Source: Thermococcus sp. EP1 (GTDB lineage: Archaea > Methanobacteriota_B > Thermococci > Thermococcales > Thermococcaceae). From it: 64,000 bases of DNA. The notes beneath the pieces are model-generated. The model made no database searches and was not told the origin of the DNA. It saw nothing but the letters and a program-made list of their open reading frames with translations. The DNA lies in assembly GCF_001317345.1 (NCBI RefSeq), contig NZ_JXCG01000003.1, forward strand, positions 124,001-188,000. The letters run 5' to 3'. Numbering within the stretch: position 1 is the first letter of the stretch; each line of letters opens with the position of its first letter. Of the stretch, positions 1-64,000 are shown one piece after another. The translations under genes and the position numbers were made by a program.

Positions 1-2
1 AT

Positions 3-314
3 AAATTTGACCCAATAGATGACTATGTGGTTACAACCATACTGGAGGAGCCCAAGAACTTGGAAGAATATTTGATGAGAATACCAAAAGATTACAGAGA
101 TTTAGTAGAAACTATAGTATACCAGTTCAATGGAGGGCCGGCGAGTTATATTCAGATAGCTAAAGAAGTGAAAAAGCCAGGAGTTCAAGTTTATGACCAC
201 TTAGAAGAACTAATAAGATTGGGCTTTTTAGTAGGAGATCCGAAGGGGAATTACAAAGTTCCAGACTATGTTAGAAAATTCCTTGAGGAGCAAGAGGTGG
301 AGGAAAAGCAATGA
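3..314 (+). CDS. C-terminal fragment of a protein ending in a winged helix
   Basis: The reading frame is open to the left edge of the window, so only the last ~103 codons are present. The first possible start inside the window, GTG at 27, is probably internal. The visible part looks like a winged helix-turn-helix (IQIAKEVKKPGVQVYDHLEELIRLGFL, then a basic/aromatic wing) followed by a charged, Glu-rich tail. Many archaeal P-loop ATPases end in such a domain, but no ATPase motif is visible here, so the parent family is not known. The stop overlaps the next start as ATGA, which indicates co-transcription with the downstream membrane protein. Confidence 0.6.
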   Translation, partial: KFDPIDDYVVTTILEEPKNLEEYLMRIPKDYRDLVETIVYQFNGGPASYIQIAKEVKKPGVQVYDHLEELIRLGFLVGDPKGNYKVPDYVRKFLEEQEVEEKQ

Positions 315-844
315 ATTATAATGGCCATGTTCTCAGTGGCCTTCTAACTTATCCCTTAGCAGTTTTTTTTGCATCTTTTCTAAAACAATATGCAAATATT
401 CCGTTTGAATTGAGTTTGATGGCAATGATTTTTGGGTATGGTGTTTATGTTCTTGGAGCTGATTTACCTGATCTTGATCACCCAGAGGCACTAATACATA
501 GAGGAATAAAACCTATAGTTTCAGTATTCGTAGGCAGTGCGGTATTCGTTAGGGTTAGAGATTATGTTTTGTTCGGAAATAAGACTTGGATGGATGAGAG
601 TGTTGCATGGGTAGTAGGAGCTCTTTTTGCAGTAGGGGCGTGGTATGCCTTTTCTGCCGTACTTCCAAAACATAGAGGAATAGTACACTCTATTACCTTT
701 GCCACAATCTATGGTTTATCCATCTTTGCCTTATGTAGGTATGGCCTCGTTTTTAAATTTGGAGAGGCTTTATTTGTGGGGTTTGTAGCCTTTCTAGGGT
801 ATGTTCTTCACTTAATAGTGGATAAAGAGGTGAAATTAATTTAG
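311..844 (+). CDS. YdjM/DUF457-type membrane-bound metal-dependent hydrolase
   Basis: Integral membrane protein of 177 residues with about four hydrophobic segments. It carries the polar motifs expected of the DUF457/YdjM family: an early His (NYNGHVLSG), an acidic cluster (GADLPDLDHPEA, about residues 49-60), a second block (PKHRGIVHSITF, about 118-129) and a terminal H-x3-D (HLIVDKEV). The conserved His/Asp residues are thought to bind a metal in this family; the substrate is unknown. It is translationally coupled to the upstream gene through ATGA. Family assignment is good; function is inference. Confidence 0.75.
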   Translation: MNYNGHVLSGLLTYPLAVFFASFLKQYANIPFELSLMAMIFGYGVYVLGADLPDLDHPEALIHRGIKPIVSVFVGSAVFVRVRDYVLFGNKTWMDESVAWVVGALFAVGAWYAFSAVLPKHRGIVHSITFATIYGLSIFALCRYGLVFKFGEALFVGFVAFLGYVLHLIVDKEVKLI

Positions 845-866
845 TTCCCAAAGTTGTTCCATAATG

Positions 867-896
867 TTTTTAAGTATTCAACCAAAAGTTGCAAAC
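867..896 (+). promoter_or_regulatory. trxB promoter with SurR-type operator
   Basis: A TATA-like TTTTTAAG lies at 867-874. Immediately downstream, 880-896 reads AAC-N5-GTT-N3-AAC, the exact reverse complement of the extended SurR recognition motif GTT-N3-AAC-N5-GTT described in Pyrococcus furiosus. The site falls where RNA polymerase would start transcription and ends 13 nt before the trxB start codon. SurR is the redox-responsive regulator of sulfur/hydrogen metabolism in Thermococcales, so control of thioredoxin reductase is biologically sensible. Binding is inferred from the motif only. Confidence 0.6.
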
Positions 897-909
897 TGGA
901 GGTGGGAAG

Positions 910-1905
910 ATGTTCAGTTTGGGAGGTTTATCACAAGGCAGCATTGACGAGACAAAGACTTGGGACGTTCTAATAATTGGAGCAGGTCCTGCAGGATTTA
1001 CAGCAGCCATATATTCAGCTCGTTATGGATTTGATACATTGATAATCTCAAAGGACATAGGGGGAAATGTTGCTCTCACAGACATCATTGAAAATTATCC
1101 TGGATTTCCAGATGGAGTGAAAGGCTCTGAACTAGCTAATAGAATGCATGAACAAGTAAAAAAGCTTGATGTGCCAATAATTTTTGATGAAGTAGAGAGG
1201 ATAGATCTGGCAGAGTGCGCTTACTACGAAGGCCCATGTAAATTTGAAGTGAAAACAAAAAATGGGAAGGTCTACAAAGCCAGGAGTGTTATAATAACGG
1301 TGGGAGCCGAACCTAGAAAGCTTAGGGTTCCAGGGGAAGATAAATTCTATGGAAGAGGTGTTAGTTACTGTGCAACGTGTGATGGTCCCCTATTTAAAGG
1401 CAAGGATGTTATAGTTGTAGGTGGAGGGAATACTGCACTTCAGGAGGCCTTATATCTTAATGAAATCGGGGTTAATGTAACCCTAGTACACAGGAGAGAG
1501 CAGTTTAGAGCAGACAAAATACTTCAAGATAGATTCAGGCAGAAAGGAATTCCTACATTGTTGAACACCGTCGTTGTAGAAATCAAGGGGGACAAAAAAG
1601 TTGAAAGCGTTGTATTGAAGAACGTTAAGACTGGCGAGATATTTGAGAAAAAAGTCGATGGAGTATTCGTTTTCATAGGTTACGAGCCAAAAACTGATTT
1701 TGTTAAGCATTTGGGTATTACAGACGAACAAGGGTACATACCTGTTGACATGTACATGAGAACAAAGATAAAAGGGCTTTTTGCTGCGGGCGATATAACA
1801 AATGTATTCAAGCAAATTGCAGTCGCAGTTGGCCAGGGAGCCGTTGCAGCAAACTCTGCAAAGGACCTCTTGGAAAATTGGAAATCTCAGGTACAAGAAG
1901 AATAA
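910..1905 (+). CDS. trxB: thioredoxin reductase (FAD/NAD(P)H-dependent)
   Basis: Reduces thioredoxin-like partners, in Thermococcales probably the protein disulfide oxidoreductase (glutaredoxin-like) protein, using NAD(P)H. From ATG 910 the protein has 331 residues: FAD-binding GAGPAG (24-29), redox-active CATC (Cys154, Cys157) and the second dinucleotide fold GGGNTA (171-176), closing with the FAD motif AAGDITN. ATG 910 is preferred over TTG 889 because GGAGGTG lies 6-7 nt before it and the SurR-type site lies across the TTG. Length is slightly above the bacterial norm because of a ~15-residue N-terminal extension. A SurR-type operator precedes the gene. Confidence 0.93.
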   Translation: MFSLGGLSQGSIDETKTWDVLIIGAGPAGFTAAIYSARYGFDTLIISKDIGGNVALTDIIENYPGFPDGVKGSELANRMHEQVKKLDVPIIFDEVERIDLAECAYYEGPCKFEVKTKNGKVYKARSVIITVGAEPRKLRVPGEDKFYGRGVSYCATCDGPLFKGKDVIVVGGGNTALQEALYLNEIGVNVTLVHRREQFRADKILQDRFRQKGIPTLLNTVVVEIKGDKKVESVVLKNVKTGEIFEKKVDGVFVFIGYEPKTDFVKHLGITDEQGYIPVDMYMRTKIKGLFAAGDITNVFKQIAVAVGQGAVAANSAKDLLENWKSQVQEE

Positions 1906-2021
1906 ATTCTTTTTGTGAATTTATTTTGCAACTTTTTCTTTTGGTTTTATTGCAAAACTACTTCTTCTTTTTCACGAATCCCGAAACTTTTTCGACCAAA
2001 AGTAGCTTTTAGTGAACATAA

Positions 2022-2030
2022 AATTATATA
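2022..2030 (+). promoter_or_regulatory. TATA box of the aminotransferase gene
   Basis: AATTATATA, 34 bases before ATG 2064, with GGTGAGC at about 2053 as ribosome binding site. The stretch between trxB and this box is T-rich and pyrimidine-rich on the plus strand, consistent with archaeal termination downstream of trxB. Confidence 0.45.
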
Positions 2031-2057
2031 GGTGGAAAATATTCTATACAACGGTGA

Positions 2058-3407
<1,350 letters not shown>

Positions 3408-3459
3408 TTTCTATTCTTTTTTCTTCTACTTTTATGTTCTTGCGTTTTTGAGAGAAAAA

Positions 3460-3491
3460 TTTTTAAACCTTTATCTCAAGTTTTAACTTGA
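3460..3491 (+). promoter_or_regulatory. promoter and palindromic operator of the ECF S-component gene
   Basis: TATA-like TTTTTAAAC at 3460-3468 is followed at 3476-3491 by the inverted repeat TCAAGTT-TT-AACTTGA, with perfect 7-nt arms and a 2-nt centre. It sits at the expected transcription start, a typical repressor position in Thermococcales. The centre resembles the SurR half-sites GTT/AAC but has a 2-nt instead of a 3-nt gap, so another regulator, perhaps vitamin-responsive, is more likely. Confidence 0.5.
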
Positions 3492-3517
3492 AAAATAAAT
3501 AAAGTGAGGTGATGACA

Positions 3518-4120
3518 ATGGCGATTGAGGCAGTAGCCCCATATGCCAAATGGATTATAATTGCTGTGGCAGTGCTTTATTTTGCTTACTTGTTCATACT
3601 TAAGAAAAGAGTATTTGAGGTTGCAGTCGGAGTGGCCCTTTCCGGAGTAATGGCGGCTCTTGTTGCAGTGGTTACAATGGCAATTCAGGTGCCTACTCCT
3701 TTGACCAGTGGATACATCAACATTGGAGATACCATGGTAATGTTGGTAGCCGTTCTTTTTGGTCCTACCATAGGAGCCTTTGCCGGTGGTTTTGGATCGG
3801 CAATGGCAGACATTATAACTGGCTATGCTCATTGGGCACCGTTTACTTTGGTAATAAAAGGTGTAGAAGGATTCGTTATAGGATATATTACCTCCAAGAA
3901 AGATGATTTCACTGCAATACTCCTTGCAACGATCCTTGGTGGAGGTTTAATGGTTCTTGGCTACTTTTTTGTAGAAGTCTACGTTTATGGATGGGGTGGA
4001 GCCATAGCAGAGATTCCTGGAAATACTCTCCAAGCAGTCACTGGTATTGTGGTTGGCGGTGGCTTGGGACATGTTATAAAAAGAAGAATAAAGGATGTAT
4101 TGGTCTCTCTCCAAATTTAG
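3518..4120 (+). CDS. ECF transporter substrate-capture (S) component
   Basis: Membrane protein of ~200 residues with six hydrophobic segments. The core VALSGVMAALVAVVTMAIQVPTP...GYINIGDTMVMLVAVLFGPTIGAFAGGFGSAMADIITGYAHWAPFTLVIKGVEGFVIGYI matches energy-coupling-factor S components (vitamin uptake). The pattern INIGD...GP..GA..GG.GSA..D is characteristic. The vitamin is not identifiable from the sequence; no vitamin gene adjoins it. It has an extra N-terminal hydrophobic segment before the canonical fold. ATG 3518 is chosen because GAGGTG ends 6 nt earlier; GTG 3509 and ATG 3512 overlap that site. The 3' end overlaps the convergent gene by 4 nt. Confidence 0.8.
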   Translation: MAIEAVAPYAKWIIIAVAVLYFAYLFILKKRVFEVAVGVALSGVMAALVAVVTMAIQVPTPLTSGYINIGDTMVMLVAVLFGPTIGAFAGGFGSAMADIITGYAHWAPFTLVIKGVEGFVIGYITSKKDDFTAILLATILGGGLMVLGYFFVEVYVYGWGGAIAEIPGNTLQAVTGIVVGGGLGHVIKRRIKDVLVSLQI

Positions 4121-4404
4121 AGCTTTTGTATTTCTTCCATTTCTTCCCAGAACTCTTTTTCTTCCATTAATGGTTCTAGTGACACCCGTCTTGAGGCTTT
4201 TCGGAGATGTCCTATAAACCGTGGGTCCCCGATTATTGCATCACAGTTTAATTCTTCCACAATGTATACCTTTAGATTGAGATCTTTCAGCTCTTTCATG
4301 CCTTTTTCTGCGAATTTAGGGCCTATTAATGCGATTTTTGGCTGAAAACCATCCTCTTCTATTTCTCTTATAACAGTTGTTAAAAGTCTTAAAAGTTCAC
4401 TCAT
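4117..4404 (-). CDS. HK97 A-domain encapsulin-like protein (DUF1884 family)
   Basis: A 95-residue protein with the pattern [21 protein letters not shown]...[20 protein letters not shown], followed by an acidic/aromatic helical tail. I recognise it as the DUF1884 family whose P. furiosus member (PF0899, structure 2PK8, from memory) adopts only the A-domain of the HK97 capsid fold and has been grouped as family 4 (A-domain) encapsulins. ATG 4404 lies inside the last codons of deoC (8-nt overlap) with AAGGGG as ribosome binding site; the TTG at 4422 is less likely. Such proteins are reported beside metabolic enzymes including DeoC, which is exactly the context here. Whether it assembles into a shell is not known. 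Confidence 0.72.
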
Positions 4405-5056
4405 TTCTTGCCCCTTCGACAATTTTTACACCACTTGAAGTACCTATTCTATTCGCCCCTGCTCGTATCATTTCTATGGCCTGTTTGTAAGTTCTTATAC
4501 CCCCTGCTGCTTTGACACCTACTTTTTCTCCAACTATTTTGCGCATTAGTTTTACATCTTCAATAGTAGCTCCACCAGTTCCAAAACCGGTTGAAGTCTT
4601 AACAAAATCAGCTCCAGCTTCCACGGCAAGTTTGCATGCAATCTCTTTTTCTTCCTCAGTTAAATAGCATGTCTCAATAATTACTTTGACTATTGCTCCC
4701 TTTTCATGTGCTACTTTAGTAACGTCCTCTATATCCTTCTTGACATATTCGTAGTCTTTATCCTTCAATGCTCCAATATTGATCACCATGTCAAGCTCAT
4801 CTGCTCCATTTTCGAGAGCTTTTTTTGCTTCAAAAACCTTTACTTCTGTGGGTGTTGCTCCTAGAGGGAACCCTATTACACTTGCTACCTTGATATCTGT
4901 ACCTTTGAGGTGCTCTTTTGCTAGTTTTACTCTATATGGATTTACACAGACTGCATAAAATCCATACTTCTTCGCTTCTTCACATAGTTTTATTATATCT
5001 TCCTTAGTTGCATAAGATTTTAGGTTTGTATGGTCAATATATTTGGCAATGTTCAT
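4397..5056 (-). CDS. deoC: 2-deoxyribose-5-phosphate aldolase
   Basis: Class I aldolase cleaving 2-deoxyribose 5-phosphate to acetaldehyde and glyceraldehyde 3-phosphate. The 219-residue protein has the Schiff-base lysine in FVKTSTGFG (Lys153), the proton-relay Asp in DELDMVIN (Asp89) and the second lysine in VKAAGGIR (Lys182). ATG 5056 follows GAGGTG at 6 nt; GTG 5065 overlaps this site. Size and motifs match the archaeal DERAs such as TK2104. It is the promoter-proximal gene of a two-gene operon with the A-domain encapsulin-like protein, whose start overlaps its end. Confidence 0.93.
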
Positions 5057-5153
5057 CTTCGTCACCTCTGCTGGATTTTGGTACTAATCTCTTTTAGGCT
5101 TTTCACCCAAAGGCTTTAAAATCCCTACCCTTTAATTCCCTCGGGAGGGTAAA

Positions 5154-6080
5154 ATGGCGATAGGCTACATCGTAACTTTTGGTCTCTTTGTCCTAGGTTT
5201 GGCAATGTTGATCAAGGGAAGTGATTTATTTGTAGAAGCTGCAACAAGAGTGGCCAAAGGATTTGGAGTTAGCGAGTTTTTAATAGCCTTAGTGTTGGCT
5301 AGTATTGCCACAACGCTTCCAGAGGTTACAACCTCTGCAATAGCGGCTTATAGGGGTTTTAGTGATATAGCACTTGGAAATGCCATTGGAAGTGCGTTGG
5401 CAAATATTGGTCTGATTTTAGGTGTCTCATCCCTTATAATGCCACTTAATGTGGATAAAATAGCGTGGAAAAACTCTCTTTTTATGATTGTTGTTACTCT
5501 CTATGCATGGTTTTTGATGAGAGATCTATTGATTTCAAGAGTTGAAGGGTTTTCTTTGATCTTGATCTATGTTGGATTTCTCTATTACCTCTATAAAAAG
5601 CATATAACTTTCGAAGAAGCCAAAGAAGGGAAAGGGAATCCCAAAAAAGAGATTGCAATCTTGTTTGCGAGTGGGTTAATCGTAGTTATTGGGGCCAGAC
5701 TTGTGGTAGACAGCGCTGTCAAGATTGCCACGGCTTTGGGAGTTCCAAAGGTTGTCATTGGATTGACACTGGTCTCTATAGGAACTTCCCTTCCAGAATT
5801 CGCAAATTCATTAACTGCTACGTTAAAGAAAATCCCCAATATAAGTGTTGGAAATGTCGTTGGAGCAAACATATTAGACATCCTAATGGTAATTGGTATT
5901 GCAGCATTAATCAGGCCTATAAAGGTAGATCACACGATTTATACTTTTAGTGCTCCATTAACGTTGCTTGTAATGGGAATACTCGCTATTTCTCTAAGGC
6001 TTAACAACAGGGTAGGACGAAAAACAAGTGTCGTGCTTTTAGTTCTCTATGCATACTTTATTTATGCTCTCTATTTCTAG
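5154..6080 (+). CDS. calcium/sodium antiporter, CaCA family (YrbG type)
   Basis: Polytopic membrane protein of 308 residues with the two inverted alpha-repeats of the CaCA exchangers. Repeat 1: SEFLIALVLASIATTLPEVTTSAIAA...GNAIGSALANIGLILG (about 39-100). Repeat 2: KVVIGLTLVSIGTSLPEFANSLTA...VGNVVGANILDILMVIG (about 200-250). The ion-binding Glu residues (TTLPE, TSLPE) and Asn residues are all present. Ten hydrophobic segments are expected. ATG 5154 follows GGGAGGG. It is transcribed divergently from deoC, with TATA-like CTTTAAAAT about 40 nt upstream. Confidence 0.88.
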   Translation: MAIGYIVTFGLFVLGLAMLIKGSDLFVEAATRVAKGFGVSEFLIALVLASIATTLPEVTTSAIAAYRGFSDIALGNAIGSALANIGLILGVSSLIMPLNVDKIAWKNSLFMIVVTLYAWFLMRDLLISRVEGFSLILIYVGFLYYLYKKHITFEEAKEGKGNPKKEIAILFASGLIVVIGARLVVDSAVKIATALGVPKVVIGLTLVSIGTSLPEFANSLTATLKKIPNISVGNVVGANILDILMVIGIAALIRPIKVDHTIYTFSAPLTLLVMGILAISLRLNNRVGRKTSVVLLVLYAYFIYALYF

Positions 6081-6081
6081 C

Positions 6082-6918
6082 TCACAGGACACAACATTCG
6101 TAGATAATTTCAATATCCCTTATTTTCTTTGCCCATTCAATAATTTTTCTTGGTGGATTTGTTATTCGGTCAACCCCTATTAATATGGCTCCCTTGTCGA
6201 ATTCTAAACGCCATTTCCCAAGGGGTCTCATGCATCCAATGCTTAGCTCTCCATTGAACGTGTCCCGTGCATATTTAACAACCTCTAAGGATTTGCTCAC
6301 AGATGGAGGGGTTGTGTTTTCCATTTCAGTACCCCTAGTAGGTATTAGAACATCAAGAACAAGAACATCAACCGGATAGTGGGCAAGTAATTCAATGGCT
6401 TTATACTCCCACCAAATTTTCCCAAAATCAAGACCCACTGTTATATGAGGGGCAACTTTAATTCCATTTGATGTCAATAGCTCAATTATTCTAAGATAAT
6501 CTTCAACTCGTTTCTTGATTTTGTACACTCTTTTGATGACATCATCTTCACCAACAAAGTCTAGAGAAACCACATCAACGTATCTTAACCACTCTAAGTC
6601 ACTTTCATCGATGAACCCCACATGGGCATTGAGCTTGAGCTTTGTTTCTTTTTTTATTTGTTTTATCTCATCGGTGTATATGTCTAAAGGTACTTTTAGT
6701 CTTGAATCCATTCCCCCACTTAAGAGACACCCTTTGTATCCTTCTTTTTCTAAGTTCTTACAGTACTCTACAAGGTTTGATTTTTCAACTTTTTTCATAC
6801 TCTCAAGATAGTGCTTTCCACAATGAGCACAGTTTAGTGCGCAGTAATTTCCCGTAAGTGAAAGAGAGGGAAAGGAGATTCCAGGAATATAAACTTTAAG
6901 CTTTTTCACATGAATCAC
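6082..6918 (-). CDS. radical SAM protein, COG1856 type; candidate lipoyl synthase component
   Basis: Radical SAM enzyme of 278 residues with the cluster motif CALNCAHC (C-x3-C-x2-C) near residue 27, a Gly-rich SAM element (LLSGGMDS) and a C-terminal CC pair (YECCVL). It resembles archaeal biotin-synthase-like COG1856 proteins. Neighbours on both sides follow my recollection of the T. kodakarensis TK2100-TK2109 order, and TK2109 is one of two radical SAM proteins reported to act together as an archaeal lipoyl synthase; by that reasoning this may be the orthologue. The GTG start overlaps the upstream stop (GTGA), with GAGGAG just before. The role is inference. Confidence 0.65.
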   Translation of the reverse strand: MIHVKKLKVYIPGISFPSLSLTGNYCALNCAHCGKHYLESMKKVEKSNLVEYCKNLEKEGYKGCLLSGGMDSRLKVPLDIYTDEIKQIKKETKLKLNAHVGFIDESDLEWLRYVDVVSLDFVGEDDVIKRVYKIKKRVEDYLRIIELLTSNGIKVAPHITVGLDFGKIWWEYKAIELLAHYPVDVLVLDVLIPTRGTEMENTTPPSVSKSLEVVKYARDTFNGELSIGCMRPLGKWRLEFDKGAILIGVDRITNPPRKIIEWAKKIRDIEIIYECCVL

Positions 6919-7271
6919 TCCTCATTAACAGTTGCTTCTATTTCTTCCACATTTTCTAGAATTTCTTCTTCCTCATCTTCAAGAAGGAATTGTTCTTCAA
7001 ATCTTTCTTCTATGCTAATTCTCCTCCTTTCTTTCATAGTTAATTTTTCGGCTTCGGCTACCATACTCAAAAGAACCGCAGCTAATCTGGCAGCAGTTTC
7101 AGTTCTCATGGACGCTTTTGCTTCACTCTCCCCATTATGAATAATCATGCTTATGTTGGCTGGTCTAAACTTGCCATGTTCATCAGTGCGGGCTTCCCAC
7201 AAGCTTAAAGCAATATACTTATCTTTTGCTCCCATGTAGACTCTTATAGTGTATCTTGGCTTGTTTGCCAT
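6915..7271 (-). CDS. conserved hypothetical protein with acidic tail
   Basis: 118 residues from ATG 7271 (GGTGA at 5 nt; the ATG at 7283 has no ribosome binding site). The N-terminal half looks beta-rich (YTIRVYMGAKDKYIALSLWEART, ANISMIIHNGE), then a helix, then a strongly acidic end (EDEEEEILENVEEIEATVNEE). A beta-rich core plus acidic tail is reminiscent of single-stranded nucleic-acid binding proteins such as the ThermoDBP-like family, but I cannot demonstrate homology. The downstream radical SAM gene is translationally coupled to it (GTGA). Confidence 0.6.
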   Translation of the reverse strand: MANKPRYTIRVYMGAKDKYIALSLWEARTDEHGKFRPANISMIIHNGESEAKASMRTETAARLAAVLLSMVAEAEKLTMKERRRISIEERFEEQFLLEDEEEEILENVEEIEATVNEE

Positions 7272-7323
7272 CTTTTTCACCATCAGATACTGGAGACCTA
7301 ATAATAAAAGTCTTTTGAAAAAA

Positions 7324-7333
7324 CCTTTAAAAA
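7324..7333 (+). promoter_or_regulatory. TATA box for the C/D sRNA and/or CDF gene
   Basis: CCTTTAAAAA is placed about 25 nt before the predicted 5' end of the sRNA at ~7352, the normal archaeal spacing. The same promoter could read on into the CDF transporter gene at 7430. Confidence 0.5.
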
Positions 7334-7351
7334 CATGTGAAGAATTCTATA

Positions 7352-7412
7352 ACACCCAATGAAGAGTTCAGCCTTACCTGATTCGTGATGAAGGAGTGAC
7401 GGACTGAGGGAT
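7352..7412 (+). ncRNA. C/D box sRNA guiding 16S rRNA 2'-O-methylation
   Basis: Ordered boxes: C ATGAAGA (7359-7365, one mismatch to RUGAUGA), 12-nt guide, D' CTGA (7378-7381), 3-nt spacer, C' GTGATGA (7385-7391), 12-nt guide, D CTGA (7404-7407). CCC before C and GGG after D can form the terminal kink-turn stem. The D guide complements the archaeal 16S sequence CCGUCACUCC (10 nt), placing the methyl on E. coli-numbered U1406 by the N+5 rule. The D' guide complements AAGGCUGAA of 16S, pointing to about G902. Two guides with plausible conserved 16S targets make this a strong call. Confidence 0.88.
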
Positions 7413-7429
7413 CCAATTGTGGTGATATC

Positions 7430-8290
7430 ATGGAAACCATTTACAAGCCCCTAATAGTGAGTATTGTAGGAAATATTGTTCTGGGTATTGTGAAGATTAT
7501 TGTGGGTGTCCTTTATTCAAGTTTGGCTTTGATATCAGATGGGATTCATTCTCTCTCAGATGTGGTGACTAGTATTATAGGATATCTTGGAGTTAAAATT
7601 GCTTCAAAACCGGCAGATCAGAGCCATCCGTTTGGGCATTCGAGATTTGAGTCTCTTTTTGCATTTTTCATGGGCGTGTTGCTATTCTTAGTGGCCTATG
7701 AGATAGGGAGAGACGCTTTGGGGAGAATTATTGAAAGATACGCAATTGAGGTAAATGCTCTTATGATTGGGATTACAATAGTTTCCATAATTTCCAAAGA
7801 AATGATGACTCAGTACTCTCTGAGGGTTGGAAAAAAACTTGGGAATCAGATAGTTATTGCTGATGCATATCACCACCGAAGCGATGCTCTAAGTAGTGTA
7901 GTTGTTTTAGTTGGTCTTTTCCTTCAAAAGTTTGGGATTTCTTATGGGGATTCTCTAGCAGGCATTATCGTAGCATTTTTTATTGCAAAAGTTGCCTTTG
8001 ATATAGTTGTCAAAAATATAAATCACTTGACTGGAGTCTCTCCGCCAGAAGATATTTACAGGAGGATAGAAGAGAAAGTGATGAGTGTTAAGGGAGTTAA
8101 AGGGATGCATGATTTAAGAGCACATTATGTAGGTCCGAGATTGCACGTGGAGGTACATATAGAAGTACCGCCAGAACTCACTCTTAAAGAAGCTCACGAT
8201 ATAAGTGAAGAAGTTAAAAAAAGGATTGAAGAAGTAGAAGAAGTTGAGACTGCCTTTATTCATATAGATATTAAAGGTGTAACGGAGTAG
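7430..8290 (+). CDS. cation diffusion facilitator family metal efflux transporter
   Basis: 286 residues: six transmembrane segments, then a cytoplasmic ferredoxin-like dimerisation domain (ZT_dimer, about residues 205-286, ending HIDIKGVTE). Metal-site motifs are present: SDGIHSLSDV in TM2, the PFGHSRFE loop and YHHRSDALSS in TM5. The HxxxD arrangement in TM5 fits Zn(II)/Fe(II)-type members. It is expected to export divalent metal from the cytoplasm. GGTGAT precedes ATG 7430. The ferritin-like gene follows after 7 nt, suggesting a metal-handling operon. Confidence 0.88.
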   Translation: METIYKPLIVSIVGNIVLGIVKIIVGVLYSSLALISDGIHSLSDVVTSIIGYLGVKIASKPADQSHPFGHSRFESLFAFFMGVLLFLVAYEIGRDALGRIIERYAIEVNALMIGITIVSIISKEMMTQYSLRVGKKLGNQIVIADAYHHRSDALSSVVVLVGLFLQKFGISYGDSLAGIIVAFFIAKVAFDIVVKNINHLTGVSPPEDIYRRIEEKVMSVKGVKGMHDLRAHYVGPRLHVEVHIEVPPELTLKEAHDISEEVKKRIEEVEEVETAFIHIDIKGVTE

Positions 8291-8297
8291 GAGAAGG

Positions 8298-8738
8298 ATG
8301 AAGATTAAGGATCTATTGAAAAATATAATTCATCAGGAAAATGAACTTTACAACTTGTACAAGCTTGGAGAAACTTTTGCAACCTATGAAAATCCCTCTT
8401 TAGTTGATCACTTCCAATGGCTTGCAAGCGAAGAATTAAGGCATAGACATACGATAGAGAGATTTCTCGAAGAGAATGCTCTAGAGAGAACGGCAGTCAT
8501 AGATTATTTAGATGTATTAAGTCTAGAACCCTATTTCCAAGATACTCGAGCAGAGCCAAAGACTCTTGAAAATCTGGTTTTGGAAGCATTAATAAGGGAG
8601 AAACATAGTTATGAACTTTACAAGAAGCTTAGTGAGATAGTGGAAGGGGGTTTAAGAGATATATTTCAAATGATGAGCCAAGAAGAACTGAGACATGGTT
8701 ATAGATTGAAAATTATATATGAAGGGTTGACCAAATAA
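8298..8738 (+). CDS. ferritin/rubrerythrin-like di-iron protein
   Basis: 146-residue all-helical protein with repeated E-x6-Y and E-E-x-x-H di-iron motifs: ENELYNLYKLGE, SEELRHRHTIERF, EKHSYELYKK, QEELRHGYRL. This is the rubrerythrin-type four-helix bundle without the rubredoxin domain. Proteins of this kind store iron or reduce peroxide; the substrate is not known. GGAGAAGG precedes ATG 8298. Position 7 nt behind the CDF transporter suggests coupled iron/metal homeostasis. Confidence 0.75.
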   Translation: MKIKDLLKNIIHQENELYNLYKLGETFATYENPSLVDHFQWLASEELRHRHTIERFLEENALERTAVIDYLDVLSLEPYFQDTRAEPKTLENLVLEALIREKHSYELYKKLSEIVEGGLRDIFQMMSQEELRHGYRLKIIYEGLTK

Positions 8739-8759
8739 GTTGGATAAAATATCCGACTT
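8737..8759 (+). terminator. hairpin at the end of the ferritin-like gene
   Basis: AAGTTGGATA-AAA-TATCCGACTT forms a 10-bp stem (one G-T pair) with a 3-nt loop, starting inside the stop codon of the ferritin-like gene and followed by T-rich sequence. It could stabilise the 3' end or contribute to termination; an operator role is possible but it is ~185 nt from the next start. Confidence 0.45.
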
Positions 8760-8870
8760 ACTTGTTTCTTACTTTTTATTATTCCGACAGAGGTAACCAA
8801 TAGTATTTGTCATGTTGGCAATTCCCACCAGAGTAAGATATATGTACCTTAGATACTCATTATCCTATAC

Positions 8871-8892
8871 TGATACTTTTACTAAGGTATCA
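8871..8892 (+). promoter_or_regulatory. inverted repeat upstream of nrdJ
   Basis: TGATAC (8871-8876) and GTATCA (8887-8892) are perfect 6-nt arms separated by 10 nt, ending 33 nt before the nrdJ start. The location fits a repressor or activator site. It does not match the bacterial NrdR box. Chance occurrence in AT-rich sequence cannot be excluded. Confidence 0.35.
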
Positions 8893-8907
8893 CAAATGGT
8901 AAAATAA

Positions 8908-11619
<2,712 letters not shown>

Positions 11620-11689
11620 GCTTTTCTTTTAACTATTTATAGAGGATGAAACATTGGCTTTCAGGATGGGTGGGTCACTGAACGCTGGG

Positions 11690-11699
11690 TTTTTAAACC
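11690..11699 (+). promoter_or_regulatory. TATA box of the PRTase-ThpR-CCA operon
   Basis: TTTTTAAACC, 43 nt before ATG 11742, with a strong AGGAGGGTGAG ribosome binding site at 11729-11739. The three following genes are overlapping or nearly so and were probably transcribed from here. Confidence 0.5.
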
Positions 11700-11741
11700 A
11701 TGACTCTTTTACTTTACCATATATCATAGGAGGGTGAGAAA

Positions 11742-12203
11742 ATGGATAAAGTTTATCTCACATGGTGGCAGGTTGATAGAGCTATATTCTCACTGGCTGA
11801 TGTTCTACGGGATTACAAACCAGATGTTATTATAGGAATAGCGAGAGGTGGATTGATCCCTGCAGTAAGACTTAGCCATATCCTAGGGGAAGTGGAGCTT
11901 AAAGTAATTGACGTAAAATTCTATAAGGGGATTGATGAAAGAGCTGAGAGGCCCACAATAACAATCCCCATTCATGGGGACATAGAAGGGAAAAAAGTAA
12001 TAATAGTAGATGATGTTAGTGATACAGGAAAAACGCTCCAGGTAGTCATTGAGGAGGTTAAAAAGAGGGGGGCAAAGGACATTAAGGTAGCGTGTTTGGC
12101 CATGAAGCCATGGACTTCAGTTGTACCGGACTTTTATGTGTTTAGGACAGATAAATGGATTGTGTTCCCCTGGGAGGAATTCCCGGTGGTGGCTAGGGAA
12201 TGA
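11742..12203 (+). CDS. purine phosphoribosyltransferase (XGPRT-like)
   Basis: 153-residue type I PRTase. The PRPP-binding signature [14 protein letters not shown] (about 87-100) is intact, and the N-terminal [17 protein letters not shown] corresponds to the PPi loop. The closing [12 protein letters not shown] has the aromatic residue that stacks on the purine in Gpt-like enzymes. It should salvage xanthine, guanine or hypoxanthine to the nucleotide. The ThpR gene overlaps its end by 4 nt (ATGA), with a CCA enzyme gene behind. Confidence 0.82.
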
Positions 12204-12757
12204 GGGCTTTTATAGCCATCGAGATAAATGATGAAGTCAGACAAAAGTTAGTTGAGGTTCAAGAAAGGATAAAAAAAGCTAAGGCTGCAAAAATTAAGTT
12301 CGTTGAGCCAGAAAACCTCCATCTTACTTTAAAATTCTTAGGAGAAATAACAGAGGAACAAGCAGAAGATATTAAAAGGATTCTTGAATCTATTGCAAAG
12401 GAACATCCCAAACATGAGGTTAATGTAAAGGGGATAGGGGTCTTTCCTAGTTACAATTATGTACGAGTTATCTGGGCAGGGATTGAGGGAGATGAAATTA
12501 TAAAAAAGATTGCTCAGAAAATAGACAATGCTCTTTTTAACCTTGGATTTAAAAGGGAGAAAAATTTTGTCTCTCACGTTACAATAGGAAGAGTAAAATT
12601 TGTAAAGGACAAAGTAGAGCTTATGTTAGTCTTAAAAGAGCTTGCTGCTCAGGAATTTGGTCGTTTTAATGTTGAGGCAATAGAACTTAAAAAGAGTACT
12701 TTAACCCCCAAAGGCCCAATATATGAAACTCTTGCAAGATTTGAGCTTCAAGATTAG
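12200..12757 (+). CDS. thpR: RNA 2',3'-cyclic phosphodiesterase
   Basis: 2H phosphoesterase of the LigT/ThpR family, 185 residues, with the two HxT motifs HLTLKFLGE (His41) and HVTIGRV (about His128). Members hydrolyse 2',3'-cyclic phosphate ends of RNA and can ligate tRNA halves in vitro. It overlaps the PRTase gene (ATGA) and is followed after 9 nt by the CCA-adding enzyme; the latter pairing is sensible as both act on tRNA 3' ends or halves. Confidence 0.9.
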
Positions 12758-12766
12758 GTGTCTTTG

Positions 12767-14116
12767 ATGGAATTACTGAAAGAAGTTTTGAGTATGATAA
12801 AACCCTCTGAGGAAGAGAAGAAGGTAGTTAGTGCTGTAACTGAGGCAGTTTTTCAAATTGCGAAAGACGAAATTGATAACTACAACCTTGACATAGTCCC
12901 GTATCTTGTGGGGTCGATCGCAAAAGATACTTACCTTTCAGGGGATCATGACATTGACCTTTTCTTGGCATTCCCCACTAATACTTCCCTCGAAGAGCTG
13001 AAGAAAACAGGACTGGAACTTGCTAAGGCAATTGGAAGAAAACTCGATACTTATGAAATTGCTTACGCGGAACATCCCTATGTAAAGGCCACTTATAAAG
13101 GATTTGAAGTTGATTTGGTACCGTGTTATAATGTGGAGAACTGGAAAGAAGTTAGAACAGCAGTTGACAGATCTATTCTACATACAAAATGGATCATTGA
13201 GCATTTAGACGGAAAAAATGATGAAGTGAGGCTCCTTAAGAGATTTCTTAAAGGAATAAATGTTTATGGGAGTGAAGTGTACATTAGAGGGTTCTCAGGG
13301 TATCTAACGGAACTCCTGATTATTAAGTATGGTTCATTTATGAAGTTGATTGAAGATATTGAATTTCTAGGAAAAAGCAAAATAGTTGACCTCGGGGGGT
13401 GGATTAGAAAGGAACCTGAAATAGCATATAAGACTATAGAAAGAGAGAGTGAGAGTCCTCTTATAGTTATAGATCCTGTAGATCCCAGAAGGAATGTGGC
13501 ATCAGCCTTGAGTTGGGAAAAATTTGGGGTATTTTACTTTAAGGCTAGAGAATTTAGAGAGGGCCCGAGGCTGGAATTCTTCTTTCCTCCAGAGAAAAAA
13601 ACTGGTAATTATAGAGGTCTGCTTAGGGAAAAAGGAACAAACTTGGTAACCATTCTTTTCCAAAAGCCAGATCTTGTTGATGATATTTTGTTGCCTCAAC
13701 TGGAGAAAAGTGCAAGAGGACTTGAAAAGGTATTAAAAAAGAAGGGATTTGTTGTTGTTGATATCAACTGGGGGTACATGGAGAAAGCGTTTATAATGCT
13801 CGAGGTTGATAAAGTTCACAGACCAAGGATATCTCTAAAGATAGGTCCGGAGTTTCTTACTGAGAGTGGAGTTGAATTCTATAAAAGAAATAAAAAAGTA
13901 TGGATAAGAGGGAAAAGACTCTATTCTGAAAAAGAGGTCACTGAAAATATTGTGGATGTTATTAAAGAACTTTTTATAAAAAATCAAGTTGCCTTAGGAA
14001 GAAGTATTAAAAAGGAGATAATTAACAGTGATATTCTTGTTAATTTTGTTCCTCCTAAGCTCGAAAAAGAGGCATATCTCTTTTTAAGTAAAGAAAAGTG
14101 GAATGTAAAAGGTTAA
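12767..14116 (+). CDS. cca: CCA-adding enzyme (archaeal class I tRNA nucleotidyltransferase)
   Basis: Adds or repairs the CCA 3' end of tRNA using CTP and ATP. The 449-residue length and the polymerase-beta head GSIAKDTYLSGDHDIDLFL (Gly49-Ser50, catalytic Asp62 and Asp64, third Asp in FEVDLVPCY) are diagnostic of the archaeal class I enzyme. ATG 12767 is preferred over GTG 12758 because AGGTG lies 6 nt before it. Third gene of the run starting with the PRTase. The 3' end overlaps the convergent GH57 gene by 4 nt. Confidence 0.93.
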   Translation: MELLKEVLSMIKPSEEEKKVVSAVTEAVFQIAKDEIDNYNLDIVPYLVGSIAKDTYLSGDHDIDLFLAFPTNTSLEELKKTGLELAKAIGRKLDTYEIAYAEHPYVKATYKGFEVDLVPCYNVENWKEVRTAVDRSILHTKWIIEHLDGKNDEVRLLKRFLKGINVYGSEVYIRGFSGYLTELLIIKYGSFMKLIEDIEFLGKSKIVDLGGWIRKEPEIAYKTIERESESPLIVIDPVDPRRNVASALSWEKFGVFYFKAREFREGPRLEFFFPPEKKTGNYRGLLREKGTNLVTILFQKPDLVDDILLPQLEKSARGLEKVLKKKGFVVVDINWGYMEKAFIMLEVDKVHRPRISLKIGPEFLTESGVEFYKRNKKVWIRGKRLYSEKEVTENIVDVIKELFIKNQVALGRSIKKEIINSDILVNFVPPKLEKEAYLFLSKEKWNVKG

Positions 14117-15912
14117 ACTTTTGCTCTATGTTCACACCATTCCTTGTTTTCCCAATCTCCATGCATTTCTCCGGAAATATGGCCTGTATCTGCAACAGCC
14201 TTTTTCATATCATAGAGGGCCTCCAAAGCATTTCTTATGTCTTTAGGAAGATCTTCCCTTCCAACATATAAAGCAGCTCGTGTAATCACATTGTAATTAC
14301 AGTTTGGAACTTCGCTCTTTAGGCTGTCAAACCATGCTTTTTCACTAGTTTCCCAGCCCTCTAGACCAGGCATTTTGAAAAGTTCATAATCATAATAAAG
14401 CTGTGCGAATGCTAGGAGTTTCATATACTCTAGGAGAATGTAATTTGCTCTTTCGTGCATGTTCTCATCGATGTAGACCTTCATGAGTTCTATGAGAGCT
14501 TTACTTATTGCAGCCACGTTTTCAAAAGTGACTCTTGTATCTAAGTTTTCCCAAAATCTTGGATCTGAGTGATTTGCAAGGAGCATTAGGTAATATATTC
14601 TTCCGAGCTTTAAGGCAAGAGTCGGGTCAAGATCTTTTAGAGGCTCTATGACATAGTCCACAGTAGTGTCCATTTCAAAGTATTCATAATGTTCTCTGAA
14701 GAATATTCTCGAATACCTTATCAAGAACCCCTTTATTTCATCGATACTAGCCTCAGGAAGATATTTGTGAATCATGTCAATTACACCAAAGCGTATGCTT
14801 CTGTTGAGTTCTCTAAATAGTTTTGTGAATGCATATTTCCAAAGTTGAGATATTTTTTGTTTTTTGTAGAATCTGTGGATTACTTTACCATCTTCTCTTC
14901 TCATACCAACCCATCGTATATCACTCGTTCTTCCGTCTATGCTTAGGTCGTAATAGTCGCTCCAGCTGGAGTAGTCTTTTACATTTATTCTGAAATATTC
15001 GCTACATTCTCCTTCTAAGCATTTGAACTCTCCACTTTTCTTCTTTCTGACGAATTCTACTGTATTTATTGTCTCAACATTCTTCTCTTCAAGTTTTGTT
15101 ACCCATGCAAGAAATCTATCAAGTTGTTGTGGATTAGCAAGGAGGGCCTCAAGATCGCTTGCCAGGTAAACCAAGTATGGAATTTTTGCATTCTCCTTGA
15201 AGACATCTATCCTTCCTTCAACAACTCCTCTAACTAGACCGTTGATATCTAATGTATTAAAAGCAAATGCATCACTTAGTTGATGGTCTCTTCCAAAAAC
15301 ATATGCTACTTTATCATTGCATTTATATGTGTTACAGGAAAACTTAGCCTGAGGGAAGTTTAATCCTACAAACTGCCTTTCGTCAAGCAAGAATACTATA
15401 TCTTTGGTAGTGGATTCGGCAATAATTTTAGCAGTCTCCCTTGTTATCACATTTTCTGGAAGCCAATACCCCACAACATCTTTGTTCTTAGTGAAAGGTT
15501 CATAAAAGTCAAAAGAAACTTTTGCGAGTATCGCTTGCTCAAAAACACTTAAGTGTGGCATTATAGGGTGAAAAGGAGTTGTTGGCACGGCTTCCACCTT
15601 ATTCATGAGTAGCTCGACGATCTCTCCGTAAATCCTTGGTTTATATCGTAGAATCATATAGAGTGTAAATGGTTCAAAGTCAACACTTGCACATCCGGAT
15701 TTTAAAGAACCCAAGGCGTCACTTGTGTATTCGTAGGCCTTAATAACTGTTCTTGTCCAGTTTCTGGACTTTACTTCTATTTCTCTTATTCTTAAAGAAA
15801 CTGGGCTTAATCGCTCTGAATACTTTATTGGGTCCCACCCCGAGCCATCATGGATATAGATAATATCTCCTGGTTGGTATGCATGAAAATGATAACCAAA
15901 CTTTTGGTACAT
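14113..15912 (-). CDS. GH57 family glycoside hydrolase, substrate unknown
   Basis: 599-residue cytoplasmic protein (no signal peptide). GH57 motifs are seen: HFHAYQP (8-14), GYWLPEN with candidate nucleophile Glu153, and ASDLEALL with candidate acid/base Asp253. It lacks the features of the branching enzyme encoded at 31.1 kb (WLPECAYRP, PYDTELFGHWW), and resembles the uncharacterised GH57 'alpha-amylase-like' group. The C-terminal ~250 residues are helical. ATG 15912 follows GGTGTGAACGAC. Alpha-glucan processing is likely, but the reaction is not identifiable. Confidence 0.75.
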   Translation of the reverse strand: MYQKFGYHFHAYQPGDIIYIHDGSGWDPIKYSERLSPVSLRIREIEVKSRNWTRTVIKAYEYTSDALGSLKSGCASVDFEPFTLYMILRYKPRIYGEIVELLMNKVEAVPTTPFHPIMPHLSVFEQAILAKVSFDFYEPFTKNKDVVGYWLPENVITRETAKIIAESTTKDIVFLLDERQFVGLNFPQAKFSCNTYKCNDKVAYVFGRDHQLSDAFAFNTLDINGLVRGVVEGRIDVFKENAKIPYLVYLASDLEALLANPQQLDRFLAWVTKLEEKNVETINTVEFVRKKKSGEFKCLEGECSEYFRINVKDYSSWSDYYDLSIDGRTSDIRWVGMRREDGKVIHRFYKKQKISQLWKYAFTKLFRELNRSIRFGVIDMIHKYLPEASIDEIKGFLIRYSRIFFREHYEYFEMDTTVDYVIEPLKDLDPTLALKLGRIYYLMLLANHSDPRFWENLDTRVTFENVAAISKALIELMKVYIDENMHERANYILLEYMKLLAFAQLYYDYELFKMPGLEGWETSEKAWFDSLKSEVPNCNYNVITRAALYVGREDLPKDIRNALEALYDMKKAVADTGHISGEMHGDWENKEWCEHRAKV

Positions 15913-15970
15913 GTCGTTCACACCAAGATTTTTAAGTTGTTTGGAAGTATTAAGGGTTACGGTGAGTAGA

Positions 15971-16255
15971 ATGAGTAAATTAAAAACCTATCTTGAGACC
16001 TTAAATCAAAAAGTAAGTTATGTAGAGGAGCTCTATGGGTTTAAAATAAATTACCTCCCGCTTATAATAGAAGGGATCACTATAGTATTAGATAGAAAAA
16101 CCGGAAAGTTGAAAATTATTGAAGAAAACAGGTATCTCTCTGACGAAGAAATTAAGAATCTTGAAAGAAAAATAATTGAGAACATTGAAAAAGGAGTTGT
16201 TGAACTTTATTTAACAATGACTTTTGGAGAGGACGTCGGGTTGGGGGAGGGTTAA
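15971..16255 (+). CDS. small conserved hypothetical protein
   Basis: 94 residues from ATG 15971 (GGTGA at 5 nt; the upstream ATG 15911 has no ribosome binding site and overlaps the divergent start). Sequence MSKLKTYLETLNQKVSYVEELYGFKINYLPLIIEGITIVLDRKTGKLKIIEENRYLSDEEI... suggests one alpha/beta domain with a short beta-hairpin and terminal helices. I do not recognise the family. Divergent from the GH57 gene, convergent with the MoaD-like gene (4-nt overlap). Promoter TTTTTAAG at about 15930. Confidence 0.55.
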   Translation: MSKLKTYLETLNQKVSYVEELYGFKINYLPLIIEGITIVLDRKTGKLKIIEENRYLSDEEIKNLERKIIENIEKGVVELYLTMTFGEDVGLGEG

Positions 16256-16473
16256 CCTCCATATACCACAGGGAGAATCTTCAAAATGTCTCCTTCTTGT
16301 AAAGGATAATCTTTCGAAACTTTCTTTTCATTTATAAGTAAATGATGTTCATTTTCACTAATTTTTAATAGTGTAAGAACATCATTAACAAGAGCATTTT
16401 CTCTAACTTCGATTTCTATCTCGGGTTTATACTTTAAAGCAAGTTCTCCATAGAGTTTAACTTTTATCTTCAT
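16252..16473 (-). CDS. MoaD/ThiS-like ubiquitin-fold sulfur carrier
   Basis: 73 residues, beta-grasp pattern (MKIKVKLYGELALKYKPEIEIEV ... YPLQEGDILKILPVVYGG) with the C-terminal Gly-Gly required for thiocarboxylation or conjugation. Such proteins supply sulfur to pterin cofactor, thiamine or tRNA thiolation, or act as SAMPs. The nearby tungsten enzyme makes a role in tungstopterin synthesis plausible. It overlaps the upstream 108-residue gene by 17 nt. Confidence 0.82.
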   Translation of the reverse strand: MKIKVKLYGELALKYKPEIEIEVRENALVNDVLTLLKISENEHHLLINEKKVSKDYPLQEGDILKILPVVYGG

Positions 16474-16783
16474 TTCTCAGCTCCCCCAGAAATCTTGTTA
16501 ATTTTTTGTAAACTTCTTGGGGGGCTTCTTTTAGGGGAGAAAGTTTAAGCACAGGTTTTTCAAGCCCAATTACGAGTTTCTCAAAAAATTCAATAGCATT
16601 TCGTAGGCCTTCTTCCTGATCTGTCCCTGGAGGAATGTCATTATCGAAATAGTACCAGGTATCATTCTTTTTGTCATATAAAGCTAGGCTAGGAAACCAT
16701 TCTCCACATTCTCCCCCTATACTAAGTTCAATCATTATCTCATCGTTCTCTAGAAAACCCTGTTTAAGTTTTTCACGCCACAT
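16457..16783 (-). CDS. conserved hypothetical protein coupled to MoaD-like gene
   Basis: 108 residues from ATG 16783 (GGTGA 5 nt upstream; GTG 16792 overlaps that site). A mixed alpha/beta protein: IMIELSIGGECGEWFPSLALYDKKNDTWYYFDNDIPPGTDQEEGL then a helical half. No motif recognised. A minus-strand TATA-like TTTTTAAACC at about 16811-16820 probably serves this gene and the overlapping MoaD-like gene. Confidence 0.55.
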   Translation of the reverse strand: MWREKLKQGFLENDEIMIELSIGGECGEWFPSLALYDKKNDTWYYFDNDIPPGTDQEEGLRNAIEFFEKLVIGLEKPVLKLSPLKEAPQEVYKKLTRFLGELRNEDKS

Positions 16784-16825
16784 TAACTTCACCGGAAAAA
16801 GGTAGAGAAAAGGGTTTAAAAATCT

Positions 16826-17257
16826 TCAGAACTTTTCAAATTCAACTTTTGTAGGAGTTGGGTTTGCAAGATTATCACTTATAGGGCAACGCTCTTCAAC
16901 TTGTTTAAGCCATTTCTCAAGAGTTTCTTCATCAGCGTCGGTTTTTACCTTGACTTTTACTTTAATTTCCTTATATCCCGCTCGTTGAGTACCTTTTCCA
17001 TAAAGCTTTCCAGGATTAAATACTCCTTCGACCTCAATTTCTATGTCTTCTATGTTTATTCCCATATCCTTAGCTACAAGAGTTCCAACTATATTAATAC
17101 ATCCTGCAAGGGATGCTAGAGTATAATCTAGGGGGCTTGGGAATCCTCCTCCCACCTTGTCTATCATTATTTCGAATTCTCCAGCTTTCACCTTCATTTT
17201 GGTTGGAGAAATTCTCTTTCCAACAACTTTAATTGTCATGTCTTTATATTCGACCAT
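16826..17257 (-). CDS. OsmC/Ohr family peroxiredoxin-like protein
   Basis: 143 residues. OsmC fold with both catalytic cysteines: SLAGCINIVGTLVAK and EERCPISDNLANPTP. These proteins reduce organic hydroperoxides through a reactive Cys pair. ATG 17257 follows GGTGA at 5 nt. The gene lies between the WOR-type oxidoreductase and the MoaD-like pair; a minus-strand CTTTTTAAGG near 17290-17300 is a likely promoter. Confidence 0.85.
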   Translation of the reverse strand: MVEYKDMTIKVVGKRISPTKMKVKAGEFEIMIDKVGGGFPSPLDYTLASLAGCINIVGTLVAKDMGINIEDIEIEVEGVFNPGKLYGKGTQRAGYKEIKVKVKVKTDADEETLEKWLKQVEERCPISDNLANPTPTKVEFEKF

Positions 17258-17329
17258 GGACATCACCGTATATTTTTTAGCTATAAAGCCTTAAAAAGAT
17301 CATCAAAACCTAAAGTTTAAAAGAGAAAG

Positions 17330-19204
17330 TTAGATATTTAAACGCCTTTTAATGCGCTTAATTTCTCTCTTTGCCTCATTTAATCCTAGTTTCTCGAGGA
17401 CATCTTCTTTAGGAATGCCATTTTGGTCATACCCTATCTCAGCATAGTATTGTTTTACTTTGTTCATGATCTCTTCCTTGTTCAGTGTTTTCCCTTTCAC
17501 TGGGCCATTTGGGAGAGGTTCATAGAATCTTGGGGGATTATCGTCATCTCTTCTTGGATCCCAATAAACATCTGGGCCTCCCAGGAGTAGTAGAATTCTT
17601 TGGAGATGAATTATCCTTAGACCAATTTCATTGAACCATTGTTCTGGGGTTATGTTAAAACCTGTCAGGACATTTCCAAACTCTAGAATTCTTTCAAATC
17701 CAGGCCTTGTGACGAACATACATACAACAGCCGAATCGTAGAAGGCATTCACCATCTCTCCTTCATAACTATTTGCTGGGAGACCTGCAGTGGAAGTGTG
17801 ATCGCCACCTTGCACAGAAACTGCGTAACTTATGTCTTTTGTGTAATCCAGGTCACTTCTCACTCCATGAGCTCCAACTCCAACACCTTTTACATGAACT
17901 GCATATTGTAGTGCATCTACCTCTTTCATTTCGCTAATCTTTAAAGCGGCCCTATAAGTTCCTTCTGCCAATATGTCTCCTATTCCTTTTCTGTTTACTA
18001 TCAACTCTAAAAGCCTTGCAAAAGCCTTTTCATCTCCCCAATTAAGTTCAAACCCAAGATCGTCCTTTGTAAGAATTCCTCTTTGGTAAAGTTCTGCTGC
18101 AAATCCAAGAGTATTCCCCGCATTTATCCCATCTAATCCCAGTTCATCTACTAAGTAGGAAAGATAAACTATTTTTTCTGGCTCGAATATTCCAAGGTTT
18201 GTTCCCATGTATGCCATAAGCTCATAGTCTGGAGCATCGGTGATTGAGCCTTTATAGGGGCCATAGCGGAGATAAGAAATTTTCATACAATTCACTGGAC
18301 AACCATAATCGGCCCAGTATTTCTTAATCCAAGTTCTGTTTTCAAAATTCACTACACTTATTTCCTCATTGTCATGGTATTCTTCCTGCCAGTTTTTTAT
18401 GGGTTCACTTGAGCGGTCATGACCAACACTGTAACCTCCAGCTCCAGTTCCCCATTCTCTAAAAGTTGTCATCGTGAAGAGTTCTTTCCAGAATTCTTGG
18501 ATCATAGATTTCATCTTCTCTTTGTCGTGCACTTCAGGTAGGGCTTTACTGCCTTTTACAATTATTGCTTTTAAGTTCTTACTTCCCATTACTGCTCCAT
18601 AGCCCCCATAACCTGCTGCATGCATGAGCTTAGTCATTATTGCTGCAAAACGAATCTTATTTTCGCCCCCTTTGCTGATGTACATCATTGCAGGTTCTTT
18701 TGGTATCCCTCTTAGTGTTTCCTTCTTTTGGATTTCTTCGTGAACTTCTTTAAGTAGAGTCTTGTGAAGTTCCACTCCTCCCATTCCCCAGTATTTGGTT
18801 GCATCCCTTATCTCTACGTTGTCATTGTGAACAAAGAGATAAACTGGAGTTTTGGCTCTTCCTCTTATAATTATCCCATCATAGCCAGATGCTTTGAGTT
18901 CAAGTCCTACTTCACTACTTAATACGCTTCCAATAACTCCATTGCTTTCGGGGGATTTTGAAACAACTGAGGTTTTAATTCCGGGATAATACCCTGTTAA
19001 AGGCCCAGTAAGAATTAGTAGTAAGTTTTCTTCTCCAAGAGGGTCGATTTTTTCCCATTTATCCCCAAGCTCTTTCCATAAGAGGTAGACTCCAAGTCCT
19101 CTTCCACCATAGAACTTTCTTAAAATTTCTTCTTCAATCTCCACAGTCGTTACTTTTTCTCTTGTGAGGTCAACATCCAGAAGTTTTCCTGTATAAGCAT
19201 ACAT
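17330..19204 (-). CDS. tungsten-containing aldehyde:ferredoxin oxidoreductase family enzyme, WOR4-like
   Basis: 624 residues, AOR family (MYAYTGKLLDVDLTREKVTT..., FYGGRGLG, GYGGYGAVMGSKNLKAI). AOR members oxidise aldehydes at a bis-tungstopterin and pass electrons to ferredoxin via one Fe-S cluster. The cluster motif here is D299-x2-C302-x3-C306 plus C495: the first Cys of the usual CxxCxxxC is Asp. I recall that P. furiosus WOR4 has such a substitution and a 3Fe cluster, and ~622 residues, hence the WOR4-like label. The upstream gene for a four-cluster ferredoxin protein is 5 nt away, as for WOR5-type dimers. Substrate unknown. ATG 19204 follows GAGGTG. Confidence 0.82.
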   Translation of the reverse strand: MYAYTGKLLDVDLTREKVTTVEIEEEILRKFYGGRGLGVYLLWKELGDKWEKIDPLGEENLLLILTGPLTGYYPGIKTSVVSKSPESNGVIGSVLSSEVGLELKASGYDGIIIRGRAKTPVYLFVHNDNVEIRDATKYWGMGGVELHKTLLKEVHEEIQKKETLRGIPKEPAMMYISKGGENKIRFAAIMTKLMHAAGYGGYGAVMGSKNLKAIIVKGSKALPEVHDKEKMKSMIQEFWKELFTMTTFREWGTGAGGYSVGHDRSSEPIKNWQEEYHDNEEISVVNFENRTWIKKYWADYGCPVNCMKISYLRYGPYKGSITDAPDYELMAYMGTNLGIFEPEKIVYLSYLVDELGLDGINAGNTLGFAAELYQRGILTKDDLGFELNWGDEKAFARLLELIVNRKGIGDILAEGTYRAALKISEMKEVDALQYAVHVKGVGVGAHGVRSDLDYTKDISYAVSVQGGDHTSTAGLPANSYEGEMVNAFYDSAVVCMFVTRPGFERILEFGNVLTGFNITPEQWFNEIGLRIIHLQRILLLLGGPDVYWDPRRDDDNPPRFYEPLPNGPVKGKTLNKEEIMNKVKQYYAEIGYDQNGIPKEDVLEKLGLNEAKREIKRIKRRLNI

Positions 19205-19209
19205 ACTTC

Positions 19210-19761
19210 TCACCTCAGAAACTCCTCTCCAAAAACTTTTCTTGCTATTTGGGCCCCTTTCTCAATGGGGTTTTTGGCAAACGTCCTAAATATTGATCTA
19301 TAGTTTCCTTTAACAATTTTTAGAGCATCGTGTCCTGCTTCGTGGCAAACCTCTACACACTTAGGAGTTCCGTTACAAAGGTCACATATAACCACACTTC
19401 CTTTGTTTGTGGGAATTCTAGGTACATCCCCAGGGCAAGCTGTGATACAGGCTCCACATTCTATACAGCTCTCTTCATTCACAAGGACTGCTCCGGTCTT
19501 TTCGTCTACACTTAGGGCTTTTGTTGGACATGCCTCGACACAAGGATAATCTGGACATTGAGTACAAAGGTGCGGAACATTTATTCCTGGTAAAAGTTCA
19601 AAAATCCTTATGCGAGAAGCTTCTGGCCAAATAATTCCTTCGTGCTCAAGTGAGCATGCTATTTCGCATAACCTACATCCACTGCATTTATCGGGAGTCA
19701 CTAAAATCCATATTCTCTCAAAGTTCTCTCTTTGAGTGATTTCGTTACCTTCCTCGCCCAT
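19210..19761 (-). CDS. polyferredoxin subunit with four [4Fe-4S] clusters
   Basis: 183 residues with 16 cysteines in four clusters' worth of motifs: CSGCRLCEIAC, CTQCPDYPCVEAC, CIECGACITAC, CDLCNGTPKCVEVC. This is the HycB/DmsB-like electron-transfer architecture, and it closely precedes the tungsten enzyme gene, so it is the likely electron-accepting partner (compare PF1479 with WOR5). ATG 19761 has GGTGAT just upstream; ATG 19779 would add six residues and is an alternative start. Confidence 0.85.
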   Translation of the reverse strand: MGEEGNEITQRENFERIWILVTPDKCSGCRLCEIACSLEHEGIIWPEASRIRIFELLPGINVPHLCTQCPDYPCVEACPTKALSVDEKTGAVLVNEESCIECGACITACPGDVPRIPTNKGSVVICDLCNGTPKCVEVCHEAGHDALKIVKGNYRSIFRTFAKNPIEKGAQIARKVFGEEFLR

Positions 19762-19830
19762 ATAATCACCAAGAATCATTTAGATACTTCTAGCTTTATA
19801 ATAATTATGGGAATTAGAACGTTTAAACTC

Positions 19831-19856
19831 TTGTCTTAAGACAAATGTTTATAAAT
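19831..19856. promoter_or_regulatory. palindromic operator and TATA box between divergent genes
   Basis: 19831-19844 is the perfect 14-nt palindrome TTGTCTTAAGACAA. Four nt later, TTTATAAAT (19848-19856) is a TATA box for the EamA gene, whose ATG at 19879 is only 22 nt beyond, so that mRNA is probably leaderless or nearly so. The palindrome covers the BRE/upstream side and could regulate the EamA gene, the divergent polyferredoxin-WOR operon, or both. Confidence 0.5.
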
Positions 19857-19878
19857 GTAAAAGGAATTAAAAGGATGC

Positions 19879-20712
19879 ATGAAAAAAGCGGAATTGATTC
19901 TCTTGGGAATTACTGCTATATGGGGTTTTACGTTTCCTGCAATGAAAGTTAGTCTTGACTATGTATCTCCAATTCTTTTTCTTGTATATCGATTTGGACT
20001 AGCTTCTTTTTTCATGCTTCTTATCTTTCGTTCAAGGGTTCTTAAAACGAGTACAGTGAAGGAAGGTTTTATTCTAGGGATGACATTGTTTATTGGTCAT
20101 GGTTCCCAAATTATTGGATTAAATTATACGTCTGCTTCTAACTCCGCGTTTATAACATCACTTTACGTTGTTTTTACACCATTTATAGCATATTTTGTTC
20201 TTAATGATAGATTGAGAAGAAAGGACTTTTTCTCTTTAGGGATAGCGGTAACTGGGCTTTACTTAATCTCTGGAGCGACATTACATTTCAACTATGGTGA
20301 TTTGCTAACAATTTTCTGTGCAGTTTCATTTGCATTTCAGATAGTTTTAGTACAAAAATTTGGGGAAAAAGATTTCTTAAGTTTAGCATTTTGGCAAATA
20401 TTCTGGAATTTTGTGTTTTCTACTTTTTATGCATTGAATATCGAAGGATTTGCGTTTCCAAGAGGGGTTACCCCCTGGTTGGGGATAATTTACACAGGAG
20501 TATTTGCCACTGTGGTAGGGTTTACTCTTCAGGTAAGATATCAGAAAGAGACGAAGGCACACAAAGCAGCGCTAATATATTCAGCAGAACCGATATTTGG
20601 GCATATCTCATCATTTTTAATAATTGGTGAGCTTCTAAGTGTAAAGGGATATCTAGGGGCTTTTTTAATCCTTGGAGCAATATGGAATGAGATAAGAAAT
20701 GAAAGAGGTTAA
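19879..20712 (+). CDS. EamA/DMT family transporter
   Basis: 277 residues, ten hydrophobic segments in two EamA repeats: N-terminal WGFTFPAMKVSLDYVSPILFLVYRF (the classic PxxxW/R start), and C-terminal GVTPWLGIIYTGVFATVVGFTLQVRYQKETKAHKAALIYSAEPIFGHISSFLIIGELLS. Family members export or import metabolites and amino acids; the substrate is not predictable. Possibly leaderless. The stop abuts the convergent DUF116 gene. Confidence 0.88.
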   Translation: MKKAELILLGITAIWGFTFPAMKVSLDYVSPILFLVYRFGLASFFMLLIFRSRVLKTSTVKEGFILGMTLFIGHGSQIIGLNYTSASNSAFITSLYVVFTPFIAYFVLNDRLRRKDFFSLGIAVTGLYLISGATLHFNYGDLLTIFCAVSFAFQIVLVQKFGEKDFLSLAFWQIFWNFVFSTFYALNIEGFAFPRGVTPWLGIIYTGVFATVVGFTLQVRYQKETKAHKAALIYSAEPIFGHISSFLIIGELLSVKGYLGAFLILGAIWNEIRNERG

Positions 20713-21327
20713 CTATGGTACTGGAGCTGGATTTGGGTCTGAAGATGGTAGTTTAGCCTTCTCCTTTTTCGTAAGTCCAATTTCCATGGCCTCTTTTACT
20801 CGCTCTACATCTACTAGCGTGTTTATACATCCTGCTCGCAGGAGAGGAACTGCTTGGAGTGGAATTTTTAATATGGATAACTTTTCATTAGCTTCAGCAA
20901 GTTCAGGCCAACATGCTATGCCTAATGCAGCTTTTATTTCTCCTCTCGGTACTTTTTCTTTTAAGACCTTTTTAACCAAGCTACCCCCTGGTACGATATA
21001 TATATGTTTATACCCAATTTTTTCAGCATGTTCTATAATTTCTCCTATTGGACATTTTCCGCATTTTGTACATTCCCATCCGTATTCTCCAAATTCTGCA
21101 GGACATTCTTTCACATTCCTTAGACACTGGGGAATAAAAATTGCTCTTTTTTCCACTGGGACTTTTATGAATTCTTCTTTATGGGCTTTGTTTTTTATCT
21201 CGACATATATTTGATCTGTAAGTTCCTCATCTTCACTTATTAATGAGAGGGCTATTCTGATTGCATTTCTTGTGCTTAAATCAGCTCCAATTGAGGCTAA
21301 TTTTGCTATGGTGTTTTCAATGCTCAT
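20713..21327 (-). CDS. DUF116 family cysteine-rich protein
   Basis: 204 residues. The core IPQCLRNVKECPAEFGEYGWECTKCGKCPIGEII plus later Cys in GIACWPE and RAGCIN is the DUF116 signature; CTKCGKC suggests an Fe-S cluster or zinc. Function unknown; in bacteria DUF116 occurs near lipoate and radical SAM genes (from memory), which may matter as this window holds a lipoyl synthase candidate. The C-terminal tail (SSDPNPAPVP) is Pro-rich. Confidence 0.8.
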   Translation of the reverse strand: MSIENTIAKLASIGADLSTRNAIRIALSLISEDEELTDQIYVEIKNKAHKEEFIKVPVEKRAIFIPQCLRNVKECPAEFGEYGWECTKCGKCPIGEIIEHAEKIGYKHIYIVPGGSLVKKVLKEKVPRGEIKAALGIACWPELAEANEKLSILKIPLQAVPLLRAGCINTLVDVERVKEAMEIGLTKKEKAKLPSSDPNPAPVP

Positions 21328-21376
21328 TTTCTCACCTTTTCAGATAAAGAGCTAGTGAGGTTATAAACTTTTGCAC

Positions 21377-22432
21377 TTAGGTCAAAAGTCTCTTCAACAG
21401 AGTTAGTTCTCTCTCATCCCAAGCTCTTTCGTCTATTACCAAAATAAGGACGGCTTGGTACAAAATGGTGTAATCTTTTAGGGATGCTAGGAACTTCACA
21501 ATGGCATCAAACCCATTATATGTTCTCAAATATTCAGGACAATCAATAAGTGCAACTCCTTCAAAGTTCTTTTCTCGTGCTTCTCTGAAGTATCTTATTG
21601 TTATTTCAGTAATTTTTGGTAGATCTGTTGGGAAGATGGATCCATGTTCTACTGCAGCAGACACAAAAAACTTTCTCCAGGTTTTGGGGGTATCGAGATC
21701 CCTTACAAAGGCAAGTACAGGTATGTCTTTTAATTCTTCTTTTATATTTGGATATTCTGAAGGTGGAATAATCATTAATCTTGGCTTGAGGGGTATTTCT
21801 CTTGGGGGTTTTTCAATTTTTATGAATTCTTCTGTAAATGCAAAGTTTATCATTATATAGGCGGACAATATAGCAAAAATCGCTCCCAAGGTGAATCCTA
21901 TTGGAGCAAACCAGTCGACAAGTCTTAAAATTGGATAATCCATTTCATGGATTCCATTAATTAGTAGTATACTCCCTAAGTAGAGGGCTCTATGATTGTA
22001 AGTTCTTCTTATAGAGAGCATTAAAATTCCTGATAATACCATAAACAAAGCAGAACTGGCGTATGGAAGACCTAAAATTACGAACCAGTCAGATGAATAT
22101 TCTAAGAGCCCGAGAATGATACCATAGGTTGCAATTACAACTGGGGCTACTGAGAAAATTTTAAGGTGCTTTGATGAGAATTCTTCTTCCTCCAAAAGCA
22201 CAGCAACTCCATGAAATAGAAAAGCTGCCCAGAATGCCTCAGAAAGCGTTAAAATATATAAATTCCCAGTTATGTCGGATATTATTGAAAAAGCAGCACT
22301 TAACCAAGATATAGACCAAAATAGAGCGGGTTTTCGTTGGTACCTCCAGTATACATAAGCTAGAAAAACAAACCCAGTCAATTTTGCCGCTAGGCTAAAG
22401 GATTGACCGAGGAGTAGTAATGTGGGATTCAT
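21377..22432 (-). CDS. membrane protein with C-terminal DUF835 domain
   Basis: 351 residues: about seven hydrophobic segments (1-200), then a cytoplasmic DUF835 domain (LIDCPEYLRTYNGFDAIVKFLASLKDYTILYQAVLILVIDERAWDERELTLLKRLL). In archaea DUF835 is found with signal-transduction domains and here it is fused to a 7TM sensor-like region. A signalling role is plausible, ligand unknown. The 215 nt upstream contain a 12-nt palindrome TTGTTTAAACAA (22549-22560), otherwise I see no feature there. Confidence 0.72.
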   Translation of the reverse strand: MNPTLLLLGQSFSLAAKLTGFVFLAYVYWRYQRKPALFWSISWLSAAFSIISDITGNLYILTLSEAFWAAFLFHGVAVLLEEEEFSSKHLKIFSVAPVVIATYGIILGLLEYSSDWFVILGLPYASSALFMVLSGILMLSIRRTYNHRALYLGSILLINGIHEMDYPILRLVDWFAPIGFTLGAIFAILSAYIMINFAFTEEFIKIEKPPREIPLKPRLMIIPPSEYPNIKEELKDIPVLAFVRDLDTPKTWRKFFVSAAVEHGSIFPTDLPKITEITIRYFREAREKNFEGVALIDCPEYLRTYNGFDAIVKFLASLKDYTILYQAVLILVIDERAWDERELTLLKRLLT

Positions 22433-22647
22433 GTCTTTCCCTACTTTATATTAGGACATTCTCTTATATAACACTTTTGACTATAACGCAGGTCTTATTA
22501 TTTGGGAATCTTACTCTTTTTTCGATTAGAGGATTATTCTTTGGTTGATTGTTTAAACAAGCTAAAATTAAAGTTTTAAAAGAAAACCTAGCTCAGGAGA
22601 TATTTATATTGATCTCAATAAAGATCATCGGGAATAGTGGTTGGTTC

Positions 22648-23838
22648 CTAGAGGAAAAAATAGATGTATATAATGCCAGTAACAAAAAGAAGTAGGCCAG
22701 GTATTAACATTCTTTTGTAGACTCTACCTAGTTCTGCTTGATAATACTCTGAAGAGAAAACTAGACAGAGATGCACGGGGCTAAAAAGCATTCCCATATA
22801 ACCGCTTAAGTATGCAATAGCTATTTTGTCAAATCCGGTTAAAAAGGGGAGTAATAAGGGGAACGTCATTCCAACATAAGCAAAGCTTATTCCAGTCATC
22901 AGACCCACTAAAAATGGCGTTAATATTATGACAAGAGTAATTGGGAGATTTAATTCCAAAATTACTTTAGGAAGAGTTTCAACAGCTCCGGTAATCTCGA
23001 GGATCTTCTTAAAATACATGACAGAAATGAGGAGAAAGAGTATTTTTGGTTGGAGTGCATACCTTACAATTTCTTTCTTGCTTACCTGCTTAAAATGAGG
23101 GATCAAAGCAGAAAGGAATCCAATAAAGGCACCATATACAATATCATAGCCTAGAAGAATTGATACTATAATTATTACAAGGATAGGGTATGTGCTCTTG
23201 AGAAAAAGTCTTAGACCTTCCTTTTTATTCCCTTTTTCATCTTTCTCTGCCTTTATGGGTTTTAAGAAAAACAAGTATCCGATTAATATCATTATCATAG
23301 TCAGAGGGAACATTTTGACACTGAATTCTCTGACAGTTATGCCTAAAATAGCTGAGGTAATGATTATTGCTTGGTACATGGGCCAAGAATGTTCCCACAC
23401 ATGACGGAACCAATAGTTCACGAGTGTTTTCTTCTCGGGAGGGAGATTAAGTTTGTTTGCAACTGTTTCTATCATAGGAGCAGAGACTAACGCACCAGCG
23501 GGCATTGGCATTAACCCTATTAGGGCTGGAAGTGCAGCAAGGGAGTATTTTTCACTGGGAAATAGGTTTTTTGCAGCTTTTTCCATCATTTTTAGATATC
23601 CAATTTGGGAGAAAACACTTGTTAGGGCCATTATTGAGATAATTATAAGGATTAACCTTAGGCTTGTCCACTCGGTTGAAGATGTGTATAGAGCATCTAG
23701 AAGATTCTCTAGGTTTAGACCAAAAAGAGTGCCTAACAACAAAGACCCTAGGAATATTGATAAGCCTATATTTATTTTTAGCCTAATAAACCCTATAACG
23801 ACTCCAAAGGAGAGCAATAGGTAAATAAGTTCAATCAT
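22648..23838 (-). CDS. DUF401 family membrane protein (putative permease)
   Basis: 396 residues with ~10-12 transmembrane segments. LMPMPAGALVSAPMIETVANKLNLPPEKKTLVNYWFRHVWEHSWPMYQAIIITSAI and the C-terminal FAYVGMTFPLLLPF...AYLSGYMGMLFSPVHLCLVFSSEYY are typical of DUF401/TIGR00529, which resembles the ion-transporter (GntP/CitM-like) superfamily. Substrate unknown. ATG 23838 follows GGTGAAAAGG; GTG 23847 overlaps this site. Confidence 0.75.
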   Translation of the reverse strand: MIELIYLLLSFGVVIGFIRLKINIGLSIFLGSLLLGTLFGLNLENLLDALYTSSTEWTSLRLILIIISIMALTSVFSQIGYLKMMEKAAKNLFPSEKYSLAALPALIGLMPMPAGALVSAPMIETVANKLNLPPEKKTLVNYWFRHVWEHSWPMYQAIIITSAILGITVREFSVKMFPLTMIMILIGYLFFLKPIKAEKDEKGNKKEGLRLFLKSTYPILVIIIVSILLGYDIVYGAFIGFLSALIPHFKQVSKKEIVRYALQPKILFLLISVMYFKKILEITGAVETLPKVILELNLPITLVIILTPFLVGLMTGISFAYVGMTFPLLLPFLTGFDKIAIAYLSGYMGMLFSPVHLCLVFSSEYYQAELGRVYKRMLIPGLLLFVTGIIYIYFFL

Positions 23839-23979
23839 CCTTTTCACCGAGGTATTAATGTGTAGATATGTATCTCAATAGAGCATGACTTGCTTATAAG
23901 AGTATCCCTTATCACTTGAAAAACTTCCCCTGTTAGAGAAGGGTAAGCCACCAGGAGTTAATATATTAGTAGCAAAAGA

Positions 23980-24070
23980 TTTATAAAGAAAACTCAACAA
24001 TTTTGACCGATGCCCATGAGGGGGGAGTGTTTTATCCTTCACTTTGCATTTTGCCCGTGATTCCTTGGGC
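23980..24070 (+). promoter_or_regulatory. ileS promoter and structured 5' leader
   Basis: A TATA box TTTATAAAG at about 23980-23988 predicts a start near 24008. The leader would then begin with a hairpin: GCCCA (24012-24016) and AGG (24019-24021) pair with CCTTGGGC (24063-24070), with a 2-nt bulge and an inner AGTG/CACT stem. The remaining ~47 nt lead to GGAGGT before the start at 24118. A second TATA-like element (CTATAAATC, ~24093) would give a shorter or leaderless message. Confidence 0.4.
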
Positions 24071-24117
24071 TATTCTGTTAACCTAGTCTGTTCTATAAAT
24101 CTTAGGAGGTTTTTGAC

Positions 24118-27100
24118 ATGATAAAGGAACCAGAGATGAAAGAGTATAATCCACAGCTCTTAGAAGGGAAAATAGAAAAGTTTTGGGAAGAGAATGACAT
24201 CTATAACAAAGTGAAAAAGGCCAGAGAAAGTGGTTCAGAGTATTATTTCCTTGATGGTCCTCCATATGTAAGTGGGGCTATACACCTTGGTACTGCTTGG
24301 AACAAGATAATCAAAGATATGGTGATACGTTTTAGAACCATGCAGGGTTACAATGTGAGAAGACAACCAGGTTTTGATATGCATGGTCTTCCAATAGAGG
24401 TTAAAGTTGAACAAGCTCTTGGATTAAGCTACAAAAAAGATATAGAGGAAAAAGTTGGAGTTGAGAACTTCATAAATAAGTGTAGAGAATTTGCTCTCAC
24501 TAATCTTAAAATCATGACCGAGCAGTTTAAAATGCTTGGTGTGTGGATGGATTGGGATAATCCATACATGACAATCAAAAATGAGTATATAGAATCTGCA
24601 TGGTTTACTTTGAAGAGAGCATGGGAAAAAGGGCTTCTCGAAAAAGACCAGAGGGTTCTTCACTGGTGTCCTAGATGTGAAACGGCTTTAGCAGAGCATG
24701 AAGTAAGAGGAGAGTACAAAATAAGAGAAGATCCTAGTATCTATGTAAAGTTCCCAGTAGAGGGGAGAGAGAACGAATATGTTTTAATATGGACAACTAC
24801 GCCATGGACTCTTCCAGCCAACTTGGCTGTTACAGTTCATCCTGAGTATGATTATGTAAAGATAAGGGTAAATCTTGAGGATAGAGAGGAATACTGGATA
24901 ATAGCAAAAGCCCTTGTAGATAAAGTTCTAGAAGAGGTTGGAATGAAAGGGGAAGTGGTTAAGGAGTACAAAGGCAAAGATCTTGAGGGACTTCGTTATG
25001 TTCATCCTTTCCTAGAAGAATATCCAAGACAGAAGGAATTCAGAGAAAAATATGAATGGGCACATTGTGTAATCTTAGGTGAACACGTAACTCTGGGAGA
25101 GGGTACTGGCTTGGTTCACACAGCCCCAGGGCATGGTGAAGAGGACTTTGAAATAGGAAAACAATATGGGCTACCAATATACTCCCCACTTGATGATGAA
25201 GGAAGGTACTTCGAAGGCAAATGGAAAGGCAAATTCGTCAAAGATGCGGATCCTGAGATAATAGAGTACTTAAGAGAAAAGGGCCTTCTTCTCAAGGCAG
25301 GTACTGTGGAGCACAAATATCCACACTGTTGGCGTTGTAAGACACCTTTGATATTCAGGGCCACTGACCAATGGTTCCTCAAGATAAGCAAGGTTAAGGA
25401 CAAAATAATAGAAGAGAACGACAAAAACGTCACTTGGTATCCCGATTGGGTAAAGATAAGGTACGACAATGGTGTCATGAACTCGGGTGATTGGTGTATC
25501 TCAAGACAAAGGTATTGGGGAATACCTCTCCCAATATGGAGTAGTGAAGATGGAGAGATCTATATAGTAGGTAGCTTTAAGGAACTTGTTGAGCTTTCAG
25601 TAGCCATTGAAGTTAATGGTGAGAGGATAGAACTTCCAGAGAATTATGACGAAAAGCTTAGAGTAATAGAAGAAAAACTCGGGCCAGAGGATCTTCACAG
25701 ACCATACGTTGATGCCTTTGTTATAAAAGTAAACAACAAGGAAATGAAACGTGTCAAAGATGTGCTCGATGTATGGTTTGATAGTGGAATAGCAAGTTGG
25801 GCGTCTTTAGACTACCCAAGGAAAAAAGATCTATTTGAGAGGCTCTGGCCAGCAGACTTCATTGTAGAAGGAGAAGACCAGGTTACAAAGTGGTTCTACT
25901 CCCAGCAAGCTGCTTCAGTTGTGGCTTTTGACACGGTCCCCTACAGAAAAGTAGCAATGCATGGTTATGTACTAGATGAAAAAGGAGACAAGATGAGCAA
26001 GAGCCTTGGGAATATAATAAGGCCAGAAGAAGTTATTCAAAAAGAAGGTAGAGATCCGTTTAGATTCTATATGCTTTGGGCAACTACTCCATGGGAGAAT
26101 CTTAGATTCAGCTGGAAAGGTCTGGCTCAAGTTAAGAGAATGCTCAACATACTATGGAACGTCTACATACTGACCTCAACATATATGAGCCTGGATAACT
26201 TTGATCCTACCAAACTTAATCCCGAGGAGCTTCCATTTAGAGAGGAAGACAAGTGGATACTCTCGAGGGTTAATACTCTAATCAGCACTGTGGAAGATGG
26301 CCTAGAGAGTTTCTATCTAACAAGAGCGACTAGAGGAATAGAAAACTTCGTTATAGAGGATCTCAGTAGATGGTACGTTAGACTCATAAGAAAAAGACTA
26401 TGGGTTGAGAGAGACGATCCTGATAAATTAGCTGCTTACTGGACTCTTTGGAAGGTATTTGATGTCTTGCTCAGGTTAATGGCTCCCTTTACACCATACA
26501 TAGCTGAAGAAATTTATCAAAACCTAATAAGACCATTTAGCAATAAAGAAAGTGTGCATCTAGAAGACTGGCCGAAAAAAGATGAAAACTGGGTGGACAG
26601 AGACCTTGAAAAAGAGATGGAAATAGTTAGAAGGATAGTAGAATCTGGCTCAGCAGCAAGACAAAAAGCTAGAATAAAACTTCGTTACCCTGTGAAGCAA
26701 GTAATAGTAGAAACTGAAGATGAAATAACTAAGAAAGCTGTAGAGAGACTCAACCGGCTTCTAAGAGATCAATTGAATGCTAAGGAGGTCAAAGTGGCAA
26801 AAGTTGAGAGGGGAATAAAAGTAAAGCCTAACTTTGCTAAACTTGGACCTCATTTCAAGGGGGATGCAAAGATAGTTGCAAAGTGGATAAACGAGCAGAA
26901 TGACAAAGAACTTTATGAAAGACTTATGCAAGGAAAGCTCAAGGTGGAAATAGGGGACAAGGAGTTTACGATCGAGAGGGAACACATAATCGTGGAAGAA
27001 GAGCTTCCAGAGTTCTTAATAGGAGAAGAATTTGATCATGGAAAAGTCTTTATTGACAAGACCCTCACTAGGGAATTAATGATGGAAGGCTTGGCAAGGG

Positions 27101-27330
27101 AGTTTGTAAGGAGAATTCAGGAGATGAGAAAGCAACTGGATCTAGACGTAAATGATAGGATAATGGTTTACATAGAAACAAGTGATGAAAACAGGGAACT
27201 CCTTATAGAAATGCTCGATTACATAAGGGGTGAAACAAGGGCTATTGAGGTTAAGTTCGAGGAGCCACAAGGCTACACTGTGGAGTGGCCTGAAGTTGAG
27301 GCAAAAATAGGTATAGAGAAGGTCGGATGA
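24118..27330 (+). CDS. ileS: isoleucyl-tRNA synthetase
   Basis: 1070-residue class Ia synthetase. HIGH-type motif AIHLGTAWNK (about 53-62), KMSKS at about 624-628, the CP1 editing-domain motifs WTTTPWTLPANLAV and VHTAPGHGEEDFEIG, and zinc-type Cys pairs (CPRC, CWRC). It charges tRNA-Ile with isoleucine and edits valine. Length suits the archaeal/eukaryotic-type enzyme. ATG 24118 follows GGAGGT at 8 nt. A structured leader precedes it. Confidence 0.97.
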   Translation: MIKEPEMKEYNPQLLEGKIEKFWEENDIYNKVKKARESGSEYYFLDGPPYVSGAIHLGTAWNKIIKDMVIRFRTMQGYNVRRQPGFDMHGLPIEVKVEQALGLSYKKDIEEKVGVENFINKCREFALTNLKIMTEQFKMLGVWMDWDNPYMTIKNEYIESAWFTLKRAWEKGLLEKDQRVLHWCPRCETALAEHEVRGEYKIREDPSIYVKFPVEGRENEYVLIWTTTPWTLPANLAVTVHPEYDYVKIRVNLEDREEYWIIAKALVDKVLEEVGMKGEVVKEYKGKDLEGLRYVHPFLEEYPRQKEFREKYEWAHCVILGEHVTLGEGTGLVHTAPGHGEEDFEIGKQYGLPIYSPLDDEGRYFEGKWKGKFVKDADPEIIEYLREKGLLLKAGTVEHKYPHCWRCKTPLIFRATDQWFLKISKVKDKIIEENDKNVTWYPDWVKIRYDNGVMNSGDWCISRQRYWGIPLPIWSSEDGEIYIVGSFKELVELSVAIEVNGERIELPENYDEKLRVIEEKLGPEDLHRPYVDAFVIKVNNKEMKRVKDVLDVWFDSGIASWASLDYPRKKDLFERLWPADFIVEGEDQVTKWFYSQQAASVVAFDTVPYRKVAMHGYVLDEKGDKMSKSLGNIIRPEEVIQKEGRDPFRFYMLWATTPWENLRFSWKGLAQVKRMLNILWNVYILTSTYMSLDNFDPTKLNPEELPFREEDKWILSRVNTLISTVEDGLESFYLTRATRGIENFVIEDLSRWYVRLIRKRLWVERDDPDKLAAYWTLWKVFDVLLRLMAPFTPYIAEEIYQNLIRPFSNKESVHLEDWPKKDENWVDRDLEKEMEIVRRIVESGSAARQKARIKLRYPVKQVIVETEDEITKKAVERLNRLLRDQLNAKEVKVAKVERGIKVKPNFAKLGPHFKGDAKIVAKWINEQNDKELYERLMQGKLKVEIGDKEFTIEREHIIVEEELPEFLIGEEFDHGKVFIDKTLTRELMMEGLAREFVRRIQEMRKQLDLDVNDRIMVYIETSDENRELLIEMLDYIRGETRAIEVKFEEPQGYTVEWPEVEAKIGIEKVG

Positions 27331-27414
27331 ATCTTCTCTTTTCCGTAATTTCTAATTTTTGTTCTTTTATATAGATGTTTGAATAATCATCAAGCAAAGC
27401 AAGAGGAGAAAAGA

Positions 27415-28497
27415 TTATAGTAACGGAATCCTCTCGACTTCAATTCTATCCCATGTGGGGTATTCTTCAACCACATAAAACTTTACATCGCCCTCTATAG
27501 CGTCAACAAGTTCTTCTGCAACTTCTATGGGCATTTCAATCCTTCTTTTTTTCAGATTTAGATAGAGCCATTCTTCTGGGACCTCTGCATCATTTATGAG
27601 AAGATTGTAGAGCTCCATGAGGTTCTCATACTCAGCCACTGCAAATTTAAGTGTCCCATCTTGAGTTATTTCCATGTAGGGTCTGGCGACGTTTTTTGCC
27701 ATTCTTTTAAGTCGGTTTTTGAGTTGTATTGCATCCTTAAGTTTAGCTGTACAGAGATGATAATTTAAAGACGTGTTCTTTTCGCCCCATTCTAGAATTG
27801 TCAGTCCAGATTTGAGACTTCCTTTTATTGCAGAACTCTCATCACTTACTGTTCTAAGTCCTCTTGAGAGCAGGGCGTCAAGGTTAGTTTCACTAAATTC
27901 AAGCTCATTTATATTTAGGAATTTTGCTCCGTGCTTATCTAAAAATTCGGCATACCACTTTATTCTCTCTTCTTGTCCTGGAACCGCAGGAACTTCTCCC
28001 CCAACATCCCATTCAAAGTCGAAGGCACCTTTTATGTTTTCGATTTCTTTTTGAAAGATATTAGAGTTTGGATTAAAGATATCTGGATGAAACCGAATTT
28101 CGTCAAGACCAGCGTTGTAGAGTTTTTCTAAGTTCTCTTTTGTTGCAAGAAGACCGGTTGTATATAAGTGAATATGAAATCTCTTTCCAAAGTTTTCTTT
28201 CAGTGTTTTAATGTATTTGACAGTTCTATCTATTCTTGAGAGCGGATCTCCTCCAGTAACACCAGCTCCCAACGCTTCTTGGATTTTTGCTTCTTCTATG
28301 ATGTCATTAACATTTCTTATTGGTCGTTCATTTGCATAGCTAACGTCTTCTCTTCTCCAGGGGCTAAGGGGACAATAAAAACACTCTCTAGGACATATTC
28401 CGGTGGTGAATAATACTAGTTTTGCGCCGTTAACACAGAGTTTACATCCTTTTGGAAGCTCGCCAACAATGTATGAATAGTATTTTGTCTCTTTCAT
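27415..28497 (-). CDS. radical SAM protein, COG2108 type
   Basis: 360 residues. Radical SAM motif CPRECFYCPLSPWRR (C-x3-C-x2-C) preceded by a second Cys pair GCKLCVNGAK, as in PFL-activating-enzyme-like COG2108 proteins. VTGGDPLSR is the Gly-rich SAM-binding element. The C-terminal ~120 residues form an extra domain. Function of the family is unknown. ATG 28497 follows GGAGAAGAAAC. It follows the RqcH operon by 38 nt and may be co-transcribed. Confidence 0.75.
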   Translation of the reverse strand: MKETKYYSYIVGELPKGCKLCVNGAKLVLFTTGICPRECFYCPLSPWRREDVSYANERPIRNVNDIIEEAKIQEALGAGVTGGDPLSRIDRTVKYIKTLKENFGKRFHIHLYTTGLLATKENLEKLYNAGLDEIRFHPDIFNPNSNIFQKEIENIKGAFDFEWDVGGEVPAVPGQEERIKWYAEFLDKHGAKFLNINELEFSETNLDALLSRGLRTVSDESSAIKGSLKSGLTILEWGEKNTSLNYHLCTAKLKDAIQLKNRLKRMAKNVARPYMEITQDGTLKFAVAEYENLMELYNLLINDAEVPEEWLYLNLKKRRIEMPIEVAEELVDAIEGDVKFYVVEEYPTWDRIEVERIPLL

Positions 28498-28535
28498 GTT
28501 TCTTCTCCTCACTCCTAGGGTTTAAAATCCTTTGC

Positions 28536-28976
28536 TCATGCCACGTCGACCTGTTCGTGAATGGGTAAACCCCGTTGATGTTTGAGAAGTAGCTCATAGA
28601 AGAACTCCTTCATCTCTGCACTCATATTATCATCCAAAAGCAAGTCGGCCTTCCCTTGATATCTTTTTTCGGCTTCTCTAGCCAAGTTATGGAGGCTAGG
28701 CAAGAGATGATTTATTAAGGCTCTTACTAGTTCAGGATATGCATCTTCATCTATTATCTCATCACTTTCAAGTCCCAAGTAGATCACATATCCCTTCATT
28801 TGAACTGCTAGAACAAACTCATTATCTGTAACTTCCACAAAAGAGAAGTTGTATGTTTTTGAAGCACTCTTGGCTATCATAATACCCTTAACAGATAGGG
28901 TAACAACTTCGTCATCTATTTCAAAGAGCAGGTCTTTTGCAAGTTCCCTTTGGGCTATGGCATAGAGGGTTATCAT
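28536..28976 (-). CDS. hypothetical protein translationally coupled to rqcH
   Basis: 146 residues: a beta-rich N-terminal half (MITLYAIAQRELAKDLLFEIDDEVVTLSVKGIMIAKS...FVLAVQMKGYVIYLGLESDEI) and a helical C-terminal half. No family recognised. Its ATG overlaps the rqcH stop (ATGA), so the two are made together; a role in ribosome-associated quality control is a guess from position only. Confidence 0.6.
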   Translation of the reverse strand: MITLYAIAQRELAKDLLFEIDDEVVTLSVKGIMIAKSASKTYNFSFVEVTDNEFVLAVQMKGYVIYLGLESDEIIDEDAYPELVRALINHLLPSLHNLAREAEKRYQGKADLLLDDNMSAEMKEFFYELLLKHQRGLPIHEQVDVA

Positions 28977-30925
28977 TCAATCACCTCCACAATTTCGCCG
29001 TTGCCTGGAGGAAGGATTTGCATGAGCTCATCAAGATCGACTTTGTATCCCCATCTCTCTAGGATTTTCGCTAGTCTTTTTGCAAATTCGCTCTTTTTCA
29101 TTCTGCCTGGGCGAATAATAATGTATTTGTCAGTATGTGCTTTTACAGCCTCCACTGGTCCACACATGGGCAGTTTCTCTTCCTCGTATTGCACTATTCC
29201 AACAGCGAGCTTTACAGGTAAGCCATGCATCCAGTTTCTTTTTCCATATACCATAAAGGCTCCTTTTCCTAGATACTCTCCACTTGGGGCTTTTTTTGTA
29301 ACTTGGTTTGGTTCTGTCCAGTAAGCATCTCCGGAGTATAATCCCTCTTTCCAAGCCCTTGACATTGAAACAGCAAATTGACAGGCTTCGAATAAACTCT
29401 TTTCTCCAGCTTTTTTACCGTCTTTTATCACTACATGGGGAGCCCCATAAATGTCAGCATGACAATAGAGGTCGTTTTCACTCATATATTTTTTAACTAC
29501 AATTTCATTTGTTGTGGCATCCTTTCCCGCTATTATTAAGAATCCTTCACTACTTAAGAACCACCTAAACTTCTCAAACCACTTTTTCTTTCTTTTCCTG
29601 ATTTTTCTTACGCTTAATTCTTTCTTTTCTTCCTCTTCTATTAGTTTCTCTATCTCCTCGATTTTCCTTAGTGTTTCTTCATGGGCTTTTTGAGCCCCTT
29701 CAAGTTTATGTTTTGCTTTTTTGGCTTTTTCATAGTAGATTTCTGCGTTTTCTCCAACACTTTTGTTTAAATAGAGTTTTACTTTTTTTCCATCAAGTTC
29801 GATTGTAACTGCTTTCTCTTTAGCATCTATGTTTTTTATCATCTGAGCGATTTTATTCCCAGATTTTTTGCCATTTTCTAGTCTCTCTTTGAATTCTTTC
29901 CATCCAAGTTTTTCTACGGCCTTTGAAAGCTCTTTCAGTAAATTCTCAATAAAGGTGAAGTTAGCATATATCAAGTCTCCAATCTCTTGATTTTCTTGTA
30001 TTTGCCTCTTAAATCCATTTATCATCTCTTCTTGTTTTCTAAGGGTAGCTTCGAGTTGTCCTTTCTTATTCTGAAGCTTCTTTGTTCTTTCTATCTTTGC
30101 ACTCTCAAGAAGAATCTTTCCGAAATATTCATCAAGTGCCTCACTGAAGGTAGTGAAGAATTTTTTCTTATAACTTTCATACCATTTAAGCTCGATAGGT
30201 AAGACATCTACAGGAGTATCATTTTCGTATATGATATTGGCCTTTTTAGGGGCATTGAAGACCTCTTTTATTTTTTCAAATATAACTTTAAGCTCATCTT
30301 CATCGAGAGTATTGGCTCTTTTTGTTTTCTCTATTCCAGCCCTTAGGAGAATTTCTTCTGCATATAGTCCTCCCATATTGAGTTTTCTTGCTAGTGCTCT
30401 TACTATCTCCACATCTTGGGAGGAAATAAGTTCTCTAAAGCTTTCCCATGAGATGTCAACTGGATTCTCTCTTGCAGGCGGGAGCATGTACACGTGTTTT
30501 GGTTTTATTGCCCTGTCTTTAAACTCTTCATACCTCATGGCAGATATTATCATGTTGTTTTCATCAACCAATATTATATTTCCTTTCCTGAAAAGTTCTG
30601 CAATTAAAGTATAGTTGCCAATTTTTAGCTTTACAATTCTATCAAAATCATGTTGCTCTATCTTCTCCACTCGTGACCCGCTTAAATATTTTCTGAGCAG
30701 CATCGTGAATGAGGATGGGTGCTGAGGAGCCTCTTTTATGTAAGTAGTTAAATGAATCCTTTTACCGACTTCTATGATTAAATCTTTTCTCCCCTCTCCC
30801 GTCACATGCAGTTTAATTCTAACTTGGTCCCTGTCTTGGTATATTTTATCGACTCTAGCACCTTCCAAGGTTTTTAACTCCTCTACTATGTACTTTATGT
30901 CGACACTGCTCATTTCTTGTTTCAT
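28973..30925 (-). CDS. rqcH: NFACT family ribosome quality-control factor RqcH (Rqc2 homologue)
   Basis: 650 residues: NFACT-N domain (SSVDIKYIVEELKTLEGARVDKIYQDRDQVRIKL...), helix-hairpin-helix region, long coiled coil (about 280-450) and NFACT-R domain (WFEKFRWFLSSEGFLIIAGKDATTNEIVVKKYM...HADIYGAPHVVIK). The family binds stalled 60S/50S-nascent chain complexes and recruits tRNA for C-terminal tailing. ATG 30925 follows GGTGAAAAGAGA. First gene of a minus-strand operon with the coupled 146-residue gene and perhaps the radical SAM gene. Minus-strand TATA (TTTAAAAAG) at about 30951-30962. Confidence 0.9.
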   Translation of the reverse strand: MKQEMSSVDIKYIVEELKTLEGARVDKIYQDRDQVRIKLHVTGEGRKDLIIEVGKRIHLTTYIKEAPQHPSSFTMLLRKYLSGSRVEKIEQHDFDRIVKLKIGNYTLIAELFRKGNIILVDENNMIISAMRYEEFKDRAIKPKHVYMLPPARENPVDISWESFRELISSQDVEIVRALARKLNMGGLYAEEILLRAGIEKTKRANTLDEDELKVIFEKIKEVFNAPKKANIIYENDTPVDVLPIELKWYESYKKKFFTTFSEALDEYFGKILLESAKIERTKKLQNKKGQLEATLRKQEEMINGFKRQIQENQEIGDLIYANFTFIENLLKELSKAVEKLGWKEFKERLENGKKSGNKIAQMIKNIDAKEKAVTIELDGKKVKLYLNKSVGENAEIYYEKAKKAKHKLEGAQKAHEETLRKIEEIEKLIEEEEKKELSVRKIRKRKKKWFEKFRWFLSSEGFLIIAGKDATTNEIVVKKYMSENDLYCHADIYGAPHVVIKDGKKAGEKSLFEACQFAVSMSRAWKEGLYSGDAYWTEPNQVTKKAPSGEYLGKGAFMVYGKRNWMHGLPVKLAVGIVQYEEEKLPMCGPVEAVKAHTDKYIIIRPGRMKKSEFAKRLAKILERWGYKVDLDELMQILPPGNGEIVEVIE

Positions 30926-31133
30926 TCTCTTTTCACCTGGATTAATTAGAGAGATACTTTTTAAACCCTTTTTCTATGGGATATTAATTGTCCAAAAAAT
31001 AGGATTTTTCCGTTAGAGTCTATTTTATTGTTGTAAATCATTTTGTCGACTCAAAACTCCTTCAAAAAGGCCAAAAATGTTAAATATTCGGCTGTAATTA
31101 ACGTTTATTAGGATCTAAAAAGAGGTGAGATTA

Positions 31134-32819
31134 ATGAAGGGTTACTTTACTTTTGTACTTCATACTCATATTCCCTATGTAAGAAAACATGGTAAATGGC
31201 CATTTGGTGAAGAATGGATCTTTGAAGCAATTGCAGAAACGTACCTCCCTCTTCTTATGGAGTTGGAGAGACTTAAAAAGAAGGGAGTGAAGTTTAACTT
31301 GGTTATTGGTGTTACTCCAGTTTTGACTGAGCAGCTAGCAGATGAGTACATGAAAAAAAGTTTTGAGGAGTATATGGAAAAAAAGCTCAAAAGCATGGAA
31401 GAGGATTTAGAGAAATATACGGATGAAAGGCTCAAAAAGTCCATAACTTACATGTTGGATTACTTTACGAAGATTTATGAGTATTGGGAGCATATAAAAG
31501 GGGATATCCTAGGTGAACTCAAGAAACTGCAGAATGAAGGCTATATAGAAATAATAACCTCTGGAGCCACTCATGGGTATCTCCCACTTCTTGAAAGAGA
31601 TGAGGCTATTGAAGGTCAAATTGCGAACGGTGTCCTTACTTATGAGAAATACTTCGGTAAAAGGCCAAAAGGCATTTGGCTTCCTGAATGTGCTTATCGG
31701 CCCCGAGGTCTATGGCGGAGTCCAAGTACAGGCCAAGTAACTTGGAGAGAGGGTCTTGAGAAGTTCTTGGAAAAATATCAGTTAGAATTTTTCTTTGTTG
31801 AAAGTCACCTCATAGATCAGGGTCCAGTAAGCTTTGGATATGGAACAATTCTACCTGCTAGGACTCCAAAGTCGACTTTAAGGCCTTACTTTTTAATAGG
31901 CACGAACATTGCAGTATTTGCTAGAAATAGAGAGACTGGATTACAAGTATGGAGTGCGGAGATAGGCTATCCTGGAGATTTTTGGTATAGGGAGTTTCAC
32001 AAAAAAGCTCCAAAAAGTGGAGGACAATATTGGAGGATAACATCAAAGCAAGTAGGACTTGATGCCAAAGAACCTTATGTGCCTGAAAAAGCCTTGGAGA
32101 GAGTTGAAGGACATGCCGAACATTTTGTGAGTCTCGTTAGAACTCTCTTAGAAGGTTATGAAAAAGAACACGGAGAAAAGGGAATAGTAGTCGCTCCCTA
32201 TGATACAGAACTATTTGGTCACTGGTGGTTTGAGGGAGTTAAATGGCTGGGAAGAGTACTTGAGTTAATGTTTGAGGAGGGCATAGAGAGCATAACGATT
32301 TCAAAGTTTCTTGAGAAGTACAAGGGAGAAAAGCATGAGATTGAACTTCCCGAAGGTTCTTGGGGGATGTATGGAACTCATTATACATGGTGGAACCCTG
32401 AAGTGGAATGGATGTGGGCACATATACATTTAGCAGAGAGGCGGATGGTATCTTTAGCGAGCAGATATTTGCATGAGGATAAATTAGGCGATAGAATCCT
32501 AAGGCAGCTTGCAAGAGAATTGTTACTCATTGAGAGTAGTGATTGGCCCTTCCTCGTAACTACTGGACAAGCTAGAGAATATGGAAAGAGAAGACTCCTT
32601 GAACACATCGAGTATTTCCACCGCTTGGCTAATGCTTTGGAAAAATACTTCAAGACAAAAGAATTTACAGAAGAAGATTTTCTTAAGGAGATAGAGGAGA
32701 TTGACAATGTATTTTCTCAAATAAATATCGAGGTTTATGTGAGTGAAGACTTCCCTGAAGTTCCAGAATATGTTGAGATCTCACAGCTTTCAGTACAATC
32801 ACACAAGAACGGGAATTAA
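31134..32819 (+). CDS. GH57 1,4-alpha-glucan branching enzyme
   Basis: 561 residues. GH57 motifs of the branching enzyme group: HTHIPYVR (10-17), GIWLPECAYRP with nucleophile Glu185, and APYDTELFGHWWFEG with acid/base Asp357, equivalent to TK1436 Glu183/Asp354. It introduces alpha-1,6 branches in alpha-glucans. The length matches P. horikoshii-type enzymes and lacks the C-terminal helix-hairpin-helix extension of T. kodakarensis. ATG 31134 follows GAGGTGA; GTG 31125 lies inside that site. Confidence 0.9.
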   Translation: MKGYFTFVLHTHIPYVRKHGKWPFGEEWIFEAIAETYLPLLMELERLKKKGVKFNLVIGVTPVLTEQLADEYMKKSFEEYMEKKLKSMEEDLEKYTDERLKKSITYMLDYFTKIYEYWEHIKGDILGELKKLQNEGYIEIITSGATHGYLPLLERDEAIEGQIANGVLTYEKYFGKRPKGIWLPECAYRPRGLWRSPSTGQVTWREGLEKFLEKYQLEFFFVESHLIDQGPVSFGYGTILPARTPKSTLRPYFLIGTNIAVFARNRETGLQVWSAEIGYPGDFWYREFHKKAPKSGGQYWRITSKQVGLDAKEPYVPEKALERVEGHAEHFVSLVRTLLEGYEKEHGEKGIVVAPYDTELFGHWWFEGVKWLGRVLELMFEEGIESITISKFLEKYKGEKHEIELPEGSWGMYGTHYTWWNPEVEWMWAHIHLAERRMVSLASRYLHEDKLGDRILRQLARELLLIESSDWPFLVTTGQAREYGKRRLLEHIEYFHRLANALEKYFKTKEFTEEDFLKEIEEIDNVFSQINIEVYVSEDFPEVPEYVEISQLSVQSHKNGN

Positions 32820-32906
32820 ACTATGCTTGGGGGGATTTGGACTCTTTTTAATCTTTTTTGGAAAAGTTTATTTTCTTTTTTGTTCTAATTATATTTGGTG
32901 GACGTT

Positions 32907-33224
32907 ATGAGAAAAATAGAGGCTATTGTAAGGGAAGAGGATTTTGATAGAGTGCAAAAAGCTCTGAAACAGATGGGTATAATACCCATGACCACTTACC
33001 CTGTCAAGGGGAGGGGAGTTCAAGGAGGAATTCCTCCCTATGAATTGATGCCCAAAATGAAGATTGAAATAGTTGTTAAGGATGAAGACGTAGAGAGGGT
33101 TGTGGATACAATAGTTCAAAACGCAAGAAGAGGAATCCCGGGAGATGGAAAAATATTCGTTTTACCTGTTTATGAGGCAATAAGGGTAAGAACAGGAGAA
33201 AAAGGAAATGAAGCACTTTACTAG
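32907..33224 (+). CDS. P-II family nitrogen regulator with short T-loop
   Basis: 105 residues. P-II fold: MRKIEAIVREEDFDRVQKALKQMGI...KMKIEIVVKDEDVERVVDTIVQNARRGIPGDGKIFVLPVYEAIRVRTGEKG, with B-loop TGEKG and C-terminal strand intact. The T-loop region (PMTTYPVKGRGVQGGIPPYELMP) is about eight residues shorter than GlnB/GlnK and has no equivalent of the uridylylated tyrosine loop tip. No amt or glnA gene is adjacent; glutamate dehydrogenase lies just beyond. ATG 32907 follows GGTGGACGTT. Overlaps the convergent membrane gene by 4 nt. Confidence 0.82.
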   Translation: MRKIEAIVREEDFDRVQKALKQMGIIPMTTYPVKGRGVQGGIPPYELMPKMKIEIVVKDEDVERVVDTIVQNARRGIPGDGKIFVLPVYEAIRVRTGEKGNEALY

Positions 33225-33622
33225 AGAAATGCGTGCCTGTGCTTGTAGAACATATAGAGTGCATAACTTAGGAGTACTAGTTCAGCTATTCCAAAGAGTA
33301 CCATAGCCCCTGCTATGGCTTGGGCAGTACTTGGGGAGACACCTAAACCTTGAGCTGCTTCTTGTAGACCAGTAGGGCTTATGAAGACATCCAAATATGC
33401 TCTTACCGCGAGTGCTCCCGTTATCAATGGTATTGGAATAGCAGCAAATGCAAGCATAAGACCGCTATGACCCCTCTTTCTTAGGCTCAGCAAGGAAAGT
33501 ATTATTGGGATGAGCAGTATAAGGGAGGTTATCTTGAATTCTACAGGCAGAAATGCCGTGACAACGAAGAAACTTATCATCCCCCAAACATACGCTTTAT
33601 ATGCCCTGTTAACATACTTCAT
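33221..33622 (-). CDS. small membrane protein at a chromosomal breakpoint
   Basis: 133 residues, four hydrophobic segments ([69 protein letters not shown]). No family recognised. Its start at 33622 lies only 11 nt from the point where glutamate dehydrogenase sequence begins, and no proper ribosome binding site precedes it (only AGG in GCAGGCTAT), so its promoter and possibly its true N-terminus appear to have been lost with the 5' end of gdhA. Confidence 0.55.
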
Positions 33623-33633
33623 ATAGCCTGCAA

Positions 33634-34626
33634 ACTTGGAAGACAGCTGTTATGGACCTCCCATACGGTGGAGGTAAGGGTGGTGTCATCTGTAATCCAA
33701 AGGAAATGAGTGACAGAGAAAAGGAGAGACTCGCTAGAGGATATATAAGAGCTATTTATGATGTTATAAGCCCATACACCGATGTTCCAGCTCCAGACGT
33801 TTACACTAACCCACAAATCATGGCTTGGATGATGGATGAGTATGAAACAATTTCAAGAAGAAAGGATCCTGCCTTTGGTATCATAACTGGTAAGCCACCA
33901 AGCGTTGGTGGTATTGTAGCAAGAATGGATGCCACAGCAAGAGGTGCTGCATTTGCAGTTAGAGAGGCTGCAAAGGCCCTTGGGTGGGACACCCTTGAGG
34001 GCAAGACAATAGCAATCCAAGGATATGGTAACGCCGGATACTACATGGCCAAGATCATGAGCGAAGAGTATGGAATGAAGGTTGTAGCAGTAAGCGACAG
34101 CAGAGGTGGCATTTACAACCCAGATGGGCTCAACGCTGATGAAGTCCTTGCTTGGAAGAAGAAGACCGGAAGTGTTAAAGACTTCCCAGGTGCAACCACA
34201 ATAACCAACGAAGAGCTTCTTGAGCTTGATGTTGATGTCCTTGCCCCATCAGCTATCGAAGAGGTTATCACAAAGAAGAACGCTGACAACATAAAGGGTA
34301 AGATTGTGGCTGAGCTTGCAAACGGTCCAACCACACCAGAGGCCGATGAGATTCTCTACGAGAAGGGCATACTTGTTATCCCAGACTTCCTCTGTAACGC
34401 AGGTGGTGTTACAGTCAGCTACTTCGAGTGGGTACAAAACATAACCGGTGACTACTGGACAGTCGAAGAGACAAGAGCAAAGCTTGACAAGAAGATGACC
34501 AAGGCATTCTGGGACGTTTACAACACTCACAAGGAGAAGAACATCAACATGAGAGATGCAGCATACGTTGTTGCAGTCCAAAGAGTTTATCAAGCCATGC
34601 TTGACAGAGGATGGATTAAAAAGTGA
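33634..34626 (+). pseudogene. gdhA: glutamate dehydrogenase lacking its N-terminal ~95 residues
   Basis: From 33634 the frame reads [17 protein letters not shown]... and continues to the normal C-terminus [11 protein letters not shown], very close to Pyrococcus/Thermococcus GDH (normally ~420 residues). The first ~95 residues, including the hexamer/domain I start and the substrate-binding KGGIR block, are absent; upstream sequence in frame (SLQ) is not GDH-like. The first ATG is 33652 without a ribosome binding site. The NAD(P) domain ([13 protein letters not shown]) and catalytic PYGGGKGG are intact, so loss looks recent or is an assembly join. Downstream end normal. Confidence 0.85.
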
Positions 34627-34754
34627 TTTCTCTTCTCTTTTTCTATATTACTCTTACTTGCAGATTTCGTCGTCTTTTTCTCCGGAGGAAGATAAAAGCA
34701 AAAGGTACTCCCAAGGAAATTCCAGATGTTCTTAAAGGGTACAGGTTGATCTAG
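34623..34754 (+). CDS. possible small ORF or gene remnant after gdhA
   Basis: GTG 34623 overlaps the gdhA stop (GTGA) and opens a 43-codon frame: a hydrophobic start ([12 protein letters not shown]), then basic [13 protein letters not shown] and [15 protein letters not shown]. The last 20 residues look like real protein and the frame ends inside the convergent gene. There is no separate ribosome binding site. It may be the eroded end of a lost gene or chance. Confidence 0.25.
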
Positions 34755-35914
34755 GCCTTTGTCCAATATTCCTTCTCCTCTACCATGGCTCTTATCATCT
34801 CATCCTCATCCTTAAACATTGTTCTTCTTGAAGGGTTCTGCATACCATAGAACTCCATGAAAGGGCTTGGTCTCTTTTTAAAGGGATAGTAGAGATAAAT
34901 AGCTCCTAATGTTCTATAAGCCTCAGCCATTTCACTTATGACTCCAGCAGACATTCCTTTGGCATAATGATAAACTGCTATGGCCTTACTCACATCAACT
35001 AAATTGAAATCTCTCTCAACAAGTTGCCTTCTTAGTATATCTGTTGCTTGCTCTATGTCCTCTCTATCAAGTTCTTCGATTTCTTCCCCATCAAAGATGT
35101 TCTTTATTTTTATTCTCTGTATCTCTGGATTCTCCTCCACTTGAGCGTCATACTCAGCAACAATCCACCAATCATCAAGTGCTCCCGGATCCAAGACAGT
35201 GAAATGCTTGCTCAACTTTTTGTAGAATCCTCTAACTCTATGGTAATATTCTTCCTCATGGCCAGTCATGGGGTAGCTAAGATAAATGAGGGGCTTTTTA
35301 CTTTCATGGAAAATTAAATCGATGAAAGTTTGATAAGGATGCCTAATGCCAAAATGGAGGACATAACGAACTTGAATTCCTTCTTTATTCAACTCATGTA
35401 CAAGAGTTTTTACATGATTTATGGCGTCTTCACGCCACATTACGAGGGTCGTCAGCTTTATATTTTCCTTGTTTCTTCCAAAGCGTTCAAACCACTCTGT
35501 GTCATGTATTATTCTTCTCCTCACACTCAGGATATCATCTAGAACAATTATCACCCTACTCGGTTTTAGAAGTTTCAAGTTGCTTAAAGTGAAGCCCAAA
35601 ACACTCCCACTTCCCCATCTAAAAAGGGCAGGAGTAGATACTAGATGAAACCTCTTATCACTTCTTTCAATTTCATCTCTTATTCTTTTAAAAGCTTCAT
35701 CTCTTATGGTGTTCATTAGATCTGGATGGCTTATTGCAAAATCCAGAACATTTTTTCTGGTTATTTTGACTCCTTTTTCTCGTCCTATCTCTCGAAGGTA
35801 GTCAAAAACATGGTAATATTGAAAGTTCTCACTTCTTGCTAATTTTAAAGCTTCTTCAGCGTATTCGTCTCGCCCATTTAACGGAGGTCCAGTAAGAAGT
35901 ATTGTTTCTTTCAT
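34751..35914 (-). CDS. two-domain protein: adenylate-kinase-like P-loop plus deoxyribosyltransferase-like domain
   Basis: 387 residues. N-terminal half begins MKETILLTGPPLNGRDEYAEEAL, a P-loop-like GPPLNGRDE in which the usual Lys-Ser/Thr is replaced, with kinase-like VIIVLDDILSVRRRII. The C-terminal half (KKPLIYLSYPMTGHEEEYYHRVRGFYKKLSKHFTVLDPGALDDWW...VDVSKAIAVYHYAKGMSAGVISEMAEAYRTLGAIYLYYP) resembles nucleoside 2-deoxyribosyltransferase-like proteins: YLSYPMTG, D-x-x-K-A and the GxxxEMxEA motif. A nucleotide-related role is likely, the reaction is unknown. ATG 35914 follows GGAGGTAGTG. Confidence 0.6.
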   Translation of the reverse strand: MKETILLTGPPLNGRDEYAEEALKLARSENFQYYHVFDYLREIGREKGVKITRKNVLDFAISHPDLMNTIRDEAFKRIRDEIERSDKRFHLVSTPALFRWGSGSVLGFTLSNLKLLKPSRVIIVLDDILSVRRRIIHDTEWFERFGRNKENIKLTTLVMWREDAINHVKTLVHELNKEGIQVRYVLHFGIRHPYQTFIDLIFHESKKPLIYLSYPMTGHEEEYYHRVRGFYKKLSKHFTVLDPGALDDWWIVAEYDAQVEENPEIQRIKIKNIFDGEEIEELDREDIEQATDILRRQLVERDFNLVDVSKAIAVYHYAKGMSAGVISEMAEAYRTLGAIYLYYPFKKRPSPFMEFYGMQNPSRRTMFKDEDEMIRAMVEEKEYWTKA

Positions 35915-36054
35915 AAATCACTACCTCCAGATTTTGGTAATTAGAGTTTAGACTTCTTTCTTTTTCAACTTTTTGGATGTTTAGATGTGCTCATGCAAAA
36001 ATTTTTAAAGTAGCACTAGTAACTGATAGTGGAAAATATTTGCAAAAGCGTAGG

Positions 36055-36063
36055 CTTATAAAG
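36055..36063 (+). promoter_or_regulatory. TATA box of the aIF1A-Rio1-KH-Top6 gene run
   Basis: CTTATAAAG, 31 nt before the aIF1A start at 36094, with GAGGTGAT at 36082-36089. All genes from here to about 43.1 kb are same-strand with short gaps or overlaps, so this could drive a long transcript. Confidence 0.5.
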
Positions 36064-36093
36064 GTATTAAATAAACTACGTGAGGTGATGTTC

Positions 36094-36435
36094 ATGCGAA
36101 GGAAGGATAAAAATAGGACTGTTGAGGGTGAAGAGGTTATTAGAGTCCCTCTTCCAAAGGATAACCAGGTATTTGGGATAGTGGAGCAGGCCCTAGGTTC
36201 AGGATGGATGGATGTTAGATGTTCTGATGGAAAGATAAGAAGGTGCAGAATTCCTGGTAGGTTCAGAAGAAGGATGTGGATTAAGATTGGTGATGTAGTA
36301 GTTGTGGAGCCGTGGGAAGTTCAAAGTGATGAGAGAGGAGATATAGTCTATCGTTATACAAGAACCCAAGTGGATTGGCTCCTCAGAAAGAAAAAGATCA
36401 CCCAGGAATTTCTTAGTGGTGGTCTGACATTGTGA
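36094..36435 (+). CDS. eif1A: translation initiation factor aIF1A
   Basis: 113 residues; OB-fold S1-like domain with [67 protein letters not shown], the standard archaeal aIF1A core, with basic N-terminus [21 protein letters not shown]. It binds the A site of the small subunit during initiation. ATG 36094 lies 4-5 nt after GAGGTGAT. The open frame extends upstream to 35977 but that part spans the TATA box and is not coding. Rio1 follows after 6 nt. Confidence 0.93.
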
Positions 36436-36441
36436 TGAAGC

Positions 36442-37218
36442 ATGAGACATAAAGATATTGATAGGGAGATTTACCAAATTTTAGGGCTAGATGAACGTAG
36501 AGAAAAAGATAGCGAGCTTTATAAAGTATTTAGTGAGGTATTTGACAGAACAACAATTGATACGCTTGCGTATTTTCATAGAAGAGGGAAAATAGAACAT
36601 CTATTAGGTGTGATTTCCACAGGGAAGGAGGCAAATGTGTTTAAGGCCATTGACGGCGATGGTAATTATGTTGCAGTCAAGGTTTATCGGACGTATACCA
36701 CAGAATTTAGAAGAATATGGGAATATCTAGCTGCAGATCCAAGAATAGGATATCTACCGAAAGACATAAGGAAATTAGTATTTGTATGGACAAGAAGAGA
36801 GTTTAAAAATTTACAAAGGGCCATGAAATATGCAATAAGAGCTCCAGAGCCTATAGCATTTGGTAACAATGTCCTGATAATGGAATATATAGGAGATGAA
36901 TATCCAGCACCGAGATTAAAGGATATTGAACGAGAGCTCGATAAAAAAGAGTTTGAAGAACTTTATGAATTTGCAATGGGATCTATTGAAAAGCTTTGGA
37001 AGAGAGGAGACATGGTTCATGGAGATCTGAGTGAGTATAATATACTAATTTGGGAGAAACCTGTGATAATTGATTGGTCTCAGGCAACTGTAAAAAGAAA
37101 TAGAATGGCTTTAACACTCCTTCGTAGGGATTTGAGAAACATAATCAATTATTTCGCTAAAAAAGGAATCAACGTTGAGGATCCTGATGAAAAATTTAGA
37201 GAGCTTTCGGGTGATTAG
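36442..37218 (+). CDS. rio1: RIO-type kinase/ATPase Rio1
   Basis: 258 residues. RIO1 signature: nucleotide loop ISTGKEANVFKA, VAVKVYRT (ATP-site Lys), catalytic MVHGDLSEYNIL and metal-binding VIIDWSQA. Rio1 acts in late maturation of the small ribosomal subunit. It sits between aIF1A and a KH protein, both linked to the small subunit. The next gene begins 1 nt after its stop. Confidence 0.95.
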   Translation: MRHKDIDREIYQILGLDERREKDSELYKVFSEVFDRTTIDTLAYFHRRGKIEHLLGVISTGKEANVFKAIDGDGNYVAVKVYRTYTTEFRRIWEYLAADPRIGYLPKDIRKLVFVWTRREFKNLQRAMKYAIRAPEPIAFGNNVLIMEYIGDEYPAPRLKDIERELDKKEFEELYEFAMGSIEKLWKRGDMVHGDLSEYNILIWEKPVIIDWSQATVKRNRMALTLLRRDLRNIINYFAKKGINVEDPDEKFRELSGD

Positions 37219-37219
37219 T

Positions 37220-37882
37220 ATGGATGAATTTGAAGAAAAACTCAAGAAATATGAGTACGTGGATAAAGAGGGAAATAAAGAAAACTCTTTCGAGATTGAG
37301 GAGTTTGTTGCATTTGGTGAGCAGGAAGAGTTTGTGAGGATTCCCAAAGAGAGAATTGGAGTAGTTATTGGTAAAAAAGGTGAGACAAAGAAAAAGATTG
37401 AAGATGCTACAAAGACAAAAATAGAGATTGATAGTAACACAGGGGAGGTGTTTATTACATCTACAGAAAAGACGGATGATCCTTTGGCAGTATGGAAGGC
37501 TAGAGATATAGTTCTTGCTATTGGAAGAGGATTTTCTCCAAAACGAGCGTTTAGGCTTTTAAATGAAGGGGAAGTACTTGAGGTAGTTGATTTAACCGAT
37601 GTCATTGTAGGGAATGAGAAAAATGCCCTTCCAAGAGTTAGGGGAAGGATCATTGGAAGAAAGGGGAGAACTAGGGAGATCATAGAGGAGATGAGTGGCA
37701 CAGATATAAGTGTTTATGGAAAGACAGTTGCAATTATTGGAAATCCAATCCAAGTCCAGATAGCAAAAACTGCGATTGAAAAACTTGTCAAAGGTTCTCC
37801 CCATGGAACCGTTTACAAGTATCTAGAAAGAAGAAAGAAAGACTTAGAGCTCGAAGGAGGTATGTATTATGGCGAATTCTGA
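37220..37882 (+). CDS. KH-domain RNA-processing protein (Dim2/Pno1-like)
   Basis: 220 residues with two KH domains: RIPKERIGVVIGKKGETKKKIEDATKTKIEI (first GxxG = GKKG) and RVRGRIIGRKGRTREIIEEMSGTDISVYG (GRKG). Homologous to eukaryotic Pno1/Dim2, which binds the 3' end of small-subunit rRNA and works with Rio1 and Nob1. ATG 37220 follows GGTGATTAGT. The end overlaps top6B by 14 nt. Confidence 0.9.
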   Translation: MDEFEEKLKKYEYVDKEGNKENSFEIEEFVAFGEQEEFVRIPKERIGVVIGKKGETKKKIEDATKTKIEIDSNTGEVFITSTEKTDDPLAVWKARDIVLAIGRGFSPKRAFRLLNEGEVLEVVDLTDVIVGNEKNALPRVRGRIIGRKGRTREIIEEMSGTDISVYGKTVAIIGNPIQVQIAKTAIEKLVKGSPHGTVYKYLERRKKDLELEGGMYYGEF

Positions 37883-39572
37883 GGCAAATAAGCTGTTTAA
37901 GGAATTTAAAATACAGAGTGTCAGTGAGTTCTTTAGAAGAAATGCTGCAATGTTGGGTTACACTGGAAAAGTGCGTTCTTTTACGACCTTAATCCACGAG
38001 GCTGTGACAAATTCTTTGGATGCCTGTGAGGAAGCTGGAATACTACCATACGTTAGAGTTGAGATAGAAGAACTTGGTTCAGAACACTACAAAATAATCG
38101 TAGAAGATAATGGGCCTGGAATTCCAGAGAAATTTATTGCACACGTTTTTGGTAAAATGCTAGCTGGTACAAAGGCTCATAGAAACATTCAAAGCAGGGG
38201 ACAGCAAGGTATTGGTATTAGTGGAGCAGTTATGTTTGCTCAAATTACAAGTGGGAAAGCTACTAGAGTTATCACTTCCACAGGTGGGGAAGATATCATT
38301 GAGGCTTGGGTAGGTATTGATGTAGAGAAGAATGAGGGAAAAATTTTCAAGAAGATAAAACACTCAAATCCAACTGGTTGGAGAGGTACAAGAATAGAGA
38401 TGGAGGTTAAAGATGTTCGTTATATTCGATCTAAACAGGGCCCCTACTGGTATTTAAAGCTCACTGCTATAGCTAATCCCCATGCGCATATTGAACTTAT
38501 AGAACCTGATGGGAAGCTGATAGTTTTCCCAAGAAGTAGTGATAAGGTTCCAGAACCTCCGGAAGAAATGAAGCCACATCCCAAAGGTGTTATGACTGAT
38601 GACATATACAGGATGGCTAAAAGGACTACGAGAACTACTGTAAGGACTCTCCTTATAGGAGGATTTTCAAGAATAAGTGACAAGAAAATCGATGAATTAG
38701 TGAGGTATATAACTGCTTTGAGGCTTATAAAGAGCGAAGAAGAGCAGAGTGTCAGAGAACAACTTCTAAAAAGACTTACTGAAGGAGAGGTAGATAGGAT
38801 AATAGCCAGTTTTGGAAAGAAAGGGAAGAAGGTTCTTAAAGATGTCAGAAAGATCATGGAAAAACCTCCAAAAAAACTCACTTGGCATGAAGCAGAGGAG
38901 ATCGTTGAAGCATTTAAATATATGAACTTTTTAGCGCCTCCTACTCATGGACTTCGACCAATTGGAGAGGAAAATATAGAAAGAGGACTTACTGGAATTT
39001 TAAGGCCTGAATTTGTGACTGCTGTGAGTAGATCACCAAAGGTTTATCGTGGTGGTATTCCATTCCAAATTGAAGTTGGACTTGCCTTTGGTGGGGAGTT
39101 AAGCAGTGGCTTTGATCTCTTAAGGTATGCAAACAGAGTTCCCTTATTATTTGATGCAGGTTCATGTGTGATAACTTCCGCAGCAAGGAGTATTGATTGG
39201 AAGCGTTATAGGGTAGATGATATAGATAGAACTCCATTAGTGCTTTTAGTGAACGTGATCAGTGTTCATGTCCCATATACATCAACTGGAAAACAAAGTG
39301 TTGCAAATGAAGAGGAAATCTATGAAGAGATAAGACTTGCAGTAATGGAAGCAGCGAGGAGACTTGCAAAGTACTTGGGTGGAAAACACCGCAAGCTCTA
39401 CCAAGTTAAAAGAAGAAAGACTTTTGAAAAGTATGTGCCGGAGGTTTCAAAAGCCTTGAGCGTACTTACTGGCATGTCTGAAGAGGAGATTAAAGAAATG
39501 CTGATCACGATGATTGAGAAAAAATTTGAAACAATAGAAGAACAAGCCGTGGAGGCTGAGGGAAATGCTTAA
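37869..39572 (+). CDS. top6B: DNA topoisomerase VI subunit B
   Basis: 567 residues. GHKL ATPase: N-box [29 protein letters not shown], and glycine-rich [14 protein letters not shown]; transducer domain with the switch lysine region [16 protein letters not shown]. It provides ATP-driven gating for type IIB topoisomerase. A GGAGG site precedes ATG 37869. Overlaps the KH gene (14 nt) and top6A (8 nt). Confidence 0.96.
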
Positions 39573-40710
39573 ACGCGAGAAACCAAAAGAGAGGTTTAGC
39601 TATGATCCTAAGAAAGTCCTCAAACAACTTGAGAATTTTGGAAGAAGAGTACTCGAAGAAATAGCTGCAGGAAGGAATCCATTCATAGACGTTCCTACTA
39701 GAGGACTTAGCAATGTATACTTTGATGAAAGAGATCGTTTGATTAAAATGGGGAATAAAACGTCAAGAAGATATCTCTTTCACGTAGCACATGCAAGGAA
39801 GTTTATGCAGACTCTTTTAATAGCAGCTTACATAAAAAGACTCGTAAGTGAGGGTAAACACGCAAGCTTGAGAGAAGCCTATTATGCAAACAAGCACACC
39901 ATTCCTGGAACTAAAGAAAACACATTTGAGGATCAGAGTGAAAGTGATCCCGTTATAGAGGATTTAGAGAGAATGTTTGGAGTTCTTAGAGAAGAAATGC
40001 ACATAACAGCAGATAGAAGAGGATACATTTATGGAGACATCGTTATTAGGGATGGAGAAGACGAGTTTAATGCCTCGAAGCTTGGTATGGGTGGATGGGC
40101 AGTTCCTGGGACTGTTGAGCACATAGAATTTCCGGAGATTAATGTTGATTATGTACTTGTAGTAGAGACAGCAGCTATGGCAGATAGGCTAATTGAAGAA
40201 AAATATCCAAAGAAGGAGAAGGCCCTAGTGGTTGCAACTCAAGGACAGGCTTCTCGTGGTGTCAGGCGTTTAATTCATAGACTTCACTACGAAGAAGGAC
40301 TTCCAATAATTGTTTTCACCGATGGTGACCCTTACGGATGGTACATCTACTCCACAATAAAGCAAGGGTCAATAAATCTTGCTTATCTTAGTGAAAAGCT
40401 TGCCACTCCCGAAGCAAAATTTGTAGGAATGACTATGGATGACATAAAGCAGTATGGCCTTGAAAACGTCACAGAGAAGCTCAAAGGAATTCCACCTAAT
40501 AAGAAAGGTGGACCAACTGGAGATTATAAGCGTATCATAGAAGAAATGAATTATCCTTGGTTCCAGAACAAAGAATGGCAAAGGCAACTTAAATTGGCCC
40601 TTAATTGGGGAGTGAGAATTGAGCAACAGGCTTTAGCAAATAAGAGTTTAGAATTTGTCGCTAGGGAATACCTCCCAGAGAAAATTGGTAAAGAGGAGTT
40701 ACTTCCATGA
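39565..40710 (+). CDS. top6A: DNA topoisomerase VI subunit A (Spo11 homologue)
   Basis: 381 residues. The winged-helix catalytic Tyr is in [11 protein letters not shown] (Tyr106 of the YY pair by homology); the Toprim metal site is E...[15 protein letters not shown]. It cuts both DNA strands with a 2-nt stagger. The gene overlaps top6B (8 nt) and the next gene (4 nt, ATGA), giving an operon of topoisomerase and two proteins of unknown function. Confidence 0.96.
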
Positions 40711-41957
40711 CTACGACGGAGGAACTTATAGCTCAGATTAATAGGGCTTTGGATGACATAAAGATAAACATGAGTAGGTTATTTGAGAATTTCGACCCCC
40801 TCTATTTAGCTTTTAATTTAAATAGAAATCTAACAATCCTCAAAGATTTTGAAGATGAACTTTCCCGTAGAGTAGGTGATACCCACTCCTACACTGGAGC
40901 ACTAAGCAAGCGAGAAAGAGATCCACACATTCGTAGGATCTTTCTAAGAAATCATTATCGGATGCTTACCCTTGAAAGACTCAGGACTGCCATAACAGGA
41001 CATAAAATTGCCCTTGCTACAATAGCCTCTCATTATACCTTTTACAGGGGCAAAAAAGAGGTAGATATCAGAAATATCACGAGCAAAAAAGAATTGGAAG
41101 AATTAAAGGTGGTTGAGAAGCCTATAAAGCTTGGGAGACTTGAGATTCTGCCGTATCTTGCTTATTCGGGAGATGTGCTTAAGATTCTTGGCCAACAGGA
41201 TAACAAAGTGAGAGATACTTTTAAGGAAATAAAGGCAAAACTTAAAGAGAAGGGCCAGGTTAGGAAAAAAGGAATAAGAATAGAAGTAGAGTATTGGCAA
41301 GGAGGCAGGCTGAAGAAAGAGCGTTTAGAGTTGCCTATAGATGCAGACATAGATAGTGAACTGAGAAAGAGATTTGGAAAGAAATATAGGTGGAGAGTTT
41401 TAAGTTACGTCAAGACTAAAGGGGTTTTAATTAACAGTCATTATACTGTTGATAACATTGCATTAGCATATGCTTCTTGTTATCCAGGCAAAGGAGTTGA
41501 ATTTCTTGCTCTCGACTTTTTCAAGTACTACTATATTACATCCGAGAAAGAGAGGGAGGCTATTGGCATATATCCGCAGATGAAACCATGTATTGACTGT
41601 CACTATTCGATTTTCGATGCTCCATTCATGAATGAACCGGAATTTAGGACAGGATTTGGAAGCATGTTAATCATCAAAAAATGCGAGATTGAAAAGCTCT
41701 TAAGTGGGAAAAGAAGTGAAATATCAAATATCCCGAATTATCTTCTGGGAGGAGTTGTGCTTTACGGTATTAGTTCATTTGATGAGAAAAAAATCAGTAA
41801 CCTCCTTGGAATTGATGAAAACGACTTGAGAGAGGCTATAGAAAAGTTTGTACTTTCTGGACTTCACATGTCCCTTTTTGAGGATACAAGTAGATTTGAG
41901 AGATTCATGCCTAAGAGTGATAAGGCAAAACAGTTTTTGGAGTTGCTCCAAGGGTGA
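40707..41957 (+). CDS. DUF530-like conserved euryarchaeal protein
   Basis: 416 residues, soluble. Helical N-terminus ([24 protein letters not shown]), a central basic region, and a Cys/His patch ([19 protein letters not shown]) that may bind metal. I assign it to DUF530 from memory of length and the CxxC block; function unknown. It overlaps top6A as ATGA, which points to a functional link with topoisomerase VI or with DNA. Confidence 0.62.
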
Positions 41958-41962
41958 GTGGG

Positions 41963-42352
41963 ATGAAGGTAGAGATAAAAGCGAGAAATAATGAAGAGCT
42001 ATTGAGAAAGATAGATGAGATGCTAAGTAGGGATGCAACTGAAGTTTACATAAATCTCAGACCAACTAAGATAATCTTAGTAAAGATATTAGAAAAGGCC
42101 CCTAACGTGAAAGTAATTAAGTGCCCTCCAAGTCTTTATCCAAAAGTCTCTAAAAAGATTGTAAAGGCTCTCAGCCAAATGGGTATAAAGTTAGTTCCAG
42201 CAAATCATTCCCGAGGACGACCCAAAAAGTATGATGTTAGTACTTTGAAATTAATTGAAGAGCTGATAAAAAAAGGAAAGACTCCAAAAGAGATAAGTGA
42301 AGAGCTTGGTATTCCGTTAAGAACAGTTTATTACATAATTAATGGGCGATAA
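41963..42352 (+). CDS. DUF1699-like protein with C-terminal HTH
   Basis: 129 residues. N-terminal alpha/beta domain (VEIKARNNEELLRKIDEMLSRDATEVYINLRPTKIILVKILEKAPNVKVIKCPPSLYPKVSKKIVKALSQMGIKLVP), then GRPKKYDVSTLKLIEELIKKGKTPKEISEELGIPLRTVYYIING, a recombinase/Hin-type helix-turn-helix with AT-hook-like GRPKK. Probably DNA binding. ATG 41963 follows GGGTGAGTGGG and is 5 nt after the previous stop. Confidence 0.68.
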   Translation: MKVEIKARNNEELLRKIDEMLSRDATEVYINLRPTKIILVKILEKAPNVKVIKCPPSLYPKVSKKIVKALSQMGIKLVPANHSRGRPKKYDVSTLKLIEELIKKGKTPKEISEELGIPLRTVYYIINGR

Positions 42353-42355
42353 GAA

Positions 42356-43120
42356 ATGAGACGAATACTGCCGTTTGTGTTAATATTACTTCTTTTCGCC
42401 GTGTTATTCAGGGCTACTGTGGAACATGGACAAAGCTCGTTTAATATTGAGATTTTATACCTTGCATGGGCCGCCTTCTTTTTTGGGGTTCTTGGATATG
42501 CAGTATGGTTTCTCTTTGAAAAAGGAGTTCCAATAATGCCAGTAAAAAAACGGAGAAAGACTAAGGGGGACTACTTGAGAGAGCTCCTTATAATCCTTGC
42601 GATTGTGATCGCCCTTAGGGCACTTTTCAGCAAAAGGATAGAACCTTATAGAGGAGTAAGGGCCCCAATAATAAAGTACCCAAAATTCCACTTCTTTAAT
42701 GATACGTTTACAGTAACTTATGAACCTCTTCCAGATTATGCATATTTTGCTCCACTTTTTGTGTTTATTATTATCATAATGTTTCTTTTTTTACAACAAA
42801 GAAAAAAACCGCAAAAAATAGAGATTGCTAAGTTTGATCCTGAAGTGACTTTTGAATCAATTGAAGGCACTCCTGAGGAGAGAATCATTAAAATGTACAA
42901 AAATGTTGTTGCAGGCCTTATAAAAAGAGGATACCCTTATCAGAAAAGCTGGACTCATTGGGAACATGAGGACAAATTAAGGGACATTTTTGAAGATTTG
43001 GAGGATCTGGATAAGATTACAAGAGTATTCGAAAAAGCAAAGTATGGTTACAAACTTAGCAAAGAAGAAATCGAAATTGCTAAGGAGAGCTATGAAAACC
43101 TGATGCGATTCTTGAGATAA
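42356..43120 (+). CDS. membrane protein with DUF4129-like C-terminus
   Basis: 254 residues: three hydrophobic segments (6-25, 30-50, 122-142) with basic linkers, then a cytoplasmic helical domain EERIIKMYKNVVAGLIKRGYPYQKSWTHWEHEDKLRDIF...LMRFLR that matches the DUF4129 pattern (Y..........G.....T..E). DUF4129 proteins usually accompany MoxR/DUF58 genes, not seen here. Last gene of the run that starts at aIF1A; stop is followed by a TATA-like GTTTAAAAG. Confidence 0.6.
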   Translation: MRRILPFVLILLLFAVLFRATVEHGQSSFNIEILYLAWAAFFFGVLGYAVWFLFEKGVPIMPVKKRRKTKGDYLRELLIILAIVIALRALFSKRIEPYRGVRAPIIKYPKFHFFNDTFTVTYEPLPDYAYFAPLFVFIIIIMFLFLQQRKKPQKIEIAKFDPEVTFESIEGTPEERIIKMYKNVVAGLIKRGYPYQKSWTHWEHEDKLRDIFEDLEDLDKITRVFEKAKYGYKLSKEEIEIAKESYENLMRFLR

Positions 43121-43162
43121 GTTTAAAAGAAATCTTTAGGTTCTCCTACTGGTGGTGAGAAA

Positions 43163-43960
43163 ATGTTCGAAACTCAAGAAGAGCTCCCTGAAATTAGGGA
43201 GAGACTTCATAGGGTGGGCATAACTAACTTGCGAACAATTGCGAGGATAAACTGGAAAGGAAAACTTTACACATTCATCCCGACTTTTGAAATAACTATA
43301 GATGTGCCTGAGGAGAAAAAGGGTATCCACATGAGCCGCCTTGTTGAAAGCATCACCGAGACAATGAGTGAGGCAGTGGAGGAAGAAGTAAAAGAAGCAC
43401 ACACTTCATTAGAGGAGCTTGGACTTGCCATAATCCACCGTTTGGAACAAAAACATCCTCACAAAAGGGCTGAGGTATGGGTTAAAACTCAATTAATTAT
43501 GGAAAGACAAACTCCTGCGAGTAAGAAGATAAGTCTTGAAGCTTACGATGTTGAAGTGGGAGTAATAAAGGAGCTCAAAAATGTGGAAAAAGTCTTAAAA
43601 GTGACAGTAATCGGTAATACTGCTTGTCCCCATGCCATGGCAAATAACCAAGGAAAAACACATATCCAAAGGGCAATTGCTACTTTAGAGATAAGAACTA
43701 ATTATGGAGAGGAGATAGCACTGGAAGATATGATAGACCTTGTAGAGAGCTCTTTCAGTTCCCCAACGTACACATTGTTAAAAACAATCGATGAGAATGC
43801 AGTGGTTCAGAATATGTACTCTAACCCAAAATTCGTGGAAGATGTGGCTAGAGAGATCATTTTCAAGGCAAAACAAAAGTTTAAAGGGAGAATTCACGTA
43901 AAGGTCGTAAGCCATGAGAGTATTCATCGACATGACGTAATTGCAGAAACTTGGTATTAA
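43163..43960 (+). CDS. mptA: GTP cyclohydrolase MptA (FolE2 family)
   Basis: 265 residues. Opens GTP to the cyclic-phosphate pterin precursor in archaeal tetrahydromethanopterin-type or related pterin synthesis. Family motifs: [27 protein letters not shown], metal-ligand Cys/His in [20 protein letters not shown] and [25 protein letters not shown] precedes ATG 43163. A TATA-like GTTTAAAAG overlaps the end of the previous gene. Confidence 0.92.
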
Positions 43961-43995
43961 GTTCTCTCATTTTAAATTATTAAAAGAAGAGAAAA

Positions 43996-44694
43996 TCAAA
44001 GGAGCATTCTTGCGTCGACTGCAACTGCACTGTCCTCGTAGGCAAATATTGGGTTGATATCTAACTCTTTGATCTCGGGAAGCTCGAGAGCAAGTTCTCC
44101 AACCTTTGTAATAATTTCAGCAAGACCTTCAATGTTGACTGGTTTTTCACCTCTTGCTCCAGCAAGTATTGGGTATGCTTTGATTTCTTTTATCATTTCA
44201 AGGGCTTCATCCTTACTTATTGGTGCAACTCTAAAGCTGACATCTTTGAGAATCTCGACAAAGATTCCACCAAGACCAAACATGATTGCTGGACCAAATT
44301 GTGGATCTCGTATCATACCAACAATGACTTCTTTTCCAAGTGGGAGCATCTTATAAACAATTACTCCCCAAAGGTCTGCATCTGGTTTGTAGTTCTTGGC
44401 ATTTTCCATGATGGTTCTGAAAGCCTCCCTGGCTTCATCATCATTCTTTATGTTAACTTTAACACCACCAGCATCACTCTTGTGGATGATCTGAGGAGAG
44501 ACAATTTTCATAACAACAGGATAGCCAATTTCTCTTGCAAATTGCACAGCCTCTTCTTCATTTGTAGCGACTTTGAAGTCGGGAACAGGAACACCATATA
44601 GTTGGAGAATCTCCTTTGCCTCTGGTTCCACTAGTGCTCTATTCTCAGCCTTTGCCTTTTCGATTATTTCTCTAGCTTTTGCAACTCTATCCAT
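43996..44694 (-). CDS. acdB: ADP-forming acetyl/acyl-CoA synthetase beta subunit
   Basis: 232 residues; ATP-grasp subunit of the archaeal ADP-forming acyl-CoA synthetase that makes ATP from acyl-CoA in peptide and sugar fermentation. Motifs: IGYPVVMKIVSPQIIHKSDAGGVKVNI and FGPAIMFGLGGIFVEILKDVSFRVAPI, ending with metal-site DINPIFAYEDSAVAVDARM. No alpha subunit is nearby, as is usual in Thermococcales. ATG 44694 follows GAGGTGGTAG. Confidence 0.92.
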   Translation of the reverse strand: MDRVAKAREIIEKAKAENRALVEPEAKEILQLYGVPVPDFKVATNEEEAVQFAREIGYPVVMKIVSPQIIHKSDAGGVKVNIKNDDEAREAFRTIMENAKNYKPDADLWGVIVYKMLPLGKEVIVGMIRDPQFGPAIMFGLGGIFVEILKDVSFRVAPISKDEALEMIKEIKAYPILAGARGEKPVNIEGLAEIITKVGELALELPEIKELDINPIFAYEDSAVAVDARMLL

Positions 44695-44787
44695 ATCTAC
44701 CACCTCGATTATAATGATGACAGTTTCAGTTATGTTGACAATATTAAAAGTCTTTCCATTTCAAATCAGGTTGAAGCTGTCGATTGG

Positions 44788-44794
44788 TATAAAT
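44788..44794 (+). promoter_or_regulatory. TATA box of the DUF4139 gene
   Basis: TATAAAT about 35 nt before ATG 44829, with GGTGAAAG as ribosome binding site. The 125-nt gap between this gene and divergent acdB contains one ATGATGA but no matching D boxes. Confidence 0.45.
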
Positions 44795-44828
44795 AGAAGG
44801 GACTCTTATATATAACTGGTGAAAGAAC

Positions 44829-46151
44829 ATGAAACGAAAAGTTATTGGAGGAATTCTGTTGAGTTTTATCATTTTAGCCATGGTGATTTTCCACCAAACC
44901 CGTGCAGAGGAAGACCAGACAAGCATTGCTCTTTATGATTCTGCAAAAATTGGGGTTGTAGAAAAAACACTTCAAGTAGAACTTAAGGAAGGGATAAATG
45001 AAGTCCCATTAGATGTTCTGGAAGGACTTAACGTTGAGGAGGTTACTTTAAAGCCTCTTGATGAGAAAGTGAAAGTTCTTGGGATTATAAGTAAGGAACT
45101 GAAAGGAAAAGATCTAATTGAGGCCAACATTGGAAAAGAGATAACAATAAAGCTTAAAAGTGGAGAAACAATAAGCGGAAAATTTTTGGGATATAAAGAT
45201 GGTAAACTAGCGATTCAAGGAAATGCATACTATTTAGTAGAACCAGCTGAAGTGGCATATATGAAAATGGCCTCCCTTGGAGAAGAGAGCAAATCAAACG
45301 TCTATGCAATAATAAACGCTGAAGAGGAAGGAAAATATTTCTTCAAGCTCATTTACAGAGTGGGGGGAATTGGTTGGAATTCGAGGTATAAGCTTTACCT
45401 AAGCGATAAGGCAGCTCTTTATGGGTATATTCTAATTGACAATCCTACAAACAAAAGTTTTGAAAACACCGAAGTGCTTTTGGTATCTGGAGAGGTTCAG
45501 TTTTATCAGCCTCCACAGGTGATTGTTGAGAGGTACTATGTAGCAGAGGCAGCAATAGGAAAGGAAGTACCTCAAGAGCCAATCCAACAGACAAAAATAG
45601 AAGCTTTCTATCTTTACAAACTAGGTACAGTGGATATAGGAGCTTTTGAGAAAAAGATGATTCCTTATATTTACCAAGAAAGCGAGTATACTAAGGAATA
45701 TCTTTATGAGAGTTATCCTTATGGTGGTAATCAAGACATCTACGAAATTGTATCTCTAAAAACTAAAGAAGTCCTTCCTAGGGGTATTGTAGAAATATAC
45801 AAAGAGCTGGAAGACAAAAACGTTCTGATTGGGGAGCAGGTGATAGATCACACACCAAAAGGCGACATTTTGAGACTTAAGCTTGGTAGAGATATCGACT
45901 TAAAAGGTAAAACAGAGGTTCTAGAAGAGAGGCATGGAGAGCGTTATGGATATTATAAGATCAGGGTTACAGTGGAAAACTTTGGAGAAGAGAGTAAAGA
46001 GGTAATTGTGAGACATTACAAGTGGCGTGGAAAAATACTTGAAAGCTCTGTAAGTCCAGTAAGTGAAACAGCCAACTACGTAGAGTTCAAAATAACAGTT
46101 AATCCAGGAGAAAAGAAGGAGATAATCTTTGAATACGAGGTTAGCTATTAA
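44829..46151 (+). CDS. secreted/anchored DUF4139-like protein
   Basis: 440 residues with an N-terminal signal/anchor (MKRKVIGGILLSFIILAMVIFHQTRAEE). The body is beta-rich: an N-terminal part (VVEKTLQVELKEGINEVPLDVLEGLNVEEVTLKPL...SGETISGKFLGYKDG) and DUF4139-type features VGGIGWNSRYKLYLSDKAALYGYILIDNPTNKSFENTEVLLVSGE. It likely sits outside the membrane. Role unknown. Confidence 0.7.
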   Translation: MKRKVIGGILLSFIILAMVIFHQTRAEEDQTSIALYDSAKIGVVEKTLQVELKEGINEVPLDVLEGLNVEEVTLKPLDEKVKVLGIISKELKGKDLIEANIGKEITIKLKSGETISGKFLGYKDGKLAIQGNAYYLVEPAEVAYMKMASLGEESKSNVYAIINAEEEGKYFFKLIYRVGGIGWNSRYKLYLSDKAALYGYILIDNPTNKSFENTEVLLVSGEVQFYQPPQVIVERYYVAEAAIGKEVPQEPIQQTKIEAFYLYKLGTVDIGAFEKKMIPYIYQESEYTKEYLYESYPYGGNQDIYEIVSLKTKEVLPRGIVEIYKELEDKNVLIGEQVIDHTPKGDILRLKLGRDIDLKGKTEVLEERHGERYGYYKIRVTVENFGEESKEVIVRHYKWRGKILESSVSPVSETANYVEFKITVNPGEKKEIIFEYEVSY

Positions 46152-46384
46152 AGTTTCCTTAGAAGAACCTCGTAGCTTTTATCTTCTTTTACTATTTCTA
46201 GCACGAGACTCTTTTCATAGTCCAAAAATCGGGTTCCTTTTAGTGTATACCCTTCTTCTCGCAAATGATTCATTACACTGAGGCCTAGCTCTCCAAAAAG
46301 CTCAGCTGCCATCGTGGCAAAACTTGGTTCTTTTATTCCTAATTCACTATGATACTTTTTAGCTAATTCAAAAACATCTGCCAT
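46148..46384 (-). CDS. small hypothetical protein
   Basis: 78 residues from ATG 46384, preceded by GGGGTGGTGAT. Helical N-terminus (MADVFELAKKYHSELGIKEPSFATMAAELFGELGLSVMNHLREEG) and a short beta end (RFLDYEKSLVLEIVKEDKSYEVLLRKL). No family recognised. Lies 69 nt downstream of tRNA-Lys on the same strand; 4-nt convergent overlap with the DUF4139 gene. Confidence 0.6.
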   Translation of the reverse strand: MADVFELAKKYHSELGIKEPSFATMAAELFGELGLSVMNHLREEGYTLKGTRFLDYEKSLVLEIVKEDKSYEVLLRKL

Positions 46385-46453
46385 ATCACCACCCCAAGAG
46401 TAATTAGTCTTCAAGACTTTAAGCTCTTTCGATTTCTAGAAAAGTTATGAAGT

Positions 46454-46531
46454 GGCGGGCCGGACGGGATTCGAACCCGCGACCGCCGGGTTAAAAGCCC
46501 GGCGCTCTAACCAGGCTGAGCTACCGGCCCT
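46454..46531 (-). tRNA. tRNA-Lys (anticodon UUU)
   Basis: On the minus strand the sequence folds into a cloverleaf: acceptor GGGCCGG/CCGGCCC, D-arm with TAGCTCAGCCTGGTTAGAG, anticodon stem CCGGG with loop CUUUUAA (anticodon UUU), T-arm GGGTTCGAATCCC, discriminator G and an encoded CCA end (46454-46456). No intron. The very GC-rich stems against an AT-rich background are typical of hyperthermophile tRNAs. A TATA-like CTTTATAAG lies ~30 nt upstream. Confidence 0.96.
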
Positions 46532-46699
46532 CGATAAGTTAGAGATTGTGATGCTCTTATAAAGTTTTTGGTCAATTTTTAGTAAATCAAGAGAGGATTC
46601 TTAGATAAAACATCTATACGCATGTTCTGGAATCCTACATATATTAAAACCATAGAAGTTATAAACCATGCTCCTTCTTTTTCCAAGGGAGGGTTAAGA

Positions 46700-48586
46700 A
46701 TGAGAAAAGGTCCAGTCTTCTTGGGTAAGGCTCACCTTCATTGGTGTGAAGAGTGTAATGTCCCACTAATAAGTGAGAAGTGTGACATTCATGGTAGAGG
46801 GTTCAGGTTAGATCTTACACCACCGGCAGATGTTAGATTTGCTTTTAAAAAAGATATAGAGTTTATTAAACGAGAGTTTAAGCAGCATTATGGTGTGAAT
46901 ATAGGTGAGATAATTGATGGAAAAATACTCCTTCTTAACAAAACTCCGGGAGAAGATGATGTGTATGAGATAATTTTTGATGGATATATTTTTGGGTGGC
47001 TTAGATTTGATCCATTGGAGCTTAAGTGGAAACCCGGACTTAAAGTTGAAGGAGCAATAGCTCTCTGGAAACATTTTGGAAAGAAAATGAAAAAATGGGT
47101 TATCGTGGATAAGGGTGCGAAGAATCCAATAAAAAGAGGTGCAAATGTTCTTCCAGTAGGAGTTATTGAAGCAGAGAGCAGTATCAAGATTGGAGATGAC
47201 GTGATTGTAGTTAGTGAGGATGGGGAGGTAATCGCAACGGGAATTGCAAAAAAAGCTTATGAAAAGCTGATCGATAAGGAAGAAAGAGGTACGGGAATAA
47301 AAACAAGACATCAAAAGATCGTTAACTATAGAGAAGGTAAAAGGGCGAAAATGGAAGATGTGATAGTGGCCAACAAATCTGCCTTGGAAAACAAAGTCAA
47401 TGAGGCCAGGCGATTTATGCGAAAGACTGTTGGGAATATAAATAGGCCAATAGCAGTCGCTTTTAGTGGCGGTAAGGACAGCTTGGCAGTCCTAGGTCTC
47501 ATGCTTGAAGAATTTGGTGAAGACTTCGCTATTTTCTTCAATAATACGGGGATAGAATTCCCTGAAACTATTGAGTATATAGAAAAGATAAAGAGAAAGT
47601 TAGAAGGAAAGAAAATAAAGTTTATCGTTGCAGATGCAAAGGATGCTTTTTGGTCTGCCATGAGTGTTTTTTCGCCCCCTGGAAGGGATTATCGGTGGTG
47701 TTGTAAGGTCACAAAACTAGGTCCAATAACCCTTACAATAAAAAGATATTACCCTAATGGAGTATTGATGTTTGTAGGGCAGAGGAAATACGAGAGTATA
47801 CAGCGTTATAAACAACCTCGAGTCTGGAGAAATCCATGGGTACCAAATGAAATTGGAGCATCCCCTATATTTCACTGGAATGCTCTTGAGGTCTGGCTTT
47901 ACATATTCTCACGTAACTTAGAATACAATCCACTGTATGAAAACAGACTGGATAGAATTGGTTGCTTCATGTGCCCAAGTTCATCTTTGGCCGAATTTCA
48001 GACTTTAAAAGAAGAAAAATGGGAACTCTGGGAAAAGTGGGAAAAAGAATTGAAAAAATGGAAAGAACGCTTTGGAATGCCAGAAGAATGGATAACACAT
48101 GGGTTCTGGAGATGGAAAGAACTTACTAAGGGACAAAAAGCTGTTGCAAGAGAACTTGGAGTTAAGATTCCTGAAAAAAGGAGCTGGGAGCCAATAAGAT
48201 ATAGCATGGAACGGGAAAATGAGACAGTTATTCTTAAAATTAACACTAAGATTCTCCTTGGTAGGATAAAGGAAGTTGCGCCAATACTTGGAGAGGTGAC
48301 TGAAGAAAAAGGCCTCATAAGAGTTGATGAAATAGTTTTTACAGAGAGGGAGGTTACGACAAAGAGTGAAAATGAAGCCCTACAAGCGTACTACCTAATA
48401 AAGAGGGCTTATGAATGTGTTGGCTGTGGTGTATGTGTTGGAAAATGTCCAGAAAATGCTTTAAGCATAAATACATATACAAGAAAGATAGAAGTCGATG
48501 GGGAAAGATGCATTCACTGTCGGGAGTGTATGGAGGTATGTCCATTATTAAAAATAAAAAACCCACAAGAAGGAAGTCAGCTTTAA
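46700..48586 (+). CDS. PAPS-reductase-like PP-loop protein fused to 2x[4Fe-4S] ferredoxin
   Basis: 628 residues. N-terminal zinc-type motif (HWCEECNVPLISEKCDIHG), a PUA-like domain (VIVDKGAKNPIKRGANVLPVGVIEAESSIKIGDDVIVVSEDGEVIATGIA), a PP-loop ATPase (VAFSGGKDSLAVLGLM, about 281-296), further Cys/His (YRWCCKVTKLGP, RIGCFMCPSS) and a C-terminal ferredoxin CVGCGVCVGKCPENA...CIHCRECMEVCP. The PUA domain suggests an RNA substrate, e.g. nucleotide thiolation, rather than sulfate assimilation. ATG 46700 follows GGGAGGGTTAAG; the upstream extension of the frame to 46622 spans the promoter. Confidence 0.82.
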   Translation: MRKGPVFLGKAHLHWCEECNVPLISEKCDIHGRGFRLDLTPPADVRFAFKKDIEFIKREFKQHYGVNIGEIIDGKILLLNKTPGEDDVYEIIFDGYIFGWLRFDPLELKWKPGLKVEGAIALWKHFGKKMKKWVIVDKGAKNPIKRGANVLPVGVIEAESSIKIGDDVIVVSEDGEVIATGIAKKAYEKLIDKEERGTGIKTRHQKIVNYREGKRAKMEDVIVANKSALENKVNEARRFMRKTVGNINRPIAVAFSGGKDSLAVLGLMLEEFGEDFAIFFNNTGIEFPETIEYIEKIKRKLEGKKIKFIVADAKDAFWSAMSVFSPPGRDYRWCCKVTKLGPITLTIKRYYPNGVLMFVGQRKYESIQRYKQPRVWRNPWVPNEIGASPIFHWNALEVWLYIFSRNLEYNPLYENRLDRIGCFMCPSSSLAEFQTLKEEKWELWEKWEKELKKWKERFGMPEEWITHGFWRWKELTKGQKAVARELGVKIPEKRSWEPIRYSMERENETVILKINTKILLGRIKEVAPILGEVTEEKGLIRVDEIVFTEREVTTKSENEALQAYYLIKRAYECVGCGVCVGKCPENALSINTYTRKIEVDGERCIHCRECMEVCPLLKIKNPQEGSQL

Positions 48587-49467
48587 TATTGATTTTGTTC
48601 ATCTTCCTATTTTCGAAATTTGTGACTTCACAATCTGAGTATGAATACACAATAAATAGTTATCTTCTTTACTTTGATATAGTGGATGAATTAAAGGTTA
48701 AGGAGACAATAGAAGTCGTCATCTCTCCAAACGCTCCTCTTTCTAGATATACATTTTATTCAGAGTATTCAATTGAAAATCCTGAGGCTATAATTGAGAT
48801 AAATGGAAAAACTCAAATAGCAAACGTTAGTGTGTCTAAAATCATAGGAGACATAAATGCAATTTATATTGAGTTTCCAGAAGTTTCCCCTGGCGACCAG
48901 TTAAAAATACGAATAAGCTTTTATTCAGAAGGAATGCTTCAGACGATCAATGGTAAAAAACAGTTTTCATATTATGTGAAATTCAATCAACCTGTAGGAT
49001 ACTTTTATGCAAGACTGTATATTCCTAAGGGATATGCAATTCTTTCTCCTATTGTCCCATCTCCTGACAAAGTTGAGAGTAGTGGAAATGCATTAGTATT
49101 AGAGTGGAAAAAACAGGAAGTTCGGGCAGGGGAGGAATTTTATTTTATCACTGGCTTTTCCGGGGAGGTAAGTAATGAATTCCCAATGCTCTACTTTGTA
49201 GTTCCTGTCTTAATAGCGTTTGTTGGAGGTTTTCTTGCAGGAATTCTCTACAAAGGAAGGGAAAAGAGTACAGTTGATCTAAGATCAGATGAAGAAAAGG
49301 TTATTGGGATTCTCAGAGAGGGCCCGATGTATCAGAGTGAGCTTGTTAAGAGACTGGGCTTCTCAAAGGCAAAAGTCAGTCTTTTGTTGAAAGATATGGA
49401 GAAAAAAGGACTGATAGAAAGAATTAAGGAAGGAAGAACTTATCTTGTTAAACTAAAAGAAATGTGA
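48538..49467 (+). CDS. membrane-anchored winged-helix regulator
   Basis: ~309 residues if started at ATG 48538 (MSIIKNKKPTRRK then a hydrophobic signal/anchor). An extracytoplasmic beta domain follows, a transmembrane segment (MLYFVVPVLIAFVGGFLAGILY, about 229-250), and a cytoplasmic wHTH (EEKVIGILREGPMYQSELVKRLGFSKAKVSLLLKDMEKKGLIERIKEGRTYLVKL). GGAGGT abuts this ATG with no spacing, so the real start may be a nearby alternative codon. It overlaps the PP-loop gene by ~49 nt. Likely a one-protein membrane signal transducer (COG2512-like). Confidence 0.75.
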   Translation: MSIIKNKKPTRRKSALILILFIFLFSKFVTSQSEYEYTINSYLLYFDIVDELKVKETIEVVISPNAPLSRYTFYSEYSIENPEAIIEINGKTQIANVSVSKIIGDINAIYIEFPEVSPGDQLKIRISFYSEGMLQTINGKKQFSYYVKFNQPVGYFYARLYIPKGYAILSPIVPSPDKVESSGNALVLEWKKQEVRAGEEFYFITGFSGEVSNEFPMLYFVVPVLIAFVGGFLAGILYKGREKSTVDLRSDEEKVIGILREGPMYQSELVKRLGFSKAKVSLLLKDMEKKGLIERIKEGRTYLVKLKEM

Positions 49468-49511
49468 ACCTTTATAAAGTGAGTTACACCCTTAAGGAAC
49501 GAGGTGGGAAA

Positions 49512-50117
49512 ATGGAAGAGTATTTTATTTGTCCTGAGTGTGGAAGTGAGGAAGTTGAAGTAATTAAAGAGCGAGGAAGGGAATTAACCCTCAGATGTGT
49601 TGAGTGTTCTTATGTATGGCAAATAACGCTAAGTAAGACAATCAAAGTGCCTGTAATAGTGAGCAAACATGAAAGAAGCTTTAAGAGAACTGCGGAATTG
49701 CCGGCTGATGAAGAAATAAGAATTGGAGATATAGTAGAGCTTGATGATGACGAGATCAGAATAACGGGTATTGAGCTTGAAGATAACAAGAGAGTTGAAA
49801 AAGCAGAAATAAAAGAAGTAAAGGTACTATGGGGAGAGAGTTTGACTTATCCTAAGGTTATTGGAGTCTCGATATACTTCCCTAAAGGCATTACACAGTC
49901 ATTTAAAGTTAAGGTCAATAGGGAAGATGAATTTGCAGTAGGAGAAGTGCTTGAAGTTGGTGGACAGACTTTTAGGATAGAGAAGATAAAGATTGAAGGC
50001 AAAATGCTTAGATATGGGAAGGCAAAGGCAGATGAGATTGTTAGAATAATGGGACGGCCAATAAGGGGTAAAGCAAGTAGAAGCTTGAAGATTTATAAAG
50101 GGTATGGAAGAGAATGA
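49512..50117 (+). CDS. HVO_0476-type zinc-finger protein
   Basis: 201 residues. N-terminal zinc ribbon CPECGSEEVEV...LRCVECSYVW (CxxC-x20-CxxC), then two beta-rich repeats (RIGDIVELDDDEIRITGIELED...; VGEVLEVGGQTFRIEKIKIEG). Conserved in euryarchaea (COG1326), probably nucleic-acid related. ATG 49512 follows GAGGTGGGAAA. TTTATAAAG at 49471-49479 is its TATA box, so it has its own promoter inside the preceding gap. Confidence 0.78.
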   Translation: MEEYFICPECGSEEVEVIKERGRELTLRCVECSYVWQITLSKTIKVPVIVSKHERSFKRTAELPADEEIRIGDIVELDDDEIRITGIELEDNKRVEKAEIKEVKVLWGESLTYPKVIGVSIYFPKGITQSFKVKVNREDEFAVGEVLEVGGQTFRIEKIKIEGKMLRYGKAKADEIVRIMGRPIRGKASRSLKIYKGYGRE

Positions 50118-50834
<717 letters not shown>

Positions 50835-50835
50835 G

Positions 50836-51465
50836 ATGTATTTGGTAGCCTTCGATCTTGAAGGGACATTAGTAAAATCGAAGTCCAGTTGGGTTGAGCT
50901 TCATAAGAGGTTTGGCACATGGGATAAGGGTGCAGAATATGCAGAGCGGTTTTTTAAGGGAGAATTTGACTATGCCACATGGGCAAAGTTAGATGCTTCC
51001 CTGTGGAAAGGTCGAACAAGAGAAGAAATTATGGAATGGGCCAATTCTGTAGAGTATTTTGATGGAGTTGAAGAGTTGTTTAAGTTTTTGAAGGAAAATG
51101 GGTTCAAAATAGCTATAATCAGTGGAGGTCTTAAATGCCTGGCAGAGAGAATTGGGAGAGAACTTAAAGCAGACTTTGTTTATGCTAATGAACTTGTCTT
51201 TGATGATGAAGGGAAAGTTACGGGAGATGTGCTTCCTTGGGTAGATTTTAGGAATAAAGGTGATATTCTGCTTGAACTCAAAGAAAAGCTTAAACCTGAT
51301 CTTACAATAGCTGTGGGAGACGGCCATAATGACATAGCTATGTTTAAAGTTGCTGATGTCAGCATAGCTATAAATCCACATGAAGGTGTTGAAGGAGATT
51401 ATTTGGCAAAAGACCTTTATGAAGTAAAAAATATCATTAAAAAGCTCTTACAGGAGAGAAAGTAG
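50836..51465 (+). CDS. HAD family phosphatase (phosphoserine phosphatase-like)
   Basis: 210 residues. HAD motifs: I FDLEGTLV, II IISGGL, III/IV with IAVGDGHNDIAMF. Motif I has Asp-Leu-Glu: the second residue normally Asp (acid/base) is Glu, as in many archaeal PSP-like HAD-IB proteins. The helical cap lies between motifs I and II. Substrate uncertain. GGAGGGGATAGG precedes ATG 50836. Coupled to pcm. Confidence 0.82.
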   Translation: MYLVAFDLEGTLVKSKSSWVELHKRFGTWDKGAEYAERFFKGEFDYATWAKLDASLWKGRTREEIMEWANSVEYFDGVEELFKFLKENGFKIAIISGGLKCLAERIGRELKADFVYANELVFDDEGKVTGDVLPWVDFRNKGDILLELKEKLKPDLTIAVGDGHNDIAMFKVADVSIAINPHEGVEGDYLAKDLYEVKNIIKKLLQERK

Positions 51466-51520
51466 GTCAGAGAAGGGCGTGTTCATCATTTTCAGCAAAG
51501 CAAAAGCTCATCATCCCTTT
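51462..51520 (-). ncRNA. C/D box sRNA
   Basis: On the minus strand: C ATGATGA (51514-51508), 12-nt guide, D' CTGA (51495-51492), 2-nt spacer, C' ATGATGA (51489-51483), 12-nt guide, D CTGA (51470-51467). All four boxes match consensus. The D guide predicts a target AGAAGGGCGUGU with methylation at the G five bases in; the D' guide predicts CAAAGCAAAAGC. I cannot place these in rRNA or tRNA from memory. It lies in the convergent gap after the prepilin peptidase gene; a weak TATA (CTTTATCTA) is ~25 nt upstream. Confidence 0.88.
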
Positions 51521-51580
51521 GCAAATAGATAAAGTATCTTGAATAACAGTACTTAGATATGACTTAAAAATTTTAATGCT

Positions 51581-52708
51581 TCACAAACCATTGGTTTTCA
51601 GCAATAACAACCAAAACAGATCGCCATAGAAGATTGAAATTAAGAATCCCAGAAAGAGAGCAGGTGCAAATGGCATTGCTTTTCTGATTAAAAACTCGTT
51701 TTCAAGTTTTCCTTCTTCTACAAGTCTCCTTAAAGTTTCGATATCCTCCTTGGTGAGTCCCTCAGCAGTAGGAGAAGCAATTAATTTGTTATATTCTATT
51801 TTCAGGGCCTTCATGTTCATGGTTTTTAAAGCCCTGAAGATTTTATCAAAGGAACTTTCCCTATCCCTGTGGATTTCTCCGTTTTTTTCATATATCCACT
51901 CTCCAAGAATGTCCCATTCCTTGAGTTCATCTACAGTAACTTTCTTTGTTAATACTTCGATTCGAAGAATACTTATAAGAGAGAAGAATATTTTAAATAA
52001 ATAGAACATTAAGGTGATCCTTAAGTAGGTATAAATAACTTCTGGGGTATTAAACACTACCTCATAGATTAAAAGGCCAGCTCCGATAAGATCGCCAATT
52101 TTTTCAAGTTTTGCCAGTACTAATATCGTTGCTCCCCATATCAAAAGGCTAAAAAGTGAGTTTTTGAGGATTGTGAAATTTTGAGTTAGTCTAAGTATAA
52201 CAAATGCCCCCGAAACCCAAAGAGCGAACTCAAATGACCTAGACCATTTCTCAACAAAGATTTTTTTCAGTTGAGAAGTCTTTTTGTCCTTTACAAGCAT
52301 TGCCAGCGAATACACAAGGATGAACGGGAATATAGCTAAAATACTATTCAACAAGAGAGTTACTGCGTGGAGAGGATAAGCTATAGAGTAAGGAGGGACA
52401 ATTTTTGCATATTGTGATGCATACGGAAAAAGGGCGGAATATCCCATTAAGATTACAACATCTCCGCTTGCCCATCCACCCATAAGATATAGGAGATAAC
52501 CCAATAAAAAGCCACTTCCCAGGCCTATTATGCCAGAGAGTGCATAAAAGGTATCATGCTTTACCAAAAACCCTTGATACAGATAGTAAATGATTCCAAA
52601 TCCTGCAATCGGAAAAACATGTTTGTCATCGATAAATCCAGTTTTGGCGTCTGTATAAGAAGTGAGAATTCCCATAATAACCCCCAGAGCTACTAAAAGA
52701 AGCTCCAT
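51581..52708 (-). CDS. archaeal class III (type IV pilin-like) prepilin peptidase, A24 family
   Basis: 375 residues with ~8-9 transmembrane segments. The two catalytic aspartates of aspartyl prepilin peptidases are in SYTDAKTGFIDD (Asp20) and GGWASGDVVILMG (Asp83). A large cytoplasmic insert (TKKVTVDELKEWDILGEWIYEKNGEIHRDRE...) precedes a last membrane segment. It should cleave class III signal peptides, and the adjacent upstream gene encodes such a substrate, so an EppA-type role fits. GAGGTGGTTTA precedes ATG 52708. Confidence 0.85.
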   Translation of the reverse strand: MELLLVALGVIMGILTSYTDAKTGFIDDKHVFPIAGFGIIYYLYQGFLVKHDTFYALSGIIGLGSGFLLGYLLYLMGGWASGDVVILMGYSALFPYASQYAKIVPPYSIAYPLHAVTLLLNSILAIFPFILVYSLAMLVKDKKTSQLKKIFVEKWSRSFEFALWVSGAFVILRLTQNFTILKNSLFSLLIWGATILVLAKLEKIGDLIGAGLLIYEVVFNTPEVIYTYLRITLMFYLFKIFFSLISILRIEVLTKKVTVDELKEWDILGEWIYEKNGEIHRDRESSFDKIFRALKTMNMKALKIEYNKLIASPTAEGLTKEDIETLRRLVEEGKLENEFLIRKAMPFAPALFLGFLISIFYGDLFWLLLLKTNGL

Positions 52709-52717
52709 TAAACCACC

Positions 52718-52885
52718 TCACAATGTTTCGAGAATTTTGTCTTTGATAGTGTCAACATATTCGGTAACTGAGGAATTTATGGCGCGAACGCTACTGAAGA
52801 TGACTCTTATTGTGACCATAACGAGTATGAGAACTGCAGCTAGTATGAAGAGATACTCAAGCGCGCTCTGGGCTTTTCTTAACAT
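52718..52885 (-). CDS. class III signal peptide (pilin-like) protein
   Basis: 55 residues: MLRKAQSALEYLFILAAVLILVMVTIRVIFSSVRAINSS... is a class III signal peptide, with predicted cleavage after KA, before Gln6 of QSALEYL, and the hydrophobic segment kept on the mature pilin. ATG 52885 follows GGTGGAAAGAA; the longer frame to 52915 is not supported. It ends 9 nt before its processing peptidase gene. Promoter-like TATTTAGG lies upstream. Confidence 0.85.
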   Translation of the reverse strand: MLRKAQSALEYLFILAAVLILVMVTIRVIFSSVRAINSSVTEYVDTIKDKILETL

Positions 52886-52983
52886 TTCTTTCCACCTAAT
52901 ATATTTAGGTATCAAATGATTTAAAGCTTTTCATTTTCTGTGCAACCTTTTTAAATGCTCTCTCCTATCAGATTCGAGGTGCC

Positions 52984-53325
52984 ATGAAAGTTTACAAACT
53001 TTATGTAAGAGATGAATATCTAGAAGTGATAAAAAACGGAGAAAAGAAGATAGAGGTTAGGGTGGCTTATCCTCAACTTAAAAATATCAAACCCAGAGAT
53101 AAGATACTTTTTAATAATGAAGTTCCTGCAGAGGTAGTTTCTGTTAAGAAATATGAAACGTTTAGGCAAGTTTTGAGAGAAGAACCTTTGGAAAAAATTT
53201 TTCCCGATAAACCAAGCTTTGAACAAGCCCTAAAAAGATTCCACAATATGTATCCAAAATGGAAAGAAAATCGTTATGGAGTGATTGCGATAAAATTCCG
53301 TCTCCTTGGTCCGAGGAGGGAGTAA
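52984..53325 (+). CDS. ASCH domain protein
   Basis: 113 residues. [44 protein letters not shown]...[15 protein letters not shown]...[19 protein letters not shown] follows the ASCH pattern (G-x-K-x-x-E-x-R, beta-barrel). ASCH domains are PUA-like and bind RNA or modified nucleosides; some hydrolyse N4-acetylcytidine. Paired with a second ASCH gene that begins 1 nt after its stop. Confidence 0.82.
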
Positions 53326-53326
53326 A

Positions 53327-53899
53327 GTGAGAAATTTAAAATTTGATGGTAAATATAAAGATCTTATTCTCAATGGGAAAAAGAGGAGCACAATAAGAAT
53401 AGGGCGGAAAATTAACTTGGCTCCAGGAGATGAAGTTCTTATCCATTCTGGAGGATACGTCATTGGAAAGGCTAAAATAAAACGAGTTGAAAGAAAAAAA
53501 GTTTGTGAGTTGACGGATGAAGATGCCAAGATTGATGGATTTAAAACTCGGGAAGAGCTTATACATGCCCTTAAGGCCCATTATAAAAATATAACGCCTG
53601 AGACAGAAGTAACTGTTGTAGAATTTGAACTTGTTAAGATCTTGGAGACACCTATTCTTTCTGCAGACTATCCTTATGAGGGGAACAACCCAATAGAGAT
53701 AGCAGAAAACGCGCTAAGATATCTTGATAACCTAACATTTGAAGAAATTGCATTGTTAAAATTGTTTCTTCATTCGGGAAGTCTCAGAAAAGCAGCCTAT
53801 AAGCTTGGTGGGCTTGATAAAAGATATAGAATCCGAGAGGTTCTACGAAAGGCTTATGAGGAGCTTAAAAAGAGAGGTTTTATGGCTCCAAAATTATGA
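53327..53899 (+). CDS. ASCH domain protein with C-terminal HTH-like region
   Basis: 190 residues from GTG 53327 (GGAGGG 6 nt upstream). N-terminal ASCH domain: KYKDLILNGKKRSTIRIGRKINLAPGDEVLIHSGGYVIGKAKIKRVERKKVCELTDEDAKIDGFKTREELIHALKAHY...VTVVEFELV. C-terminal ~60 residues (LTFEEIALLKLFLHSGSLRKAAYKLGGLDKRYRIREVLRKAYEELKKRGFM) look like a helix-turn-helix. Likely RNA or nucleotide binding, possibly with the preceding ASCH protein. Confidence 0.75.
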   Translation: MRNLKFDGKYKDLILNGKKRSTIRIGRKINLAPGDEVLIHSGGYVIGKAKIKRVERKKVCELTDEDAKIDGFKTREELIHALKAHYKNITPETEVTVVEFELVKILETPILSADYPYEGNNPIEIAENALRYLDNLTFEEIALLKLFLHSGSLRKAAYKLGGLDKRYRIREVLRKAYEELKKRGFMAPKL

Positions 53900-53906
53900 T
53901 CTTTCA

Positions 53907-54294
53907 TTATTTTGATTGAATCTTGAAACATTTGACAATATATACCTTAAAATTTTTACTTCCAATTAATTCAGAAAGACTTTTCTTGAAATCCTCAAGC
54001 TCTGCTACGCTATGAAATTCTAGAGGTACTATGAAGTCATATTCCCCATAAGTTAAACTTCCTTTAAACGGTAATTTTTCTAAAACGGTAGTTTTTACAC
54101 CCCAGATGAGAAGTATTGCCTTGATGTCTATCCCTCCACAATGAAGTCATATTTTCAATAGTTTTTGATTCTATAAAAATATTTTTTAGTATTTTTTGTT
54201 TAGATGTCTGAATTTGATAATTGAGTTGATGATATTCTGTCATTTTTTCAACATCTGTTTGATAGGTGGGACAGAGCTTTGGTATCTTCTGCAC
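53907..54294 (-). pseudogene. frameshifted Lrp/AsnC RAM-like protein
   Basis: The minus strand from GTG 54294 encodes a charged helical N-terminus (MQKIPKLCPTYQTDVEKMTEYH...SKTIENMTSLW). Near 54131-54140 the frame must shift by one base, after which GGIDIKAILLIWGVKTTVLEKLPFKGSLTYGEYDFIVPLEFHSVAELEDFKKSLSELIGSKNFKVYIVKCFK continues to a stop at 53907. The second part resembles the RAM effector domain of Lrp/AsnC regulators (GEYD...EL..F...L). No HTH is seen. Either a pseudogene or a one-base sequencing error. Confidence 0.5.
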
Positions 54295-54339
54295 TAGAGA
54301 ATTTTTAAACTAAAAAACTAACTTATACCGGTGATAAGC

Positions 54340-55059
54340 ATGATACGAGCAGTATTTTTTGATTTCGTTGGGACTTTGCTCAGCAAGGAATACGAAGACA
54401 TAACTCATCAAAATATAATAAAGGAAGTCCTTAATAAAAGTAAAGCGGAAAATATAGATGTTCTAAAGTTTTGGGAGGAATATGAGGAACGCACAAGGGA
54501 GAAGTTCAAAGAATATGCTGGGATGCCATACAAACCTCTCAGAATGATAGAAGAAGAAATTTTGAGAGCGTTGCTAGAAAAACATGGTCTGGAATTTTCT
54601 CCTGATTTTTGGGAGATTCATTTAAGGATGCACCAAAAGTATGGAAAACTTTATGATGAAGTTGTTGAAACTCTTGAAACGCTAAAGAGAGAGGGATATT
54701 ATGTTGGTATTATCACAGATTCTGATAATGATTATCTAAAAGCACAGCTTGAATCCCTTGGGATCATTCATTTATTTGATGGTATAACTACAAGTGAGGA
54801 AGCTGGATTCTATAAGCCTCATCCCAGGATATTTGAAGTTGCATTGAAAAAAGCTGGGATTAGAGGTGAAGAGGCCATATATGTAGGGGACAACCCATTA
54901 AAGGATTGTGTTGGTGCCAGACAAGTTGAGATGCTGAGTATTCTCCTTGATAAAAAAGGAGAAAGAAAAGAGGCATGGAAGGAATGTGAGTTTGTAATCA
55001 GTGATTTAAGGGAGATATTAGTAATAATTGAGGAGTTAAACGCTGACTCTCTGCCCTAA
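54340..55059 (+). CDS. HAD superfamily hydrolase (Rossmann-type, REG-2-like)
   Basis: 239 residues. Motif I FFDFVGTLLS (Asp nucleophile; the second acidic residue is Val), motif II ITDSDNDYL, motif III Lys in FYKPHP, motif IV VGDNPLKDCVGA. The missing second Asp in motif I is unusual for a phosphatase and may change chemistry. Helical cap at about 18-90. Resembles archaeal TIGR02253/CTE7-type HADs. ATG 54340 follows GGTGATAAGC; TATA-like TTTTTAAAC at about 54302. Confidence 0.8.
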   Translation: MIRAVFFDFVGTLLSKEYEDITHQNIIKEVLNKSKAENIDVLKFWEEYEERTREKFKEYAGMPYKPLRMIEEEILRALLEKHGLEFSPDFWEIHLRMHQKYGKLYDEVVETLETLKREGYYVGIITDSDNDYLKAQLESLGIIHLFDGITTSEEAGFYKPHPRIFEVALKKAGIRGEEAIYVGDNPLKDCVGARQVEMLSILLDKKGERKEAWKECEFVISDLREILVIIEELNADSLP

Positions 55060-55084
55060 AGGACAAGGTTTGAAAAAAGAAAAA

Positions 55085-55145
55085 TAGGGTCAGTAACGGC
55101 AGGGATCTTCACAAATCCGCTAGCGAAATTTTCATCATCCCGTTT
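55085..55145 (-). ncRNA. C/D box sRNA with probable 23S rRNA targets
   Basis: On the minus strand: C ATGATGA (55138-55132), 12-nt guide, D' CGGA (55119-55116, one mismatch), 3-nt spacer, C' GTGAAGA (55112-55106, one mismatch), 12-nt guide, D CTGA (55093-55090). GGG before C pairs with CCC after D. The D' guide matches UAGCGAAAUU of 23S rRNA (10 nt), predicting methylation of E. coli C1934. The D guide matches AACGGCGGG (one G-U pair), predicting G1903. Both flank helix 69. It starts just after the AIP synthase stop, so it may be processed from that mRNA. Confidence 0.82.
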
Positions 55146-55150
55146 TCTCT

Positions 55151-55711
55151 TTAGCTTAACCTTTTCTTGGCTTCCCAGAGCCGTTGAAAGACAGTTATCC
55201 AAGCTAAAATTGCTACTGTGTAAACTCCTATATCTACTCTATTAAATAAGGCCGTGATGATTAGTATAAGCAGTCTCTCAGCCCGTTCTGCTATTCCAAC
55301 AGCAAGGTTACCACTTCCAGCTAATTCTGCTCTACATCTCTCGTAGCTTACTAAGTAAGATCCGATTAATGCAATGACTATAACCTCCCATTCGACCAAG
55401 TTTCCATAACCAATTCCAAATAAAACTGCAGCATCGCTTAGCCTATCAAACGTTGAATCCAAAAATGCACCAAAACGAGAGGTTTTTCCTGTCAATCTTG
55501 CCAACGTTCCATCTAAAGCGTCTATAAGAGATCCAAATAGGAGTATGAGAGCAGCGTTTCTTTGGAAACCCTGAGCAAAAAAGTAAGCACCCAAAAGGGA
55601 AATAACAAGTCCAATAAATGTAAGTTGGTTTGGGGTGAGTCCGAGTTTTGCTAATGGCTTTACGATAATTTCTAAGTAGGTCTTAATGCTAGAGCGGTAT
55701 TTATTTAACAT
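55151..55711 (-). CDS. archaetidylinositol phosphate synthase (CDP-alcohol phosphatidyltransferase)
   Basis: 186 residues, about six transmembrane helices. CDP-alcohol phosphotransferase signature [23 protein letters not shown] (D-G-x2-A-R-x8-G-x3-D-x3-D) complete. In archaea this form joins CDP-archaeol and inositol phosphate to give archaetidylinositol phosphate, a membrane lipid precursor. The ATG lies 7 nt inside the end of trm56. Third gene of the lipoprotein-trm56-AIPS operon, followed by a C/D sRNA. Confidence 0.85.
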
Positions 55712-56247
55712 TGTTCATCTCCCTCCAGAGAGATTACTCTTTTTCCTCTCTCTTGAGGGATTATCTTGACTTTAGCATCTTTGAAGTCCTTTCTTAGACC
55801 TTTTCCTTCAAGTAATCTGTCTAAAAATACTGCTAATGCTGCAACTTCGCTGTGTGGTTGATTTCCAACGGCAACGTTATAATGAGCTATTTCATAAACC
55901 TCTCTAGGAACTTTCTCAGCTCCTACCACGATTAGCATGTTTTCTCCTTTCTTCAAATTTTCCCTTATTCTTGGGAGTGCATCATCTATATGGATTCCAT
56001 ACATAGTTAGGTGGACTATTTTTCCTTTCCATTCTCGTAGAAGTTGTCTCCAGTGTGGGTCAAACTCAATTTCAAATGGACCCCCCCATCTCTTTATAAC
56101 ATCTACAACACTCTCGTAAACATGTTCGTCTTTCTCCGCTGCTATTATTATCTTATCTGCTCCGAAAGCTCTTGCAGTTAGGGCTACGTGAGTTGTTATC
56201 CGTTTGTCTCGTTCTGGCCTGTGTCCAAGTCTAAGAATTGCTATCAT
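55705..56247 (-). CDS. trm56: tRNA (cytidine(56)-2'-O)-methyltransferase
   Basis: 180 residues, SPOUT-class enzyme that methylates C56 in the T-loop of archaeal tRNAs with SAM. Opening [36 protein letters not shown] and knot region [43 protein letters not shown] are characteristic. ATG 56247 overlaps the upstream lipoprotein stop (ATGA), with GGAGGTG inside that gene's last codons. Confidence 0.93.
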
Positions 56248-57854
56248 TTGTACACCTCCTTCAGGATGTCCCAATATTCTTTAAAGTCTTCTGGCCATGG
56301 TTTGTCTTTATAAAACTTATAAAGTGCGTCTATATTTTTAGCAAGATTCTTAGGGGTGGTTTTTTGAAAGATAAGATTTAATTCTTTTTCGGGGGCTGAG
56401 GCGAAGAGGAAAAGTGTGAATATACGCTCGTTTTTGTTCATATCTACAAGCACCATTGGGAGTCTTGGTCTTAATAATGGCGAGAGTTTATTCTCCACTA
56501 TTCCCCTTAAATCATTCTCAATATTAGCAAGATATTCTGGAGTTAGATCTATATGCTCATGACCCCTCATTTCTTCGGGAGCGTGGGCCACTAGGTTATA
56601 AGGTCCTTGAGTTAGCATCTGATAGATTTTTGGAAAGTAAGGAGTTGCTAAATACTCTTCTCTACTCCCAAAGAATCCTCTTTTAAAGTCAATAACATAC
56701 CATTTTCCTCCAGAGTAAAACTCAGAGATTGGATTCTCTGTGCAATCACTTCCATTATACAGTGAAACAACCCTAGCGGGAATGTTAAGGGCTCTTAAGG
56801 TTCCTGTAAATAGTAGTGTGGCTTCTTCATGGCTTATTTCTTTCTTGGAAAGAATAACACTGGGGTTTAGTGAGGTAGTCTGGTTTCCTAAGGAATATTT
56901 GACTGTTATTAGGTTGTATACTCGTTGAGCAGCCTCTATTTCTGACTTAGCTCCTTCTACAGTAGGTAAAGCAATGTTTCTCAAAACCTCCATCTCTACA
57001 GCTGAGGAGGAATTAAACTTTTCTTTCCAATAGCCGTCAACAAGATATTGGAGTTCAATCCAGTAATATTCTTCTCCGTATGCACGTTTAAGTGTCTCTT
57101 TATCATACTTCCAAGGTGTCCAAACTATTTTTAGAAATCTATTTTTGAATTCTCTTTTTTCCTGATTGCCCTCATTATACGTTATTGAAATGGTTATATA
57201 CCCTGTTTTAGGCATGTAGGGGGTTTTGAGTGTGTATATTGCTTTAAGTTGTTCTCCGGGGGGTATATTCTCGGGGATATCGGAACTTTTCACGATTTCC
57301 ATACCTTCTAAAAGGTCAAAGGTTATTTCTTTGATCGTCACTGGAGCATTTCCAAGGTTTTCAAATAGTATTTCAAGTTGAAACTCCTTACCTCCTTCAA
57401 CTTCTGTGGGGGAAACTATTGCAGTATTTAAGATTCCTAATAGTGGTATCTCACTCTCTTTTTCAACTATGTTCATGATAAATTCTTTATAGAATCCACC
57501 CCACGTTCTTTGCAGTTCGTCGATTACTTCAACAGATGCTTTAAGGATATATCTACTTGGATTTTCAGGAGCTTTTATTATCCAAATAAACTCTCTACTT
57601 TCTCCAACCTTTAAAGGAGTATTAAAATTTGGAGCTTGAAGGATTTTAAACCCAGGATTGCTTAGGTATAGGTTTACCCCAGTTATTGCAACCTTTCCAG
57701 TATTGTTAATCCTCACAATTAAATGAAAAACATCCCCCTCCTTCACAACGCTTTTGTCCACTGTGATATCAACTTTAGCTGGTTCTTTAACTAAACACCC
57801 GGAAAAGATTACCAAAAAGATGATGGTAAGTGGGATGAGCTTTAGATAATTCAT
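56244..57854 (-). CDS. lipoprotein with degenerate transglutaminase-like domain
   Basis: 536 residues. Lipoprotein signal [22 protein letters not shown] (lipobox Cys20), two CARDB-like beta-sandwich repeats ([59 protein letters not shown]), then a transglutaminase-like domain ([16 protein letters not shown]...[27 protein letters not shown]...GGKWYVIDF). The catalytic Cys of the usual GxC and the His are not present, so it is probably a binding protein. Anchored outside the membrane. First gene of the operon with trm56 and AIP synthase. ATG 57854 follows GGGGAGAAAC. Confidence 0.75.
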
Positions 57855-57900
57855 GTTTCTCCCCAAAGTTCTTTTAAGGATGAACCTTAATAATTTTTAG

Positions 57901-58686
<786 letters not shown>

Positions 58687-58688
58687 AA

Positions 58689-59249
58689 ATGAGGGGTCTT
58701 TTTGTTGGTAGATTTCAACCTGTCCATAATGGCCATCTCAAAGCGTTGGAATACGTCTTTGAACAAGTAGAAGAGGTTATAATTGGTATCGGAAGTGCCC
58801 AAGTAAGCCACACTTTGAAGAATCCATTTACAGCAAGTGAAAGAATGGAAATGCTCATAAGGGCTCTGGACGAAAAGAACATCCCGAGAGGAAAGTACTT
58901 TCTTGTTGCTTTACCGGATATAAACTTCAATTCAATCTGGGCTCCATATGTTGAGGCTATGGTGCCAAAGTTTGATGTTGTCTTTACGGGAAATTCTCTC
59001 GTGGCACAGCTGTTTAGAGAAAGAGGGTACAAGGTTGTGGTTCAACCAATATTTAGAAAAGACATTCTTTCAGCCACTGAAATAAGGAGAAGAATGATAG
59101 AAGGAGAGCCATGGGAGGAACTAGTGCCAAAAAGTGTTGTGAAATATATTAAAGAGATAAAAGGTGTTGAGAGAATAAGAATGCTGGCTACAGATTTAGA
59201 AAAGAATGAAAAAGAACTTCAAGCACCTATTAGGATACCTGAGTTTTGA
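58689..59249 (+). CDS. nadM: nicotinamide-nucleotide adenylyltransferase (archaeal NadM)
   Basis: 186 residues. Makes NAD+ from NMN and ATP. The nucleotidyltransferase motifs GRFQPVHNGHLKAL (6-19) and the C-terminal ISATEIRRRM-type motif (LSATEIRRRMIEGEPW) are present, as in P. horikoshii/M. jannaschii enzymes. ATG 58689 is 2 nt after the SAM hydrolase stop; GGAGGGAT overlaps that stop. Confidence 0.94.
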   Translation: MRGLFVGRFQPVHNGHLKALEYVFEQVEEVIIGIGSAQVSHTLKNPFTASERMEMLIRALDEKNIPRGKYFLVALPDINFNSIWAPYVEAMVPKFDVVFTGNSLVAQLFRERGYKVVVQPIFRKDILSATEIRRRMIEGEPWEELVPKSVVKYIKEIKGVERIRMLATDLEKNEKELQAPIRIPEF

Positions 59250-59294
59250 GGTAATCCCGTTAGAGGTAACATGTGGTGTTGAGGGGAGGGAATC

Positions 59295-59765
59295 TTGAAT
59301 AAAAAGAAACTTCTCATGATACCCTATTCCCTTTTTATATTCATTGTGGAGGTTTACCTCGGTATTGGCAATTGGAAAATAGTTAGTCTCTACATGGTAA
59401 CAAGAAAAATTGGCAGGAACCCTTGTGTTGAGTTCTATTGCATAACACCCACATGGATATTTGCTTTGGGAATTTTGGTTCTTCCTCTTGTTATCGGCTA
59501 CTTTTTGGTCGAACGTTATGAGATTCTAAGAGAACATGCAAAGTCACATCTTCTCTTTGGACTTATTGTTTTACCTCCAAGTATTTGCACCAAACTTTCA
59601 GGAGGTAGCGAAGTTATGATCCTTTATATTCTTGCACTTTCCACAGGCCTTAGCTTTCTCCTCCAGCGGAGGCATTATGAAAAACAACCTTTTGACTTAA
59701 TTCCAGTTATTAGTACTTGGTTTCTCATAGCGTATGTATTGATGATTAAGCCTTGGGCCTGCTGA
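59295..59765 (+). CDS. small membrane protein, unknown
   Basis: 156 residues if read from TTG 59295 (GGGAGGG five nt upstream). Four hydrophobic segments (8-30, 52-70, 86-100, 108-124) plus a last one (138-152); Cys at 44, 49, 97 and 156. ATG 59316 (MIPYSLF) is an alternative start. Family not recognised. The 3' end overlaps the convergent MFS gene by 20 nt. Confidence 0.55.
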   Translation: MNKKKLLMIPYSLFIFIVEVYLGIGNWKIVSLYMVTRKIGRNPCVEFYCITPTWIFALGILVLPLVIGYFLVERYEILREHAKSHLLFGLIVLPPSICTKLSGGSEVMILYILALSTGLSFLLQRRHYEKQPFDLIPVISTWFLIAYVLMIKPWAC

Positions 59766-60909
59766 GTCTGATGAATATCAATCCAGTTATTATGAAAAGC
59801 ACGAGACTCGCTGCGTAAGGTAAGGTCGCGTGTAAAGATGCCAGTGCTCCAGCAATAAAGGGCGTAAAAAGCCCAATCAGTCTGCGGTAGCTTGTAATCG
59901 CCGCATGGAACTCACTAGCTCTTTCCTTGGGAATGAGTTTGAACATCCAGGAGCGATAAAAGGGGAACCAAAGAATATCCCCAAAGTCCCCAATGGCATA
60001 AACCAGCAATGCTAACCAGAAGGGTGGCGAGAGCGCCATGACAAGAGCATAAACTGCACTAAGGAACATCCCAAAACCAATAACTTGGAATCCCTTCTCT
60101 TTTGGGATCTTCTCGCTAACATAAGTGGCGATGATTGAGGCCAAACTTGTTGCGAAGGCTATTAGTGTTACCTCGAAGATGGTCTTATGTAGCACAAAGA
60201 CAACGTAGTTAATTAAAACTATCTCTGGAGCAAGTGCCCATGCAAGGGCTAGTAGTGTTTCAAAGATTAACAGGAGCTTGAACTCACTTACTTTGAACGT
60301 GAACTCTTCGGGGGTTATTCTTTCCTCTTTTCTAACCGAAGGAAGAAAGAACCAGATGTAGGCTATTGTGGGAATTGAGAGTAGGCCGAAGAAAAGGAAG
60401 GCAAGCCTATAATGGTCGGCAGTATTCCAGACATAACCGAAGATGTATCCTAGGATTGGAAACGTTATAAGCCTGCTTATTTCAGGTAGGCGCAAGTGCC
60501 AGGCGAATATCTCCTTATACTTGTCCTCAGGATAAATTATCTGTTCATAAGCTCGATAAAGGGGATAAAGCACTGTGGAAAGCTTCTCTACTGTCCTTCC
60601 CGCAAAGAGCATAATAGGTGCTATGGTTCCTTTAGCAAAGCCATAGAGGACATAGGCTATCCCATCAAGAGCGTCAATTACCATGAGTCCTTTCTTTATA
60701 TCCCATTTGTTAAAGGCCCTTCCAAGAAGATAAGTTAACGGAATCGCGATGATATTGACGGCTGTGAAGAATGCTCCCACCTCAAGGACGGAGTAGCCAG
60801 AGTACATCATGTAGAGCGGAAGGAGAATCCATACTATAAGCTGTGGAGCTATGATGGTGTGATAAAGCATGTAGGCTTTGGCATCTCTGGGGATCTCGCT
60901 CCATTTCAT
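59746..60909 (-). CDS. MFS transporter
   Basis: 387 residues, 10-12 transmembrane segments. MFS-type pattern (TIIAPQLIVWILLPLYMMYSGYSVLEVGAFFTAVNIIAIPLTYLLGRAFNKWDIKKGLMVIDALDGIAYVLYGF) with a long mid loop SVRKEERITPEEFTFKVSEFKLL. C-terminal half: PFYRSWMFKLIPKERASEFHAAITSYRRLIGLFTPFIAGAL. Substrate unknown. ATG 60909 follows AAGGTGCTTCTA. Confidence 0.8.
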   Translation of the reverse strand: MKWSEIPRDAKAYMLYHTIIAPQLIVWILLPLYMMYSGYSVLEVGAFFTAVNIIAIPLTYLLGRAFNKWDIKKGLMVIDALDGIAYVLYGFAKGTIAPIMLFAGRTVEKLSTVLYPLYRAYEQIIYPEDKYKEIFAWHLRLPEISRLITFPILGYIFGYVWNTADHYRLAFLFFGLLSIPTIAYIWFFLPSVRKEERITPEEFTFKVSEFKLLLIFETLLALAWALAPEIVLINYVVFVLHKTIFEVTLIAFATSLASIIATYVSEKIPKEKGFQVIGFGMFLSAVYALVMALSPPFWLALLVYAIGDFGDILWFPFYRSWMFKLIPKERASEFHAAITSYRRLIGLFTPFIAGALASLHATLPYAASLVLFIITGLIFIRLSRPKA

Positions 60910-60979
60910 TAGAAGCACCTTCTTGAAATTTATCGTGAAATTTAAATACTTTTAGGGAGATTCTACGACGGGTATCATA

Positions 60980-61672
60980 ATGATAGAACATATATTGGAG
61001 ATTTTGGGATCTCTAGGGGATAAGAGAAATGTTGAAGGCATGAAAAGGTTTGGTATAACTTCCTCATCCAAGATTTTAGGGGTCCCTAAGCCAAAGCTGA
61101 GGGAGCTGGCGAAGAAAATAGGTAAAAATCATGAGCTTGCCTTGAAATTGTGGGATTCTAACATTCATGAAGCGCGAATTTTAGCGTCCATGATTGCTGA
61201 GCCCGAGAAAGTTGATGAAGACCTAATGGAGCGCTGGGTCAAGGATTTTGATAACTGGGACTTGTGCGACCAATGTGTTATGAACCTTTTCTGGAGAACG
61301 AAGTTCGCATATAAAAAGGCTGTTGACTGGAGTCAGAGAGAAGAGGAATTTGTGCGGAGAGCGGGCTTTGCATTGATGGCAAAGTTAGCTATCAGCGACA
61401 AAAAGGCAAATGATGAGAAATTTGAGAAGTTCTTCCCTTATATCATCGAGGGAGCTAAAGACGAGAGAAGCTATGTCAAGAAAGCTGTAAGCTGGGCGTT
61501 GAGACAAATTGGAAAAAGAAACTTGTATTTGAACAAAAAGGCCATTGGGCTGGCTGAGGAAATTAAAAAATTGGAAACCAAAAGTGCGAAATACATTGCT
61601 ACAGAAACACTCAGAGAACTGAATAGTGAAAAAATCCAGAAGAGGCTGTTATCTAAAGAGAGAGGCATGTAA
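60980..61672 (+). CDS. AlkD-like DNA alkylation repair protein
   Basis: 230 residues, HEAT-like helical repeats. Motifs KILGVPKPKLRELAKKIGKNHELALKLWDSNIHEARILASMI, DNWDLCDQCVMNLFW (the WD..D active-site region with Asp), and REEEFVRRAGFALMAKLA match the AlkD family of DNA glycosylases/structure-specific binders that act on alkylated bases. Start ATG 60980 has only a weak GGGTATCATA upstream. TATA-like TTTAAATAC at about 60945. Confidence 0.85.
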   Translation: MIEHILEILGSLGDKRNVEGMKRFGITSSSKILGVPKPKLRELAKKIGKNHELALKLWDSNIHEARILASMIAEPEKVDEDLMERWVKDFDNWDLCDQCVMNLFWRTKFAYKKAVDWSQREEEFVRRAGFALMAKLAISDKKANDEKFEKFFPYIIEGAKDERSYVKKAVSWALRQIGKRNLYLNKKAIGLAEEIKKLETKSAKYIATETLRELNSEKIQKRLLSKERGM

Positions 61673-61707
61673 TAAGATTCACAAGTTTTTGAAAAATTAA
61701 AAAAGCT

Positions 61708-61821
61708 TCAAATAATCCTAGTTCTAAAATCTATTGCGTCTTTAATTGCCCATGCTTTTACTATTCTCGGATCATCTCGACTCACTTTTTTCCAAAACTT
61801 CCAACACTCACACTCAAACAT
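61708..61821 (-). CDS. 37-residue small protein with Cys-x-Cys start
   Basis: Minus-strand ATG 61821 has a strong ribosome binding site (GGTGAGGACA). The product reads MFECECWKFWKKVSRDDPRIVKAW and then AIKDAIDFRTRII, ending at TGA 61708. A CxC pair close to aromatic and basic residues suggests metal or nucleic-acid binding. No family recognised. The signal of the ribosome binding site is as good as for large genes nearby. It may also be the start of a truncated gene. Confidence 0.5.
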   Translation of the reverse strand: MFECECWKFWKKVSRDDPRIVKAWAIKDAIDFRTRII

Positions 61822-62033
61822 TGTCCTCACCAATTGATAGTAGCATGGTCAAAGTAGAACTAATTAGTGCTCAAAAATAATCAGAATTGACAATTTGGTG
61901 TTCTTTTGGTTTACATATTGCTAGGATAAAGACATTATGGGTCCCTAGGTGATAGTTATGCTCTTAGAATTTTAACGGTGGATATTCCTACTTAGTCAAT
62001 CACCAAAAAATTTAAGTAATAATTTGATTACAT
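61822..62033. other. intergenic stretch without recognised genes
   Basis: AT-rich 212 nt between the small minus-strand ORF and the ArsR gene. The AATTTAAGT element near 62010 is probably the ArsR TATA box. I see no C/D boxes, tRNA or repeat units here. Confidence 0.4.
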
Positions 62034-62050
62034 GTTATTAAGTGATAACA
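62034..62050 (+). promoter_or_regulatory. inverted repeat at the arsR-like start (candidate autoregulatory operator)
   Basis: TGTTAT and ATAACA arms separated by about 5 nt, directly upstream of and touching the start codon region. ArsR-family repressors often bind such short dyads over their own promoters. The candidate TATA (AATTTAAGT) lies ~25 nt upstream, so the dyad is near the transcription start. Confidence 0.45.
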
Positions 62051-62350
62051 GTGACTCAAGATATTGAAAGACTCGCCAAGAAACTTGATGCATTAGGACA
62101 CCCATTGCGGCTGAGGATAGTTAGCCTCCTTGCCAGGGAAGATAGACCCATGTACTTAAATGAGATAGCTAATGCTCTTGAAATAAACAGAGCTCTTGCA
62201 AAGGTTCACCTCAAAAAGCTCGAGGCAGCAGGAATCGTCAAGAGCAAGGTTATACTTGATGAGGAGAGGGGAAAAGCTCTGAGATTTTATGAGCTTGTAC
62301 CTTTTGACCTCCATCTCTCACCTGAGATCTTGAAGGAGGTGGTGGAATGA
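62051..62350 (+). CDS. ArsR-family winged-helix transcription regulator
   Basis: 99 residues from GTG 62051 (GTGAT just upstream; GTG 62042 adds three residues). ArsR-type wHTH: LAKKLDALGHPLRLRIVSLLAREDRPMYLNEIANALEINRALAKVHLKKLEAAGIVKSKVILDEERGKALRFYELVPFDLHLSPE. No metal-binding CxC motif. The overlapping small membrane protein gene (ATGA) is a common partner of this regulator type in Thermococcales, perhaps a sensor. Confidence 0.85.
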   Translation: MTQDIERLAKKLDALGHPLRLRIVSLLAREDRPMYLNEIANALEINRALAKVHLKKLEAAGIVKSKVILDEERGKALRFYELVPFDLHLSPEILKEVVE

Positions 62351-62637
62351 GAACCCGAGACGTTGTGATTTTAGCAAGTTGGATAACTGCAGTGGTTATC
62401 TCAACCGTCATAATCCTGAAAGGCGGAGTGACATACACAAACCTAGGAATAGCGCTGTTCCTGGTTTTCATGGCAGGTGGAATATCTTTCGCTGTGGGTT
62501 ATTCACTACATGATACCGAGGAGCTAAAGCTGTCTAAAGAGATTTCATCACTAACTTTAAAGCTTGAGGAAATTGAGAAAAAGATTAACAGCGTAGAAGA
62601 GAAAGTTAAAAAGATAGAGAGGTTTTTGGAAGAGTAA
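62347..62637 (+). CDS. small membrane protein with coiled coil
   Basis: 96 residues: two transmembrane segments (VVILASWITAVVISTVIIL; LGIALFLVFMAGGISFAVGYSL) and a C-terminal coiled coil (KEISSLTLKLEEIEKKINSVEEKVKKIERFLEE). Translationally coupled to the ArsR-like gene (ATGA). Likely works with it, for example by membrane tethering or sensing; function unknown. Confidence 0.72.
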   Translation: MRTRDVVILASWITAVVISTVIILKGGVTYTNLGIALFLVFMAGGISFAVGYSLHDTEELKLSKEISSLTLKLEEIEKKINSVEEKVKKIERFLEE

Positions 62638-62779
62638 TTCTTGGCGAGTTTTTGTTTACTTTCAATTTATTGGTCTGATTTCCAATTACTCGAAGCTTTT
62701 ATTCCTCAGAACAAGGGATTGGAGTTCATTTTCTCTTGCTAACAAAGTATTTTTAAGGCTTCGAATTTAGTCTTTTTTA

Positions 62780-63502
62780 ATGATAAGAAGAGCAAAAATT
62801 GAGGACAGAAATATTTTAGAAGAAATACACGATGGAGAACCTCCATGGGAAAACTTTGAAGTTTACCTAAAAGTCGTTAGGGACTCTGGTGGAGATATAT
62901 TTCTTTACGAGGATAAGGGAGAGATTGAGCTTTTACCGTTCAATGGGAAAGCCCACATTCACGTTCTTTGGGTGCGAGAAGAATGTAGAGGCGGAGGAAT
63001 AGGTTCAAAGCTTTTGGCATTTGCCAAAGAGTGGGCAAAGGAGCGGGGTCTAAGAGGGTTAAGTGTCATTCCAGAAGATGAGAATGCTATGCGATTTTAT
63101 ATGAAAAATGGATTTGAAGTTAGAAATTGGCAGGTGAAGAGTATAAAAGATGTTGAAGACTGTGACATAAAAGTAAGCCCCTATTATGATAATCCGCCAA
63201 AGTTTCCGAACCTTTCAGCCGTTTATACTTCTGGTCTGTTCCTTTGGAACCTCTATAAAAGATCTCCTCGATTTAGACTTAGGGACTTTACAATACTTCT
63301 GATTGATGAGGAGAGTTGCATAAATGTTGTTATCTATGGGAAGAGACTCAACAGAAAAATTGTGAAAGTTGCTGAGTGTCTTGCTGGAAAAATCAGAAAA
63401 AGAATGTTCCTTCAGGTTTGGATGAAAGACTGGGAGATTTTAGAGGAAGAAGGTTTTAAGAAAATCGGTGAAGTTGAGTGGATGGAAAAGGTTTTCACTT
63501 AA
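62780..63502 (+). CDS. GNAT family N-acetyltransferase
   Basis: 240 residues. N-terminal GNAT domain with acetyl-CoA loop HVLWVREECRGGGIGSKLLAFAKEWAKERGLRGLSVIPEDENAMRFYMKNGFEV. A C-terminal ~110-residue extension (YTSGLFLWNLYKRSPRFRLRDFTILLIDEESCINVVIYGKRLNRKIVKVAEC) is not a standard GNAT part. Substrate unknown. ATG 62780 lacks a ribosome binding site and follows a TATTTTTAAGG box by ~30 nt, so the mRNA is probably leaderless. Confidence 0.82.
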   Translation: MIRRAKIEDRNILEEIHDGEPPWENFEVYLKVVRDSGGDIFLYEDKGEIELLPFNGKAHIHVLWVREECRGGGIGSKLLAFAKEWAKERGLRGLSVIPEDENAMRFYMKNGFEVRNWQVKSIKDVEDCDIKVSPYYDNPPKFPNLSAVYTSGLFLWNLYKRSPRFRLRDFTILLIDEESCINVVIYGKRLNRKIVKVAECLAGKIRKRMFLQVWMKDWEILEEEGFKKIGEVEWMEKVFT

Positions 63503-63523
63503 GCCGTTCTTTTAGTGGCCTGT

Positions 63524-64000
63524 TCACACTTCCTCTTTTGTGAAACCCATCTTTTTGATGCTATGCACCAAAATGAAAAAGCCCACTGTGCTCAAAACAC
63601 CAAATCCAAACACTCCAACAGCCAGCATTGAAACACCAACGTCATGCTCAATCAGCCATGCAAAAGTCAGCTGTGATAAAGGTATGATAAGGGTAGCCAA
63701 TGCATCAAAAATTCCTCTGTAAGTGCCGAGCTTTTCAAGCGGGATTACCCTCTGAAACAGACTGTCAAAGGAAATATTTAGAAGCTGTCTACCAAAGTTC
63801 AAGAGCAAAATTCCGGCAAAGAGCAGAACTAACGAAGGCAAGCCCAAAAGCAGAACCGCCAGGCTTTCAAGCAGCATTCCAATGATAAGGGGTTTTGAGA
63901 TTCCAATTTTACGCTTGTGGGCAAAGATAGCTATTCCAGCAGCACCAGCTAAACTTCCTAAGGTGCCAACTGAGTTGAGCAGACCATAAACAATCTCCCC
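63524..64000 (-). CDS. MFS transporter, C-terminal part (gene runs off the window)
   Basis: The frame is open from 64000 to the stop at 63524: 158 residues of a polytopic protein with GEIVYGLLNSVGTLGSLAGAAGIAIFAHKRKIGISKPLIIGMLLESLAVLLLGLPSLVLLFAGILLLNFGRQLLNISFDSLFQRVIPLEKLGTYRGIFDALATLIIPLSQLTFAW. This is the second half of an MFS carrier (cytoplasmic AHKRKIG loop, RVIP motif). The internal ATG 63877 is not the start. It is a different subfamily from the MFS gene at 59.7 kb. Confidence 0.8.
   Translation of the reverse strand, partial: GEIVYGLLNSVGTLGSLAGAAGIAIFAHKRKIGISKPLIIGMLLESLAVLLLGLPSLVLLFAGILLLNFGRQLLNISFDSLFQRVIPLEKLGTYRGIFDALATLIIPLSQLTFAWLIEHDVGVSMLAVGVFGFGVLSTVGFFILVHSIKKMGFTKEEV

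Follow-up and report, generated by a model that had tools for sequence, protein, structure and literature searches.

An A-domain encapsulin gene overlapping deoC in Thermococcus sp. EP1, and its possible role as an accessory partner of the aldolase

In the window (the whole stretch of 64,000 nucleotides of Thermococcus sp. EP1 DNA analysed here), the gene for a 95-residue family 4B A-domain encapsulin and the gene for deoxyribose-phosphate aldolase (DeoC) form one overlapping two-gene operon, a pairing that recurs in Thermococcaceae far beyond chance. Neither protein strictly needs the other. The reading we favour, with a probability of about 0.4, is that the 4B protein is an oligomeric, accessory subunit: it would bind DeoC and stabilise or organise the enzyme, would be dispensable and would not form a closed shell.

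The family and the pairing are already known. Family 4, the 'A-domain encapsulins', was defined by Andreas and Giessen (2021), with 4A genes lying by hydrogenase or OsmC genes and 4B genes by those of GAPDH or DeoC (PMC8346489). The proteins were proposed to self-assemble and to bind, stabilise or enclose the enzyme, a hypothesis that allows small facets as well as shells (PMC8346489). The first-pass annotation of this DNA, which suggested a stabiliser or compartment for DeoC, restates that hypothesis, and the window is an instance of the DeoC operon type (NF041191), from which it differs in nothing: the protein family, its length, its place after the enzyme gene and the enzyme are the same. 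What is new here is the deoC pairing in 75 of 75 cases, the dispensability in both directions, a change of partner in one genus with a conserved ECF-S neighbour, the lack of 4B beside 18 non-Pyrococcus GAPDH genes, and the purifying selection. Two questions have stood since 2021, namely if HK97 A-domains on their own still assemble into anything and why metabolic enzymes are their neighbours; these now become a comparative test. The literature searched contained no later experimental paper on family 4 and no report of a 4B-DeoC interaction, and in a T. kodakarensis interactome paper the main text names neither 4B nor DeoC.

The gene pair and its conservation

The deoC gene (219 aa; TIGR00126, PF01791) lies at 4397-5056 on the minus strand and the 4B gene (95 aa; ENCP4, formerly DUF1884; PF08967, NF041191) at 4117-4404 on the same strand. 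The 8-nt overlap, ATGAGTGA (4397-4404, minus strand), contains the deoC stop and the 4B start, and overlaps of similar size join the two genes in relatives. DeoC scores 299 bits against the equivalog model TIGR00126 (cut-off 117.3) and matches many DERA structures. The 4B protein is a formal member of its family, at 70.9 bits against Pfam PF08967 (cut-off 31.4) and 130.8 bits against NCBIfam NF041191, encap_f4b (cut-off 90); it sits immediately downstream of its enzyme gene and is close to the expected size of about 100 aa. The place of the two genes, the overlap and the DUF1884 call had all been given by the first-pass annotation and stand as they were; the current Pfam label of PF08967 is 'putative type 4B encapsulin shell protein'. 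Convergent to 4B is the gene for an ECF-type transporter S component (ECF-S; 3521-4120, plus strand; riboflavin-type family PF07155), which serves as a syntenic marker and possibly has a functional link with 4B. Upstream of deoC is a strong Shine-Dalgarno sequence, GAGGTGA, and most 4B genes have a good one inside the end of deoC. The window was left out of the latter comparison, its automatic start being a wrong upstream TTG. An estimate of 4B:DeoC stoichiometry from Shine-Dalgarno strength was dropped, since a good site is common to most 4B genes.

PF08967 is present in 92 of 94 Thermococcaceae genomes and in none of the 21 other genomes of the phylum outside the family; bacterial members exist in Rhodothermus/Rubricoccus (PMC8346489). 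The 4B profile finds a 4B gene in 83 of the 94 (a count of high-scoring rows). Outside the Pyrococcus-like genus discussed below there are 75 such genes, each of which has deoC as its same-strand neighbour; for this reason the pairing is judged to exceed chance by far, and the earlier expectation of a conserved pairing is upheld. At the 56 loci examined nucleotide by nucleotide, the two frames overlap or abut, and the neighbourhood upstream of deoC varies among genomes. The tight conservation and the overlapping frames argue for a role shared by 4B and DeoC. In close pairs dN/dS of 4B is about 0.04-0.17, indicating strong purifying selection and hence that this small gene specifies a real, maintained protein. 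Short motifs are conserved across 4A and 4B, EELxxDAVxxD and then A-R near the last strand. The same genome has a second A-domain protein, a family 4A member whose gene directly follows one for OsmC (L110:4460-5177, G000:C6), which is the usual complement. At two other loci (L098, L099) the gene downstream of deoC has an N-terminus resembling phosphohexomutase/phosphopentomutase, which fits a nucleoside-sugar role of DeoC.

Predicted fold of the 4B protein

AlphaFold2, run without templates on 22 related sequences, gives a model (mean pLDDT 87, pTM 0.74) with helices at 3-17, 29-41 and 77-94 and strands at 24-27, 45-48, 56-59 and 71-74, that is, a predicted core of alpha-beta-alpha-beta-beta-beta plus a C-terminal helix. 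For this model the best Foldseek match in the PDB is 2PK8 (E 2.9e-4, TM 0.64). The following ranks are mostly HK97-fold capsid proteins (E 0.02-0.5, TMq about 0.4-0.5), including Bordetella phage protein 3BJQ, those of phages Oxtober96 and D3, of HFTV1, T4 and HK97, and T. maritima encapsulin (6wkv; TMq 0.52, rmsd 2.1 over 65 columns). A search of a viral structure library again returned many capsid proteins. Because these individually weak matches agree, the model supports an HK97 A-domain fold for the 95-aa protein, as the first-pass annotation had supposed.

The closest structure, 2PK8 (PF0899 of P. furiosus, a 4A protein of the sulfhydrogenase operon), shares the fold and is a distant relative in sequence (profile E 6e-12); it is a dimer in the crystal (PMC8346489). 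It differs from 4B in lacking the C-terminal helix, in the greater length of the loop joining the main helices, and in its partner enzymes. The helix at 77-94, found in 4B and not in 4A, carries the near-invariant residues W86, E82 and P78 and is a candidate interaction surface. In T. maritima encapsulin and HK97-type phage capsids the A-domain core superposes on predicted 4B, at weak E-values of 0.02-0.5. Unlike these classical HK97-fold proteins, 4B has no P-domain, E-loop or N-terminal helix or arm in its 95 residues, only A-domain elements and the one C-terminal helix, and so falls short of the full fold of an encapsulin in the strict sense. DeoC also differs from the cargo of classical encapsulins in having no conserved targeting peptide: it ends ...KIVEGARNE in the window, and its C-terminal tails are short and vary in length and sequence across 4B-bearing genomes, in line with the earlier remark that the aldolase has no obvious targeting extension.

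Each gene without the other

Intact deoC is found with no intact 4B gene in seven genomes (G001, G002, G004, G010, G012, G015 and G021). The 4B gene of G004 (L053) has lost about 80 nt from its interior and contains a premature stop; elsewhere it is almost the same as its counterpart in G011. In G012 (L033) the decayed 3' half of 4B is still clearly recognisable, so that these two genomes hold 4B pseudogenes at two stages of decay downstream of deoC. A weak 3' remnant is left in G021 and a very short one in G002, and in G015 the intergenic space where 4B would sit is gone. The losses fall at about five places on the tree of deoC, ECF-S and aminotransferase genes; those in G004 and G012 count as separate, since the intact G011 groups with G004. 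In these genomes 4B was lost or has decayed, in about five independent events. Rates and site changes in DeoC after 4B loss are mixed, with no consistent acceleration or signal; this counts against docking of 4B on DeoC, as change might be expected once a binding surface is freed. The species with DeoC and no 4B provide natural controls for testing the role of 4B.

The reverse situation is seen in genus g2, which by inference is Pyrococcus, its 4A protein in L004 being nearly identical to 2PK8. There deoC is absent, except that one draft genome has a fragment of 21 residues. The 4B proteins of this genus nest among the DeoC-type 4B proteins, and the convergent ECF-S gene is still downstream, with GAPDH as the upstream enzyme. 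In one of its genomes (G038; L109, L129), an inverted amino-acid permease gene separates GAPDH from 4B, and for this reason the GAPDH pairing looks secondary. Judged by the N-terminus, the same type of permease comes after GAPDH in several further Thermococcaceae genomes (L117, L119, L121). Most simply, the 4B/ECF-S block would first have ended up past GAPDH and the permease, and a later loss of the permease by deletion would have brought GAPDH and 4B together. At the 18 GAPDH loci examined outside this genus 4B is never nearby, so the published statement that an A-domain protein accompanies GAPDH in Thermococcus as well fails for these genomes. For P. furiosus, a native-proteome study is cited for a stable complex of GAPDH and the A-domain protein (PMC8346489). 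The partner change separates what 4B does alone from what it does for DeoC. At four loci of related families in the same class, outside Thermococcaceae (L095, L096, L097, L100), GAPDH and deoC lie side by side in divergent orientation, and no 4B gene is present.

Possible roles of the protein and its origin

The favoured mechanism would have 4B as a domesticated free-standing HK97 A-domain made together with DeoC. A small homo-oligomer of it would dock on the folded surface of tetrameric DeoC, and the docked protein may stabilise or organise the enzyme under heat or oxidative stress. TK2104 (DeoC) and TK0765 (GAPDH) of T. kodakarensis are both up under these two stresses (PMC4473059), and a 95 C optimum is listed in a table for the DeoC of that species (PMC6244999); an enzyme with the optimum tabulated there may not need a stabiliser. 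The dimeric crystal form of the 4A protein 2PK8 also counts against the favoured mechanism. An accessory role is argued by the seven genomes that keep deoC intact, and the survival of each gene without the other makes an essential subunit or an obligate cage less likely. The best reading is that 4B is helpful, not essential. Together, mutual dispensability, the heat optimum and the missing P-domain, E-loop and N-arm lower the strong version of the cage or stabiliser idea, and these, with the conserved overlap and the stress induction, are what favour a small accessory oligomer.

A closed cage is what 4B probably does not form. For pentamers of 4B to build a shell around DeoC as cargo, the predicted A-domain fold is the right kind of part, as A-domains give the five-fold contacts in shells, and a rough area estimate allows a 60-mer with an inner width of about 10 nm, which has room for one DeoC tetramer. 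The lack of the other shell parts in 95 aa and of a targeting peptide on DeoC, whose tail varies, argues against a classical shell, and DeoC persists without 4B; of all the explanations weighed here such a mini-compartment is the least probable. It is also unlikely, if less so than any other alternative to the accessory subunit, that the capsid A-domain acts as an adaptor which changes partners among the enzymes producing or consuming glyceraldehyde-3-phosphate (GAP), serving DeoC in most Thermococcaceae and, after deoC loss, GAPDH in the Pyrococcus-like genus, as a small open oligomer and no shell. Somewhat more doubtful is a scaffold that serves DeoC in Thermococcus and Palaeococcus-like species and GAPDH in Pyrococcus, channelling or locally protecting the heat-labile GAP. 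GAP is used by both enzymes, both are stress-induced, the deoC-less genomes have the 4B-ECF-S block by GAPDH, and the divergent GAPDH and deoC genes in related families would fit; however, 4B is absent near the 18 GAPDH loci outside that genus, and the intervening permease in G038 means that the GAPDH pairing may be an accident of gene order.

Two further explanations are each a little less probable again. As a regulatory or ligand-binding subunit whose A-domain has given up its structural role, 4B would tune DeoC activity directly; it is small and belongs to an operon of fixed make-up, and the motifs common to 4A and 4B could form a binding site, but paralogues that accompany unrelated enzymes (OsmC, in the same genome) have these motifs too, which is better explained by a common role in fold or assembly than by one ligand. 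Alternatively, 4B may have a role of its own and only share a transcript with deoC. Passive linkage of this kind accords with the survival of 4B after deoC loss in the Pyrococcus-like genus, of deoC after about five losses of 4B, and with the ECF-S neighbour that 4B keeps when the enzyme changes. It is hard to square with the adjoining of deoC by every 4B gene outside that genus despite a varying upstream neighbourhood.

A viral origin of 4B was rejected on the sequence level, since no relatives were found in viral contigs, phages or plasmids. Residues 11-80 (4132-4374, minus strand) do give a weak PHROG match to phrog_20192, labelled 'tail assembly chaperone' (E 8e-4), which is possibly a mislabelled family of HK97-type head proteins.

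Follow-up and report, generated by a model that had tools for sequence, protein, structure and literature searches.

C/D box sRNAs are often processed from the transcripts of neighbouring genes (PMC7994747), and RNA-seq of T. kodakarensis detected 54 C/D sRNAs, with 11 potential snoRNAs lying within 5′-UTRs (PMC4247193). The closest described system to the locus reported here is a family already catalogued in Rfam, sR60 (RF01309). Two further systems bear on it: sR1 (RF01152), a C/D sRNA that neighbours sR60 in other Thermococcales and has one guide on the same h44 strand, and the archaeal mRNA leaders in which kink-turns are bound by L7Ae. In the window, by which we mean the whole stretch of 64,000 nucleotides that was analysed, the interval 7355-7409 (+) is sR60, a double-guide archaeal C/D box sRNA. 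The cmscan match to RF01309 covers model positions 1-55 of 55 with 61 bits (E 1.8e-12), over the gathering cut-off of 50 bits, and a tRNA is the single further Rfam match in the 64 kb. The locus shares its guides and box order with the family, and its guide pair (GGAGTGACGG and TTCAGCCT) is common to other members, Pyrococcus included. It differs from the family in its terminal stem, CCC/GGG instead of CGG/CCG, and in its box C, AUGAAGA, and from its relatives in having no adjoining sR1 and a cation diffusion facilitator (CDF) gene far closer than in most of them.

sR60 is present in 91 of 94 Thermococcales genomes, over the cut-off in 90; elsewhere in the class, 21 genomes of other families gave no match over the cut-off. 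The weak matches in those sister families belong to a different C/D sRNA, with a D guide GAUGGGCGGU centred on C1402, and the five weak second matches examined within Thermococcaceae are other C/D sRNAs with other guides. Our comparative set consists of the 89 sR60 loci recovered, with covariation counted on 52 distinct sequences. Genera are labelled g1 (the window's genus) to g6, g2 being the sister genus of g1; g3 we take to be Pyrococcus. In the literature searched, sR60 was never named alongside Pyrococcus, nor Um1406 alongside archaea. For T. kodakarensis, the circular-RNA table contains nothing at 1626305-1626359, where sR60 lies in a genome that is presumably that of strain KOD1. The features of the locus are as follows.

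7325-7332, +: TATA-like sequence CTTTAAAA, an element of a putative shared promoter; TATA-like hexamers lie upstream in relatives
7355-7409, +: sR60 C/D box sRNA, the RF01309 match
7355-7357, +: 5′ arm of the terminal stem, CCC, pairing with GGG at 7408-7410 directly after box D, with covariation
7359-7365, +: box C, AUGAAGA, read from the sequence; a U5-to-A variant typical of g1 and g2
7366-7377, +: D′ guide spacer GUUCAGCCUUAC; UUCAGCCUU pairs with 16S AAGGCUGAA, with G902 at N+5
7378-7381, +: box D′, CUGA, from sequence and alignment
7385-7391, +: box C′, GUGAUGA, from sequence and alignment
7392-7403, +: D guide spacer AGGAGUGACGGA; GGAGUGACGG pairs with 16S CCGUCACUCC, with U1406 at N+5
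7404-7407, +: box D, CUGA; CTGA in 88 of 89 loci
7430-8290, +: CDF (cation efflux) transporter gene (PF01545, PF16916), a neighbour outside the sRNA

The interval is laid out as CCC-A-AUGAAGA-GUUCAGCCUUAC-CUGA-UUC-GUGAUGA-AGGAGUGACGGA-CUGA-GGG, with boxes C, D′, C′ and D in order and spacers of about 12 nt. A first-pass annotation of this DNA had described four boxes and two 12-nt guides. All four boxes can be read at the positions listed, and the spacers are indeed 12 nt long, but the pairing itself spans only 10 nt (D) and 9 nt (D′). Box C departs from the canonical AUGAUGA at one base; over the 89 loci it reads UGAUGA in 66, UGAAGA in 15 and UGAGGA in 8, position 5 being U, A or G by lineage. 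As kink-turns are generally built, this position would face a U of box D, and an A there would give an A-U pair. The minimum-energy fold of the leader was uninformative (z -0.20), as expected, because energy models miss k-turn RNPs.

The terminal stem, which closes the C/D kink-turn, shows compensatory change between lineages: it is CGG/CCG or a near variant in g3 and g4, CCC/GGG in g1 and g2, and AAA/TTT in g6 and part of g5. Among the 52 distinct sequences, 96.8% of the cells in its three pairs are paired, and two of the pairs occur as GC, CG and AU types with zero unpaired cells. The stem scores 0.502 for covariation, compared with 0.155 in shuffled alignments, and 38 cells are changed on both sides against 9.1 in shuffles, with 0 of 500 shuffles as high in either case; sliding the stem partner lowers the score to 0.215 or less. 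The guide cores are near invariant (TTCAGCCT in 89, TTCAGCCTT in 81 and GGAGTGACGG in 88 of the 89 loci), while the spacer bases beside them vary. A chance origin of the C/D resemblance and the 16S matches in an intergenic region has nothing to recommend it beyond the shortness of the element, and the Rfam E-value, the order-wide conservation, the stem covariation and the guide matches to 16S make it so improbable that we reject it.

Targets were placed by the D/D′+5 rule on 16S rRNA from the organism's own genome, and numbered by alignment to E. coli rrsB. The D guide GGAGUGACGG pairs with CCGUCACUCC over 10 bp, with own U1361 (E. coli U1406) as its predicted target, and the D′ guide UUCAGCCUU pairs with AAGGCUGAA over 9 bp, with own G855 (E. 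coli G902) as its predicted target. Complementarity runs across the D/D′+5 nucleotide for both guides and each match is unique, in agreement with the first-pass proposal of U1406 and a site at about G902. The sequences AAGGCTGAA and CCGTCACTCC occur once each in the organism's 16S, shuffled guides did as well in 6 of 1500 trials (D, 10 bp) and 21 of 1500 (D′, 9 bp), and in 23S the longest contiguous Watson-Crick stretch available to each guide is 6 bp. In the D guide the first position is mismatched (A x C1402); in the D′ guide it is the second (A x C899), which is internal to the D′ duplex. The D′ guide has a weaker alternative of 8 bp at position 965 of the organism's 16S, and in most Pyrococcus the D′ duplex is down to about 8 bp. 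The D′ spacer ends in CCTTGT at 26 of 89 loci, mostly Thermococcus; by inspection, this ending lengthens the duplex at G902 to 11 bp, one of them a wobble, which favours G902.

We propose that L7Ae, Nop5 and fibrillarin would assemble on the C/D and C′/D′ motifs, and that the D guide would direct 2′-O-methylation of 16S U1406 and the D′ guide that of G902. These predicted methylation targets sit in h44, at the decoding site, and in h27 respectively. The yeast 18S nucleotide Gm1126 is presumably the equivalent of G902, by a count along the yeast sequence from the 1191 = 966 anchor of PMC7005279. Its guide is snR41 (PMC5199042), which would apparently serve the same methylation site as sR60, homology not being implied; the second target of snR41, Am541, differs from that of sR60.

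A single sRNA connecting the decoding centre and the 900 region would fit the published idea of double-guide chaperones (PMC4644070), and sR60 could act mainly as a folding chaperone that keeps the h27 and h44 strands apart, with one or both sites little methylated. Its targets have the pattern proposed for chaperone sRNAs in that work, being far apart in sequence and close in the folded 30S, and box D′ is degenerate (CCGA) in 25 of 89 loci. Moreover, the cryo-EM/LC-MS list for the P. abyssi 30S gives Cm at E. coli position 1402 and neither Um1406 nor Gm902 (PMC7005279). The list thereby also counts against guided methylation of the two sites, but it is probably incomplete, since just two plain 2′-O-methyls, Am373 and Cm1376, are named in 16S, plus one ac4Cm (PMC7005279). 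However, boxes D and C′ persist throughout the alignment of the 89 loci, as does the N+5 geometry at the D guide, and chaperone and methylation roles can coexist. We therefore consider a mainly chaperone function unlikely, and favor guided methylation at both sites. Guide predictions in seven other archaea are sparse in h44 and dense in the h3/h18/h27 region (PMC4644070), and PMC7758197 mentions the deposition of RiboMeth-seq data for P. furiosus.

The relation to sR1 separates this genome from most of the order. In g3, sR1 ends 12-39 nt ahead of sR60 box C, and across g3 to g6 it lies upstream within the flank in 72 of 73 loci (L003, L005, L063, L085 and L089 among them) and within 44 nt in 65, whereas it is upstream of sR60 in 0 of 16 loci of g1 and g2. 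The window's genome has a probable sR1 unlinked to sR60, about 19.5 kb away on the opposite strand (L110, G000:C3:111791-111846), at 36.7 bits and so below the RF01152 cut-off of 45 bits. The guides of sR1 differ from those of sR60: the D′ guide, GAUGGGCG, forms a duplex around C1402 that includes one G-U pair, and the D guide, UAGGUGAUCG, pairs over 9 nt with the anti-Shine-Dalgarno region in the 3′ tail of 16S, CGAUCACCU. C1402 is Cm in the P. abyssi 30S (Cm1376, PMC7005279), so the same rule has, at one site in this region, predicted a nucleotide that is truly modified. The predicted duplexes of sR1 (about 1400-1409) and of the sR60 D guide (1403-1412) overlap, from which we infer that their binding should be mutually exclusive. 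One possible, if rather doubtful, hypothesis is that sR1 and sR60 are an ancient tandem pair that binds pre-16S in turn and, with the other guide of sR1 on the 16S 3′ tail and that of sR60 on h27, times maturation of the decoding centre; in the window's branch the pair would have been split and sR60 linked to the expression of a metal-efflux gene. Separately, other families of the same class (L102-L109) have a conserved C/D sRNA, distinct from both sR60 and sR1, in which the D guide, AGAUGGGCGGU, is centred on C1402 and the D′ guide has CGACAGCGU at its end.

The gene downstream of sR60 is identified as a cation diffusion facilitator by PF01545 (E 2.4e-48) and PF16916 (ZT_dimer, E 4e-22), with its ATG at 7430, and tblastn finds CDF as the next gene after sR60 in 76 of 89 loci. 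The intervening gap depends on lineage. From box D to the CDF start it measures 9-22 nt in 16/16 loci of g1 and g2, and at none of these 16 does it hold a T-run or a TATA-like hexamer. The g4 gap usually measures 96-137 nt; 37 of 57 loci there have a T-run no more than 30 nt away, often 11-12 nt past box D, and many have a TATA-like hexamer about 40 nt ahead of the CDF ATG. Upstream of sR60, 78 of the 80 loci outside g3 have a TATA-like hexamer that starts about 28-34 nt ahead of box C, one of the two exceptions being cut by a contig end; in the window, CTTTAAAA ends 26 nt before box C. Most Thermococcus have sR60 with its own TATA box and T-run. This layout makes sRNA and CDF look separate in most g4 and one unit in g1 and g2, where a shared promoter is likely because the gap is so short and lacks a terminator or second promoter. 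Comparably short gaps occur twice in g3 (13-14 nt) and twice in g4 (20 nt), and the tight arrangement is mainly a property of g1 and g2, not general in the order. The first-pass suggestions that the sRNA lies in the leader of a metal transporter gene and may share its promoter are both supported for these two genera.

Transcription would most likely begin a few nucleotides upstream of sR60, from the TATA promoter; CDF, 22 nt behind sR60 in g1, would probably use the same promoter, and mature sR60 would be cut or trimmed out of the CDF mRNA leader. We judge the account as a whole, comprising sR60, RNP assembly, methylation of U1406 and G902, a transcript shared with CDF and its processing, to be highly probable. 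The sequence comparisons show the identity and anatomy of sR60, its complementarity to the targets, its conservation and its synteny, and from these we infer the RNP, the methylation, the common transcript and the processing. Several relatives (L033, L034, L036, L045, L046) have no separate Shine-Dalgarno (GGUGAU) between sR60 and the CDF start, a stretch that in the window is 7408-7429, so the 3′ end of sR60 (GAGGGG) may act as a weak Shine-Dalgarno for CDF, in which case excision of the sRNA would take it away. Directly behind CDF in the window's genus lies a rubrerythrin-family gene (PF02915; 8298-8738, +), and the two genes possibly form a metal or oxidative-stress operon.

Such closeness to CDF in the two nearest genera also raises the reading of the sR60 element as a cis-acting CDF leader, in which a k-turn bound by L7Ae tunes translation of the pump and there is no guide role. 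L7Ae does regulate mRNAs via 5′ UTR k-turns (PMC5539422), and those leaders resemble sR60 in placing a k-turn-forming motif in a (probable) mRNA 5′ leader. Yet the most conserved part of the element is its guides, which are complementary to 16S, its spacing from CDF ranges from 9 to 137 nt with a T-run between the two in most Thermococcus, and an intact sR60 is found even where CDF has decayed to a remnant or is missing, its conservation not being tied to the downstream gene. Variable spacing and CDF loss lead us to reject an element that is a CDF leader only, which we regard as very unlikely. While the L7Ae-bound leaders are cis regulators (PMC5539422), sR60 appears from its sequence to be a conserved trans-acting guide with targets of its own.

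CDF has been eroded or lost behind an intact sR60 in several lineages. As regards INDEPENDENCE from CDF, there is no intact CDF start behind sR60 in 13 of 89 loci. CDF fragments follow an intact sR60 at L074, L079 and L081 (tblastn) and at L018 and L091 (sequence reading), pointing to repeated CDF decay or deletion in g4, and others of the 13 loci carry a different gene behind sR60. C/D sRNAs overlapping a 5′ end lower transcription of the gene, and pseudogenes have been suggested as a possible result (PMC7994747), an idea that the pattern of CDF loss would fit. At one locus where CDF is missing (L002, genome G006), SscA RNA (RF00063) and sR44 lie near sR60.

As an identification, the locus adds little: the finding is real and mostly ordinary, a further member of a known family. 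Of greater interest are the overlap of the sR1 and sR60 targets and the lineage-specific tie to CDF. sR60 presents a guide that is almost invariant across the order while its promoter, terminator and neighbours have been rearranged. The comparative picture, with an invariant guide, a decaying neighbour gene and adjacent guides that overlap in the decoding site, is slightly more useful than the identification itself, and makes the sR60 locus a simple test case for the order in which guide RNAs act and for sRNA-mRNA co-transcription.
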